A stretch of DNA of 64,000 nt from Cryoendolithus antarcticus (lineage: Eukaryota > Ascomycota > Dothideomycetes > Cladosporiales > Cladosporiaceae). The notes beneath the pieces are model-generated. The model did no database searches. It saw only the letters and a program-made list of their open reading frames with translations, and was not told where the DNA came from. Made by a program: the position numbers and the translations under genes. Location of the stretch: positions 434,001 to 498,000 of the forward strand of contig NAJO01000032.1 of assembly GCA_002077065.1 (NCBI GenBank). Reading direction: 5' to 3'. Positions 1 through 64,000 of this stretch are shown here, in pieces; within the stretch, counting starts at the first letter, position 1; the number at the start of each line of letters is the position of its first letter.

Positions 1-992
1 CTTGATCTTTGTGCTAAAATTGCACACGACGCCGGTGACGATGCCGAGGACGACGGAGCCCCAGGGAGTGATGAAACCGGATGCTGGCGTGGCAGCAACG
101 AGTCCAGAGATGGCGCCGGAGCACCAGCCGACCATGGACCACTTTCGCGCAAGGCGCCAATCGAGTAGTGTCCAGGTCATGGCAGCGAACATGGCAGTGA
201 GGTTGGAGTTCCAGCAGGCCATCGTAGCGCGGAGGTTGGCACCGAAAGACGAACCGCCGTTGAAGCCGAGCCAGCCGAACCACAGGAAGACGGTACCGAG
301 GGTGATGAGCGAGACGTTGTGGGGACGGAAGTTCAACATCATCTTCTCTTGACGGCGACCAAGCACCATGGAGTAGGCGAGAGCGGAAAGACCGGAGCCG
401 ATCTCGACAGGTCCGCCACCGGCGTAGTCGAGCACGCCCCACTTGAAGGCCCAGCCGTTGATGTTCCAGACCCAGCAGGCGATCGGGCAGTAGACGATTG
501 TTGCCCAGAAAAAGGTAAAGACCAGGAAGGGGATCAGGCGACCGCGCTCGGCGACTGCGCCAGCAACGATAGCAGCTGTGACGGCGCAGAATTGCATCTG
601 CCAGTACTGTCAATTTGCGCACCTCGTATATTTGATTATTTGAAACTTACCTGATAGAAGGCGTAAAGCAGATCCGGGATCAAAGGCGATCCTGGACTAG
701 GCGCACCAAGCGTGTTCATGAGTCCGAATTTCTTCAAGTCACCAATGAACCCGTTCGTGGCGTACTGGCTGAAAGCCAAAGAGTATCCCCAGAAGTACCA
801 CTGGAATGTAATGATAGAGAAAGAACCCATGCAAGCCCAGATCATGCTCAAAGCCGACTTTCTGCGTGCGAGTCCAGAGTAGAGGAAGCCGAGACCTGGT
901 ACCATGACCAGCACCATTGCCGAAGCAATGATGATGTAGGCCTGGTCACCTGATTGATACCATTGGTTCAAGTTCTCAGTGTCTGTAGTCAT
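1..992 (-). CDS. Ammonium transporter, Mep1/Mep3 type (C-terminal part outside window)
   Basis: Plasma-membrane Amt/Mep permease for ammonium uptake. The start is the ATG at 992. Exon 1 is 992-651, then a 53-bp phase-0 intron at 598-650 (donor GTAAGT, acceptor GGCAG), and exon 2 runs from 597 off the window edge, so about 313 residues are visible. Family landmarks are seen: GLGFLYSGLARRKSALS in the first membrane segments, WGYSLAFS, FYQMQFCAVTAAI across the splice junction, and HNVSLITLGTVFLWFGWLGF. The position of the first pore histidine (His168 of E. coli AmtB, inside the GGGPVEIGSG stretch) is Glu, codon at 405-403. Known of the family: Glu here is typical of yeast Mep1 and Mep3, whereas Mep2 sensor-type proteins keep His. 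I infer a high-capacity, non-sensor transporter. The missing end would hold the last helices and cytosolic tail. Confidence 0.96.
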
Positions 993-2962
993 GGTCAGCT
1001 TGCGCTTCTCGGTGGCGGTTTATGATGTGTGGCGTACTGGAGTCACCACCAAGAGCCTCGTTCGTGCCATTGAACGTCGTAGGCGCGCCGACCCACGAGT
1101 ACGACATGTTGGTGTATTATACTCCTTCGATATCTGGCACCAGCGCTGTTTTGAGATACTCCAGCCGTATGCGTGAGCCTCTGAAATGGGCGTGTGGTAC
1201 AGCAATAGAATAGAGAAGGAGCAACAGCAAGAAGTACAGAGGTCAGGATAAGATCGAGCTCCCGACACAACGGACAAGGGCGGGTCCTTATGGAGCTGCT
1301 GGTCGACGTCAAACGATCCGCCCACCCAATTGTGCTTGGGCCTCACCTTATCATAGAGGGTTTAAAGTTAGGAGACGAATTACACGAGACAGCGCCGAGA
1401 TCTGGTGCACCAACGCTGCGGCGCTGTCATAGGCGAAAGCAAATTGCTCGGCACGTAGAGGCGCACACAGATCGCGGGAGGTATGCCATGCTTTTCCCGG
1501 CCTGCATGACATGAATCCATCACTGATGACCGACCCCACGCAGGGTTTACCTGAGGCTCCGCTACTCCATGCGGAGCAAGGGCATGACGAACTTCCAGAA
1601 TGCTGAGAGTTTCGAGGCGAACGCTCATTGACGTTGAGCGAGATCTCGCCGCACATGATCGGTCAAGCACACCTCGATTGCCATGTGCATCTCCCCAACG
1701 CGTGGAAGCGCACGGCCGTGCCTACATGCCGCGTTCGAGTAAATGCAAAATTGTCATCATCGCGTGTCGTGTCCGAAGTCGGATCTTATCGCTGAGTGTT
1801 TCGCATGCCATATAGCCACAGATATAAAGTGTGGCTATTGGTTGCGATAGAGTATCTTCAGGCTAAGCCTTGCCAAGTCCATATATGATAGGTCATCTTT
1901 GGGGTGAAGATAAGAAATCCCAATGTGGCCTAGACTCGAGGAACTGTGCGTGGAATCTGACGAGGATAAAGCTGCCACAAGTCTGGGCATTCTCGCGTTG
2001 AGCAGATCACCCCCAATTATTTGATGCTGGAGCGCAGGCATGTCGTGCGTGTTGGCGCGCATCACTTGAGAACATCTCCTTGGCATGGTCCAAAGACGAT
2101 TTGGTGGAAATGCCGTGGACGATAAGCAATGGCCAAGCAGGCGAGAGTGGCCACGGCCCGCAGGAATCGTACTGCCGAATGCGCAGCGCGCCAGAACTTC
2201 CAGGCACGGCCATTAGGCGGAGTGTCAGCCAAATGGAGTCGATGCTCCGGTATTCGGCGAGGTCGGAGTCGAGCAGTCAGACAGCCTCGAGATCGCCGAA
2301 TTCGAGTGATGTTACTCTCGACAAACGCAGATGCTGGACTAGGTGTTACTCCGGTAGACTGGTGTCATATCTGTTCACCCCCGAACCCGTGTAGCATCTA
2401 TTCGTGATGCTATCAAGAAAGCAAGCCAGCAAGCCTCACGGCTGTCATAACTGGACACGAGCATTCTGTTCACGATCCGGGGATGGCTTGCGAGACAACG
2501 ACATGATTGAAATGATGTAGGGTGTTGCCTGAGGCCAGCTCTGGCGGGTGGAAAACCTAGGGCCACAGCTTTGCATTATGCAGGCGACACCAGCCCCGGA
2601 GCCAGGCTCTGCGGTGATGAGGCGTCTCAGGGCGTTGTAATGTACCTCCGTGAAGTCTTGTGAGGGAGCCACAAGTTCAGAGGGGTGATGTCTGCGGTAA
2701 GCTTTGCAAACGGAGAGGCAGGTACGAAGGGTGTGTACTGCCTACCTCGCGATGACTAAAATTCATGTGCACCTTTATTCCAGGCGACCAGACAGGAACG
2801 ACGCGACAAGCGCGAGCTGACAACAGCGTGGTCCTTTGCACAAGTGGGAGTCATCTTGAACGCATGGCAATTCTATCAAGTCCAATACTCTTGTTTTTCT
2901 CTTCGCCGGCGAATGTACTAACCTTCAATACCTATTCACATCCCTCACCACCAACCTGCAAT
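993..2962. other. Intergenic region, no gene supported
   Basis: Upstream of both the ammonium transporter's 5' end and the hydrolase's 3' end. It holds the GATA cluster described separately. Open frames here are short, lack recognisable motifs and overlap on both strands; no tRNA or repeat was seen. Confidence 0.6.
1247..2126. promoter_or_regulatory. Cluster of GATA-factor sites upstream of the ammonium transporter
   Basis: Five hexamers GATAAG or CTTATC are seen at 1247-1252, 1347-1352 (reverse), 1785-1790 (reverse), 1909-1914 and 2121-2126, plus GATAAA at 1965-1970. About one GATAAG per 2 kb on both strands is expected by chance. The two nearest sites lie about 255 and 355 bp before the transporter ATG. 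In fungi AreA/NIT2/Gln3 regulators bind such sites to activate nitrogen-uptake genes when good nitrogen is scarce; nitrogen control here is inferred. Confidence 0.55.
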
Positions 2963-3905
2963 CTAGCGCCCAACGAAAGCCACGATGTCCTGAGCAACTC
3001 TTTCGGGGTACTGATAGAGGAATCCGTGCCCGCTGTGCGGGTAGACATTCAGCTGGCCGTTCGGAACCTTCTGCTGGAGATGGTAGCTGTTCAAAGTCGG
3101 GAACATCCAGTCATCCTGTTGTAATCTTGTCAGTGTCTGACCCAAGCCTCCGGCAGAAATGGCTTACCGAGCCCTGCGCAACCAAGACTGCCATTCTCAG
3201 CTCCCCCAACCGGTCATACGTCCCCTCTCTGCCTTTACTGGTCTCTGGAGTCAGGATAGCTCCATACGCTTGACCCTGAGCCTTGATCGCAGCGCCGCCA
3301 TCGGCGCCTCCTTGAGATGCCCAATCCGTTAGATCCTCCCCACTGCTTCCCTTAGTACGCTCCTGCAGTCTCTTCCAGAAAGCCTGCGTCGCCTCCTTGC
3401 CTGCGTCGTCATGTGGGAAGAAGAGCGTATGGAAGTGCTCCCAGGTCAATGTTTCGCTGTTCGCAACCGAGTAATCATTCGTCGTTACGGGCATATCGGG
3501 CCCTAGACTAGCTGAAGACCCGCAGATGATCACATGAGGGATGTCGAGCCCTTCTGGCTTGTTGAGCGCGATGAGCTGCGCGACCAGGCCGCCAATACTG
3601 AATCCCAGGACGTCCACTTCGTTGACCTTGATCAGGGACAGAAATTCAAGCACGTCATCTGCTGAATCCGCGAAGGATGTGGCGACACGACCAGTGCTCT
3701 TGCCAATCCCGAGATAGTCGACCAGGATCAGAGAACGGGAAGCGGCGAGTGCGTTGATGAATAGAGGATCCCATTTGTCCATCGTCCCGCGGTAGTGGAT
3801 CACGCAGAGAAGAGACGTGCCTGTGCTGGCTCCGAAGCGGCGATAGGCGAATATGCCTTTGCTGCCTTCGATGAAGTGCGTCTTGGCAGTCTGTTGAGTC
3901 GACAT
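2963..3905 (-). CDS. Alpha/beta-hydrolase fold protein
   Basis: Two exons, 3905-3168 and 3115-2963, separated by a 52-bp phase-0 intron (donor GTAAGC, acceptor AACAG), giving 296 residues. The catalytic triad is visible: nucleophile Ser in GFSIGG, Asp in the QGSDDWMFPT stretch that spans the splice junction, and His in SGHGF near the end. An oxyanion-type HYRGTMDKWDP segment and the VDYLGIGKS loop are typical of soluble hydrolases related to haloperoxidases and esterases. No signal peptide is seen, so it is probably cytosolic. The substrate cannot be deduced. The start is at ATG 3905; an upstream in-frame GTG was not used. It lies 3' to 3' distant from no partner, standing alone between the transporter and ATG26. 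Confidence 0.87.
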
Positions 3906-4713
3906 GGTCACGATCGGCTGTGGAGGACAGGCTTGAGTAGAAGAGGATGGGGATGGTGAAGAATCTGTTGACGTTGATCTCCACTGGATATTTGCGTGGA
4001 TGGGAGACGCTACTTATCGTCGCCCTCTCGCTCTGCTCACCTCTCCTATGCTGCAGCTGACCGATGATAGTCCTGAAATAGGCCATGCCTGTCGTAGTTC
4101 TCCAAAAGCAGCGCTACAAGCATGCTCATACTCACGGACCGCTGCAATACCACATCACTTCTGTGCAGCCATTGATGACATTCGAAAGCCACTCGCCTCG
4201 GCCCATTTCAGAGCACCTGAACGACAATCATGTCAGCCGTGCTGCCTGCGCACGAACTTGCAGGCTTACATGGCATCGCGACCACGCATCTGCGGCCGCA
4301 AGCCAGTTTCAGCCGCTCTCGAGTTCCCTATTATCGGCAGTGCATCTGGTGCGATGGTCATAGTAGCTCTTTGGCTGCATTGATATGTCCGCGAGCGTCA
4401 GCACTGATCAGTAAAACACGCTTCCAGGCAGACAAACATATGGATGACAAAGCTGACCATAGAGAAAGCTCGGCTGTGATGAGTAGTCCACAAGCCGCTT
4501 ACATTGTCAACGACGGACTTTACGAGCAGCTAGATTGTAGAGAAGCAGCGCGCAATGGTATCACTCTATCAAACTCTCGCCTCGTGTTCTCTACGCCTCG
4601 TCTGCGACCCAGCCCTCTGATGCATGTATGCAGCCCCATGCTGTCCCACAAAACGCCTCGCTAGCCCACAAATCCGTCGCCTACGCGAAAAGTGTATTGT
4701 CATCCAGTCTTGT
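3906..4713. other. Intergenic region, no gene supported
   Basis: Contains the hydrolase promoter and the 3' flank of ATG26. Open frames on both strands show no family motif; nothing else was seen. Confidence 0.6.
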
Positions 4714-7700
4714 TCATCCCAGCAGCTTACCTCTCCCCAGTACGACGCTCCCCAGCGCCGGCTTTGCAAATCCCCCAAATCGCCGTTGCAACGCATGTTG
4801 TTCCCAACTCCCCGGACTTCCCACCGTGTTGCCCCGGTGTCCCACCGCGTCAGCCTCACTCTCGCTTTCCACGAATGTCCAACTCTCCTCCCCTTCCTCG
4901 TCTCCGCTGTCTTGCGTCGCGTCCCCAGTGCTCGATACGTCGCTCTGACTAGCTTGCTTCTGTCCCTTGACTGGCCGAATAAGCGAGCGAGCATACTCCA
5001 TGTCCCGATAGATAGCCTTAATGGCTGTTTGTACGCCGTCCTCCGCGCGTATCTGCTCGCCTAGTACGCGAGCTTTGTTCCGCATGCGATCGTCATGTGT
5101 GGCGATCCAGAGTGCGCGACCGAGCGAGTTGGGCGTAATGTGCTTTACCCTGAGTCCAACTCCGATATCTTCGACTCGCGTGGCGAAGAAGAATTGGTCC
5201 CCGAAGAAAGGCTTGATGACGGTAGGAATGCCAGCTCGCAGACTTGCACCTGTAGTCCCCGCCCCACCATGATGCACGGCCGCGTCAATCTGCTTGAACA
5301 GCCAGTCGTGAGGCGCAGATGAGATCTGGAAGATTGAAGACGGCAACGGGACTTCAGTTGTATGCGCGTCTTCACCATCGAGACGATCAGACCAGCCTTT
5401 GGAAAGGATGCAGCGCACATCAGCCTTGAGTACCGCGTCAACGATGTGTTGTGTCATGGCGCGGGAGTCTGAAACCACTATGGAGCCGAAGCCGATGTAG
5501 ACGAGCTTCGCGTTGTCAGCTTTGGCCTTGTTGATGAACGCCAACAGGTCTGAAGGAGGAGTCCAAGAGTTCGCTTCGTCGAGAAACCAGTAGCCCGTGA
5601 CGCGCACCCAATCACTAAAGTCTAGAGGTGGGACGACGACACTAGGCGAGAAATTGTAGAGAAATGGCCGCTTATTCTGCTGCAAGCGCTTGAGATCCGT
5701 GCTACGCAGGCCGAGTGTCTCGTGACGCCACTTGTTCATCTGGCCGGCTGTCATGTGCCAGAAGACATTCTCGAAGACAACGTAGGATGTCCAATTGTAC
5801 GCGCCGCCAGCTTTGGAGTTCAGCGAGGCGAAAGCGTGCGGGTAGGCGCGAGTTCTTGTCCACGGCATCGTGAAAGCGCGAAAGTAGGGTATACCTAGAG
5901 CTTCAGCGATGTGAATACCAGCCATGGCCGACGGACTCTCGATCAGCACATCACTTCCTTGGCAAGCCTTCCACGCAGAATCGAGCAGCTCATCTAGCCA
6001 GCCTCGGAACTTCGAGTTTGTCTCCGTGATGAACTTCGGGGTGAACATTCCATGCTCGACGCAAAGCTTCATAAGCTCAGCAGGATCACCTTCGACGGGC
6101 GCGAACTCGATGTCATGCTTCTCCACCCAGCCCTGGAACTCTCGATGCGTGGCTATCCGTGGTTTGTGGCCTTCTTCCAGCAAGCCCTTGCAAAGTGCGA
6201 TGTAAGGCTGCACGTCGCCTCGGGAGCCGATTGTCAAGCATGTGATCTTTAAGGGGTCCTTAGGCTTGAAGCTTAGTACCGAAGCACTCCCGTCGTCGAA
6301 CAGTATTGGCGGTCCATCGTCTTCAATGTCAGCTGGCAGGAGCTCGGTCTTGGTATAGTCATGTCGTCTCGCCGCGGAAAGCAACTCATTCTCATTCGCT
6401 GCGGCATCTGCATCGAGCTTCTCCTCGTCGGTCAGAATAGTCGACTGCTCCATCTTAGCCACTAAATCGAGCCCACGTAATATGCTGACCACACAGTCAT
6501 CTCGTAGGTTGACGCTCCCAAAGTCGAAGAACAGCTCCTCATGACCTTTGATGACCAAGATCATACCTGGATATCCGATGCGATAGCTCTTCTGCTTCTC
6601 GACGTTGAAGATGTCTCGCAGTGGTATCACGATCTTTGTCCGTGTACCGGGCAGCAAGCTTCGATAGCAAATATATCGCGTTCCCAAGTAGACCTTACCA
6701 TACAAAGGCAACACTCTATGCAGGGAGCAGTACCAGGTAGCCATCAAGCGCTCTGACTCTGTTAGTGAGAAGTGCTGCTGGAAACGCCGCTCATCCTCGG
6801 CGTCTGCGAGAGAGTCCTCAGGATCCGGAATGCGATCTTCAGGCGACAAGGCTTCGGCTTCTGAGTAATGCCGTTTACCACCAGCCATCGCACCGGTCAC
6901 CTTCTCGTAGTAGATGCCTGGACTACTGCTAAGGTAGGATCCCATGCGTTTGCCTGTATCTCTGACATAGCCGGCTAGTGTAGCCGCGTGGTGCAGTGGT
7001 GTAGCGATTGGGCGAGAAGCACCTGGAGCGATCGTCGCATCGGATGCACGCATTGCGGCGTCATCTTCGCCAGCGATTTGGGATGCTCTTGTCGCCATGC
7101 CTCCACTTACGGAGCTGTGCGAGTCGCTCAGTGTCTGGTCGGTCTGTGCGCGGCTGGGCGGGTGGATCTTCACTCGATCGCTGTGCGCTACACTCGACTC
7201 CCGCGACATATCACGCGACGCTCTTCGTAGTCGCTCGATAGTAGAGCCAGAAAGTGTTCTCTTCGGCTGCGGTTTGCCCATTGTAGGTGCACGGAACGCA
7301 TCATCTCCGGTGAGAATCTGGCTGGCAGACATGTCTGGTCCAGGCTCCCCGCGTCCCGACGAGGATCCCGATTGCTTCTCAGAGGTCGTTGCAAAGGAGT
7401 CGCTTGACTTGCTCGTGGGTGCTAGTGGTGACTTTGACATCCGCCGGCTTTCCACCGTATCAGTCCGGCTATGCTCACCAGACCTCCTGCCTCGATCGAA
7501 GCTTGACCTTCCGCGATCTAAGCTGGCTCTCGAGACGTCGAGGCTTTTGCGACTGTACTCGCCGCTGGCCCTAGGACTGTTCGTGCTAGTACCGATCGGC
7601 GATAGCGTTGATCGCACCTGCTCCTGTACATTGCCTGGTTGCAAGTGTAGCATTCTTGGTGACCGACTCCTGCCGATTGAAAGACTCCGCCGGATCCCTG

Positions 7701-9099
7701 GCGTCTGCAAGTGTGAAGTAGGCTGCACCTCATCGTCCGAGCCTTCCATCATCAGCCGACTCTCGTTGTCGCGAGTAACTTCGTTCAGAATTGACAGCGC
7801 AGCCTGGCCATGCGTGGTGAAGGTGAACAGATACTCATCAATCGCGAAGTCTTCGTTGTTGTCGATGACATGTAGATTGACAGTATCATGGTTTCCCACG
7901 ATCGGGTTCGACTCCACTTCGACGATGTTGCTGATCGGCAGAGAGATCTTGACGCTGTCGCCATCATTGTGAGAGCGGAAGATGACCTTCTGTAGCTGCT
8001 TCACCCACTCCTTCGCACTGGTAGCGCTGTCAGCTCGAAGGTAGTAAGTCCGATCTGGAGTGACAATCGTGAAGTATGGTGTCTCCTTTCCCTTGCCCTT
8101 CTCTGGGGTCAGCTCAGCAGTGATGGCGTAACGGAGGTTGATGCCGTTCACTGGCTCGTATGGATGCGCGGCGTCTTTGTAGTAGTTTAGCACATCTCCC
8201 TTGAGTACGAACCACCTCCTGACGTATCGAGGATCGTTCTTGCCCTTCTTTGAGATATTGCCTGACTTGACGATGCTGTCCTTCCTCGGCAGGTAGGCGT
8301 AGAAGCAGATGTGCTTAGTCGTGATGTAGAAGTCGCCGTGTAGCAACACAGTCTGCACATAGAAGCATGGGTACTGTGCAACCACTTCCTCTGGCTCATC
8401 GAAGTGAAAGATCTCAGCCAGCACTGCTTTTGCGTCCCTTGTCCTCGTACTTGCGCGACTCCTGCCAGCGATGGTCGATGCAGAGTCCTCCATCTCTGCC
8501 TTGGCCTGCGCTTGCAGCTTTCGGTCCAGTACAATGTCACCTCCATCGACTTGCTCATCCGTGCTCGCCCGTCGCTCGGGCAACGACGCCAGCTCTCCCT
8601 TAGGCGGCAAGATCTGACTCTGCGTCATGTCCTGAGGTGTCGAGTCGCTCCTCTCTCGCATAGGTTTCAGTAACCCTCGCTGCAGTCTCGTCTCCGAGAA
8701 CCTCTTGCGATGTCCCTTGCTCTCGGACTTCTTCTCCTCCACCTTCACCGTCTCCTCTTCCTCCGCTTCATCCACGTTTGCTCTCCTCTCATCCATGCTC
8801 CCCCTGCCACCATCCACGCTTTGCCTCGACCCTCTTCCCGCAAGACCAAAGCCAGTGCCGTCCCGCCGAGCTTGCGCAAACAGTCCGTACACACTGCTCT
8901 GCGCCACTGCCTCATCTGCCCTCCTAGCAGCATTCTCTTCCTCCTCGTCGACCTCATCGAACCTCGCCGGTAACGCAATGCTAGACTGCGCCATGCCAGG
9001 TGATCGATCGTATCGCTTCTTGACCAATTTCCTCCGCCCCTGCTGTAGTCGCGCGGCGGACGCGGACCGCCTGTCTGGCAGAGTAATAGATTGTGACAT
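4714..9099 (-). CDS. ATG26: Sterol 3-beta-glucosyltransferase
   Basis: Transfers glucose from UDP-glucose to the 3-beta hydroxyl of sterols such as ergosterol at membranes; in some fungi the protein is also needed for selective pexophagy. One uninterrupted frame encodes 1461 residues from ATG 9099 (the frame extends upstream only to a GTG). Domain order is the classic one: low-complexity N-terminus, first GRAM domain about 225-272 (HFDEPEEVV, GDFYITTKHICFYAYLP), PH domain about 275-375 (RRWFVLKGDVLNYYKD), long Ser-rich linker, second GRAM about 773-850 (LYGKVYLGTRYICYRS), and a GT1/GT28 glycosyltransferase from about 952 (TIGSRGDVQPY). The UDP-sugar binding segment has HHGGAGTTGASLRAG at about 1275, followed by PFFGDQFF. 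The acidic C-terminal tail is unremarkable. Length is close to Aspergillus and Colletotrichum ATG26. Confidence 0.97.
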   Translation of the reverse strand: MSQSITLPDRRSASAARLQQGRRKLVKKRYDRSPGMAQSSIALPARFDEVDEEEENAARRADEAVAQSSVYGLFAQARRDGTGFGLAGRGSRQSVDGGRGSMDERRANVDEAEEEETVKVEEKKSESKGHRKRFSETRLQRGLLKPMRERSDSTPQDMTQSQILPPKGELASLPERRASTDEQVDGGDIVLDRKLQAQAKAEMEDSASTIAGRSRASTRTRDAKAVLAEIFHFDEPEEVVAQYPCFYVQTVLLHGDFYITTKHICFYAYLPRKDSIVKSGNISKKGKNDPRYVRRWFVLKGDVLNYYKDAAHPYEPVNGINLRYAITAELTPEKGKGKETPYFTIVTPDRTYYLRADSATSAKEWVKQLQKVIFRSHNDGDSVKISLPISNIVEVESNPIVGNHDTVNLHVIDNNEDFAIDEYLFTFTTHGQAALSILNEVTRDNESRLMMEGSDDEVQPTSHLQTPGIRRSLSIGRSRSPRMLHLQPGNVQEQVRSTLSPIGTSTNSPRASGEYSRKSLDVSRASLDRGRSSFDRGRRSGEHSRTDTVESRRMSKSPLAPTSKSSDSFATTSEKQSGSSSGRGEPGPDMSASQILTGDDAFRAPTMGKPQPKRTLSGSTIERLRRASRDMSRESSVAHSDRVKIHPPSRAQTDQTLSDSHSSVSGGMATRASQIAGEDDAAMRASDATIAPGASRPIATPLHHAATLAGYVRDTGKRMGSYLSSSPGIYYEKVTGAMAGGKRHYSEAEALSPEDRIPDPEDSLADAEDERRFQQHFSLTESERLMATWYCSLHRVLPLYGKVYLGTRYICYRSLLPGTRTKIVIPLRDIFNVEKQKSYRIGYPGMILVIKGHEELFFDFGSVNLRDDCVVSILRGLDLVAKMEQSTILTDEEKLDADAAANENELLSAARRHDYTKTELLPADIEDDGPPILFDDGSASVLSFKPKDPLKITCLTIGSRGDVQPYIALCKGLLEEGHKPRIATHREFQGWVEKHDIEFAPVEGDPAELMKLCVEHGMFTPKFITETNSKFRGWLDELLDSAWKACQGSDVLIESPSAMAGIHIAEALGIPYFRAFTMPWTRTRAYPHAFASLNSKAGGAYNWTSYVVFENVFWHMTAGQMNKWRHETLGLRSTDLKRLQQNKRPFLYNFSPSVVVPPLDFSDWVRVTGYWFLDEANSWTPPSDLLAFINKAKADNAKLVYIGFGSIVVSDSRAMTQHIVDAVLKADVRCILSKGWSDRLDGEDAHTTEVPLPSSIFQISSAPHDWLFKQIDAAVHHGGAGTTGASLRAGIPTVIKPFFGDQFFFATRVEDIGVGLRVKHITPNSLGRALWIATHDDRMRNKARVLGEQIRAEDGVQTAIKAIYRDMEYARSLIRPVKGQKQASQSDVSSTGDATQDSGDEEGEESWTFVESESEADAVGHRGNTVGSPGSWEQHALQRRFGGFAKPALGSVVLGRGKLLG

Positions 9100-9828
9100 T
9101 GCGTGATCGTTCGGGTTGGCTTCTGACACGCAGATGATTGTTCTTCGTTGTGGTTACCGGGGCGATTTGGCCAGGCCAATTACAGCATCTCCAAAGGTCG
9201 TAATCACGACTTATCACGATTTCACACTCCTTCGAGGATCGTAACACTCTTTCCTAGATCGTCTGAGTGCCTAGCCCAAACACTCTTCTGATTGATGTCG
9301 TCTCGTCTACCCCAACAAAACCCTACCAAACAATCGCACTACATCCTGGCCCTGCATGCTTCGAGCATCCATCAGGCACCGACAGCACTCTACTCCCACA
9401 AGATCCGTAGGCGGCAGCTGCACTCTCGAGTCAAGACACACCCGAAAAGAGTGGATGAAATGTGAGTCTTCCGATCACGAAATGTCTGGGGTTGAGGTAT
9501 GTACATCTACATTCGGCGTTGGAGCCGGGGTCACTGTGCTACTTTTTGTCACATGCCACGCCCGCACGCGTCTGACGTGCATCGGGATGATAAGGGACGC
9601 GGGTGCCGTGGAACGACCAAGTCAACAAGCGCGTTTATGCTGCACGTCGATGGGATATCCAAAGTGCTGATGTCTGATGAAGCTACAGTGTTACCGTACA
9701 CAGCAAATGCTACTACCACAATCTAAGCCTTCAGATTTCCATACTAGTTACAGCCGGTCCATTCGCACGCAACTCCTTCCTCTCGTCTCGCGCAGTCCCG
9801 GACCACGCATCATCTTCACAATAGCCCT
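9100..9828. other. Promoter of ATG26 and 3' flank of the protease gene
   Basis: Noncoding as far as can be seen. Open frames on the plus strand lack motifs and plausible splice context. Confidence 0.6.
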
Positions 9829-11099
<1,271 letters not shown>

Positions 11100-11503
11100 G
11101 ATGGTGGATGTTTAATGTGGTGTGGAGAAGTCGATGGAAGGGTGTTGCGAGAGGTGTTGTAAAGGTGCACGAGATCAGACGGAGCTCAAGCTGTTGGTCT
11201 TGATTGCGTGGCTGGGTAAGCCTGGTGCCTGGGAGACGCCGGGCGTCTCGTGACAGGCACGGACGCGATTGCACGACGTCACTCGGGAAGGAACAGCTTC
11301 CGAAGTGGAGCCAGACGAACGCTGCTACACAGAGAGAGTCAACAATATCGTAAGAGTATGATATTGCACTGAACAGCGATGACACGCTGTACTCAAGCAC
11401 TGCTTACAATGCTACATCAAGCAGACTCCTCCATATGCAAGCCGGGGTATCGTTATGAACACGCAATGCTGCACCGTAACCCAACGCAATGCATCTCTCT
11501 AAC
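11100..11503. other. Intergenic region, protease promoter
   Basis: Separates the protease start from the stop of the next minus-strand gene. No motif-bearing frame was seen. Confidence 0.6.
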
Positions 11504-13072
11504 TCAGACCTGAACCGCCACTCCTCCTTCACTTAGCACATGCAGCTCAGGAACCATCTCAACCCTCGCATCAGTTGCCAGCTCACGCATCAGGGTCTCC
11601 CTTATCCCCTGGCTCCACTTCAGTATTGCGTCGTCAAAGGCATCCCATGCCTTGCCGTTCACCACATCCAGCACAGGCATGCTAACGCGGACATCGAAGC
11701 GAAGCTCAGCAGCCTTCAACCAGTAGCGCAAGTTCTCTGCCCTACGGTATGGCTTCGCGACATCCGTATGCCAGGTCTTGATCTGGCCGAACTTTCGCTT
11801 CGAGCGGGTGACAAAGGTGTTGTGAATCTGGATCAGAAGCTGGCCGTCTTGCAGTGCAAGGAGGAAGTCGTCAGGTGCCGTCGTTACTTCTGACGAGGTA
11901 GATCGCTCGGGCCAGGCAGGGAGAGCATGGCCGGTCTCATTGAACGACTTGAGAAACAACCACTCCCTCTCCCTCTCTCTGTCAGCCCAGTCGCCCTCCC
12001 TCCAGGGCCACGTGTCCTGCTCAGCGACCTCGCGCTCCTCCATCTGCTCTTCGCATTTGATCAGGTGGTCTATGCTCTCGATCCAGGACACTATCCCAGC
12101 GAGCTCGGTCACCTTGACACCGCCGCGGAAGTTCCTGCTCGCCATGCGCTTCAGGATGTCGAGCACTTGGTACAGGTCGGAACGTAAGTCTCTTTCAGAC
12201 TTGATAGCGTAGAGCTTAGCATGGTCCGAGTGGGCGGTATAGTAGTTCTTTGCTGCCCGGATGGCCAATGTAAGAAGGTCCAGCACATGTAGCCCTTGTA
12301 TCTCGTAGAACCCATTGTTGTCCTCTCCAGATGCGGACTCGATAGCATGCTTCTCCGATTCTTCCAGCACTTTGCAGGCATCCTGCAGCGCCTCCTTGAG
12401 TGCCCGTCGCAACACAGGCATGTCGGGTAGTGGCTCAGTGTACGATGGCTTGAGCTTGTACGTGCTCACGGTCGGTGGCAGCATCTGAGGTACTCCGATC
12501 TGCGCTCCGTTCTCCCAGAAACTGTCTTGCAAATCCGTCGGACTCTCCAAGCCAGATTCGGACACACCACAGCTGCTCAGTCCATCTTGCACACTCAGCG
12601 CACCAAGTCCATACTCCTCTGCTCCACCAATGACAGGGGGCTCCAGATTCTCCTTCCCATTCGGCGCGACCAGACCTCCACTGACGTTTCTCTCCCCCTT
12701 CGCCAGCTGAGCCCCTTTCCCATCCAACAGCCCAGTCCTAGCGAAGTAGTACTGCATATGCGCAATACTCCCCAAGCTCATCACACTATCCCTATTCCTC
12801 GCCGAGTCCGCGAACGCAGTCCCCTGGGGCCGCATGTATCCGCGTCGACGGACGACCGTGGCCGCGGAGCCATCTGAGGAGATGCGAGAGGGACGGGAGC
12901 GGGTTGAAAGAGTTGAGGAGGTCGAAGTCGAGGGTGTGGAGACGCTGCGATCGAGGCGGGGGATGGCGTCGAGGGCGAGCGAAGGGGAGACGCTGGGCGA
13001 TGGGGAGCGAGTGCGGAGGATGGGGGAGGGGAGCGTGCTTGGAGGTGAGGGGGAAGAAGTGTCGTCGGCCAT
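11504..13072 (-). CDS. Conserved fungal protein of unknown function
   Basis: A single frame of 522 residues starting at ATG 13072. Residues 1 to about 200 are Ser/Pro/Thr-rich and probably disordered, with an RRRGYMRPQGTAFADSA segment and an SVMSLGSIAHMQYYFARTG segment that look like short conserved motifs. Residues from about 205 to 515 look folded and mainly helical (for example LRRALKEALQDACKVLEESE, LDLLTLAIRAAKNYY, WIESIDHLIKCEEQMEE and WRWL-type aromatic positions). The absence of frameshifts over 1.5 kb and the structured C-terminal half support a real gene. No catalytic motif, signal peptide or membrane segment is seen. I recall similar proteins in other Pezizomycotina but cannot name a family or function. 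Confidence 0.8.
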   Translation of the reverse strand: MADDTSSPSPPSTLPSPILRTRSPSPSVSPSLALDAIPRLDRSVSTPSTSTSSTLSTRSRPSRISSDGSAATVVRRRGYMRPQGTAFADSARNRDSVMSLGSIAHMQYYFARTGLLDGKGAQLAKGERNVSGGLVAPNGKENLEPPVIGGAEEYGLGALSVQDGLSSCGVSESGLESPTDLQDSFWENGAQIGVPQMLPPTVSTYKLKPSYTEPLPDMPVLRRALKEALQDACKVLEESEKHAIESASGEDNNGFYEIQGLHVLDLLTLAIRAAKNYYTAHSDHAKLYAIKSERDLRSDLYQVLDILKRMASRNFRGGVKVTELAGIVSWIESIDHLIKCEEQMEEREVAEQDTWPWREGDWADREREREWLFLKSFNETGHALPAWPERSTSSEVTTAPDDFLLALQDGQLLIQIHNTFVTRSKRKFGQIKTWHTDVAKPYRRAENLRYWLKAAELRFDVRVSMPVLDVVNGKAWDAFDDAILKWSQGIRETLMRELATDARVEMVPELHVLSEGGVAVQV

Positions 13073-13762
13073 GTTCGGTCGAGGCTAGTGACTGAGCGAC
13101 TTCTTGCAGATGATCGGTTGGGCCCTTTGGAAATGTGTACGAGATGGACAGGAAGGCCTTACGTCGATCGCTCGTGCGCTTCGTTGGTCAATGATAAACA
13201 GAACTTCTCCTGATTCTGCAGTGCTGGACAACACATCTCAAAGTTCAAGACAGGGTGTTCACTACTTTCATCGATGTAATCTCCCCCTGCTGTCAACATG
13301 AGAAAGCTAATCTGACGCGATTGGCACACGCGCCTTCCGGAGAACGCATGTGTAGATCCTCCGTGCCGAGGGCAAGGCTGATGGCGGAGGGCGAGTGACC
13401 GTCTCCATCCTGTCGTGTCACCGATATAATACGATCACCGTGTCAACAGAGACGACTTGATATATGACCAGTGGTAGACCTGTCCCGCGAGACATATGTT
13501 ATTGATACCACAAATGTTTGGAACAGGAGCCTCGTTCAGCTACCTCACCTGCAGTGCTTCTCTAGAACCGCATATGATGTCAGCAGCTGCTGATGGCCCC
13601 CCATCTCTGCGAAGCACCAAGGTAATAATCATCACAGACACGATGGCTAGCAACTGGGATCACTTCCTTTAGTTTCGATGCCCCCAGTGTTCTCCGCTTC
13701 CTTACACAAGTTCCGCGCAATAACAAAGCCACGAATACCAGTACACCGGAGCTCAGAACAAA
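13073..13762. other. Intergenic region
   Basis: Lies between two divergent genes and probably holds both promoters. The reverse-strand frame at 13580-13933 runs into the acylphosphatase exons and is its antisense shadow. Confidence 0.6.
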
Positions 13763-14193
13763 ATGTCGAAACGCGTACGCCTTCCTGCAAAGGGATAGGC
13801 GTAGATCAGCTAAGTAATGACCACCTAGATATCCTTCAAAGTCGAAGGCAGAGTACAGGGAGTGTTCTATAGGCTCGTACTCGACCTCCACTTCCTGGCC
13901 GACAGTATACTTATTGCTCCATAGAGCCTTCACGGTTGAGAAAGCTCAAAGTCTCAATCTCACCGGCACCGTACGCAATGCAAGTGATGGAACAGTGCGT
14001 CCATCATGGCCCCGGATCAATTTATCCCACGAGCTCATCGATTTACCAGGTCGTCGGGGAAGCGCAAGGCGACGCAAGTGCGCTCGACAAATTTGTCCAG
14101 CACCTTCAAGTCGGTCCTCGATCGGCGAGAGTGAGCAAAGTCAGTCAGGAGGCAATCAGATTGAAGGAGGGAGAGAAGAGCTTCGAGCAGTAG
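13763..14193 (+). CDS. Acylphosphatase, four short exons
   Basis: Hydrolyses acyl phosphates such as carbamoyl phosphate and 1,3-bisphosphoglycerate; small cytosolic enzyme. I reconstruct exons 13763-13774 (only 12 coding bases), 13829-13872, 13925-13994 and 14050-14193, joining to 89 residues, the normal family size. Introns are 54, 52 and 55 bp; borders are GTACGC..CTAG, GCTCGT..ATAG and GTGCGT..CCAG, so the second is a GC-AG intron with a weak donor. The joined protein has both family signatures: VEGRVQGVFYR with the phosphate-binding Arg19, and GTVRNASDGTVVGEAQG with the catalytic Asn37, followed by QVGPRSARVSKV. All three junctions fall within conserved blocks and restore the frame, which makes chance very unlikely. 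The GC donor could instead reflect a mutated, non-functional allele; the intact frame argues against decay. Confidence 0.88.
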
Positions 14194-15067
14194 TCTACGT
14201 CTCACTGCACGTGAATGACAGTGCGCTCGGGGCGGAAGAGTCGACGATGCCGGGTCTGGCGACCATGGGCGCTATGCGCGGTGATACCACGGACATCGCA
14301 TCGCTGCACAGAGCCTTCACGAGCAGTCATCATGTATCGTATGGTGATCCACAGCGAGATGAGATGAAGTGTGGCCACTCTTACAGCGATGCAGTCAATG
14401 ATCGGACAGGACCGGGTTGCTTTGACTGGATCTCGTGACGAGAAGCATGACTGTGCCGTAGTAGTTCTATCGACAGTGCCGCGTCCTGTCACTGAATTGT
14501 CTCTGCTGCCGGATCTTGTCAACATCAAGGATAATATACGCAAGCTGCTTCACACAACGTGCAGACCTAGAGACTCATGGGGGCAGGTGTTGCTAAACAC
14601 GGAAGACGATGAATCCGACCCGTCTTTAGTCATCTGAACTCTATCGGAGCCGGAACTTGAACGTCTTTGTCAACGTGAGTCTGTTTCTCCTCCCGAAGCC
14701 ACCCGATGCAAGGCCACTGCAGGCAAGCCAGAGTCGTATTGCAGCGCAAATAGACTGCTCACGTGGACTGTCAGCCTCTCACAGCGTTTCATCAATACGG
14801 CGGTGCCTTCTCGTCGGCGCAGATGAGCCATTCCGAGAACGGTAATACCAATCGCATTCTTCCCGATCGTACCTCACTTTCATCTGGTGGCATGAGCTGT
14901 CAGCCGCAGCCACCTTCCTTTCCATTGCTCAAATAGCCTGTGCTGCTCCCCACATATCACTCCATCATCCATTGAATCATCAACAGAAGATTACAACCAC
15001 TCAGGTTTGCCACCACTGAACCTAGCGTACACACAAAACAACCCTCAACTACCACTACACCACATCA
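14194..15067. other. Intergenic region upstream of alternative oxidase
   Basis: Holds the 3' flank of acylphosphatase and the AOX promoter. The last 130 bp are C- and A-rich, like a fungal 5' leader. No gene-like frame with an ATG and motif was seen. Confidence 0.55.
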
Positions 15068-16084
15068 ATGAGCTGCACTCGACTCAGCAACCCCACACTC
15101 CTCACCAAGCAGTCCGCCACTGCTCTCCTCAAGACTCTCAATGGCTCGGCATTGGGTGCCAACGCGCCCAAGTTGGCCGCCGTTGGCCTTCATGCTCAAT
15201 CAATAGCCAGCAGACGCGACTTCAGCAGCTCGCAACGCACACAACTAAAGATGTTCTTCCCCAAGCCCAACGCCCCAAACATCAAGATCACCAAAGCAGC
15301 GTGGGCACATCCGGACTACTCGGAAGACCAGATGAAGACAGTGACCGTCGATCATCGGCAGCCGCGAGACTTCCCAGACCGTGTCGCCTTCGCCATGGTG
15401 CGCGTGATGCGTTTCGGCCTCGACATCGCTACCGGCTACTCCCACGACAAGATGACCGAGCGCAAATACACGATCCGCAACGTCTTCCTCGAGTCCGTGG
15501 CAGGCGTTCCGGGCATGGTGGCAGGCATGCTTCGCCACCTGAACAGCATGCGCCGCATGAAGCGCGATAACGGCTGGATCGAAACCCTGCTCGAGGAGTC
15601 TTACAACGAGCGCATGCACCTGCTCATCTTCCTCCAGATGGCCAAGCCAGGCTGGTTCATGCGGCTCATGGTCCTCGGCGCCCAGGGAGTGTTCTTCAAC
15701 GCCATGTTCTTCTCCTACCTCATCTCGCCACGCACCTGCCATCGCTTTGTCGGCTACCTCGAGGAAGAAGCAGTCCTGACCTACACCCGCGAGATCGAGG
15801 ATCTAGACGCTGGCAAGTTGCCGCACTGGGCGAAGACCCAAGCCCCAGAAATCGCAGTCAACTACTACCAGATGCCCGAGGGCAAGCGGTCGATGCGGGA
15901 CTTGCTGTTCTATATCCGCGCCGATGAGAGCAAGCACAGGGAGGTGAATCACACGCTGGGCAACTTGAACCAGAACGAAGACCCGAACCCGTACGCCAGC
16001 GAGTACAAGGATGACAAGCCGCATCCGAGGAAGGACCTGAAGTGGCAGAAGCCGCAAGGGTGGGATAGGGAGGACTGTATCTGA
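15068..16084 (+). CDS. AOX: Mitochondrial alternative oxidase
   Basis: Di-iron ubiquinol oxidase of the inner mitochondrial membrane that passes electrons to oxygen without complexes III and IV, giving cyanide- and QoI-tolerant respiration. An intronless 338-residue frame starts at ATG 15068. Residues 1 to about 60 form a basic, Ser/Ala-rich targeting sequence ending near [12 protein letters not shown]. All iron-ligand motifs are present: [12 protein letters not shown] with Glu142, NERMH with Glu181 and His184, LEEEA starting at 231, and [12 protein letters not shown] with Glu287 and His290. The two amphipathic membrane-binding stretches between these motifs are intact. Fungal-type features include absence of the regulatory N-terminal cysteine found in plant AOX. 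It lies convergent with the mucin-like gene downstream. Confidence 0.98.
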
Positions 16085-16744
16085 GGTGTTCGAAACTGCG
16101 TTAAAGGGCGAAGGAGTAAAAAGCGTTTGAAAGAGCGTTCGGGCAAGGGCAGTGCGCCGTGTCTTGTTCATGATGGTTCTGTAACGGCGTAGTAGTGTTA
16201 TCTGTACTGAAAAGTCTCTTCCCTCCAACTTCATACGCATAGTCACCCATGAGAACGAGGTGGTTTGACTTAGAAATTTGTGGTACAACGCTTCCTACCT
16301 TCAAGTCTGTTCCGCATAAGTACGTCGCTCTCTCGAAGGTCCACAAAGCACTTCTGCTCTAGTAAGCATAGCCAATGGAGTGAGCTCGGCATGCAACGCG
16401 AATGAGAGAGTGGATACAAGACAACGTTGATTCCGATCGTACTTAACACTCTCCTAGGCGTAGAGGAAAAATACTCCGCTGCCGCAGCTCAGACGATAGA
16501 AGCCCAAGAAGTAATCTAAAAAGATCCTCGAGATGCGCACTTGGGTCTACGGAACCCACTTTGGATAAGCGCTGTAGAGGTCTGCAGAGCTGACTGGGAC
16601 TGTATGATGACACGCGGTCTGATCATTCATATACTTCGATACACATCTACCTCATCAAGCGAAGCCCAGCCCTCGCAGCGGCCTGCCATTATCGGCCTCT
16701 CTGGCCTTCCCTGTCTACCTCCTGTCCGTGAACCTCAGCGCATC
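16085..16744. other. Convergent 3' region
   Basis: Lies between the stops of AOX and the mucin-like gene; expected to hold both 3' UTRs. No gene was seen. Confidence 0.6.
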
Positions 16745-19648
16745 CTAAGCACCGATCCACTTCCTCACCCCCCTCGCCCTCTTCGCAACCCCTCCACTCC
16801 CCCCTGGCCGAAAGCCCCTCCCACCACTCTGCCTAGTCAACCCAGCCGCACAAGTATTATTGGTCCACCCCAGCGACAGGTCGTCCAAGAAGAACATCCT
16901 CTGCTGCTCGCCAACGAAGGCCTGGATCTGCAGCCCCGTCAAAGCCCGGAAGCTGCGCGGAAAAGTGATAGGCACGAGCTGGCAGTTCTGCTGCTGCGGG
17001 CAGGGAGGAACGATGTATTGCGTCTTGTAAGCGCCGATGTCGTCGTTGATGTTGGCGTCCCAGATGTAGCCCGTGACGTTAAAGATGCAGGACGCTGGAC
17101 CGGGATTGTCGCAGCCGACCCATGCAGTGCGGGCGTCGAACCAGAACGCCGTGTTGCCATCGTACTGACCATTCGAGATCTCGCCTGGCTCACCGCCGGT
17201 AGAGCCTGGAGACATGGCGGAGGGCGAGAGAGTCTTGCCTGTGCCGTTGCCGAGGAAGACGGCGAGCTTGCTGCCGGAATGAGGTGAGTATGGCTCCTTA
17301 GGGAGTGGAGCGTAAACGTAACCATCGGCGAATGTGAGGTGATGGTATGGGTTCCAGATTGGAGGAGCTTGGGTGATGTCGAGAGAGTCGTTGCCGGAGA
17401 AGGTGGGAAGGTCGTCGAAGGTAAGGGTGAAGTTACCGTGCTCGCCACAGACGGATGGTGTGGGCGGGATCGACGACGCTATGGTGGAGATAGGTGGTGT
17501 CGGCGATGAGACGGGAACAGCGTTCGTCATTGATGCACTCGTAGACGTTGTGCTGCTGCTCGAGGACGAGGAACTGGAGCTAGACGACAGTGCAGTCGTT
17601 GCGGGTGGCGGAGGCGTTCCACCGTTGGCCAGAGAGCTCCCAAGCGTCGACAACAGCTGTGTGCTTGGTGTGACAGAGCTGGGTGAAGTCGAAGAAGACA
17701 ACGCGGTGATTAAGGGCGCGCCGTAGCCGTTGCTGTAGAAAACGCTCGATGATGCAAGCAACGTACTGGCAGTGCTGTTGACAGAGCCATAGGTCGTGGC
17801 ACCCATGATGCTACGTACGATCGAGGTGAGCTCAGCAGGGCTGTATGTGACGCTCGTGGCAGTTGAAGTCGCAATCATTGACGAGGAGTTGCCGGAGCTT
17901 GAAATGAGGCTTGTGGGGCTGCCACTGGATGTCAAAATGCTCGTTGGTCGCAGAGTTCGGGCCGAGGGACTGCTGGCAGTAGTAGATGAGGTGCTCGAAA
18001 AGCCAGCAGCGCCAACATCAACACTAGATGTGGCGACATCCGTGCCATAAGCTGATGTGATAGCCGTGCCGACAGAGCCGCCAGTCGGAGCTGCAGTCGG
18101 CAAAATGCCATACGAGCCAGGAGTCACGGTGGGGAACCCACTCGAGCTGCGCGATGTGCTCGCAGCATCCGCAATTGAGCTACTGATGGTACTCGAGGGC
18201 ACTGTGGATCCGGTCGAAGTAGTTGTGGCGGGGGCAGCGACCTGTGACACTGTCTCGGTCATCGTCGTAGCATTGCCAGTGACAGTCGTGTCTTGTGGCA
18301 GAGCGCCATAGAAAGTGGTGGTCAGCGTCGTGGTGCTTGTAGAGTAGGTCTGCCCACCAGAAGACGCCCAGTAGTAGGTGACAGTCGCAGTAGTAGGTAT
18401 GCCATTGCTCGCAACGTTGGCGACTGAGCCAGTGCCACTGGGAATGATCGGTGATGTACTATTCCACCCCAGACTACCATCGCCACCGAAAGAGGTGCGA
18501 GTGAGGGTGCTGAAGCCAGTGACAGTCGTCGTACGGGTCGTGTGTATCGTCGAGGTAGAGTCGGAGGCAACGCTGTAAGTTGTCGAGGTGACTGCATCTG
18601 GCGTCACTGCCGCGGTCTTCGTCAAAGTAGTCTGAACAGTGGAAGTCCTGTAGACGTAGGAGAGGGTAGAGTCAGGCGGAGACTCAACCGAGGACGACGT
18701 CGAGCTAGATGACAAAGCAGCAGCGGAGACTGGGATGGTTGTGGTCGCGATCATGAGAGAAGCACCGCTTGACGGAGAGTGGCCATTGAGCCAGGCTGTG
18801 GTGGTCGAATCACCTGTGAAGAGGAAGGGCAGAGTCGAAGTGGTGGAGGATAGTACAGTTGCAGTCACAGTCGCGGTCAAAGTGCTGACCGAGGTGGAAG
18901 TTGTGGTGTAGGTGGTAGTCGAGGACTCGGTGTTCGCGGAAGCCAGCCCGGCACTCGAAGTCGCGCAACTCGTAGGGTAGATCGAAGTGGTGTAGGTGGT
19001 AGTGACCGGGTAGTAGACTGTGCTGGTGACGCACTGGGCGGAAGCTCTGGAAGCAGAAAGTAAGTGAGTGGTCACGGTTTGAAGCGCTCCAAAGGCGATC
19101 AAAACCAGTATGACCGAGACGATGACGAGGCGGATGTTGTGACGTCTGACTCCGCTCCGTAGCTCATAAGCAGCGTTGACAGTAGCTTCCGGCGCTAGAT
19201 TCTCTGCAAGCGATGCGTTTATCCCCTCAACCAGGCGGTAAGAGGCGAAAGTCCTCGAGATCTTCCTCTTGAGGTATGCGAAGCTCCACTCATTGAGCTC
19301 TTCATCCGCCTCGTCCTCCTCCTGAAGGTCAAGTTGTGAGTCGACGCGAGGCTGTCGGTCCTTCTTCGCCAGTACCTTTCCAGGTTGCACAGTGCTGCCC
19401 AGGTGGGTTGTTGGTCCGCTTGTAGGTTGCTTGCGCTGCCTGAGACTCGAGCGAGGCGCGTATCGTCCTGACAAAAGTGCGATAGACACAGAAGAGGATG
19501 CTTCCGGTGACATGCTTCTCCGGCTTGTATGTGTATACTTCGTTGACATCGCGAATGTGTTGCTGCTGTTGTAGGAGTACTGTCTCGCGAAGTTGTGTTG
19601 TGTGTCGAATAGCACATCGAGCAGAGTCCACCAGAAGAGTCCAGGCAT
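16745..19648 (-). CDS. Type II membrane, Ser/Thr-rich cell-surface protein
   Basis: A frame of up to 967 residues. A cytosolic part of about 170 residues is followed by a membrane segment at about 173-195 (NIRLVIVSVILVLIAFGALQ), then some 520 residues of Ser/Thr-rich, mucin-like sequence with many TTYT and SSSS tracts and a final domain from about CGEHGNFTLTFDD onward. That last domain contains several N-glycosylation sequons and paired cysteines (VGCDNPGPASC, PPCPQQQNC) and ends with FLDDLSLGWTNNTC; it resembles a fungal extracellular domain that I believe is catalogued as DUF7371. The protein is probably a wall-spanning or surface protein. The start is uncertain: ATG 19648 is the longest, but ATG 19549 (MSTKYTHTSRRS) may be the true start, since a GTAAGT donor near 19700 and an AACAG acceptor near 19569 suggest a 5' UTR intron. 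Confidence 0.82.
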   Translation of the reverse strand: MPGLFWWTLLDVLFDTQHNFARQYSYNSSNTFAMSTKYTHTSRRSMSPEASSSVSIALLSGRYAPRSSLRQRKQPTSGPTTHLGSTVQPGKVLAKKDRQPRVDSQLDLQEEDEADEELNEWSFAYLKRKISRTFASYRLVEGINASLAENLAPEATVNAAYELRSGVRRHNIRLVIVSVILVLIAFGALQTVTTHLLSASRASAQCVTSTVYYPVTTTYTTSIYPTSCATSSAGLASANTESSTTTYTTTSTSVSTLTATVTATVLSSTTSTLPFLFTGDSTTTAWLNGHSPSSGASLMIATTTIPVSAAALSSSSTSSSVESPPDSTLSYVYRTSTVQTTLTKTAAVTPDAVTSTTYSVASDSTSTIHTTRTTTVTGFSTLTRTSFGGDGSLGWNSTSPIIPSGTGSVANVASNGIPTTATVTYYWASSGGQTYSTSTTTLTTTFYGALPQDTTVTGNATTMTETVSQVAAPATTTSTGSTVPSSTISSSIADAASTSRSSSGFPTVTPGSYGILPTAAPTGGSVGTAITSAYGTDVATSSVDVGAAGFSSTSSTTASSPSARTLRPTSILTSSGSPTSLISSSGNSSSMIATSTATSVTYSPAELTSIVRSIMGATTYGSVNSTASTLLASSSVFYSNGYGAPLITALSSSTSPSSVTPSTQLLSTLGSSLANGGTPPPPATTALSSSSSSSSSSSSTTSTSASMTNAVPVSSPTPPISTIASSIPPTPSVCGEHGNFTLTFDDLPTFSGNDSLDITQAPPIWNPYHHLTFADGYVYAPLPKEPYSPHSGSKLAVFLGNGTGKTLSPSAMSPGSTGGEPGEISNGQYDGNTAFWFDARTAWVGCDNPGPASCIFNVTGYIWDANINDDIGAYKTQYIVPPCPQQQNCQLVPITFPRSFRALTGLQIQAFVGEQQRMFFLDDLSLGWTNNTCAAGLTRQSGGRGFRPGGSGGVAKRARGVRKWIGA

Positions 19649-21509
19649 GGCGTCCGGATGTTGTAGATACAGCAGGTACAGGGGGAATGGGGAGCAACTT
19701 ACGTGGCGATGTGAAGCAGCCCGGTGGCAAGCACGCTTCTCTTCATCTCGACTTCCCGTGGTGTGGTAGTTGGTGTGAACGAATGACTGTGATTAGTGGT
19801 TGAAAAGGAAGGACGATGGTCGGAGGGTGCAGTAATGAGCGAGTGAGGTGATGGATGTCGTTTGGAAGTGGGCGACCGACTGACGGCGTGTAGTGGAGTC
19901 TACAAACGCGCTAGCTCGCGCCAAGAGGTGTTGTTGAAAGAGAAGGAAGGAGCGACTTGGAGTATCGCATAGTGCAAGCACGGGATCAGAAACAAGAATT
20001 AATGCACTTCACCGTACTACTCGCCGACGAGATGGCGTCCGAGTTCGAGATTGCAGGACTGTCATCGTCGAACCGTGCGTCCACTCTTGCTGAGAGTCGA
20101 CGGAGATTGTGATACTCTCAAGTCCTACGAAACGATCTCTTGACCGCAATGTGTCCGACACCGCACCGTCCAAGATCCGTCCCGACGACGAACGCTAGAC
20201 CTCTGCGACTACTTGATCACCAGTCTGGCGTCAGGAACACGACGAGAGGTCTGAGTGCAGTGTTCCAATGCGGGGAGATCGACACCAGCAAGTCTAGCGC
20301 GGGAGAGCATACCATGCTAGTTGCGTGACGATGACATCGCGCGATGACTTCTGTGTTCCGAGGATGCGTGTGCCCGTGGAAGTATGCACTGAGCCGTGGG
20401 ACGACATATCTCTTCCAACCACCCAGGGATCCGCAGCAAGAGGCGACCGTTGATCTTGAGGGCGAATGCGACAAGTAACGCAAGCATTGAAGGCTCTCAT
20501 TGATTTGGGGGCCCGAAAGTGGTCTGCTGGAGCCGGAAGTGCAGGTCCTTCCGGTCCCAACTATCAACGATGTCGTCGTGCATCACACTGGTGACACCAA
20601 GCGGGCCGCTTCCGATCAGTCTCAATGCACTGTGCGACAGTGTCTCAGGGGCATGCGCAACGTTGCAGCAAACGGTTCTCGAACACCAGCTGCGGAGCTA
20701 TTCTCAAGAAGCAAGATAGCTGCAATCCCATCGCTGCCACAACAATCATCACGAGAGTTTTTGGCACCTTGCGACGCTTGATGCCACTTTTCCCCCTTCG
20801 ACCATGATTCGACCGCGTGCGATGAAGCGAGCCTTCCTTCGTCGAACCTCAAAGTTTTTGCCCCAAATTCGCCTCGTCCTTGCCTCGTGATCAATGTCTT
20901 AAGTGGCCGGCCCATGACGGCCTGGACATCTCGTGCCTCATCATAGAAGCTCCAGTGCATGTGTACATCGGCATCGCATTTTCGTCGTCAGGTCACGCCG
21001 TCAGTAGGCAGAACCTACAAATACAAAGTGGCTGTCAAAGGGGAGGAAGACATCGAGAGAAGCATTGACTCCAAGTCCCCGCGAGTCATAGGAAAGCTTG
21101 ATAAGCGAAACGCACGACAGCTCATCTTTATCGCATGCGCTCCGATACACCAACTATATGTCTCCTTGCCACTACATCCCCTTAAAGGTCGAATAGAGTC
21201 AGCGAGCAGCGTTATTGGAGTGAGTGCCTACCACCTACAATTTCAACGCCACCACTCCCCTCTCTTCCCCCCAGGCGCCACGTGGGAACCCCGCGATCCC
21301 ACCCCACCAGGCAATCCAACCCCACGCTCGCCCTGCGGACGTCAAGCTGCAGAGGCCGCACGCGAAGTCACACGAGCGACTCGACACGGCTGCACCTCCT
21401 CCGACACTTCTTCTCAGCAGCCTTCCCTCTGCCCTACTGGATTGAGAGCTGCGCATGGTTCTGGACGTGACCAACGACCGACATACATCCTAGTCTCCAG
21501 TCGAGCAAT
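19649..21509. other. Long intergenic region
   Basis: Some 1.9 kb between divergent genes. Read on both strands, it shows only short motifless frames; the last 250 bp before 21510 are probably the CCCH gene's leader. No repeat, tRNA or transposon relic was seen. Confidence 0.55.
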
Positions 21510-23201
21510 ATGAACTCCATACCCATGCCGATGGGCAACGGGCACATACCACCGCCATATAACGGAAACGGTCTAGACAGCATGAACATGGCTGCGCGGA
21601 GTCCACCGCGACACAACGGCGACTTCGACTTACCACATACCAATGGTGCACGGCGAGGTAGAGGCAGTGGGTTGAGCAAGCGGGCAGACACTTCGCATGT
21701 CCCATGCAAATTCTACCTTCAGGGTCAGTGCCAGGCCGGTAGAATGTGTCCCTTCTCGCATGACCTGGAGTCGATCACAAGACCTATGCCATGCAAGTAC
21801 TTCGCCAAGGGACACTGCAAGTTCGGGACGAAGTGCTCCCTACTACATATCACGCCGGACGGCATAGTCATGAATCGACGATATGCGCCTCCTCCTCAAC
21901 AGTATGCGCCGGGCGGACAAGGACAAGGAGGAATGTATGCGCAAGCGCTGCCGGGTCTGCTTTCCATGCAAGCACTTGGACAGCGACCAAATGGGAATGT
22001 GGAACTGGCACAAGAGGACGGCGCAAACTGGCATTATGGCGGTCAGAATGGATTCGATGTACCTCAGCTGGACTACAGCTCCTCGTCACCTCAATACGGG
22101 TCGCCGACACAGGCCGATCACTTTGGCTCGCCACCACAGCACAAGGGTTTGAGCGTCTTGGACGCACCTCTACCAAGTTCGTTCGACAGCAATGGCATTT
22201 CCATGGCAGCGAGAAACGGTCCCTTTGCGGCATCGGTACCGTCTCGCTTCGGCATCGAGTCACCACCATCCTCATTACCACACCACAAGTCCCACCTGCG
22301 CAGCGTGGCACTTCGAGACCTTCACACATCGGCCTTCGGCAACGACCGCAGCACTCTTGACAGCGTACTAGCAGGCTCCTCACCACCAAGCGGCAACGAC
22401 GAGCCTCTCTCGTTTCCAAAACGAATCCTCCACTCCGAGCGCTTGCAAGCAAATCGCCACCTCATCTCCTCGAGTGTCGGCACGCACCTTCCCACAACCT
22501 CATTCGAGTACTCAGATGACTCAGATGAGGAGACGCATGAGCTCACAGACCGCGAAGAAGACCTCCTACCAGCCAGTCTGCGTGACCTCATACCCGAGAA
22601 CCGTCCTCGGCGGACGTCGCGAGGTAACGGTCTTCAATCCACTGAAAGCACAACTCCAGCGATCTTCCTCGCCGCCCAGCGCCGCACACTGTCAAGCAAC
22701 ACCACCCCACAGGAAAGCAAAGTCGGCAGCCCCGCCTTTCCGACGTCCTCGAGTCCGTCGCGTTACTCTGGCATCTTCGGCGCCCAACAACGAACCACAT
22801 CCTCCGACTTCATCGGCTCGCCACTGCGGAACACCGGATTCCCGAACCCGATCACCACGCATCTCAACGGTGATCTCAGTCCTACAGTCTCTTCGCCTAC
22901 GAACTCTTCCACAATGTCAGGTTTGACTGCCGATATGCAGCGCGCCAAGCTCGGCGTGCCGATACGCGGACTCAGTACTGGTACCACAAGTAATGGTATA
23001 TCCGGAAGGAAAAGTCTCGATCGCAACCTCAGCAGTACGAGTGTTGGCCGGGGAAGAATTGACGAGGAGGCTGAGGAGGAGCAGCTCTTCGACATGGATG
23101 AGGTTGTCGGCGCGCCTGCCATTCGAGAACGCGCGAGAGTCCCTGCCACGTCCAACGGCGACGGTGGCTTTGGTCCAATTGGAGGGACTAGGGGGAGATA
23201 G
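21510..23201 (+). CDS. Tandem CCCH zinc-finger protein (Lee1-like)
   Basis: A single frame of 563 residues from ATG 21510. Two adjacent CCCH fingers with spacing C-x7-C-x5-C-x3-H sit near the N-terminus: Cys66-Cys74-Cys80-His84 (CKFYLQGQCQAGRMCPFSH) and Cys95-Cys103-Cys109-His113 (CKYFAKGHCKFGTKCSLLH). Known of the family: such fingers usually bind RNA. The rest is low-complexity with Gly/Gln/Pro-rich and Ser/Pro-rich stretches; an acidic DDSDEETHELTDREEDLLPA patch followed by SLRDLIPENRPRR looks like a conserved docking motif. The arrangement resembles yeast Lee1 and related Pezizomycotina proteins, whose role is poorly defined. RNA regulation is inferred from the fingers only. Confidence 0.88.
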   Translation: MNSIPMPMGNGHIPPPYNGNGLDSMNMAARSPPRHNGDFDLPHTNGARRGRGSGLSKRADTSHVPCKFYLQGQCQAGRMCPFSHDLESITRPMPCKYFAKGHCKFGTKCSLLHITPDGIVMNRRYAPPPQQYAPGGQGQGGMYAQALPGLLSMQALGQRPNGNVELAQEDGANWHYGGQNGFDVPQLDYSSSSPQYGSPTQADHFGSPPQHKGLSVLDAPLPSSFDSNGISMAARNGPFAASVPSRFGIESPPSSLPHHKSHLRSVALRDLHTSAFGNDRSTLDSVLAGSSPPSGNDEPLSFPKRILHSERLQANRHLISSSVGTHLPTTSFEYSDDSDEETHELTDREEDLLPASLRDLIPENRPRRTSRGNGLQSTESTTPAIFLAAQRRTLSSNTTPQESKVGSPAFPTSSSPSRYSGIFGAQQRTTSSDFIGSPLRNTGFPNPITTHLNGDLSPTVSSPTNSSTMSGLTADMQRAKLGVPIRGLSTGTTSNGISGRKSLDRNLSSTSVGRGRIDEEAEEEQLFDMDEVVGAPAIRERARVPATSNGDGGFGPIGGTRGR

Positions 23202-23459
23202 AGGAGAAGAAGTTTGGTTGACGGCGAGACAATGCATTGGTTTTGGAAAGCGGAGGAACAGCGGATTATTGGGAAAGCGTGCCAGATGCATAGCCACGAA
23301 GCACGAGCAACATGCATCATGAGGGTATATCTATATCTATACAGATCAGCGGCACTTTTGTACAGATGGCAGCATAGTCGCCGCAACATCACCGCTACAT
23401 CCACTTTCCCTTTCCGCCATAACTCCCATCGAGCAATCCCTTGCCATCGCAAAGTCAGT

Positions 23460-24230
23460 TCAATACTGCGTCCCTATCCTCCGCGCGACCTCCTCCCCAA
23501 GCAACTGCGGATGCCGGTAAACACTCGGCATCAACCCGATCCCAATCGCTCGCCTCACAGCCTTAGCCATGCGTCGCTGATTCCGCGGCCGCAGTCCAGT
23601 GTCGCGGGAATGTTTTATCCGTCCAAAGTCCGTGGTGTACTCAGCCGTCAGGGAAAAGTTCTGCCCTTCACGTTAGCCCACTGTACTTCCTGCCCTCAGA
23701 TGCAGGGAACGACTGACCTTATACTCTCCCCTCGGATCTATAGCAAGGGAGTCCAACACATCATGCCGTGGCCGTCCCTTGTGTTTGACCCGTTTCCACT
23801 TCGCGGCTTCCACTCCACTGAGATCATGCGGCGCGTAGACATCCCCGACCCTCCATCGTCGGAATTGCTGTAATTCGTAATCCTTCCTTGCCAGATTCCT
23901 AGCTAGCTGTGCGAGCACCGGCGCGGATTTCTGTCTTGCCTGGGTCGTTGATGCGATTTGGTGGAGGAGTGAGGTCGCGAGGGCTGTGCTGGGCGTTGCT
24001 GGGGTTTGGGGGGAAGTATCGGCGGAGGAGGGCGCGGCAGAAGAGACGGGGAGGGGCGTTCGGGAGGGTGGAGGTTGCGAGGGTGTTTGGAGGGAGGCTG
24101 CGAGGGTGGAAGCGGAGGAGGGGGTCCGGGTGGAGGGCGGAGGGCGGGTGGAGGTGGCAACGCCGCGGCAGTGGCTGCACAGCTTCGCGGGCGATAGGGC
24201 TAGGCGCTTGAAAGCGCGCTCGAGAGACAT
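23460..24230 (-). CDS. RSM18: Mitochondrial small-subunit ribosomal protein bS18m
   Basis: Component of the small subunit of the mitochondrial ribosome. Exons 24230-23718 and 23660-23460 with a 57-bp phase-0 intron (donor GTCAGT, acceptor GGCAG) give 237 residues. The first ~100 residues are a basic then Pro/Ser/Thr-rich extension that serves as or follows the mitochondrial targeting signal. The S18 core begins with the DVYAPHDLSG block and continues with GRPRHDVLDSLAIDPRGEYK, then over the splice junction NFSLTAEYTTDFGRI and RDTGLRPRNQRRMAKAVRRA, which is the highly basic rRNA-binding helix typical of S18. It shares its promoter region with the divergent PPR gene, another mitochondrial protein. 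Confidence 0.93.
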
Positions 24231-24473
24231 TATTGGTGTATATGAAGAGTTGTGTCAACAATTGTAGGTGAGGTCGCAATGGCTGTCTCGACTCCTCCGA
24301 GATCTCCGCGTTTTAAGCGGGACATTGATTGACATCGTCACCATTGGAGCTCTACCTACCCATTGCGGACGCAGCCTTTACACGACTAATACACGGGCCA
24401 CGAGAGTGTCTGGATCTGTTGATGATGTACACACGCATATGATTGAACGATATACAGGAACGAAGCAGGCATA
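24231..24473. promoter_or_regulatory. Shared 243-bp divergent promoter of two mitochondrial genes
   Basis: The ATGs of bS18m (minus) and the PPR protein (plus) lie 243 bp apart, so both promoters must overlap here. No TATA box is obvious. Co-expression is plausible but is an inference from spacing. Confidence 0.6.
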
Positions 24474-27035
24474 ATGCCCTCCCACCTCACCCGCCAGGTG
24501 TTTCGCGCCATCGTCGCCAATGAGCCCATTGTCTCAAGAGGATGCCTACGAAGGTTACACACGGCCAACACGAGGACTACTCTCAATGGCTCGCGACATG
24601 TCACGAGGCAGAGGAGCTCTCCTCGGGTCTATGGAGAAGAGCAAAGAAGAACCCTCTTCGGCCTGAGCCTGTTTCGCTCGAAACCACCCCGAGACTCCAA
24701 GGATGTCAACTACGAGCCCGGCATCGAGAAGATGATGGAGTACGCCAAGATGGAACGTATGCGAGCTCGTCTACCACCTGTCGAAGATATCATCCAGGCC
24801 TGGCAACAATTCATTGGCGTCAAAAAGGGTAAACGGGACAGGATACAGGACACGCAAGCCGTCCTGCTTCTGCAGACTCTTCGGTACTTGAGACGAGAGG
24901 CAGAGTCACAGGGTGAAGCTGTAGCGCTGGACAAGGAGGTGCTGCTTCGAGCTGCTAAGAGGACGAGTCTCGAGCCCGTTGCGCAGAACGCTGTGTATAT
25001 GGAGCTGGCTCGCGAGCTTCATGAGTGCTTGTCGGCATTGCCTTTGAGCGCTGAGAATAAGGTCTTGTCTTTTGAGTGGTATCTTGGTGCACTTTGCAGC
25101 AATGGGCAGACTCAGCAGGCGCAAGATCTGCTGCTTGATCAGGGTACAGCAGGGTTGAGACCGGATATTGACGTGGCCCAAGATGGGCTCGCGACACACG
25201 GTAGCTCAGCCATGCGTAGCATTACTCAGCAGCGCTTAGCTGTTCAGTGGGCCAGGATACTGAAAGGCTTCGCTCGCGAGCGGAATGAAGAGGGCCTATT
25301 TGCCACGCTCGCCGAGATGCGCGAGCTCGGGCTTGAAACCACGTCGAACAGAGTGGCTCAGGTCATGATCCGGCACCACATGCTCACTGATGATGTTGAT
25401 GCTGTCAAGCATTGGTGGAGTGTCCTGCTACCCCACGTCTTGGAAACTTCACAAGAGCGTGTAGACGATGAAGATCCAGAGAAAGTGCTGCGGCGCCTCT
25501 TGAGGTGGTGCCTGAAGACTGACAATATACAATTGGGACACAGCATCGTCAGAGATGTTGTGGACCGCCACCCGAGCAAGTATATCTGGGACTCTGTCTT
25601 CCTCTGGGCCGCGGGCACAAAGAAAAGCGTTGACGAGATCGGTCGCATGATGGACGTCATGGAGAGTGTGAATGAAAAGATCTCGAATCACCTCACAGGC
25701 GAACATCGATTCGCGGACATCACCACCATCAATCTTCTGGTTGAGTATGCTATCTCACAGAATGATCCCTACATGGCTGAGCGCTTTATCACTCTGGGTC
25801 AGCAACGTAACATTGAGCCCAATGCTAAGACCTTCACTCTGCAAATGGACTACCGTCTGAGTGTAGGCGACGTTGATGGCGCGCTGATAGCCTATAAGCA
25901 CCTACAGTCATCCGACACCCAATCCTACACCGGCGATGTCGCTGCTGTCAATCGCTTGATCGTCGCACTATGCGGCTCAAAGCGCCACGACTTTGACACG
26001 ATCATGAACGTTGCGGCAGATCTATCAGACCGCTCTGCGCGCTTCGAGCCCATCACAGTCTCCACACTGAGCATGCTGCATCTCTCCCGCGATGAGATCC
26101 ACGATGTCGCAGACCTGCTAAACACACATGCCTACAGCTACTCGTCTGCCGAACGTATCTTGATCCGCAAAAACCTCATCGCCTTCAGCCTGGATCTCAA
26201 AACGCAAACGTCTCGTGCTTGGGACACATACACTCTCCTCCGCAGCATCTTCGACGAGATGCCTCGCTCCGAGCGCACAGACCTCATGCTCTCCTTCTTC
26301 GCGCGCCACAGACCTGACATGGCCGTCCACGTCTTCCAGCACATGCGCGCGCACTCCCGCGAGGACACCATCCCGAATGCCTCCACCTACATCTCAGCTT
26401 TCAGCGGCTGTGCGAAGCTGAAAGACCTAGAGAGTCTGGAAGTCGTGCATAACCAGCTCAAGTTGGATTACAATCTAGACGTCACGACGACTATGCGTAA
26501 TAGCTTGATGCTATCTTACACCGCCTGTGAGATGCCGAGACGGGCGCTAGACTTCTGGGATGAGATTGTAGCGAGCAGGGAGGGACCAAGTGTGAGTTCT
26601 GTGCATGCCGCGCTTAGGGCGTGCGAGAAGAGTCCTTTCGGCGACTTGAAGGCACGGGATATCTGGGCTCGATTGCGAAGGAATCGCATCGAGCTCTCCA
26701 CAGACCTTTGCGCTTCGTATATAGCCGCCTTGGCTGGGAACGGCGACAACGAGCTCGCTATCTCTGCACTCGAGGAAGCCGTCGAGAAAGGCGAGGTCAG
26801 CCTCGGTAGCGCGAAGATCGCGAGAGACGGCGGTGTCGGCGAGCCTGTGGACGGTGGTGCGCTGGTGCTAGGAAGTCTGTATAGTGCTGCGCCGGGGCAG
26901 GTGAAGCAGCAGGAGATTGAGGCTTGGGCTAAGGAGCATCAGCCGGAGGTTTGGGAACGGATTGAGGAGGTAGGCTGGGAGGAGGATGAAAATGGGATGA
27001 GAGCTGTCAGGGTCGAGAGGGGCGTGAAGCCTTGA
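24474..27035 (+). CDS. Mitochondrial pentatricopeptide-repeat (PPR) protein
   Basis: A single frame of 853 residues. The N-terminus is basic and free of acidic residues (MPSHLTRQVFRAIVAN, CLRRLHTANTRTTLNGSRH), as in a mitochondrial presequence. The body is an array of helical hairpins of about 35 residues with PPR character, for example PNAKTFTLQMDYRLSVGDVD, PNASTYISAFSGCAKLKDLE and VSSVHAALRACEKS; these usually bind organellar RNA. The LFGLSLFRSKPPRDSK and YEPGIEKMMEYAK region near residues 60-90 resembles fungal Cya5/CIA84-like proteins that act in maturation or translation of mitochondrial mRNAs or complex I assembly. The exact target cannot be told. The neighbour on the other side of the short promoter is bS18m, in line with a role in mitochondrial gene expression. 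Confidence 0.86.
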   Translation: MPSHLTRQVFRAIVANEPIVSRGCLRRLHTANTRTTLNGSRHVTRQRSSPRVYGEEQRRTLFGLSLFRSKPPRDSKDVNYEPGIEKMMEYAKMERMRARLPPVEDIIQAWQQFIGVKKGKRDRIQDTQAVLLLQTLRYLRREAESQGEAVALDKEVLLRAAKRTSLEPVAQNAVYMELARELHECLSALPLSAENKVLSFEWYLGALCSNGQTQQAQDLLLDQGTAGLRPDIDVAQDGLATHGSSAMRSITQQRLAVQWARILKGFARERNEEGLFATLAEMRELGLETTSNRVAQVMIRHHMLTDDVDAVKHWWSVLLPHVLETSQERVDDEDPEKVLRRLLRWCLKTDNIQLGHSIVRDVVDRHPSKYIWDSVFLWAAGTKKSVDEIGRMMDVMESVNEKISNHLTGEHRFADITTINLLVEYAISQNDPYMAERFITLGQQRNIEPNAKTFTLQMDYRLSVGDVDGALIAYKHLQSSDTQSYTGDVAAVNRLIVALCGSKRHDFDTIMNVAADLSDRSARFEPITVSTLSMLHLSRDEIHDVADLLNTHAYSYSSAERILIRKNLIAFSLDLKTQTSRAWDTYTLLRSIFDEMPRSERTDLMLSFFARHRPDMAVHVFQHMRAHSREDTIPNASTYISAFSGCAKLKDLESLEVVHNQLKLDYNLDVTTTMRNSLMLSYTACEMPRRALDFWDEIVASREGPSVSSVHAALRACEKSPFGDLKARDIWARLRRNRIELSTDLCASYIAALAGNGDNELAISALEEAVEKGEVSLGSAKIARDGGVGEPVDGGALVLGSLYSAAPGQVKQQEIEAWAKEHQPEVWERIEEVGWEEDENGMRAVRVERGVKP

Positions 27036-27548
27036 CATCCTGTGTCTTGCGTGTCAGAGCTGCTGCTTTCGACCTATTCACTACAAGCAATGGTCCGTGG
27101 ATGCAAATCCAGCAAGCGGCCGGAAGGCCAACAACCCAGCGTTGTATGATCACGTGCCGGTTCCAAATGCGGTTACTGCTGTGAAAGTTAAATAAGACGG
27201 CACAAGTCGCTTCCCGGGACCATAACCCAGAACACTCTCCACAGCCACACTTTTCGGGTTTTCCGGGCCACGCTATACTAGATCGGCCTCCCGGCCCATC
27301 CGGACCGCGCCGCAGCCGTCTTTTGTGCCAATAGGAACTCGCACAGGAGGCAGGTCCTCTCGGTCTACGCAATGAAATTGCGCATCAAGTACAGAGATTC
27401 GATAGACATTACCTAGTTGCCTTGTTCACGTCGGTCGAGCATATGAACCCTTCGATCCCAAGTGCTATAGACATGGCATTCTCTGAACACTACCTCCTTC
27501 GCGGCACTCCTACAACACTTGTACTCAAACACTCCAAAGTACCAACGC
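27036..27548. other. Intergenic region before the microprotein array
   Basis: Holds the PPR gene's 3' flank and the first microprotein promoter. No other gene was seen. Confidence 0.6.
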
Positions 27549-27858
27549 ATGATGGATAGAGATGGTCTGGTCCAGCTAGTGTTCGAATTGATTGCAAGTC
27601 TGCTTGGCATTGGAGCTATATGGATCACTTGGAAAGCTGCTCGAGGTATGCTACTTCGCATTAATCGTTCCTCGGCACAAGGACTGACTACTAACGATCG
27701 TCCAATCAGGACACTTTGCCCGAGTCCATCAATCAACACCGCTTCTGCCGCTTCACACCCTGATGGACCGCACCTTGCCAGGCCACCGATTGCGAATGCT
27801 CCTGGAGATTGATAGTCGGAATCGCATACCGCCGTACCTCGATCGATCGATCTCCTAG
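27549..27858 (+). CDS. Single-pass membrane microprotein, family copy A
   Basis: Exons 27549-27645 and 27710-27858 around a 64-bp intron (donor GTATGC, branch-like CTGAC and CTAAC, acceptor ATCAG) that splits a Gly codon after its first base. The product is 81 residues from the first of two adjacent ATGs, or 80 from the second, which matches the start of copies B and C. A short acidic N-terminus is followed by one hydrophobic helix (LVQLVFELIASLLGIGAIW) ending in TWKAAR, then a second-exon tail with TPLLPLHTLMDR and GHRLRMLLEID. The C-terminus is longer and more divergent than in B and C (RNRIPPYLDRSIS). It is one of three homologous tandem genes; I do not recognise the family. By the positive-inside rule the tail would face the cytosol or matrix. 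Confidence 0.8.
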
Positions 27859-28602
27859 TCTCGATCGACAGTACAACTCGAACATCCTTAAGCAGAACAG
27901 ACGGCGGCAGACTCCGAGCACCACCAGCAGCAGACGCCCTCGAGTCGACCAGAGGATCCATACTATCGTGCATATTGGGACGTCTTGGGTCGTGTTCAAC
28001 GATCATGGAGTGCGCCTCTTTGACTGGAACCTGTGAACGCTATGCCGCGTCCGTTGCACAGCGCGCTGCCACCTCGACGACCTTCAGCTCGGCTCAAGCA
28101 ACGGACAGCCATTCAGGAGAAGCGCAGTCTATATCATGTAGACTTTTACAACGTCGTGCAGGCATCGAGCGGACTCGATCGGATTCGATGTGGTCCTAGA
28201 GTCCGAGAACAGTTCCTGACATAACACTGCATAGCGTACATCAACAATAAAGAATCAAATCCCTACCAGCGTATATCATCTCCCGTATGGGTTTGTTGAA
28301 GACGTTCCGCATCTCGAGATGCTCTGAAACAGACGCTCAAGAGCCTGAGGCACTATAGAATCGTAAGGCTGGGAGTGGAGCGCATCCTAAGCTCCTTCCT
28401 ATTCGAGCGTTGGCAGTTCGGCCTGACACACGAGTGCACGGTCACCAAGGACCAACCTGATGTGCAGTCGCAGCAGAGTGATGGTGGTGACTATAGATGA
28501 GGGAATCGTGGCTCCGTGTCTTGATCCTCCTTTCCTCACCTCTCCTCCCGAAATATACGACGATTCCGCAACATCGTGCGAATGCTTGTGAACGAACGTA
28601 CC
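27859..28602. other. Spacer between microprotein copies A and B
   Basis: About 740 bp without a supported gene. It does not visibly align with the spacers of the other copies, so similarity among the copies is limited to coding sequence. Confidence 0.55.
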
Positions 28603-28888
28603 ATGGACGCAAATACCCTGGTCCAGCTACTGTTCGGGTTGATCGCTAGCGTGCTTGGCATTGCGGCTATCTGGACGGCTTGGAAAGCCGCAAAAGGTCC
28701 GTCTGAGCACACACTACCTTGATCATGAGCCGGGAACATCACTGACACAGGACTATGTAGGCCATTTCACTCAGTCTCAGGGCGCAACACCACTTCTACC
28801 GCTGTACGAGCTACTGGATCGATCCTCGCCAGGCCATCGCCTACGCATGCTCCTTGAGATTGATAATGGAGGAGGGCGTACACTCTGA
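28603..28888 (+). CDS. Single-pass membrane microprotein, family copy B
   Basis: Exons 28603-28696 and 28761-28888, intron of 64 bp, phase 1 within the same Gly codon as in copies A and C. The donor is GTCCGT, weaker than GTATGC in the other two; the acceptor is TGTAG with a CACTGACAC branch-like site. The product has 73 residues: MDANTLVQLLFGLIAS helix region, a WTAWKAAKG border, then TPLLPLYELLDRSS and PGHRLRMLLEIDNGGG. Against copy C the first exon has 27 of 31 residues identical, with 13 codons differing only silently, which shows protein-level selection. No signal peptidase site is evident after the helix. Function unknown. Confidence 0.83.
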
Positions 28889-30714
28889 TCGGAGTAGACG
28901 CTTGGCCAGCAGCACGTCCAGCGTCTGTCACAGCTGTACTCTGATCATGATCATGGACGCATTGAGCAACAGCGATTGGTCGGCATGAGAGCCATGCGTG
29001 GGTGTTTGTGCAAGGTGTTAAAAAGGAGCGACGGGCAAGGCGCGGACGGAGCATGATCTTCGATGGGTGCAGATGTGGACCGAAGGTCAGAAATGAGTAC
29101 TTGTATCTATCATGTCAGAACCACGTAGCGCTATGATCTCTGATGCATCGCCGCAAGGGCTGTGGTCCGTAAGGCTTACATCTTGCTTGCGGCGCACGCG
29201 ACGTATGGAGAAGATGGACGCTCTTGAGTTCTGATCGGTCGCAACGTCGATCCTTTTAAGCCGCATTATAATCAGAGGGTGTTCGAGGTTTGACTCGATG
29301 CATTCGTCTATTCTGTCGTCGACCTAATACGACTGCAGTGATGGCTCGTCATTGCGGTCGGTACCAGGAACGCACCTATAGCTAGATCGATGTTGAGTAG
29401 GGTACGACGCAGTGACAGCACAAGGCCGCGCTGGTGAATCGTGAATAGGCGGACTCCATGGCGAAGCACGATCAATAACGACACAACGTGCGCAGGACTT
29501 ACTCGGAACCCGAGGCTGTCTTCAACCTGTAGGTAACGCTGCATCAAAGTGCTCTCTCGTATGCGCCATCGGCCTATTGTCAGGCGCTTGCGCCAGCCGT
29601 ATTGGCAAGAAAATATCGAGGACATATCGCAAGCTTTGCCACTCCTGCCCGCGAACGCCTAATGGTATCGTAGCTTGAAGCAATCATGGCACACGATCAA
29701 GCACCTATGTTTATCAGCCCGCGCTTGGACTTCAAAATAGCTATCATATCGGATAGGCGTGTCGGCCGGCTTCAAATCAGGCTGGCTGCTGGTCGCATAA
29801 CGGCATGTCCCCGTGTTCTGCTTCCTCCGGCAAGGTGCGCAGGAGTTTCTTGCTTGCGCTGCGGAGCATTAGTCGGAGGTCTGGGAGAGGGTGCATAGGT
29901 CGGGAGGGAGGGGGTTGAGTATTGGATAGGGCCAATTATGGCGAAGAAGGGGGCGGAGTCGTGATGGGACAGTACATACACTCGAGCAAAGTGTCGAATA
30001 CACCCAGGTGATCATCGTAGTGCCACTGGTCTTCAACACGAGTGCGTCAACATTGGTCGTCCATGCAGTGACTGGATGTGCCTGGGGCGCATGTGTTAGA
30101 CCTGCGTTCGGTGGTGCAAGTCGGGCTCGAGAGCCGATTATTTGGCATTAGTGGCCGTTACTGCGTTCGTCGACTTACCCAGCATTCTAGTGGCATCTCT
30201 CTCCTTCGGTCCATGCAGTGCCCGCGAGTTCCAAGCATGCCATGTCACATGATGACAAGCTAACATCTGCTCGCTCATTGATAGAAACAAATAATGCCCA
30301 GACCGCCGGGTTGAGGGCCGCCACAAGGTCAAGCCACAGCTAGACTTGCCAGATACCTTAATCAGCGTGAGGGAGAAAGGTGGCGGTGCATTTCCATGGC
30401 TTCGAACTTCGAGAATGGACGACGATCACACCAGCGGTAGATGTACTTCGAGGCCAGGCTGCTGAGTTGGTCGCGCCATTCTCGACGTAGGGACTCACCT
30501 CTGTCGCGGACGCCCCTCGGCGTACTTGCCGGAAGTCATCAAGTTGAGGAGCAAGATAGATGGCTACCCAAACACGTTGGTAGGCCCGCTAACATGTCAG
30601 CTACGCCGCAGCTTCCAGTACAGTTTGTTCCTCTCTCTCTCAACCTCGAAGAACAAGTCTAAATCTGCGACTCTCTTCTATATACCCTCATCGACTCAAG
30701 TCCAGTCTAGCAAC
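28889..30714. other. Spacer between microprotein copies B and C
   Basis: About 1.8 kb, roughly double the A-B spacing. It contains unrelated short open frames, including a minus-strand ATG frame at 29308-29625 without motifs. No clear fourth copy could be read. Confidence 0.5.
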
Positions 30715-31001
30715 ATGGACGCCAACACCCTCGTACAACTGCTATTCGGCCTGATCGCAAGTCTACTAGGCATTGGAGCTATATGGATGGCTTGGAAAGC
30801 CGCACAGGGTATGCTTCTCTCTCAACACAGCGACGAAGTGGATTTACGACTGGACTGACATATTCTTGACTAGGTCGCTTCGCCCAGACCCGTCAGACAA
30901 CACCACTCCTCCCACTGTACGAGCTGCTCGATCGATCCTCCTCGAGTCGCCGTCTGCGAATGATGCTCGAAATTGAAGACGGAGGGCATATACTTCGATA
31001 G
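30715..31001 (+). CDS. Single-pass membrane microprotein, family copy C
   Basis: Exons 30715-30808 and 30874-31001 with a 65-bp intron (donor GTATGC, branch-like GGACTGAC, acceptor GACTAG) in the same phase and codon as the other copies; 73 residues. The hydrophobic segment is about residues 6-26, closed by WMAWKAAQGRF. The second exon encodes QTTPLLPLYELLDRSS, then RRLRMMLEIEDGG, an amphipathic, Leu-rich tail. The 5' leader before the ATG is pyrimidine-rich with TATATA at about 30680-30685, which could serve as a core promoter element. The next gene, GatB, is on the other strand and converges from the right. Confidence 0.84.
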
Positions 31002-31481
31002 GCGTAGGGCACTTCGTCGGCGAAAGATTTGGAGTCGACCACGGGTTACATTTCCGGCTCATGCCAGACGGATCGAACACCGGTGATCGAATGTAACGGC
31101 GGAGATGCCCGGATCCTGGTTGATTGTGCGCAAGGGAGGGCTCTTTGACGAAGAGTGAACGTTGTCGGTTGGGTAGAAGAGCAAGACGTCGGCGTCTGGT
31201 GTATGTAACTCGTATGTCACGATTATGTAAGGCGCAGCACTGTCAATCCAGCTAGACTAGTAAATATTGAGCCATGAGTAAGCTCCAGTCGCGTTGCCGA
31301 GTATGCTGGACGTTGACACTTGTGCTTCCGATAAGTTCGAGGCGCATCTGGACGGTCAAGTGATCTGCAATCGTCCCATTTGGTGACAGGTCGTTGACCA
31401 GTCCACACAATCAAGTGTGGGATCGATGTTGTCCATCATACCGCCAGTGTTCCCAGTCCGGGACCCGGTAGCAGTGGCTAT
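31002..31481. other. Convergent 3' region
   Basis: Between microprotein copy C and the stop of GatB. No gene was seen. Confidence 0.6.
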
Positions 31482-33275
31482 TCACTCTGCCAGCATTCGC
31501 TCAACCACCTCTTTCGCCTTTCCAGGCTCGATTGTTCCCTCTTCTCCCCTTCGCACCATCTGCCCGACGAACCACATGATCTTCCCTTTCTGTCCCTTCT
31601 CTTTGACAGCAGCGACCATGCCAGGGTTCTCGTCCATGATCGTACGAGCCAACTCAGTGTACTCGTCGTCCGACAGTGGGCGGAGCAGAAGTCCCAAATC
31701 GTAAATCAGATCGCCAACTCTGCGTGAAGTCGAATCATCGTTAGAATACTCGAGCAGTTGCTTTGCCGTACGGGAGGTGATTTCGCCGCGCGTCAGGTAC
31801 GCAATGATGTCAGCCAGATCGATGGGGTATATCTTCAGATCGGACCAGCATAGGTTGTTAGCTGTCAAGAAACCGCCAAGCTCGTGCAGGACCCAATTGC
31901 CAGCCAATTTGCCAAGCTTCAAGTCGTCGACATCGAGCAAGCGGGGCTGTAGTAGCTCGACTGTCGCCTCCATGTACTCCAGACGATCGCCGTCGTCCAG
32001 TGCGACGATCGTACGGGCATCCTTCTCGGTTACTCCATACTCGCGCTGCACCCGTTCGACAGTGGTATCAGGCAACTCAGGCAGCCTGTCGCGCAAGTGA
32101 TCAATCAGATCGTTCCCAATGATCAACGGAGGTAAGTCAGCATCCGGCATGTATCGATAGTCGACTTCGCCTTCCTTGCCACGAAGCCGAGTCGTCTCGG
32201 TCGATCCCAGTGACCAGCCACGGGTTTCGCCGGCAATGATTCCACCTGCTTCCAGTACTGAGATCTGACGGTCACGTTCTGCAACGATCGCATCCTCGAC
32301 AGCCTTGAAAGAGCTGAGATTCTTGATCTCCGTTCGTTGACCGAGACCAGCCACGCCACTGTAAGACGAGCTTCCGATCGTCCCACGCTGTCGCACTGAA
32401 ACGTTCACATCTGCTCGCAAGCCACCCAACTCCATGCCAGTAGTGCACGCATCGACTGCTTTCAGTACACTCTGCAGCTTGCGCACCACGGCAGCTGCCG
32501 TCTGCGGCGAGTGAATGTGCGGCAACGTGATGATCTCGATGAGCGGATGACCAGAGCGATTGTAGTCAATGTGATAGGATGATGGCGGATGATGCGTGGT
32601 CTTCGCTGTGTCCTGCTCCATCTGTATCTGCTTGATGCCGATCAGCAGACTTCGTCCGCCGAGCAGATCCTCTTCAGGCACACCATCTTCCGCACTCAGC
32701 CTGATGGCGCCGTCCTTGGCAAACGGCTGATAGTACTGCGTGATCTGGTATCCATTCGGTTGATCCCAGTGGAAGTAATGCTTACGATCCCAGCCGCTCT
32801 TCCTTTGTATATCACAGCCGAGTGCGACGGCAGCTCGCAGTGCTGGCAAAAGCGTAGCTACCTGGAACTGAGGCTGAGCACCAGGCAGCGCAGCGTCAAA
32901 AGCTGCGACATTACTGTTCGGCACTGCAGTGCTGTCTCCCGATGCGGCAGTAGCAGAGGAGAAGAGCTTGCAAGCCGAGTTCAGCTCCGCATGAACTTCG
33001 ATCCCAACGGTGAGCTCCCACTTCTGCAGCCGCGCAGTGACTGCATTATCTCGTCTTAAGCCAGTACCAGCTTTGGCATCGGCCTTCTTCCGCTTCGCTT
33101 CATCCTTTAGGTGCTTGCGGAGGGGTACCGCGTTCGGAGGGGGTGCGGTTGACACCTGCAACCCGCGCGACTGGAGCCACTTCGACACGTAGCATGGCCG
33201 GGTGGTGTATCCAGGCCTTGTGTACAGCGCTGGCAGGGCTTTGAGCGATCGAAGTCGCACGGATGGTACGCTCAT
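31482..33275 (-). CDS. PET112: Mitochondrial glutamyl-tRNA(Gln) amidotransferase subunit B
   Basis: The B subunit of the mitochondrial GatFAB/GatCAB enzyme, which converts Glu-tRNA(Gln) to Gln-tRNA(Gln); it activates the misacylated Glu and carries ammonia from the A subunit. A single frame of 597 residues from ATG 33275. A basic presequence (about 1-40, with RPGYTTRPCYVSKWLQSRG) is followed by a Lys-rich linker. The GatB/E catalytic domain starts at about 86 with ELTVGIEVHAEL and includes CKLFSSA, KHYFHWDQPNGYQITQYY, SYHIDYNRSGHPLIEI, GMELGGLRADVNVS and RTEIKNLSSFKA, all family hallmarks. The C-terminal Yqey-like tRNA-binding tail is present (NLCWSDLKI.. LTRGEITSRTAKQLL). Length is normal for fungal proteins. 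Confidence 0.97.
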   Translation of the reverse strand: MSVPSVRLRSLKALPALYTRPGYTTRPCYVSKWLQSRGLQVSTAPPPNAVPLRKHLKDEAKRKKADAKAGTGLRRDNAVTARLQKWELTVGIEVHAELNSACKLFSSATAASGDSTAVPNSNVAAFDAALPGAQPQFQVATLLPALRAAVALGCDIQRKSGWDRKHYFHWDQPNGYQITQYYQPFAKDGAIRLSAEDGVPEEDLLGGRSLLIGIKQIQMEQDTAKTTHHPPSSYHIDYNRSGHPLIEIITLPHIHSPQTAAAVVRKLQSVLKAVDACTTGMELGGLRADVNVSVRQRGTIGSSSYSGVAGLGQRTEIKNLSSFKAVEDAIVAERDRQISVLEAGGIIAGETRGWSLGSTETTRLRGKEGEVDYRYMPDADLPPLIIGNDLIDHLRDRLPELPDTTVERVQREYGVTEKDARTIVALDDGDRLEYMEATVELLQPRLLDVDDLKLGKLAGNWVLHELGGFLTANNLCWSDLKIYPIDLADIIAYLTRGEITSRTAKQLLEYSNDDSTSRRVGDLIYDLGLLLRPLSDDEYTELARTIMDENPGMVAAVKEKGQKGKIMWFVGQMVRRGEEGTIEPGKAKEVVERMLAE

Positions 33276-33730
33276 TACATTGGGAGTATGAGGTGTTGAT
33301 AAAGGTAGCGAGCTCTCGCAAGGTGGAGACTTGCGGTTCTTGGCAAATATTAGTCAGCGCCCTGGGAAGCCTTCGACTAGAGGTACCTCCGTAATACATC
33401 GCCCTTTGAGGTACGGACGATCGTTTGTGATCTCGATCGCAAAGTTGCAGCGAAGCGCCATCCACAGACTTAGGATAGCAGCTCGACAGGCAACTGGCAA
33501 TTGCAGAGACGCCCGCGCACGCTGGACATGTTCGCCTCGAAGATGTGAGTCCGAAGGAACCAAACGATTAAACGCTACAATCGGTCCCATGCTTCAAAGA
33601 TAGTCCTGGAGTCCTACACGCCGGCGTTCGAATACAGCTGCACCGCCTGTCTATATCAATGTCCCCCCAACCAAACCTCTGAACTCTACCAAGTGACCCG
33701 GTTCGCCATGGCTTCCAAATGTCTTACATC
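33276..33730. other. Intergenic region, GatB promoter
   Basis: Between the GatB start and the stop of the magnesium transporter. Open frames here are short and motifless. Confidence 0.6.
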
Positions 33731-36671
33731 CTACACAATCCCATAAACCCTCTTAGCGGTGAAGTAGCAGCTCAAGCCAAACGCAATAAGGCCTGCAAGT
33801 GAGTGAAGTCAGTAAGCGAATATCTCTCAGGTGAAGACATGGAAGTGACGAACCCGCAGTGATGACCCAGAACCACAGCAAATTGCCCTCATCACCCTGG
33901 CCCGGAACCCAGACGTTCATGCCCCACATGCCAGTGATGATGTTCATAGGGAGGACGATGGTTCCGAGGACTGTCAATTTGCCGAGGGTATCGTTCGTCT
34001 GTTCGGCGCGTTCGTTCATTCGAACGTTGATTTGAGCGAGATAGTTGCTGTGGGCTCGAGAGAGCAGACTGGCACGTGTCAGCGCTGAGATCATCTAGAC
34101 GAGTTCATCCACCTCTCTCAGGATCTCTAAAGGTGCTTGTGCTACTATCGGCTTGGCCTGACAATCAAAATCAGACGTGTAGCGCCGTGGAGAGGTACCT
34201 CGACCTCTGGGCAGGTCCTCTCATGGTTGTTTCAGGGCTGCATCCCACCGTCACAGCCAAGCCGATAGTGGCATAGACACCCTCAAATTCGTGGAGAGAA
34301 CACTAGATAGATCAGCGGGGGATCGGACTAACCTCTCGTAATGGCTCAGATTGCCCGTCATCGTAACGATATGATCTTGAATATCACCAAGATACAATCC
34401 AATCTCACTCCTCGGCGCCACATTCCACTGCTCGTTACAGCGCTTCGCAAACCCTTTGATAACGTCCGCTTTACTTCCAAGCAATCGATACAGCCCCATA
34501 ACCCTTTTGCGACATTCTCCGACACGTCGGAGCATATCACCAGCACTCTCGGCCGGTGTTTTGTCGGCTTCGGGTTTATCATGCTGAGTACGAGCGATCT
34601 CACGCTCCCGCGTGGAAGCGCGTTTGATCGCCTGGGTCTTCTCCTTGGAGTGAGCAGCGTGCACTGTGTCCTCATGCATGGTCAGGATCTCATCGTCGAT
34701 ATCGTCCACTTCATCCTCAATGGCTTGCACTAAAGGTGCATAAGCGTCCGTGATATCGTCTATGAGAGCGTAACTTATCCAATCCGCGTTGGGACTGAGA
34801 TAGTCGTTGAGCTGGCGAATCCGACGACGGACGTTTGCAGGATGCGGCGTCATCGTGTGGTGAAAGGTAATCACACCATCGTGAAAGACGACTGCGTACA
34901 TGTTTACCGGCTCCATGTAGTCCTCGCTATCCTTGTCTTGCTCGAAAGAGCGGTAATTGACAAAGTAGTATTTCTTGAACAATTCCACCTTCTCACGTGG
35001 CTCGTCCATTTGAATATCCTCAATCGTCAATTGATGGATGCCGAACGCTTTCGCCAGGACCTTCATTTCCATCTCGGTAGGCTTCAAGACATCGAGCCAA
35101 AATGTGGGACGCTCCCCTTGCCGCTTCTTGGGTGCTTTCTCGTCCACTGTCGGGGTCGCGTTCGCAGAGATTCGGCCAGAAGGAGTGTTTGTGCCAGTGT
35201 TGGACTTGCTAGCAGACGGTGAACGTTTCTCACTAGGGCGGTCAAGTAGGGTGCTCGCGGGCGCACCCCTGTTTGCATGTCCGTTGATCGGTGCTTCGAG
35301 CTGACTTTCACACTCGCTTTCACTCTCGCTGCTCTCACTGATCTCGACTGGGTCAGGGAGGAACAGCTCCGGAAATGTGCAGCCATCTTGCAGTAAGTCG
35401 CCGATGGTGCGAGCATGTATCGTGCTTTCGAAGGTCTCGTTGAAGTAAGTAAATCGAAACGGTGCATCGTCCTCTGTCCGATGCCAGACTGGCTTCTTAG
35501 GCCTGAGTCTGCCATCGACCATGACCGGCTCCGAAATCTTCTTCGCACGCACATGCTCTTGCTGCGTGCGCTCTTCTTTCTCCTCGCGAGTCCAGTCGTC
35601 AAGAATATCGAATACGGGCCACTGATGAGCCCGATGTTTCCTACGGCGCCGACGTATGCTGCTCGCGTGCGATTGCCGGTCTGCATCGTCCCCAGCATCG
35701 CTGAAGTGTTCATCATGGTCATGAGGGTAGCACACGTCCATCTCTGCCAGGTCGGCAACGGTGTGTCGCCTGCGATCATCAGGAGAGCTACCCAGCATTC
35801 GATCGTCGTCCTCGTTGTAGTCGATGTTGATGATTGCATCTCGACTTCGGCCTGATGGGTTGATGGGCGCATCACCGACCATGACATCGTCCAGGGTGCC
35901 AATCTTTGGCGAGCTAGGGACAGAGGGCGGGTTATTGACATCGTAGTCTTGATCGTCAAGCGTCTTCTTATCAGAAGAGTGCAAGCCAATATCAATTGCG
36001 CGCTGCGACGATGCTCGTGAGTTGATCGACGTCCGCCGTCCATGGTTGTGACCACCGTGTGCACGGCCCTGGGCCGAGTTCTTCCTCGATAAGTCTGGTT
36101 TCGACTGGTTGTGCGATCGAGAAAGCAAAGGGGTCCTATCTGTGGCATCGTCCATATCGATCTCATCTTCGTCAATGGCAGAGCTGGGCGCCCGAGTCGG
36201 CCGTGACCTCTGTCCGCCGTTGTGGGAGCTTGAGAGCTGAGATGCACGACCCTGCTGTCGATTGAATGCCATGCTCGGTCTCCCAAGGCTCTGCTGTATG
36301 CTGCGCCGTCTATTTGGCGACATCTCATGCTCCCTATGGTCCAGCAATGCCTGGCTTTCCAGGCTTGTGTTACTTCTGTTACTTTGTGGTATGCGATACA
36401 AGCTAGACTGTTGGCCTGACTGACGCCCATTCGTAGCATTTCGCAAGCTCGGTCGATGCTCCTCTTCCATGGCGGTCTCGTCCGTCTCGGACGGCGCTAC
36501 GAAGCTCTGCCTGCGAGTCTTTTTCCGATTCTTACCTGCCCGATGCCTCTTCTTCTTCGGCGCAGCTGCCGGGTCGGGCATGGATCCATGGACAGGCGCA
36601 GTACCCGACCCTGGCATCGCCATAGAATCTGGTCCCGCCACGCGCTCGATGTCTTTCCCTGTTGCCGCCAT
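33731..36671 (-). CDS. CorA-family magnesium transporter (Mnr2/Alr type)
   Basis: Three exons, 36671-34333, 34068-33854 and 33792-33731, give 871 residues. Introns are 264 bp (donor GTTAGT, acceptor GCCAG) and 61 bp (donor GTTCGT, acceptor TGCAG). The first ~450 residues are basic, Ser-rich and probably cytosolic, as in yeast Mnr2. The CorA cytosolic funnel follows (FWLDVLKPTEMEMKVLAKAF, HQLTIEDIQ, REKVELFKKYYFVNYRSF), then SHYESLLSRAHSNYLAQIN across the first junction. Two membrane helices close the protein: the first ends with the signature GMN at 829-831 within GMWGMNVWVPG, the second is LWFWVITAGLIAFGLSCYF, ending in YGIV. Known role: Mg2+ transport at the vacuolar or plasma membrane; the long N-terminus favours Mnr2-type vacuolar release, as an inference. 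Confidence 0.94.
34144..34269. repeat. 14-bp inverted repeat inside the first CorA intron
   Basis: The arms ACTATCGGCTTGGC at 34144-34157 and GCCAAGCCGATAGT at 34256-34269 are perfect reverse complements separated by 98 bp, both within the 264-bp intron. The transcript could form a stem there that shortens the distance between the splice sites. Confidence 0.8.
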
Positions 36672-37805
36672 GTCGCCCAGACGTCAACTTCTCCGGACTG
36701 CTAAATCCCTGGAGCGCGATCCTATACAGCTAGCTGCGCAACCGCTAGCCACTGTCACTGCACTGGCGAGAAGCTCACCCGAGAAGCTCGATGCCCCGAA
36801 TCATGCGTAGGGCCGCCTCTCCGCAGGACCGCACAATCGGTATCCTTACGCAGTGGCGTCGAAAGGTGCTATAGCGCTGAGTGCTATGTAGAAGAGGGTA
36901 ATCTGTCTAGCTAAGGGCGAAAGGGATACTGGGCAACAGTGTTGAGAGAGGGTGGTGCGTAAGCGCAGAGGAAGTATCGGTTCAATGGCAAAAGGTCATG
37001 TTCAAAAGTGGATGTCATCGCTGGAGCCCAGAGCTTTCCCACTCTTGGCACATGCGATTCTCCGAGGCGACCTCCAATCACCGAACTCTACTCTACCGGT
37101 ACTCGACCTGCTCGTGGCTCACCAGGCACATTAGCTTGCGTTAATCTATGCACAGTTTCTTGGTTGATGCGGTGCAGCCACATCAACGGATAGTGTACGT
37201 GTCGCGTGCTCTCTTGCCTAACCCGGCTCGAGTCATTAAGGGAGTCAATTCAGCTCCTTTGCTCGATCACAAGAGATGACTTCGGATCAAAATGGTCAGG
37301 TCAGAACGAACGCACGCAGATTGATCCTCAGCTTGCTACAGCGATCTTCCACAGCCGCTCGACGGCCGAGTCTATCTATAAATGTAGCCAGGCAGGCTGG
37401 AGGTTCTCAAAAGCAGTCGGCCTAGTGGGCTAGGCGTCTCACAGTATGTCGAGTCGTGCGTATGTCCATGAATACAATTTCCAGCATGAGAGTTCACCCT
37501 CGAGATGTAAGCCAGATCACTACTGGCAGAGACCGAATCGACAAAGTGTACGCCGTACGAAGCATTCGATCATGCCTCTAGAGAAACCCCACGTGCAAGG
37601 AGCCGCTGCTCATCGGCATCTGGACAACGCCAAGGCTCACAGTTTTACGACGACGAGTCATCAACATGTAATAGACGCAGCATAAGTGGGATTGATACAT
37701 TACACGACACCGTAAGTCGAAGAAGCTGCATAACTACACACCTTGCTCCCACTAGTATTACATCTCGAGATCCATCACATCCGTTTGCATTTATTTCCTG
37801 CAGCT
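36672..37805. other. Divergent intergenic region
   Basis: Holds the promoters of the CorA and histidine-phosphatase genes. A plus-strand ATG frame at 37446-37685 (79 residues) has no recognisable motif and is not supported. Confidence 0.55.
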
Positions 37806-38533
37806 ATGGCACCACACTCGCGCATATACCTCACTCGGCATGCGCAGGTACGTACCCGAGCCTCGCCAGGTACATCACACTGTACTCACATCTACAGGCC
37901 GAGCACAACGTCGACCTGGACTACTCTATCCCAGATGCTCCTTTGACCCCACTTGGCAAAAAGCAAGCCGCAGCTCTCGCTCCCAAAATCTCCTCACTTC
38001 AGGGTTCCGCCCATCTGATCGTCACGTCGCCTCTCAAACGGACTCTACAGACGACGAAACTCGGCTGGGGACCTGCCGTCGAGCGTCTCGGTATCAAGAA
38101 CGTGATCTGCCTCCCGCAGGCGCAAGAATGCAACGCCTTCCCCTGCGACACCGGCTCCGCCAAGTCCACCCTCGCTTCCGATCCAGAGTTCGAGGACTTC
38201 GACCTCTCCCTCCTAACCGATGACTGGACGTCAAAGCAAGACTTCTACTCCGAAGACCGCACAGCGATCGCAAACCGCGCAAAGTGGGTACGGCACTACC
38301 TCCGCGACCGACCAGAGGAGAACATCGTTCTGGTCGCGCATGGTGATGTCTTGAGGCAGATTACCGCTTCGTCGAGTGGACCGAGTACGCATATGTGGCA
38401 GAACGCTGAGGTGCGGATTTTTGAGTTCAACCCGGAGCACGTTGATGGGGAGGCGTTTCTGCATCAGAAGGAGGATGTGGCTGCTGCTGGCGGGTATGGG
38501 CCGACGAGTAGTAGTGCTGATTTCGATGCTTGA
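37806..38533 (+). CDS. Histidine phosphatase (phosphoglycerate-mutase family)
   Basis: Exons 37806-37847 and 37898-38533 with a 50-bp phase-0 intron (donor GTACGT, acceptor CTACAG) give 225 residues. The intron falls directly after the catalytic RHA motif: the joined protein reads IYLTRHAQAEHNVD, where His12 is the phosphorylated residue. The second catalytic half is VLVAHGDVLRQIT, and the acidic proton donor is probably in QAQECNAFPCDTG. It resembles cytosolic fungal phosphatases of the cofactor-dependent PGAM branch rather than glycolytic PGM, being shorter and lacking the canonical RHGESEWN. The substrate is unknown. Confidence 0.91.
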
Positions 38534-38895
38534 AGCTGAAGTTCAGACATACTAGACTTAGACCATAGATGACTTGCACCCATAGACTAGGATATAAAGG
38601 TATGGTCATCTACAGCAATGCGTCGTGTGTCTGATACGCTGCTACGTTTCTCACCCCTGCAGGGCTTCTGGCCATTCGGCGAACGCGGCAATATCAGTGA
38701 AATCAGTCTATGATGGTACAAGACCCTTAGCATCTGAGTTTCAGCCAACAACTCGACTTCGGCAGTCCATCGATCTTTGCCTCTATCGAGCAGCACTTAT
38801 CTCTGCACAGCAGGTCATGGATACGTTCTCGCAAGCTGCATGCCGCGCATATGTGGCGAAGCCCATTTGGAACACCGGACCATCACAGCATGGAC
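38534..38895. other. Convergent 3' region
   Basis: Between the stops of the phosphatase and the next minus-strand gene; nothing else was seen. Confidence 0.6.
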
Positions 38896-39721
38896 TCACT
38901 CTCCATCTCCGTAGAACTTCCTCTCACCCCATCCACTCCCAGTAGTGCCATTACTCTCCATACTCCCTCCCATCGCACCCTCACCTCCCTTCTTGACATC
39001 ATCAAGGACCTTGTAGTCCACAAAGCACTCCCCCACCATCTCCGGCCCCTCTGCCTCAAAGTCTCCCACCGCAACTCCAACTCTCATCCCCACCATCTCA
39101 GCCGTACTCTTCAACAGCGCCTCCAGACATAACGCCGGAGACTCAGCGGGCGGACCACGGATCATCAGTTTCGAGATCAGGATCGTCTCGCTTTCGCGGG
39201 ACTGTACTACTATGGCAGGCGAAGTGCCAAAGAGCTCGCGCTCAAGCTTTGAGCCGGGGTCTTCGGGGTGCGGCGCGTAGGGGACGGTGGCTTCATGGTA
39301 GCGGGTTATGGGGTGGGACGTGAAGACCAAGGCGTGCATGTAGGTGCCGTTCAGCTCGGATGTAAGGAGGATGTGGTCGTGGGGCGAGAGTGGGGTTGAG
39401 AAGATGCTGAGGGCTTGGAGGTTGGCTGAGAATATCGTCAGCAGTCGAACTTGCGGAACGCTCAAGCAGATCCGTACCGATGATCTGCGTGCGTAGCCCT
39501 GCGACACCGGAAGCTGTGACTAGGTATGACATTGTGTCTTGACGTAGATCGGGGACTGTGGGAAGGATATGGAAGAGGCCAGTATTGAAAGTGACAAAGC
39601 TAGAAGGGCACTCAGTCGGTCGCTCTGTACTGTGTTTTGCACGAGCGACGCGTCGCAGGTCTCGTGCAAACATGAGCCGTTGTTGCGTTACTGTCGAAGT
39701 GAGTGAAGCCAGCACAGCCAT
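38896..39721 (-). CDS. Conserved-looking protein of unknown function
   Basis: Exons 39721-39478 and 39425-38896 around a canonical 52-bp phase-1 intron (donor GTACGG, CTGAC branch site, acceptor CTCAG) give 257 residues. I do not recognise the family. Visible features are a hydrophobic-to-mixed N-terminal half (SSFVTFNTGLFHILPTVPDL, MSYLVTASGVAGLRTQII), beta-rich sequence in the middle (HILLTSELNGTYMHALVF, AIVVQSRESETILISKLMI), one helical stretch (ESPALCLEALLKSTAEM) and a Gly-rich, probably disordered C-terminus. No signal peptide, membrane helix or catalytic motif is clear. Start ATG 39721 is the first in frame; ATG 39673 (MFARDLRR) is an alternative. Confidence 0.68.
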
Positions 39722-40351
39722 GACTTAGTTCCCATCACCCAATTCGCTTCATAAGCAAATTCAGAGCCATGGTCACCCATCCTCCAGTCGGGCGAGCTCT
39801 TGTAACAGTGCCGTTGCGCATGTCGCTTTGTTATCGCGCAGCTTGCTTGTGAAGGTATTGTACTCGTTGGCGACAAGTGTAGGTGAGCGCGCGAGCAGCA
39901 CTAGCCTGCGAAGAGGTGAGGTCAAGGAGCTGGCGACGCCCAGTAGCGCCGATGAGAAGCGAGCCAGTCGTAGCGCGGCGGCGTGGTCGAGATCGAGACG
40001 GAAGGCACGAGGTGAGAAACGACAGCAAAGGAAAGAACGCTCACCTACTTCCACGCTGGTCTTGGCACGAGACAACGGCTCGAACCAAGTCCCCGAAAGC
40101 GAGTGCGCTCTGCACTGCGAGCGACGTCAACGTGCAATCAATGTCTTGTATTGAATACTGTACACCTCTATGGCCGCACTGGTTGGTATATCCAGCAACC
40201 CCAAGAGCTCGGAAGCATCTGCTATCAGCTGTCCTTCCATTGTTTTACCACTCCCGAACGCCGCGCTCCAAATATCATATGCATCTGTCCCGTGACCAGA
40301 CGCCGAAACCCATAAAAGCCGTTGCTCCGGATGTTCTTCATGGGATCGAGC
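39722..40351. other. Intergenic region
   Basis: Contains the promoter of the unknown gene and the 3' flank of the carrier gene. A minus-strand open frame at 39773-40075 has no ATG; a GTGAGC donor near 40041 and TTCGCAG near 39906 could mark a 5' UTR intron. Confidence 0.5.
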
Positions 40352-41489
40352 CTAGAAGTGATCGACTTCAGCAACGTCGGGATTGAGGCCGAGGATGAAG
40401 TCCCGGGTCATCTCGAAGCTCAGCCATGAAGCTGCCATGCTTGGCGCGACCTTTAGCAGGTTCGGCGATATGCCTTTGTACAAGCCCTTCAGGCCTTCTT
40501 GCGCTGTTATCCTGCGCACAGCATCGAAGATCGATGTGTACTGATAGCCCATGCCGGACATAGTGTTGATTTGAAAGCGCCGTCGAAGGACATCACTGCG
40601 TATCTGGTCAGTAGGGATCACATGGCAGATGGGCAGGGAGAACATACAGCGGATACGTGCAAGTCTGCGCTACGGCACCTGAAATCGCACCAGCTCCAAG
40701 TTTGCCAATGTTGCTCGGATCTCGCTCTCCTTCCGGCGTGAAGTACGTTCGCACGCTCTCGTAAATCATGAAATTCAAACCCACGTACGGCGCCACACCT
40801 GCGACTGTCGGCACTATGCCGCGGTATAATGCCCCAACGCCGCCCTCGGTTTTATACATGGTCTTCATGACACTCCACATTCCCGGCTTCTCGCGTAGTC
40901 CCTGAGGCGCAGACTTTTGGCCAGGCAGATTCGGTGATTTTGTGAGCGCAGCGAAGGAAGCAGTCTGGATCGAGAGTCGTGTCCGCACGATATCAAGCGG
41001 ATACGTGACAGACACCGAAGTAATGCCTGCCATTGCGCCGCAAAGCAACCGCGAGACCGGTGTCAAAGGCGCACCAGGCGAAGGTTCGAACCCCTTCTTG
41101 TAAATGTTGTAACTGCCGAATTGCACCGCGCTGTAAGGCACAATCCGTATACAATTCGTACCGTTCCCTGCCATCAATCCTCGCCAACCCTCCTCCTTCC
41201 ACATCTTTCCCAGCGCCTTGCCGATGCTCATCTTATACTCTTCGCGCCCAACATTCTGCACTTGGAGCAGGATCTTGAGTCTCTCCAAGGGCGAGACTAC
41301 AGTCCGGGATATTGCGCCAGCTACGCCACCGGCTATGAAGGAGGCGACTACGGCTTGAGAAACCCATACTCGGAAGGCAGCATAGGGAATTGGTAGTGCT
41401 GGGGCGGGCTCCGTGGACAGCATGCCCTGGGCGGATTGTGAGGCGTCCGGAGGGTCTGATGGAGACGGGATGGGTCCGCGGGAGCTCAT
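40352..41489 (-). CDS. Mitochondrial carrier, APS/PAPS type (yeast YPR011C-like)
   Basis: Exons 41489-40648 and 40595-40352 with a 52-bp intron (donor GTATGT, acceptor ACGCAG) give 361 residues. Three mitochondrial-carrier repeats are seen, each opening with the P-x-[DE]-x-x-[RK] signature: SPLERLK, YPLDIVR and, restored across the splice junction, YPLDVLR. Intermediate blocks GNGTNCIRIVPYSAVQF, RTRLSIQTASF and GLYKGISPNLLKVAPS closely follow the yeast Ypr011c pattern as I remember it. Known of that protein: it exchanges adenosine 5'-phosphosulfate and PAPS with phosphate across the inner membrane. The first ~45 residues are a Pro/Ser-rich extension. Other nucleotide or CoA carriers are less likely but cannot be excluded. 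Confidence 0.9.
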
Positions 41490-42292
41490 TGTCGTTGTGA
41501 GAGGTGTTGCGACTTCATCGAACGCGTGCGACTCAGTCGCAATGGATGTTTAGAGCTTTGTCGCGTAGGTGCTTGAAGTGTGGAAGCGTACTGCGGTATC
41601 ATCGAGCGGCTCTTGGATTCCGAGTGCGTGGCCTAAGTGGAGAGTCGAAGGTCAGCAGCCAGTACGTGAGAGGCTGTGTTCGTGTAGGAATTTCCTTAGG
41701 GAGTCATGTGCATTTGCATGTGATATCTCTCAGTTGTCTGAAGTCTCGTAGAAACGCAGGGTTTCGGCTGACCCGAAGCTTAAATTTTGAGGCGACCTTT
41801 TCGAAGAAACTCAGCTGTCCGTCCTTTCACTGGCACGCTGTCATTTTAGTCAACACGAGATGACAAGGCGATAGACCGACTAACACTAGCCTGCGCATTG
41901 GGAACGTAGCACATGTCGTCGCCGCGCTGACTGGCCTACGGCGCTCTCGCCACCGCGCCCCTTTCGGCAGCGTCTCAGCCTCCCGGGCGAATGATTGTCA
42001 CTTCTGACCGACGTGCAAAGGGTAACGACTGCCACCACGCATGAAGCAGACCGAACCCGACCTGAGAGTGCACAAGGCTGCTGATCGCTAGTGCCACATA
42101 AACGCTGCTCGTCGCCAAAGGTAGGCAAAGCCAAGGTTTTGGGGGCACGATGCAGTATCGGAAGGAGGAGAAGGCGAGTTTGAACTTTCTTCATTCGAAG
42201 CACATTACAGTTATCGTAGGTCATACAGTCCCCCGTTCTGCATTCCCCATTCCTCAGACCGAAAAATAGGACATGACCAGCATAGCTCACGT
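41490..42292. other. Intergenic region
   Basis: Carrier promoter on one side and the uncertain 3' end of the H1-like gene on the other. No gene was seen. Confidence 0.55.
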
Positions 42293-43366
42293 CTATGCAA
42301 CGCGAGGTCCGATCATTTCCCTTTGGCCGGGCTCTGGCTCTGTGATACTGTAAGTGGTACATTCAGGTGGGTGAATAGCTACTAGGCTTACCCTACGACT
42401 CTTCTCTGGACTCTCTTCGCGCCCGAATTGCGACTTACCAGGGCTCTTGGACTGTTGCAACATGTCAGCCACTAAGGATGCAGGATCGATAATTCAAGCT
42501 CGGAAGACTTACTGGTGAGCGCTTATTCTCCTTCTGCGGACTGGCAGACTGTTGCAGGTCTTCGTCAGCAATGTCCACTTTCGTTCATCTACACATAGCG
42601 CACAGCCACTCACCCTTCCAGTCAGAGCCCCAACGGCGCTTTGCGCAAGGCTGCCAACACTCTCCACAACAGCCTGCGCGCCACTCCCGACCTTCTCAGC
42701 AAAGCTCTCAACCTCCCCCCCTTTCTTCCCAATCACCTTCTTCGCCCCTTTCTTAGCAACGTCCTTCGCCGTATCCTCAACAGTACCTTGATCGCCGCCC
42801 TCGCAGCTGCTGCAGGTGTCGGAGTGCCACTCGCACCCGTCAGGTCCGCAAGCGATGTAGCCACCTCTGGAGCCGGAAATGTGCGTCGATTTCTTCTTCC
42901 CAGCAGCTGCGACCTTCTGTGCCGGTTTCTTGACTGCCGGCTTAGCTTTCGCGGCGGCTTTTTTTCCTGCGGGCTTAGCTTTCTTCTCGACCTTCTTCGC
43001 AGCTGGCTTCGCGGCGGCGGCAGCCTTCTTCGTAGCAGGCTTAGCCTTCGCAGCCGTGGCTTTGGCCGCAGGCTTCGCTGTCGGAGCAGCTTTCTTCGGC
43101 GCAGCCTTCTTCGCGGCAGGCTTCTTGGCAGCGGGCTTCTTCACCCCAGCATCCTTAGCCGCAGGTGCCTTCTTTTTCGGCTTCGCGGCGACGGACTTCG
43201 CTCCAGCCCCAGACCCAGACTTAGCCTTCTTCGCCGCGGCCGCGTCGATTGTATTCGTCTTCGCTTGACGCGTAGGAGCTTTGCGTGTGCCTTTCTTGGG
43301 CGAGCCTGTTCTCGGCGCCGCCTTCTTCGCGGACGCCTTCGGTTTAGCAGGCGATGTGGGAGACAT
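42293..43366 (-). CDS. Histone-H1-tail-like Lys/Ala/Pro-rich protein with Cys cluster
   Basis: Proposed exons are 43366-42614, 42548-42513 and 42451-42293, with GTGAGT..CAACAG and GTAAGT..CAACAG introns; about 315 residues, the last exon's end being uncertain. Residues 1 to about 165 are packed with AAKKPA-type repeats (KKPAAKKPAAKKAAPKKAA) as in H1 C-terminal tails, so DNA or chromatin binding is plausible. No winged-helix globular domain is present. After the basic tail comes a cysteine-rich motif (ACGPDGCEWHSDTCSSCEGG) and an amphipathic helix-forming stretch (EVESFAEKVGSGAQAVVESV), neither of which belongs to H1. A 119-bp 5' UTR intron is likely (donor GTGAGT at 43507-43502, acceptor near 43389). 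ATG 43366 is the first start; the frame upstream is open only to a GTG. Confidence 0.72.
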
Positions 43367-43861
43367 CGGGAGATCGGGACCGAGGCAGCTGGGAGGGAAG
43401 TCAGTGACTGCGCCCGCAACTTTCGCGGTAGGGTGTAGAAATGCATGCAACTGCAACTGGCCAGCGTAACGGGCTTGAGCTTGCAAAGGGTCTGGTAGAT
43501 GACTCACGTTAGTGCACAGGCTGGTACGGAGTCTTTGCGTGGAGGCGGTAGCATACGCATAGCCTTGCGGACGAGCAATACAGTATATGCCTGAGTGCGC
43601 GATATTCCTGATGCTGGGTGGATGCGACTGTCACGAAGCTGTCTTGCGCGATGAAGTCGAGACTAGCGTGCAGGTCACGAGGCACGTCGAAACATAAACA
43701 AACCCTCGGCCGTATCCAGTCTGGCTCGTGTGATGTTTTGGAGTTTGACTTCTGCGGAATGCTCAAAATTCTATGACTGCAATTTCTTTGCGAAGTCCAT
43801 TCCGCATTCCAGCCAGAACACCAACATCTCATCCGTAATGTCTGCTTCGGGCCGATCATTA
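43367..43861. other. Intergenic region, H1-like promoter and leader
   Basis: Separates the H1-like gene from the upstream NAD-GDH stop, same strand. It holds the inferred 5' UTR intron; no other gene was seen. Confidence 0.55.
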
Positions 43862-46800
43862 TCACTGCCCGTTGATCGCAGCCTTCGATCGACTCATCCT
43901 CGAGTTCATGAACGCGAAGAAGCTCACAGGCGAAGCTGATGTGCCCATACTATAGATGAACCTGCTTGCCAGGAAGGAGCCGAAGATGGCTTTGAGGTAG
44001 TTGATCGGCACCTGTACATCATCGAGTCAGCAATCGTGCTCTTTGCATCGCAATCAGGACGGAGACACTCACCCTCTCCATAATCTTCTCCAGCCCAACC
44101 TGCTGCAGCAAAAGCTGTGGCAACGCATCACTCAAGACACTCCTCCGCAACTCAACATTATCCCACAGCTCCGTAGCCTGCAACTCCTCGTCCATCCTTG
44201 TGATAGCCACACTCAATCGATCACTCAGAATACTCCTGCTCTCCCCTGTCGCCTCACCCTCCCGCCACAAAACCTCAAACTCCAGCCTTGCGTTTTCCCG
44301 AATGGTAGCCTGCACTTGCCTCACGTACTCTTCGTAGAACGCCGGCACAGTCCCATCAGGGCGGACACACATGTGTTCTATAAAGCCCGCGTCGTCGAAG
44401 GACAGCGAGGCCAGGACTTCGAGAGACGACGATGTAACGCCGCCTTTATTCGCGGAGGCGTCTTTGAAGATCACCGTGCCGGCCTTCTCCAGGCGGAGCT
44501 TGGCTTCTTGCGTGATGAACAAATTCGCGCCTTCAACGATGTACGGGATGCAAGGTTTGCCAGCTTTGATCAGCTTCGTGGCGGTCGAGAAGTCTATGCT
44601 CTCTGGTCTGCCGCCGCAGGGAACGAAGATATCGTAATGTTCTTGGTTGCGGAGGTGGAAGGTGTTGCGGAAGGTGGTGCCGTTGTTGATGACTTCGCCG
44701 GAGGGGAGGGTCAGATTGGAGTCTTCTACTAGGACGCGGTAGCCTGCTGAGGAGAGCTTGGAGGCGGCGAAGTCTGAAACCATCTTCCGGTTCTTTGCTA
44801 GACGGAGGAGCTCAGTGCGGTCTAGACCATTGGGATCGACGAGTACGCCGGAGCCGTCGACGATGGCCACGTACTTCTCGTTGCCGAGAAGGATCTCATT
44901 GGAGCCCAGGTCGCCATCTGGACCGCCAGTCTGCAGCTTGCGGACCTCCCGCTCGTCAAGATTGAGCTTGCGGTAGATGCCTAGTACGTACTCACGCACA
45001 CTAAGCGTAGTCATGCCGTAGCGATCGTGGGGGATGCCGCCAAGCTTAGGGGATTTGCCCGTGAAGAAGGACTTCCACCAAGGTGCGCCGCGAATGCGAG
45101 CGTGCTCTGTTGCCCAGTCGACGAGATCGGCGGTGTTCTCATCAGGACCCATAAACAGGATCTCCTCTTTGCCGTGCAGATCGACGATCGGATCCTTAAT
45201 GCCAGGGCTTGTAGGTGGTAGCAGCAGGTCCATGACTGAGTCGATGTACTTCTCGAATGCTACTCGAGCCTTGTCTTGGTGAAGAAAGTCAAGTAAGATA
45301 ACACCCTTGCTGCCGCCTTCGGGGATATCCTTGTTCTTCTTTTGTTGAGTATTCGCCAAATTGTAGTTCTCGTCGAACATGGAGCGGGCGTTGATGCCAT
45401 ACGCTTCGCGGCTCCTAGACTTGACAATGCGAATGCCACCACGCGCGATGTCGCGGAAGCGGAGATGGAAGCCTCTGAACTCCGAGCTGATCACTAAAAA
45501 CATGCCGTAGAGTGGTTGAGGATATTCCTCTACTGGCAAGAAGGTGGGGTTTAGTCGGAACGACAGAGCGACTTTGGTGGGTGTGTAGAAGTTTGTCTTC
45601 AGCACGGAGCTGTTGAAGACGCGGAAAGCTGTCATAACCATCTCGTGATGCTCGTTGACGGCGGTCTTTGAGATGAGCGTAGCCAGCTCGGAGTCTGTAA
45701 GTGCCCTGTCGATCGTCATCCGCTGATACGAGAGAGTCGGGAGGAAGTTGTCTTCCTCACCACGCGTCTGAACGTAATGCGTGTTGGCGAAAGCTAAGTA
45801 CAGCGGGCGGACTAGAACAGGGTACTGGTTGATGATCTCGAGGATGTAGTCTGCGGTGAAAGTCTCGTTTCTCAGCCGCTTCTTCAGCTTGCCCAGAATC
45901 TCGGCGTGTGCATTGTTGTTGCTGTCGAGCATCGTTGCCAGTGTGTTATACTCGCTACCCAGACGATTGAGGAAATGCTGCACGAAGATCCAGACGCAAT
46001 GGGCGTATATCGACTCCTGCAACGACATCTTGCCGGCGATGAAGTGCGCCTGAAACTTGTTCTGTGGTATGCAGTACAAAAGTGATATCTCCTTGGTGAT
46101 TTGGTGGATGCTGGCTTCTATCGGAGGGTGCTTGCTCGAGCTGTTTGGCGAGGGTCTGAGGTAGATCGACATGATTGTGATTCCGTTTGAGAACTGCTCG
46201 ACGTACTTCCTCGAAGACGTCAGGCCGTAGTAGTGATAGAGGTTGCTCAACGCAGAGAACAAGCCCAACGCACTACCTTGCTTGAAGCCCACGATGAGTC
46301 GCTTCTCTCGCTGACCCTCGACGTCGTACATATCGATCACGGGTCCAGTTCGCTGGACAGCTTGATCCATGATTCCCTGGTACACCTGCTTCGTGTTCTT
46401 CGTGGTCTTCTGCAAGAATCTCTCATCTCCAAGCACTTCAATCCTCGTCTCGCCCACTTCGGGAGTCTTGTTCTTGAAGCTCGCCTGGTACACGAAGTAG
46501 CACCGAATCGACTGCACTGCCGCATCCGAGCTCGTAGCCCTGAATGTCTCCACTCGGAAGCTCTTCGCGCCTCGGCTGCCATCCAGATACTTCGTCTCCA
46601 GCCTTTCCTCGTACTTCGGTCCACCAGCGTTGGTGATTCCTGGCGTGCTCGTATCGATGTACACCGCATGATCTACATCCTCCTTGTCCAGCTGGATCTG
46701 GATCGGTCCGTCTCCACCTCCTCTGGCATAGGCAGCCACCTTCGCAGCCCAAAGCGAATGAATGTGACTCGCAATCGCCGCTACACTCTCTGTGCTGAAG

Positions 46801-47108
46801 TACATATCGTCGATCCCCAGAGCGTTGTAGAACCATTCCGTCTCGGTCTTCACGAAGTCTTCTGGGATGAATTCGGCAGCATCTAGCTCGGTCATGACAT
46901 CCTCCATCTGCTTCGCTTTGCCCTCGAACTTGGGTGCGACATAGCCGCTGCCGCTCTCATGCAGTACGTGCGGGTTGGGAGAGCCTGGCACACCGAGATG
47001 TGTGGGCTGAGGGGAGGGGTGTCTGGAGGGTTCGCGGATGACGGTGTCGAGTAGCTTGTTGTGCGGCTGTGTGGTGCCATTTGCGCCGTTCGGTGTAAGT
47101 GAGGCCAT
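43862..47108 (-). CDS. GDH2: NAD-specific glutamate dehydrogenase (large type)
   Basis: Catabolic enzyme that oxidises glutamate to 2-oxoglutarate and ammonium with NAD+. Exons 47108-44073 and 44011-43862 around a 61-bp phase-0 intron (donor GTGAGT, acceptor TACAG) give 1061 residues, the normal length of the ~115-kDa fungal enzyme. The catalytic region contains RDIARGGIRIVKSR, NLANTQQKKNKDIPEGGSKG and the nucleotide-fold stretch KYVAIVDGSGVLVDPNG; later CGGRPESIDF and IVEGANLFITQEAKLRLE match the family. The last exon adds VPINYLKAIFGSFLASRFIY and SPVSFFAFM, conserved at the C-terminus. The protein is cytosolic or mitochondrial depending on species; no clear presequence is seen here. Confidence 0.98.
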
Positions 47109-47932
47109 GGCTGCAGATTCTGCTCTCGAGGAGCTTGGTAGTAGGTGCGTGAAGTCCGGAATCTCAGTCCATGGAATGTCTTCCTGAAGGAAATCTGACA
47201 GAGTCAGGAAAGCGGCGATTTAGTAGTACTGTCGGTTCGTCAGAGTCTTACGAGTAGATCGTCACGCTTTGAGGCGGCCCGCCACGTATAAGTATAGCTT
47301 TCTAATACCTCAGCCTCCGAGTGCTTGGGAGGGTCTCAAGCAAGACAGCCTTACCACCCAATCGCGGGAGTAAGCTCTTATCAAAGGCGGTGACACGGGA
47401 GGAGGATTGTGGAAAACGGTGCAAGGAGATCTTCGCTCAATACCTCTATACTGTGTTGTGGCAGGCGCTGCTCTTCGCTACCAACCACTCGCGTGCTATT
47501 CGTAATAACAAGGTCATCAGCTGTTCTGCGATAAAAACATCGCGGCAACAGTCGGCACAGTACGAGCTTGGTGCCGCTAGCAACATGCGCCTCCTCGGCC
47601 ACGCATCCGGTACCTGAATGCGAATGGAATCGGGTGAGCCGTGCCTGCAGATCACTTCCAGCACACGAGACCTGCGCCGTGGCGTCTTCTCACGTGCACC
47701 ACAAAAGTCACGATGCTGCATTGCAACGAATCGATACTGCGGGCATGACACATGGCGACCATGGTACGGACACATGGGTACATCGTTACGTCAAACTCTG
47801 CCGTCAGGAACCAAGCCACAGCTGCCACAACTCCTACTCCGTGTACGCGAGCAGGTCATGGCAGCTCTCACGCACTTGTCGGGCCGGTAAGACCAATGGC
47901 TTCATTGTTCCACAGATTCTTCTTCTGGTCCA
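47109..47932. other. Intergenic region, GDH2 promoter
   Basis: About 820 bp between two minus-strand genes; no gene, repeat or tRNA seen. Confidence 0.6.
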
Positions 47933-49720
47933 CTACAACGCACACTGCGTCCCGTTCATAGTACAGAATGGCATCTGAATCGGCTCCGCCCTCACTCCCC
48001 TAGCCACAAGTCGTTCCCTCATCTCACTCAACCTGGGACTCGCTGTAATCTGACTCCGATTCTGCCCAAACTCGTCCTTAGCCCCCGACCACAACACCTC
48101 TCCCGCCGCGCAAGCCCGCGGCCAGACCATCTGATCCAAATTCACAGCATCAGTCTGCTCGCTCCAAATATGCGCTTCTCCACCAACGACGAACTGCGTT
48201 GCGTTCGCAGGAACGCCAGACAGCGGATCGTAGGAGTACATCACGCGCCAGTTGTGGCGAGGAGAGCAGTAGTCTGGGTAAGGCCAGTACTGGGCTGAGG
48301 AAGCGCCGGGGCGGAAGTCGAGCCATTGTCCTTGACCGCAGTCGAGGTACCAGTAATTGTAATTGCCGGCTATGACTCTGTAGCCTTTGCTCGCTATGGC
48401 TGCGACGTTCTCATCGCTTTGCCAACTGTTAATCAGCGTTTGAGAGGGGAGGGTAAGGTTCCAGGTTAGTAGCATTTCTTCCCAGACCAGGGGTGTAAAG
48501 TTCGCGGATATGATCTGGGCCATGTTGCGGTCCATGAACTTCTGCATCAGAGGTTGCAGTATCTCAGTGGAGTTCGAGCCGACCGTGTCGTCGAGGTTGT
48601 AGGCGTTGAGATTGACCTCGTCGCCGCCGAGGTGGAAGTATTGGGTCAATGGCTTCAGACGCGGAAGCAAATCCTCGAACAGCTTCTCCAAGAAGTCGTA
48701 CACAGCAGTCGAGTCCAGCTTGAGCGTGCCAGACGGCGGCTCAGCAGCATAGGTATCCCAGTCCGGCAAGACTTCGAACGCAGCAATCAGCTCCGGATGA
48801 CTGAATGCAATAGACGATGTGTGACCGGGCTGATCAATCTCCATCACTACCTGCACACCTAGCAACGAGCCGTACTCCTGCAGCGCCCTCACATCCTCGG
48901 GTGAGTACTTCTGGAACGCAATATATGCGCCCTTATCTGCCAACTCTGGCATCGACGGGATCTCCAAAGGCCAGGACTGCGAGTCTGTGATGTGCCAGTG
49001 CAGGCGGTTGAACTTGCTGTAAGCTAAGGCGTCAACAGTGCGGTACAAGTCGACCATCGGCTTGAACGTCCGCGAAGTGTCGACATTCAGACCTCGCCAC
49101 GCGAACTTCGGGGCGTCGGTAATTGACACAGGTGAGAAACTCGTGTATGCCCCGCCATCAGTGTGCTCGAAGAAGAGCTGCGTGAACGTCGTCAGGCCGT
49201 ACGACAGTCCGATAGAGGACGAAGCTGTGATCGTGACATCGCCGCTCTCCGTCACGGTAAGCTTATACGCCTCACTGACGCTTCCCAGCGCAGGCTTGAG
49301 GATATCTGCAGGATCCGTGGCGTTCTGCTGGAGAGAGATGCTCTTGATGAAGACCTTGTCATTGCAGTCCGGCTCGAAGTCCGAGGATCTTGGATGGAAC
49401 TTCCACGGTACGAACAGCTTCCCGAACAGTGTATCATGAGTCCTCTGGATCGCATTGGAAACGATCTGATGTGTAGCTGAGCCGTTCCCACTCCAGGACG
49501 GGCGGTAAGCGTTCAATGATGTCTGTAAGGAATGAGATGAGTGAGGGTCAGGCTGGCTGCCCGCCAGAGGAGATTCAAGTACCTGTCCCGCGCCATTGTA
49601 GGTGATCTTGACACTTGGCTCGATCCAAAGCGTTGTGTTCCCGTGAGTGTAGGTAGACGGTATTGGCCAAATAGCCCAAGCAGTGGGAAGGTAGAGGATA
49701 CTGGTAAGTAGAAGCCGCAT
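47933..49720 (-). CDS. nagA: Secreted beta-N-acetylhexosaminidase (GH20)
   Basis: Releases terminal GlcNAc from chitin oligomers outside the cell. Signal peptide MRLLLTSILYLPTAWA begins at ATG 49720. I place a 60-bp intron at 49523-49582 (donor GTACTT, CTGAC branch site, acceptor TTACAG), giving exons 49720-49583 and 49522-47933 and 575 residues; because the intron length is a multiple of three and has no stop, the unspliced frame would encode 595. The GH20 chitobiase N-terminal domain is followed by the TIM barrel with AWRGLNVDTSRTF, NRLHWHITDSQSWP, and the catalytic Asp-Glu pair HLGGDEVN (Asp347-Glu348 spliced). Later WQSDENV, VIAGNYNYWYLDCG and GGEAHIWSEQTD line the active site. Many N-glycosylation sequons agree with secretion. 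Confidence 0.96.
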   Translation of the reverse strand: MRLLLTSILYLPTAWAIWPIPSTYTHGNTTLWIEPSVKITYNGAGQVLESPLAGSQPDPHSSHSLQTSLNAYRPSWSGNGSATHQIVSNAIQRTHDTLFGKLFVPWKFHPRSSDFEPDCNDKVFIKSISLQQNATDPADILKPALGSVSEAYKLTVTESGDVTITASSSIGLSYGLTTFTQLFFEHTDGGAYTSFSPVSITDAPKFAWRGLNVDTSRTFKPMVDLYRTVDALAYSKFNRLHWHITDSQSWPLEIPSMPELADKGAYIAFQKYSPEDVRALQEYGSLLGVQVVMEIDQPGHTSSIAFSHPELIAAFEVLPDWDTYAAEPPSGTLKLDSTAVYDFLEKLFEDLLPRLKPLTQYFHLGGDEVNLNAYNLDDTVGSNSTEILQPLMQKFMDRNMAQIISANFTPLVWEEMLLTWNLTLPSQTLINSWQSDENVAAIASKGYRVIAGNYNYWYLDCGQGQWLDFRPGASSAQYWPYPDYCSPRHNWRVMYSYDPLSGVPANATQFVVGGEAHIWSEQTDAVNLDQMVWPRACAAGEVLWSGAKDEFGQNRSQITASPRLSEMRERLVARGVRAEPIQMPFCTMNGTQCAL

Positions 49721-50469
49721 GATAGCGATTTACAGATGTGTAGAGAAGACCAGGTAGGTCACTCGGAACCCAGTCCAGGTAAAACAATGGCTTATGTACT
49801 CAGGTCTATTCGCATGGCACCCCAGCTCATCTTGGTACTACGGGCCTCCTGCTATTACGGCCCAATACTAGTGCTAGCAGAAAGCTGCGGGGTCATGTTG
49901 TTGATGTTACTCTGTGGATGTCTCACACCGCATGAGGTGGAGTCTGTTCTGACGTACGGTGCTCTGCTAGTAGGATGCAGAACCAGCTTACTTGCCTAGC
50001 GATTTGCCTTATCTCTGCATCGCATCGCATCGTGTCCGTGTGCATGTGCTTGTACCGACCTCGGAAGCGGGTGTGATTGTTGCTGCAGTTGTACAAGGAC
50101 GTGAGACAGGCACAAAAGTCAAAAGAATTGACGGAAGGCGCCACGATCGAGCTTGCCTGTTGCCATGACATAAATTGCCGACGCGACTCGACAAAAGTCA
50201 ATTGCCAAACGTTTTTGAATAAACAGCCTGTTCCTATCAGCTGTCAAGCAATAATTCAAGCACGACTAGTCTTACGGATGAGGTTGCACATGAGGTCGTC
50301 TCGACGGGAGCCCTGCAGTGCAACCTGATAGCCGAGTCCGCAACGCCCACCCCTGCACCACAAGCCGGACGACTGCATTGTACATGTGAGCCCCATCTCA
50401 CGAGGCTGCTTTTTGTACATGTGCTCGGACGGTATGTCGTGTTGCACTTTACGACCTGCTGAGAATACA
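49721..50469. other. Intergenic region
   Basis: GH20 promoter and PRO2 3' flank; no gene seen. Confidence 0.6.
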
Positions 50470-51921
50470 CTACAAGGTCAATTTCTTGTGCGTGTACTGC
50501 CTTCCACCGCTCCCATACATGGCTGCACCCTGCCCACTGCCCGCGAGACGATACTCATGAATCATCAATCCCTCCAGTCCCACAGGCCCCCTTGCATGCA
50601 CTTTGTTGGTGCTGATGCCAACCTCTGTGCCGAAGCCAAACCTCATACCGTCGCAAAATCGCGTGCTGCAGTTCCAGAACTTGCACGCAGAGTCGACTCC
50701 ATTGCAGAAGCGGTCTGCAACGTCTCTGCTCGCTGTAATGATTGCGTCTGTGTGATGAGAGCCATGCTCGTTGATGTGGTCGATAGCTGCATCGACTGCG
50801 GATGTTGAGCCATTGGGTTTCGAGGGTATAGTGCGTATGGCTACAACAAGGTCGAGGAACTCGGTTGCAAAGTCTTCATCGTTGGCAGCAGTGATGTACT
50901 GATGAGTGCTCGAATCCAGCTTCGACTCTAGCGCTTCTTTCGATGCCGAATCGCAGCGCAGACTCACGCCTTTAGCAATTAGAGCTGATGCAACGTCTGG
51001 CAGCACCGTGCTCAATACATCTTCGTTCACGAGCAACGTCTCCACCGCATTGCACGCTGCCGGGTAGTCCGTCTTCGAATCGACCACAACATTCACGGTC
51101 ATCTCTTTGTCAGCGTCCGAGTGAATGTAGAGACTACATAGACCGTCCGCATGACCCATAACGGGCATGTGTGCTTTGCGCTGGCAGTAGCTGACCAGCT
51201 CGTTCGAGCCACGCGGGATCACTAAGTCGATGTACTTGCTCAGCTCCAGTAAGGAGTCGATCGCATCACGGGTAGCTACCAATTGTATCGAGTCGTTGGG
51301 AACCTCAGTCCTGTCCAGTGCTTTCGAGATGACCGACGCGATGACCTTGAAGGACTCTGTTGACTCCTTCCCACCCTTGAGGATAGCTGCATTCGCCGAC
51401 TTGATCGCGAGCGATGCGATGTTTGCAATGACTTCAGGCCGTGCTTCGAAGATGATGAGGAGCACACCGATTGGACACGTCTGTCGTTGCAGGATGAGGC
51501 CGTTGTCAAGCTCTGTTCGTAAGTCCACCCTGCCGACTTTGAACAGTCAGCAGGGTGAGCAAGCTGAAAGAAAACTGTGTTGAGGGAGAAAGACAGGAGA
51601 AAGTGTAACGGTCTACCTACCTGGGTCGTCGAGGTCTCTGACATCTCGTATGCCCTGCAGCATGTCGTCGAATTTGCCTGGTCTTGAAAGATCGAGTCTC
51701 TTGACTATGCTAGGGTTCAGCTTGCCGTCCTTCGCAGACTGCTTTGCAAGCTCGAGATCTTTCGCGTTGGCAGCGAGAATGTCGTCTCGTGCAGCAGCAA
51801 GTCCATCGTAGACTGCATCCAGTGCACTATTCCGCGCTGCTGTAGACAGTGTTGCCAGCTTTCGTGAAGAAGTCTTCGCTGCACGAGCAGCCTCTTCGGG
51901 CGAAGCGTTAGTGAGCGACAT
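50470..51921 (-). CDS. PRO2: Gamma-glutamyl phosphate reductase
   Basis: Second step of proline synthesis: NADPH reduction of gamma-glutamyl phosphate to glutamate semialdehyde. Exons 51921-51617 and 51529-50470 with an 87-bp intron give 454 residues. Two overlapping donors exist (GTAGGT and GTAGAC); only the second keeps the frame and produces DLDDPGRVDLRTELDNGL, the family's conserved junction. Other hallmarks: PIGVLLIIFEARPEV, SANAAILKGGKES, DLVIPRGSNELV, the catalytic Cys261 in DYPAACNAVETLL, and FGFGTEVGISTNKVHARGPV near the end. ALDH-like fold, cytosolic. It is divergently placed from the Crh-type wall enzyme, 451 bp away. Confidence 0.97.
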
Positions 51922-52372
51922 TACAACCTGGTGTTCTCCTCACTGCCTGCTTCGTTATGATATTCAAAAGGATCTCCACGACCTGCGTGAAAGCGGACGA
52001 AATTGTATGGAAGACTCACATTTCGGCATCGAAAGTGCTGCGGGCTTCTAGCGCGCGGGACACACGCGTTTCCGCTCCGCAGCCACAGCCGCTGTCCAGC
52101 CAACCACCTCGACCAGCCATCTTCTCTTCCCGCCAACAAATCACCACGCTCCAACCCTGCAACTAGCAAGCAGTAGCCAGCATACAACCCGTCAGCACAC
52201 ACATTGTGACGCATCCAGTCTATGAAACAGTAGGTGGCTGGTCAGAAGCCTAGCCTTTGCCATAAGGTGTTTCCTTCCCTCGGGATTTCCTACATGCACA
52301 CCCGCCTTTCTGTGTTCACTTACATCCGAAGGCACCTTCAGCACAGCAAACATCCTTCGCAGCATCACTACA
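51922..52372. promoter_or_regulatory. Divergent promoter of PRO2 and the Crh-type gene
   Basis: A 451-bp interval between the two start codons, so both promoters lie within it. No TATA box or shared motif stands out. Confidence 0.5.
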
Positions 52373-53947
52373 ATGCTCTCGATCACAAAGATGCTCGCCA
52401 TGCGGTCGTCATTGCGACTAGCAGTCATGGCTACCATCACAGCAATCCTCTTCGCGGGACCATCATACCAGCAGACCTACAGCTCCTGCAACCCTACACA
52501 ACAGACTTGCCCGGGAGACATTGCACTTGGCCGTGCGACAGCAGTGGACTTCCGGTCTGGACCCTCGAGCGAGTTCACAGCACAAGGCAACCCGACGTAC
52601 GACTCGAACGGCGTCTCTTTCACAGTTGCCGGGCCGGGACAAGCACCACAGCTTAACTCGAACTGGTATATCATGTTTGGTCACGTAGAGGTGGTCATGA
52701 AAGCAGCGCCAGGGAGAGGCATTGTCAGCTCGTCGGTACTGCAGTCAGACGACCTGGATGAGATAGACTGGGAGTGGCTGGGCGCACAGAACGACCAAGT
52801 GCAAAGCAACTATTTCGGCAAGGGTCAGACGACGACGTACGACAGAGCTGCGACACATGCAGTCAGCAGCACACAAGGCAGCTTCCATACGTATACGATT
52901 GACTGGACGGAGAACCGCGTCGTCTGGCAAATCGACGGGACAACAGTGCGAGTGCTCAACGCGAATGAGGCCAATGGCCAATTCCCTCAAACACCTATGC
53001 AGTTCAAGCTTGGCGCATGGAGCGGAGGTGATCCAGGCAACCCAGAAGGCACAGTCAGCTGGTCTCAGGGTCCCACAGACTACTCCACCGGCCCCTTTAC
53101 AATGGTCGTCCAATCCTGCTCAGTGGTCGACTACTCCACAGGTACGAAGTACACCTACGGCGACACCAGCGGCGCTTGGTCGAGCATCATGTCCGAAGGT
53201 GGCGCCGTGAATGCCAACGCGGGCGCAGCGAGCGGTACCAATGCTGCGGCACCAGCCATCACCTCCATGTCGAATGGCAATATTGTGCCATTTTCGGGGA
53301 CTCACCGAAGCGACTCCAGCAACGCTGTCACACCGAGTGTCTACCCCTGGATTCCACAAGCAACGACCCTCAGTTCAGCGACAGTCTCCTACACGACTCT
53401 TCCCGGCCTTCCTTCAGGCTGGACAATCAGTGGCTCAGGCAAAGTGGTACCGCCTGCCAGCGCTGCGCCAGTGAGTAAGTCCCTAACCCCACATATCCCC
53501 AGCACAGTGCACGCACAGCTATACATGAACGTCTGCTAACAACATGGTCAGTCGACGTCCCCTCCAGCGCTCTTCTCATACTCCTCAGCAGTCTCTGCAG
53601 CGGGCTTCTGCTCGGCTTCCGGATATGAGCTTACCACTGGCTACGACCAACGAGGTTTCCTGACGACAGCATCGGTACCCATCGGCATCTCGACGGGCTT
53701 CGATGATCGTGGGTTCGCCACCACAATATACCCGAGTAATTGCGTAGCGAGAAATCTGCCTATGGCTGCGGGTGATATGCTGGGGACCAACAGTGCAGTG
53801 ACAAGTGCAGCTACTACGACAGGAGTTGTGGCTGTCACAACTGTGCCAGGGAAGTCTGAAGGGAAGAGATATGCCGCAGCGTGGATGGGCAGTGGCGCTG
53901 CTGCTGTAATGGCGGTTGGGTTTGCGGCTGTAGCTGCTATTGCATAG
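52373..53947 (+). CDS. Crh-family GH16 chitin-glucan transglycosylase with alternative C-termini
   Basis: Secreted wall enzyme that links chitin to beta-glucan. Signal peptide about residues 1-33 (several start ATGs are possible: 52373, 52391, 52400). The GH16 catalytic motif DEIDWEWLG carries Glu130, Asp132 and Glu134, followed by QSNYFGKGQT, and WQIDGTTVR. After a Ser/Thr-rich linker an intron ends at 53551 (CTAAC branch site, acceptor GTCAG). Two donors overlap by 4 bases: GTGAGT at 53471 and GTAAGT at 53475. The first joins to a frame ending at 53947 (497 residues) with a repeat-like GYDQRGFLTT / GFDDRGFATT segment and hydrophobic tail AAAVMAVGFAAVAAIA; the second joins to a frame ending at 53628 (392 residues) with tail SSALLILLSSLCSGLLLGF. 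Both tails look like GPI or membrane anchors. The alternative is that the last exon belongs to another gene. Confidence 0.88.
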
Positions 53948-55411
53948 AGAGGATCGGGAAAGAGGTGGCCAAGTGCTGGTAGCCTTCTGCATGGTGCGGC
54001 GTGTGAAAATGCGACACGGGAAAGACCTAGATACCCTATTGAATTGTACTGCATCTTTACATCAAATGGTTCGTGTGTCATCGCTTCACTGTCACGCAGC
54101 TGTCTACGTACTCGGATGAGTGCAAGAGTCTGATCGATAGCCACGAGAGCGCCATTGAGATCGTCACGCGACGTTTCAACACACGTGACGACGTGCACTC
54201 CGCGCGATCTCTCTGTTTACTTTCACCACGCCACTCTCGTCATCACGTTGAAACCCTCGAACTCTGCCTTCCCACGAGCCTGCAACTACTCCCGATGATC
54301 GACGCGTTGTCAAGCCCGGCACACGGCATCCCTCGTCCAGGGCATCGGCATCGGCAGCAGGGCTGTCAATCGAAGACACGCAGGGCTCAATGCGGGCAAG
54401 GCGCTCAGATTTTGAACGTGCGTCGAAGTTTGAGTGGTGTTCCACGGGAGGGTGTAGGGTCTTGACGGGATTGGCAATATTGGGGAGAAGGGGAGGCTGG
54501 TGGGATCGAGAGGGTGATGATGTAGATGGTGACGTTGTGGTGTGATGATGGGACGATGGGTGTGAATCGAAGAGATGGACGGGTGATGTTGATTTCGAGG
54601 TAAACAAACCAGGGCTTGGTGGCGAAGTCGTGAAGACTTACACTCGTACACGCAAAAGGTGACGAATACAGCGTCCAACAGCCCTCTCCACACCGTGCTG
54701 CACACTGTGATACATACATGTACGCAGGGTCTCATAGTCGCGTGAGCATGCGACGTGGCCCTTTGATCTTGGTAGAGTCAGCCGTTCTGAGATCTCGTGG
54801 CGGTGGATCGGTTTCGTGATTGGCGCGGAAGCTTCCGTCAAGTCCCTTCCCTGAGAGAACAGTCTCGCGACGCAACTTCCACGTGAGACTACGCCGATCA
54901 CCATCAACAACATCGACTTCACGTCTCCTACGACTAAGCGTGTACAGTCTCGCATACTCCGCCGCTATCGTACATACGCTGTCCATACCTCCGGAATCCT
55001 CACCACTGTACACACACTGCCGCGCAGCACCTGACGCGTGTGTACACCGCACTGCATTCCGCAGCTTCAGCACACCCTCGACGACATTCGCACGATCAGC
55101 ATTGTCCATTCTTATCGCATTGTCTCGAGCACGTTCCCGCCACCTTTGCATCATCGACACCGCACCTGGTTTTGAGCGCACACCATTTCATTGCGCCTCC
55201 CGCACTGCGACACGCGACTCTGGAAATCGAGTGAGACCGCCACAAACCTGTTGCCTGAAAGGAGACCTCACTGCATAAGTCGTCGCCTAAAAGAGCGGAC
55301 TTGCGACATTGGCGCACCCGAATGGCTAGGCAGTCATAGTACATAAACAACAGTGCGCCCTTCATCCGCACCGACCTCGACATCGCGGCCCCAGATGCCG
55401 CCGTGATCACC
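53948..55411. other. Intergenic region and long Wee1 leader
   Basis: About 1.46 kb. The last 600 bp are likely the Wee1 promoter and leader. On the minus strand a stop-free stretch at 54176-54607 has no ATG; a GTAAGT donor lies upstream of it near 54645, so an unrecognised spliced gene cannot be excluded. Confidence 0.45.
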
Positions 55412-58400
55412 ATGGAGTTCGAAATTTCCCCTACGCACCACTCAGCCGGCACTGCTGCGCATCTGCTTTCACCTACACACCACAGTACGATCGAGTCTAT
55501 CAGACAGCTACGTCGGACACTGTCGCGTTCGCCTTCGAAGCCCGCACGCTTCCAATTGTTCACACGCGCGACCGTCACTACATCAACAACCAACAACGTT
55601 CCCGCCTCGCCATCTGCGCTTTCGCGTGCTTATAGCGCAGAGGGAGCTGCCGATCTGCCGCCAAAGTCGAGATTCTCGGTGAAGCGCAGTGGCACGCGCC
55701 CGTCACTGCGCAAAGTCTCGCCAAACAGTCCACTCAGGCGCGCACTGAGCGACAACACGAACCAGCCGAATGTGCGTCAGCCAGCCGTGCGGCGCACGTC
55801 TGCAGAGTTGGATCAGGAGAATATGGATTGTGGAAGCGATACACCAAAACGAGTCGAGTCGCGGTTCGATGAGCCGATCAAGTTTGATTTTAGTAAGGCA
55901 CGAGTAGACGCGCATCTGCAACCAGTGCTGCGAGAGCACTTTCCGCCCAAGTCGAGTCCACTCAAGCGGAGCGACGGAGTCATGAATCTGGAGGTGGCCA
56001 GTATGAGCAGCCCGCGCGCCAAGCGGAGAAGTTTACACGGCACTGGGTCATTCGGTGGCGACTTTAACATCTTTGACCAAGGCGGAGACGGCACTTCGCA
56101 TGACTCAATGGAGCACTTCGAGGAGTCGGAACGAGAGGATAGTAAGACTGGCTTCTCGACTTGGCCAGATCATGTCGCCCAATCTCCTCACAGGCGTCCA
56201 TTCGGGCTGCGCAAGTCCACTCTGCAGCAACGGGTCGGAGTGGGACGCACGCGATTGTTCACGGATGCGTCAAACGAGCTCAACTCGCCCCAGCCATCAG
56301 CACGCGCGAGGGCCCGCTACTCACTTGATGGAGCACTGCCGTTGCGAAGCGCGGACATGGACTCACCGTTCCGTCGCAACGGTATGATGGACCCGCCTGT
56401 GCTGTTTGCTCAGCCAGGACAGAAGCTGTACCAGTCAGCGCCAAAGCCCCACCCACTTTCTCAAGCGTTGACGCCTTCCTCCTCGAACTCGAGTATCACG
56501 AATGATGAGTCCAACATACCCAAGGGGCCAATTGCTGCCTCCCTTGCGAAGCCAGATCTTCGGAAGCCCTCGACCAGCTTCGCTAAGTCGCTGCCTATTG
56601 GTGCACTGCGTCCTGAAAAGAAGACAGCCAATGCCAACGCTGGTTTGCAAGACTTTGCCACACCAGATGCATACCGCATGCCGAGACCAATGCCACAAGC
56701 TTTCATGTCTACGGGTCTGATCTCCAAGCGAAATCGCAGCGTGGATCTGCCAGCGGTCTCGTTCGGTGCCTCTGGACCAATGCCTGACACTCCGTCCAAG
56801 AAGACCACCATCGTGTTCGCCGGCACACCAGCACCAGCGTCAGCACTCGGCAAGGTCGCACAGCCACTTCATGAATTTGGCAGTCCGACCACACCCTTCA
56901 ATGGTCGCATCTCAAAGATGTCGGCCGGCTCGTTCGGCAAGGCCTCGAGCATCTTCGGCTCGAACGCGCCACAGCTCACCCGTCGAGGCAGCTTCGTCAG
57001 CATCAATGGCGACGACTCTAACAGCTCGCCGACGCAGCACATGGATGGTCATTCGAGTGCCGACGATTTGCCGCCTACACCGACCAAGGCTACAACGACA
57101 GTCGCTCGCCCGCAATCTAAGGGAGGCAAGAGCAACAGTCTGAGAAGCAGCCTGTTCGGAAGAAGGACATCGATCGGTCTTGACACCTTTCTGCCGCCGG
57201 ACGCCGAGCAACAGTCTCCTGAAGAGGATCTCGCCAGTAAGTATCCACCTTTACTTCATTCCCCATTCGTGCCGAAGTCGACCAAGGCAACCCCAGCCTC
57301 AGTCCACTACGTGCAGCCTGCAATCACGGTCAACAGCTGTGACTCACCTTCGCCATGTCGTGGAAGAAGGCGCCACAATCGACAGCGCTCCCTGCCATCA
57401 GACGTGGCGACGAATGTGTCACGGCTCCATCCGATCGCTGCTCGAAACGTCACCCCTATCCGACCAGCATATACTAAGACATCTATATCAGCTCCGGACC
57501 TCAACGCAAGCTTCGACTCGAGTATGCACCACTCGCCACACACGCCATATGAGTCCAACTCGCCACCAGATGCCAGCAAGCTCTCTATCTCGGCTGAGCA
57601 CAAGTCATCGCTGTTCCTGCCCACGGACTCATTCCCTCCAGCAACTCCCACAGGTCCGCGAGACTCATACAACGCCAGCATGGGCCAGAGCAATGCATCA
57701 TCAGGCTACTTCGCGAACGACGTGGACACTTCTCTCACAGCTCGCTTCGGTCAGGTGACCAGCTTCGGCATCGGCGAATTCTCCCAGGTCTACCGAGTCG
57801 AGAAGCCAGTGCGTCCGCAGGGCACCTCGCCGAGAGGCTCCTCAAATAGCGTCTGGGCTGTCAAGAAGTCTCGTCGTCCATACACCGGCAACAAAGACCG
57901 TGCGCGTAAGATGCGCGAAGTGCAGCTCCTGCAGCGACTCCGCGGTCACGAACACATCATCACCTTAGTCGACACCTGGGAAGCCAAGAACCACCTCTAC
58001 ATCCAGACCGAATTCTGCGAGAATGGCAACATGAAAGACTTCCTCGCTCAAGCAGGCTATAAGGGCCGACTAGACGACTTCCGCATATGGAAGATCATGC
58101 TCGAACTCGCCGAAGGCATCAAGTCCATCCACGACGCCGACCTGATTCACCTCGACCTCAAGCCAGCAAACGTCTTCATCGATTGGGAAGGCGTGCTCAA
58201 GATCGGGGACTTCGGCCTCGCATCTCACTGGCCCGCACCTCCAGATCTTGACGGCGAAGGCGACAGAGAGTACATTGGGCCTGAAGTGCTGTGCGGGCGC
58301 TTCGACAAGCCAGCCGACATCTTCGCGCTTGGTATGATCATGCTGGAGATTGCGGGCAATATCGTCCTACCAGATAATGGCGCTTCGTGGCAGCGTTTGC

Positions 58401-58840
58401 GCGCGGACGATTGGACGGATGTGCCGAGTTTGACTTGGAGTAGTGATAACAACATGCTTCGGGATGAAGATGGAGCGCCGATTGAGGGTGGTGGTGGCAG
58501 TGCGCGGGTGTATGTGGCGAATGAGGATGATGATCTGGACTTCTTGCGTCGGCTGTCGCCGAAGGCTTCGAAGGTTGAGAGGAGTCATGATCTGGTGCAG
58601 CCGCCGAACTTCATGGTTGATCTCGCAGATCCGGCTTCGCTTGATCGTGTCGTGCATTGGATGCTCTCTGCCAATCCGAACGCTCGGCCTGTTGTTGATC
58701 AGTTGCTGGCTGTGGAGGGTGTGCAGTGGGTGCAACAGCGGAGGCGTGCTGGTGCGACGGTATTCGAAGGTACATGGGGCCCGGCCGATGATGTGCTGGG
58801 AATGGGCTTCGACGCAGATGTCGAGATGACGGACATCTGA
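55412..58840 (+). CDS. wee1: Wee1/Swe1-type protein kinase
   Basis: Cell-cycle kinase that phosphorylates the inhibitory Tyr of Cdc2/Cdk1 and delays mitosis. A single frame of 1142 residues from ATG 55412 (the frame extends only to a GTG upstream). The first ~770 residues are Ser/Pro-rich and disordered with many potential SP/TP sites, typical of regulated Wee1 proteins. The kinase domain (about 775-1110) has a FGIGEFSQVY glycine-rich loop, catalytic Lys818 in WAVKKSR, HLDLKPANVFI with Asp915 in place of the usual HRD, GDFGLAS, and GDREYIGPEVL, which is characteristic of Wee1. DKPADIFALGMIMLEIAGNI and VLPDNGASWQRLR also match. Length is close to other Pezizomycotina orthologs. Confidence 0.96.
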   Translation: MEFEISPTHHSAGTAAHLLSPTHHSTIESIRQLRRTLSRSPSKPARFQLFTRATVTTSTTNNVPASPSALSRAYSAEGAADLPPKSRFSVKRSGTRPSLRKVSPNSPLRRALSDNTNQPNVRQPAVRRTSAELDQENMDCGSDTPKRVESRFDEPIKFDFSKARVDAHLQPVLREHFPPKSSPLKRSDGVMNLEVASMSSPRAKRRSLHGTGSFGGDFNIFDQGGDGTSHDSMEHFEESEREDSKTGFSTWPDHVAQSPHRRPFGLRKSTLQQRVGVGRTRLFTDASNELNSPQPSARARARYSLDGALPLRSADMDSPFRRNGMMDPPVLFAQPGQKLYQSAPKPHPLSQALTPSSSNSSITNDESNIPKGPIAASLAKPDLRKPSTSFAKSLPIGALRPEKKTANANAGLQDFATPDAYRMPRPMPQAFMSTGLISKRNRSVDLPAVSFGASGPMPDTPSKKTTIVFAGTPAPASALGKVAQPLHEFGSPTTPFNGRISKMSAGSFGKASSIFGSNAPQLTRRGSFVSINGDDSNSSPTQHMDGHSSADDLPPTPTKATTTVARPQSKGGKSNSLRSSLFGRRTSIGLDTFLPPDAEQQSPEEDLASKYPPLLHSPFVPKSTKATPASVHYVQPAITVNSCDSPSPCRGRRRHNRQRSLPSDVATNVSRLHPIAARNVTPIRPAYTKTSISAPDLNASFDSSMHHSPHTPYESNSPPDASKLSISAEHKSSLFLPTDSFPPATPTGPRDSYNASMGQSNASSGYFANDVDTSLTARFGQVTSFGIGEFSQVYRVEKPVRPQGTSPRGSSNSVWAVKKSRRPYTGNKDRARKMREVQLLQRLRGHEHIITLVDTWEAKNHLYIQTEFCENGNMKDFLAQAGYKGRLDDFRIWKIMLELAEGIKSIHDADLIHLDLKPANVFIDWEGVLKIGDFGLASHWPAPPDLDGEGDREYIGPEVLCGRFDKPADIFALGMIMLEIAGNIVLPDNGASWQRLRADDWTDVPSLTWSSDNNMLRDEDGAPIEGGGGSARVYVANEDDDLDFLRRLSPKASKVERSHDLVQPPNFMVDLADPASLDRVVHWMLSANPNARPVVDQLLAVEGVQWVQQRRRAGATVFEGTWGPADDVLGMGFDADVEMTDI

Positions 58841-60507
58841 TTGAGCGGGAGAGAGATGGAGAGGGAAATTGCTTTGGGTATCGCTATTCGACGATGATGC
58901 GTTGAACGGCTGGCCACTCTGCTTATGACTTTTACGACATGGTATGGGATGGGACGGATTTGGTTGGCGTTGGATGCGGTTTGCTTTTCAGAGATGGCCT
59001 TGGGAACAGGAAAGGCTTTGACGAGACCATACGCGCTGGGCGCGAGGTGGTTGTGTAGCTTAGCGAGTTCTGCATTCCCATCGCGAGGACTTCGGGAAGA
59101 GCCCGGCATGTAGCGCTTTGCTGAGGCATTGCTAGAGGTGCTGCGAAGAGACGTAGAGTACCTACACTGGTTACATCTCGACCTCTTGACTTCTGGTCTT
59201 TGTGCCATTCTGCGTTTCTAGAAAACTGTCTACAATGATGTTACCTCCATACGCAGTGCCTCGCTTGCACATGGCCTAAATCGCTGCTCTGCTGCTGTCG
59301 CTTTACTCACCACAGGCTACACCATGTCGAGACTGCTGAGGCGCATGACCGGGATCTCATTGTATCGCACCACGCTTGACCTCTCACGATCACGGTAGCA
59401 TCAACTCATTACACCGGTCGTTCCTACAGAAGCATTGGCTACGTTCTAGACGTCTGGAAAAGCGGAGGTACATCTGCAACCCCGGCAGCTGGGCGGGTGG
59501 GCGAGCTGCCACGGCACGGCAGTGAATTCGGCTTTGCTGCTGTCATCATCAGCTGATCACGATGAAGAGGAGCCGGCATGCTGTCATGAAACGGTGAGGA
59601 TTCGGGGTTGCCAGCACATCGTCAATCAGCGATTGCCAGCGCCTCTAGAATTGCAAGCGGCCAAACTTGCCAAACGTTGGTCACACCGCGTTATCCTCCA
59701 ACACCGTAGCGTCCCTACTCCTCAGCCCCAGATCTCGACACGTTTCGACGCCTTGCCGGCAATCGGCATATCATGGCGTGAGGCGTCAGTGGCGCGTGTG
59801 CCTGACCTGGCGTATATTGGCGCCACTGATGTCAGGGCGATTCCGAGTGGACGGTAAGGCACGCGACGATGGCGGAAGAAGGAATGGGGTGTCGTGGGCT
59901 TGTGGGATTCGGCGCGGAGACCTGCGCTCTAGCCTCGATGTTACTTGTTCAGCCAACGTAGTCGCATATCGCCGCTGTATCAGACGGCGCCGCGCGGAAA
60001 AGGAAGGACCAAATCGAGCTACTGCAACGGTTCTTCTCGCTGGTGTGTGCATTTCAGGGATCAGCCTGGCGGACCGCGGCCTTGTTTGCATGCCCATGCC
60101 CATGCTGTGAGGCTTGCACTTCCGCACTCCACAAACTTACGACCGAACGTGTCACCACCTCACTGCATTCGCGACTCCACTGCCGCGCAGCTCTGCGCAA
60201 ACAAACAACCCGCATCCATCTTTTCTCCCTTCCGTCCGTTGCAGTGCCGTCCTGGTTCCCCGCAAATCGACGCTGGCTTCACTTGGCTGCCTGCTACCCG
60301 CCTTACGCTCAGGTACATACGGCTACATTACGGTATCTCGTCCTGCATGGCCGCGACTGGGGGGTGAGGGACTGGAGATGACGGCTGGGTGTTGGAGTCT
60401 TACCGCTACCCCACCCTTGCGGACGACACCGGTTCTACGGGTCATTCCTACTGGCTAGCCTGTGGCTTTACTCACTACCTACCTGCAGTCAGTAATCGTC
60501 TGCCGAG
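58841..60507. other. Long intergenic region
   Basis: About 1.7 kb between two plus-strand genes; holds the Wee1 3' flank and the VAC7 promoter. Frames on both strands are short and motifless; the 120 bp before 60508 resemble a leader. Confidence 0.55.
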
Positions 60508-63264
60508 ATGGCAAACAACGACCCGAAGTTCGCTTCCGTTACGGGTGCGATGGAGACTGCCGAGCCGTCTGGTCCTAGTCCTAGTCCTGCGCAGACTTCT
60601 AATGTCTCGTCAGCAACTGTGAACAAGCCTGCCGGCGCACCTCGTATTCACAGCGGCACTGGATCTGCCATTCCGGCGCCTTCATTGAGACGACAAGCTT
60701 CGAATAGTCTGCTTCCTCAGGCTTTGTCACCTTCTGGAGGCGCAAGTCCGAGAACCTCACGCAATAATTCGCCGATACGAAAGGATAGTCGACCTGCTCA
60801 GCCCAGCAGTGGGAGCTTCTCTTCGCAGCCATCTGCCGCTGCGATACAGCGCGCACTGTCAGCCAGTAACGTGCCGCAGCTCCCAGGGAGCGGCGCAGTG
60901 ACAGAAGCGGTGTCGAAACTACCTGGACGAGGTGAAGCGAGGAGTGTAGGGCCCAGTGGGTCAGGCGACACAACACCGCAATGGCCGGTGTCGCCTCGTC
61001 TCAAGAGCCCGCCGCCTTCAGTCGGGAACTCGCGAAGAGGCAGCGCAGTGAACGCGAAGAAGAGTGAGCCTTCGAACTTAGCTGCTGTAGCGACGTCGGC
61101 GACTGCGACACCCACTATCAGTGTGCAAAGCGCGACGCCGACGACGGCTGCTGTGCCTAGTGGCAATAAGCAGGGTGCTGCGGAGGGAGGCGGGAAATCA
61201 GACCGAGATACACTACAAGCAGCGCCGAAGATGCCTTCATCACGAGGACCTAGTGGGAAGTCTACGTTGGAGACAGTGCAAGAGAACACTGCAGACGCGA
61301 TAGCTGAGCCAGCGGCTGCTGTGCAAGCTGCAGCGGACTTGAAACCATTGACGAAGATCGTGGATGAGGAGAGGAGTACACCCAAACGACAGGACACTAC
61401 AGAAGATGGGGAGCGCAGTATCCTCAGTGAGAGTGAGGGCGGTGGAGGGTATAAGAGTGACAGCAAACCGAGTCCGAGAGCTTCGATCGCTCAGCAGATG
61501 AGCAGTACGAACATACAGCAAAGACAAAAGACTGCTCCTTCAAAGAATGGGTTTATGCCTTTGACTACAACGAAATCTAGACAGCCGGATGGTGTCAGAA
61601 ACATGACTGTGGAGACTGAGACAGTTCAGTCAATTCCGCAGTCTGGACTCAACGCTGGAGATCGAAGTGGAGCAGGGAGAGGTGAAGCGAGTGGCAGCAT
61701 CAGGCTGAAGCCGAGCAATGAGACTATACGACCAAAGAAAGAGAGGAAGCGAGGAACCCAAAAAGCGAGAAGTATCACGCAGGGAACAGCATCTTCCAAA
61801 GCCGACATCTTCGAGGCCCGAGTCGCGAATGCAGTGGACGAAGCGAATTCGTCCGACTCGGAAGAAACGTTCGTGTACGAATCGAACCCGCCAGAACCGC
61901 AACGACGACCGACTCGACATCACTCGCGCACACCCAGCGTCACGTCTGCACATTCGACTGCCGATCAACGAAGTGGCATACGAAACTTCAACGACGTTCT
62001 CGAGGAACGACGCGTAGCCGGGAAGCGGAGTATGAAGTTCTCCAACAATCCATTCAACGAACACGACAGTCCAACAGATCGACAAGACGGTACTGTGCGG
62101 TCACACCAGCCACGGCACTATGGGCGCTGGGGCCGCGGTGGCAGCCATGCATCTATGTTCGATCAGGACTCGCCTTTCACTCAAGCCTCGAAACTGCGCA
62201 ATAGTGCAACGACTTCGCGGAATTCGAAGCCAGGCTCGCCGCGAAGTCCGCAGAGTGTGCAACACAATCGCTTCACGAATGCTGGACCGATGCTATTCGG
62301 CGGCAGCGGAAAGAAGGACTCCTCTTTCGACTTTGATGGCGAGGGAGCAGATGACGAGCGCATGCCTCTTGTCGGCTCGCTGCGGACACCGAGGAGCAAC
62401 CGCAACGGGCAGCGAGTCTATGGCAGCCACTCACCTTCAATCGATGAGTACTACAACGTTCGACGACGCGGTCGCTGCGGTCGACTTGGCAGCTGCTTCT
62501 TGAGCTCTATGGTTTTCGCACTCGTCATACTGAGCGCCATAGCCTTCTTGGTGCTCAGTAACCGACCGATGCAGGAAATTGAGATCCGGCAGATCCGTAA
62601 TGTTCTGGCGAGCGAGCAGGAGCTGATGCTAGACTTACTAGTTGGCGCTGTGAATCCCAACGCCTTGGAGATCACGATCACGAATCTGGATTTGCAAGTG
62701 TTCGCCAAAGCCCGGCGATCCTCCAATGATTCGCTGATTGATGATCCGACCACAACACGACACCGTCGACTCCGCCCAACTCGCCTGGAGAATACCTTGC
62801 CATCGCACACACCAGGCCATCATGACCATGGCACCGATCCCATGGCCCCTACAGAGTCCGACACCCCTCCCCTGCTCCTTGGTCAAGTTACACGCTTCTC
62901 CACACCCTTGATATTCGAAGGCTCGCCCATCAAACGCCACGAGCACCTCTCGCTAGGCGAGCTCAGGCTGCTCAAACCCGGTAACCACTCCGGTGAGGCG
63001 AGGGGTAGTGAGCGTTGGATGGAGGTCCTCGGAAGCGCGTCTGGCTTCGAGCTCATCATCAGGGGCAATGTGCTGTACAACTTGCCTATCAGTGGCCGGG
63101 AGCAGAAGAGTGAAGTCAGTGGACGGGTTGGGGTTCGGCCGGATGAGCTGGACGAGGGAGGGAATATGAGGTTGATACAGCCAAAGAAGGGTAAAGGATG
63201 GGAAGGGTGGAGATGGGGAGATGTTGTTGAGGAGCAGAGAGGAGAGGAGTGGGAGGACGAGTGA
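60508..63264 (+). CDS. VAC7: Vacuolar membrane protein Vac7, activator of PI(3,5)P2 synthesis
   Basis: Subunit of the Fab1 complex on the vacuole, needed for phosphatidylinositol 3,5-bisphosphate production and vacuole inheritance. A single frame of 918 residues. Residues 1 to about 660 are cytosolic and low in complexity (Ser/Pro/Thr-rich) with conserved fragments: QRSGIRNFNDVLEERRVAGK, MKFSNNPFNEHDSP, GSHASMFDQDSPFTQASKL and RVYGSHSPSIDEYYNVRRRG. One membrane helix is at about 664-685 (SSMVFALVILSAIAFLVLSN). The lumenal part then has the LEA-like beta sandwich seen in Vac7: LLVGAVNPNALEITITNLDL and the LRLLKPGNHSG region. The C-terminus is rich in Lys, Glu and Trp. Confidence 0.94.
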   Translation: MANNDPKFASVTGAMETAEPSGPSPSPAQTSNVSSATVNKPAGAPRIHSGTGSAIPAPSLRRQASNSLLPQALSPSGGASPRTSRNNSPIRKDSRPAQPSSGSFSSQPSAAAIQRALSASNVPQLPGSGAVTEAVSKLPGRGEARSVGPSGSGDTTPQWPVSPRLKSPPPSVGNSRRGSAVNAKKSEPSNLAAVATSATATPTISVQSATPTTAAVPSGNKQGAAEGGGKSDRDTLQAAPKMPSSRGPSGKSTLETVQENTADAIAEPAAAVQAAADLKPLTKIVDEERSTPKRQDTTEDGERSILSESEGGGGYKSDSKPSPRASIAQQMSSTNIQQRQKTAPSKNGFMPLTTTKSRQPDGVRNMTVETETVQSIPQSGLNAGDRSGAGRGEASGSIRLKPSNETIRPKKERKRGTQKARSITQGTASSKADIFEARVANAVDEANSSDSEETFVYESNPPEPQRRPTRHHSRTPSVTSAHSTADQRSGIRNFNDVLEERRVAGKRSMKFSNNPFNEHDSPTDRQDGTVRSHQPRHYGRWGRGGSHASMFDQDSPFTQASKLRNSATTSRNSKPGSPRSPQSVQHNRFTNAGPMLFGGSGKKDSSFDFDGEGADDERMPLVGSLRTPRSNRNGQRVYGSHSPSIDEYYNVRRRGRCGRLGSCFLSSMVFALVILSAIAFLVLSNRPMQEIEIRQIRNVLASEQELMLDLLVGAVNPNALEITITNLDLQVFAKARRSSNDSLIDDPTTTRHRRLRPTRLENTLPSHTPGHHDHGTDPMAPTESDTPPLLLGQVTRFSTPLIFEGSPIKRHEHLSLGELRLLKPGNHSGEARGSERWMEVLGSASGFELIIRGNVLYNLPISGREQKSEVSGRVGVRPDELDEGGNMRLIQPKKGKGWEGWRWGDVVEEQRGEEWEDE

Positions 63265-63546
63265 AGAGCTCGAGGAGATTTCCTTTGTCATCCCAAGGGT
63301 TGCGACTGAGGTCGCGTGCTGTGGACTTTGAGCGTTATAGCGATTTACACTGCCGAGTAGGTAGGTGTGCTCTCACGGGCCGAGAATGAAAGCTGATATT
63401 CTGATCTATCCACCTTCGAGGGAGGTACGAACGGGCTGTCTCGTTTGGGTACTGATTCACCAAAAATAGGAATTGAGCAGTTCATTACGCCCACAACCAC
63501 GGTCACTCTACTGAAAACATCAACCTCCACCTGCCAGCTTTAGACG
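63265..63546. other. Intergenic region
   Basis: Short spacer between VAC7 and the last partial gene; no feature seen. Confidence 0.5.
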
Positions 63547-64000
63547 ATGCTCGCTATGAGGCGTGCCCGTGGCGTCTTGCCAGCGGTACAATATAGTCTC
63601 AGAGCTCTACCGATGGGCCACCGACTTCGATACCCTGGCGCATTCACGTTGGCGCCCATAAGCCTCCAAGCAAAGAACGCCATGAGGCCTCTGCGCACCT
63701 TCAGCTCTACACCCTATTCGGGATCGCTGGCGTCTAGGTTGGCTCAGCTCTGGCGCGGCCCACCCGCTCCTCCTCCGAAAGCCCAAATTTATTCGCCGGC
63801 GCAAGACCCGCTACCGCTTGGGCTAATCTACCCGACTTCTCTGCCAACGCACGAACACTTCGTCCTGTTGGAAGACGGCTTGACGCGAGAGCACTGTGAG
63901 CGCATTGCAGAATCGGCGCGAGACCTCATCGAGCGTGCGTTTCAAATTCCTCAGGAACAATCACAGCAAACTACGGAGGTCAACGCGCCCAGTGGCAGAT
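63547..64000 (+). CDS. Unrecognised protein with mitochondrial presequence (C-terminus outside window)
   Basis: An open frame from ATG 63547 to the window end, 151 codons so far. The first ~60 residues are rich in Arg, Ala, Ser and Leu with almost no acidic residues (MLAMRRARGVLPAVQYSLRA) and end in RPLRTFSSTPYSG, a typical cleavage context of mitochondrial presequences. The following WRGPPAPPPKAQIYSPAQDP and LPLGLIYPTSLPTHEHFVLL segments are not recognised; CERIAESARDLIERAFQIP looks helical. Whether an intron lies before the window end cannot be told. A mitochondrial matrix protein is inferred from the N-terminus only. Confidence 0.7.
   Translation, partial: MLAMRRARGVLPAVQYSLRALPMGHRLRYPGAFTLAPISLQAKNAMRPLRTFSSTPYSGSLASRLAQLWRGPPAPPPKAQIYSPAQDPLPLGLIYPTSLPTHEHFVLLEDGLTREHCERIAESARDLIERAFQIPQEQSQQTTEVNAPSGR

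Follow-up and report, generated by a model that had tools for sequence, protein, structure and literature searches.

A family of predicted one-helix membrane microproteins encoded by intron-containing genes in duplicated blocks of the Cryoendolithus antarcticus genome

Phospholamban and sarcolipin are small one-helix regulators in animals, and Ost4 is a small membrane protein of yeast. The proteins considered here are likewise short, have one helix and carry no enzyme domain, although the likeness is one of size and shape only, no match to a sequence family having been obtained. In the parts of the literature open to our search no description of such a microprotein family was found, and Pfam, NCBIfam and the PDB returned no family that fits (no profile above its curated cutoff). 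The PDB search gave one chain, at E 0.42; the best weak match in Pfam, DUF202 (E 0.0094; 16.8 bits against a cutoff of 23.4), was obtained with 2 of 12 members, lies mainly in the helix, shares a hydrophobic helix with the family and was treated as chance. Judged by sequence, this is an orphan family of a familiar general kind, whose relatives turned up in just two further rock fungi. Three of its genes, here called A, B and C, lie in the window, by which we mean the whole stretch of 64,000 nucleotides that was analysed.

27549..27858, plus strand: microprotein gene A, 81 aa, with an intron of 64 nt at 27646-27709
28603..28888, plus strand: microprotein gene B, 73 aa, with an intron of 64 nt at 28697-28760
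30715..31001, plus strand: microprotein gene C, 73 aa, with an intron of 65 nt at 30809-30873

A, B and C are almost certainly genuine protein-coding genes that undergo splicing, and they belong to a small family known to date from few fungi. From the conserved frame we infer that the copies are spliced and translated. The first-pass annotation had proposed three plus-strand genes with homologous products of 73-81 residues, each interrupted by an intron of 64-65 nt after the first base of the same Gly codon; both points were re-derived from GT-AG gene models, with the same split codon in A, B and C. The probable start of A is its second Met, at 27552, which aligns with the start of the other copies and leaves the first Met as an extra residue. 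A branch-site match, ACTAA, lies about 20 nt upstream of the acceptor in the intron of A, and a match at about the same distance is present in that of B, whose donor, GTCCGT, is non-consensus. Between B and C, exon 1 has 27 of 31 identical residues, 13 codons with silent differences only and 4 with a changed residue, exactly as annotated on recount. The same exons differ at 20 nucleotides, 15 of them third positions of the plus frame, and when 20 changes were placed at random, 4 or fewer residue changes resulted in 0 of 20,000 simulations. The introns and 150-nt flanks, annotated as unlike, are so by our comparisons, with none of nine among A, B and C above the maximum of 200 shuffles (the nearest being the A-C introns, 0.66 against a shuffle maximum of 0.66), and Rfam and tRNA scans of the window gave no match. 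It is barely credible that the coding signal belongs to the minus-strand ORF of 197 aa at 27413-28006, which overlaps copy A. This frame is open and its translation has mirror matches in B, C, D and E, the one in D running across the intron for 80 aligned residues without a stop. However, the mirror match in B contains an in-frame stop, those in C and E are confined to exon 1, and it is at the third positions of the plus frame that the changes between B and C cluster.

The genome was described, under the name Rachicladosporium antarcticum CCFEE 5527, as an assembly of 47.4 Mb in 267 contigs with 18,781 predicted genes (PMC5502844); the accessible text of PMC10739867 gives the renaming of this species to Cryoendolithus antarcticus. 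The assembly analysed here comprises 46,965,068 bases in 149 contigs and so differs somewhat from the published contig set. Searching all of it for matches to the DNA of A and to the proteins C, K, J and I, and scoring the best candidates, brought the family to at least 14 copies, 12 intact models and 2 decayed, at three places, each of which lies in two duplicated blocks. Beyond the window the copies are as follows.

Contig C105, L019:3958 and L019:6423: copies D and E
Contig C66, L020:3607 and L020:6787: copies F and G
Contig C66, L020 near 5298: decayed copy without a start codon, donor lost
Contig C82, L021:3671, L021:5197 and L021:6854: copies H, I and J
Contig C82, L022:3809, minus strand: copy K
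Contig C117, L023:3940: copy M
Contig C117, L023 near 5579: decayed copy, frame broken in exon 1

A further match, at C63:798913 (E 0.03), was set aside: it reads as a frame with stops close by and without a helix, and a longer ORF of the same strand overlaps it. Three other stretches (L025-L027) held no extra copy at E 0.01. Donors and acceptors were picked by hand, guided by the conserved frame, and are GT and AG by construction; the evidence for splicing is that the frame is conserved only once the GT-AG stretch is removed. In all 12 models the intron has the same site, in phase 1 and at an offset of 94 bases from the start codon (97 for A, given its additional Met), and is 52-87 nt long. 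Nine of these introns are not a multiple of 3 and the other three contain an in-frame stop, so that in every model the conserved tail can be reached only by splicing. A YTRAY-type branch-site match about 13-24 nt before the acceptor is present in 11 of the 12, the intron of G having none; GT...AG ends, fungal length and branch-site matches together point to ordinary fungal introns. Upstream of the copies, no shared promoter words were found above shuffles. At L020:5902-6098, between the decayed copy and copy G, about 100 bases are directly repeated at 83% identity.

Three proteins in the databases match the family, B0A48_13440, B0A51_05660 and LTR95_011831, one per strain and all labelled "hypothetical protein"; they are spliced models of 73-84 aa. 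The first is copy C of C. antarcticus, letter for letter and with the same splice. B0A51_05660 (P0002), from Rachicladosporium sp. CCFEE 5018, is 79% identical to E and 74% to C, and LTR95_011831 (P0003), from Oleoguttula sp. CCFEE 5521, is 74% identical to copy I; both have the helix, border and tail of the window copies. A literature search for Oleoguttula together with CCFEE 5521 gave no match. The protein profile search scored 2900 candidates and kept the same three (P0003, copy C and P0002). Other fungi were compared at the protein level, C. antarcticus being the sole fungal genome searched as DNA. The other 11 intact copies of C. antarcticus were not returned from the protein database, an absence that is firm for copy B, itself a query, with respect to models of about its length, and less sure beyond B, given the word limit of the search and its length limit of about 46 to 147 residues. 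Copy A was returned by neither protein database search, and with one query region, from copy F, there was no candidate among longer protein models carrying the helix module. Thus, the annotated claim that conventional gene finding misses the family stands for most copies and fails for C. A conserved multi-copy family with 1 of its 12 intact copies returned is hardly visible in the protein database, probably because the products are short and their genes are split by an intron.

The copies fall into two subfamilies, which separate with support 100/99: a window type, A to E with P0002, of 73-81 residues, and an MDQDT type, F to M with P0003, of 83-85 residues. Although the intron site is the same in both, identity across this divide is 30-37% for K against A to E, 31-38% for P0003 against A to E and 29-45% for P0002 against F to M. 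Support for the inner branches of the tree is mostly weak, with 1 of 11 starred and 6 open, and gives little guide to the order of duplication within the subfamilies; copy H stands on a very long branch, and its tail is divergent. The tandem family of intron-containing one-helix microproteins that had been proposed from the window is supported, but it is wider than was claimed, with at least 14 copies and two subfamilies.

Each of the three places examined is present twice in the genome, as the alignment of C76 (the contig of the window) with C105, of C66 with C82 and of C82 with C117 indicates. The neighbours of the microprotein genes in the window, which match the PPR and GatB families in a family search, and a relic of one of them are:

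24474..27035, plus strand: gene for a PPR-repeat protein of 853 aa, left neighbour, with a 91% identical counterpart on C105
31482..33275, minus strand: gene of the GatB family (Glu-tRNA(Gln) amidotransferase subunit B), right neighbour, with an 88% identical counterpart on C105
29819..29964, plus strand: decayed relic derived from the PPR gene at 24474-27035 (its 3' end), between B and C and upstream of C

Between C76 and C105, dS is 0.61 for the PPR gene and 0.63 for the GatB gene. Elsewhere the neighbours are what we take to be RNA polymerase second-largest-subunit-like, proteasome Rpn3-like and kelch-like genes. The spacers of C76 and C105 (4446 and 3972 bases) gave 6 blastn matches at E of 1e-3 or lower, and all of them include the microprotein genes. 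The match between C and E extends into the 3' flank, over 30715-31457, so that C and E are positional counterparts. The spacers upstream of C and E, on the other side, are no more alike than shuffles (160 of 200 as high), nor are those between the PPR gene and A and between the PPR gene and D (187 of 200). Likewise, L022 (C82) and L023 (C117) gave two matches, the kelch-like gene and exon 1 of K/M, exon 2 being without a DNA match. The footprint is less informative for L020 and L021, where alignment extends over much more of the spacer.

The PPR relic upstream of C has a local score of 86, where 200 dinucleotide shuffles reach at most 40, and a similar relic upstream of copy E, at L019:5635-5730, has a score of 102, with shuffles reaching at most 43. 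Compared with each other, the two reach a borderline score of 39, equalled or exceeded in 1 of 200 shuffles. It seems, as the simple reading of these sequences, that one tandem duplication carried the PPR tail together with a microprotein gene before the blocks parted; alternatively, there may have been two separate events. That broken pieces of genes exist here is plain from the relic beside C, and exon 1 of C, if unspliced, falls within an open frame of 110 aa. Still, it is very improbable that the copies themselves are broken pieces of a larger gene or mobile element instead of free-standing genes: copies at different places have a common start, the databases hold spliced models of 73-84 aa in three strains, direct repeats above 21 nt within 26900-31500 are confined to the gene copies, and of 39 pattern matches in viral contigs none was confirmed as a viral relative.

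As to the origin of the blocks, their dS of about 0.6 at the place of the window is consistent with whole-genome duplication or with a hybrid origin. A duplication has been suggested for C. antarcticus and another large-genome rock fungus in the accessible part of PMC12560822, which also describes a genome of 24.6 Mb for Rachicladosporium sp. CGMCC 3.30118 and the use of RNAi knock-down in that fungus; in the available portions of PMC11412873 and PMC7767062 there is nothing that decides how the genome was duplicated. P0003, from Oleoguttula, is 74% identical to copy I, but copy I is 63% identical to its counterpart F (support 90/84). That P0003 is closer to I than F is gives a weak hint of a hybrid origin or, alternatively, of a misassigned genus for the strain.

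The first-pass annotation read the pattern in exon 1 as selection on the protein and suggested dN/dS between copies as a check. We used pN/pS, since dS approaches or exceeds saturation in many pairs, and found it below 1 in all 31 within-subfamily pairs, pointing to purifying selection on the spliced frame. The values are 0.21-0.38 in the 10 window-type pairs (0.23-0.38 among A, B and C) and 0.28-0.62 in the 21 MDQDT-type pairs. Exon 1 has a lower pN/pS than exon 2 in 10 of 10 window-type and 18 of 21 MDQDT-type pairs, or 28 of 31 overall, the pairs not being independent and the exon cut falling one codon early in pairs with A, with its extra Met. In 11 chosen comparisons, the simulations at or below the observed change numbered 0, 216, 0, 0, 2, 0, 57, 0, 50, 155 and 0 of 20,000, the weakest comparison being A-B exon 1. 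The values for A, B and C, the rarity of so little change in the simulations and the footprint of the genes between duplicated blocks all favour the annotated selection. By these measures the microprotein genes are constrained, yet less so than their neighbours, as pN/pS is 0.28-0.34 for C-D, C-E and B-D against 0.11 for the PPR gene and 0.17 for the GatB gene. This faster divergence would fit a conflict-type family, concerned with self/non-self recognition, drive or killer-like activity and kept by turnover and not by a housekeeping role, as would the differing copy number between blocks (3 against 2; 3, one decayed, against 3; 1 against 2, one decayed). We regard such a family as decidedly doubtful, because no pair has a pN/pS above 1 and the helix is well conserved.

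The two exons correspond to two modules, of about 31 and 45 residues. In exon 1 the module comprises a brief acidic N-terminus and a single predicted membrane helix; in exon 2 it comprises a basic border and a tail that is divergent yet keeps a conserved hydrophobic-acidic motif, RLRMLLEID or RRTMYMLEDIE (RxxMLLEID / RRxxYMLEDIE); the annotated sequence of acidic start, hydrophobic helix, basic border and conserved tail motif was recovered in the sequences. All 12 proteins have one hydrophobic segment, with a Kyte-Doolittle mean of 1.9-2.6 (next best at most 0.4), a net charge of -1 or -2 before it and of +1 to +4 in the 15 residues after it. On these simple scales each has one helix with basic residues on the presumed cytosolic side, and the product is very probably a single-pass membrane protein. 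The basic side of a membrane helix faces the cytosol under the positive-inside rule, which together with the charge pattern predicts that the N-terminus is outside and the C-terminus inside; an acidic N-terminus outside and a basic tail in the cytosol are thus likely. AlphaFold predicts, for the three database proteins, a helix over residues 3-38, with block-mean pLDDT of 86-95 over residues 1-30, and is unsure beyond residue 30 (block means 42-56).

A similar anatomy is known from Tom20-type anchors, in which a short hydrophobic helix is followed by basic residues, and the helix with its basic border in 12 of 12 models is compatible with a signal-anchor protein of the mitochondrial outer membrane, the helix and basic residues anchoring a small cytosol-facing tail. 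Moreover, the window copies lie beside genes that match the PPR and GatB families, whose fungal members are for the most part mitochondrial. In fungi, however, little weight can be put on gene neighbourhood, and the neighbours at the two other places, by our assignment RNA polymerase-, Rpn3- and kelch-like, do not look mitochondrial. Such an anchor is, in our judgement, unlikely.

The helix of a single-pass protein of predicted outside-to-inside orientation may also have a packing face. Positions 12, 15, 16, 19, 22 and 26 are small in 13, 14, 14, 13, 12 and 13 of 14 sequences and form a stripe along one side of the helix; position 21, outside the stripe, is small in 8 of 14, and copies A and E interrupt the stripe with Glu at 12 and 19. 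At 100 degrees, the small-residue moment was reached by 1337 of 50,000 column shuffles over positions 7-27 and 436 over positions 6-28, and at 105 degrees by 265 and 210, respectively; at 95 degrees it is not significant (10,947 and 6041). Within single sequences, the shuffle fraction at 105 degrees ranges from 0.0002 to 0.19 and exceeds 0.05 in 4 of 14. Column-entropy permutation over three position ranges, a weak test, gave 360-1504 of 20,000 at 95 and 100 degrees, more than 6000 at 105 and more than 17,000 at 110. This moderately significant, angle-dependent signal lends modest support to a small-residue face that would allow tight helix packing.

On this reading the protein probably inserts once, with its N-terminus outside and its tail in the cytosol; the helix would pack through its small-residue face, either with itself or with a bigger membrane protein, and the tail, judging from its conserved motif, may dock a cytosolic partner. 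In action it would be an adaptor or regulatory subunit, the copies differing mainly in the tail, a proposal drawn from anatomy that we believe and doubt in equal measure. The best explanation as a whole, joining a real spliced family, single-pass topology, helix packing and a docking tail on an adaptor, has in our view about an even chance of being right. Such genes should interest specialists in fungal small proteins and, without a function, leave the wider picture unchanged; their fixed intron site and two exon modules make a search pattern for Dothideomycetes, which could show whether genes of this kind are common there but unseen. Among known systems, the most far-reaching comparison is with the regulin microproteins of animals. 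A fungal counterpart to these one-helix regulators, with a common docking helix and differing cytosolic tails, is suggested by analogy and is improbable; if it were real, the copies would link distinct signals, one each, to a single membrane pump or channel, perhaps in the service of a life in cold, dry rock.
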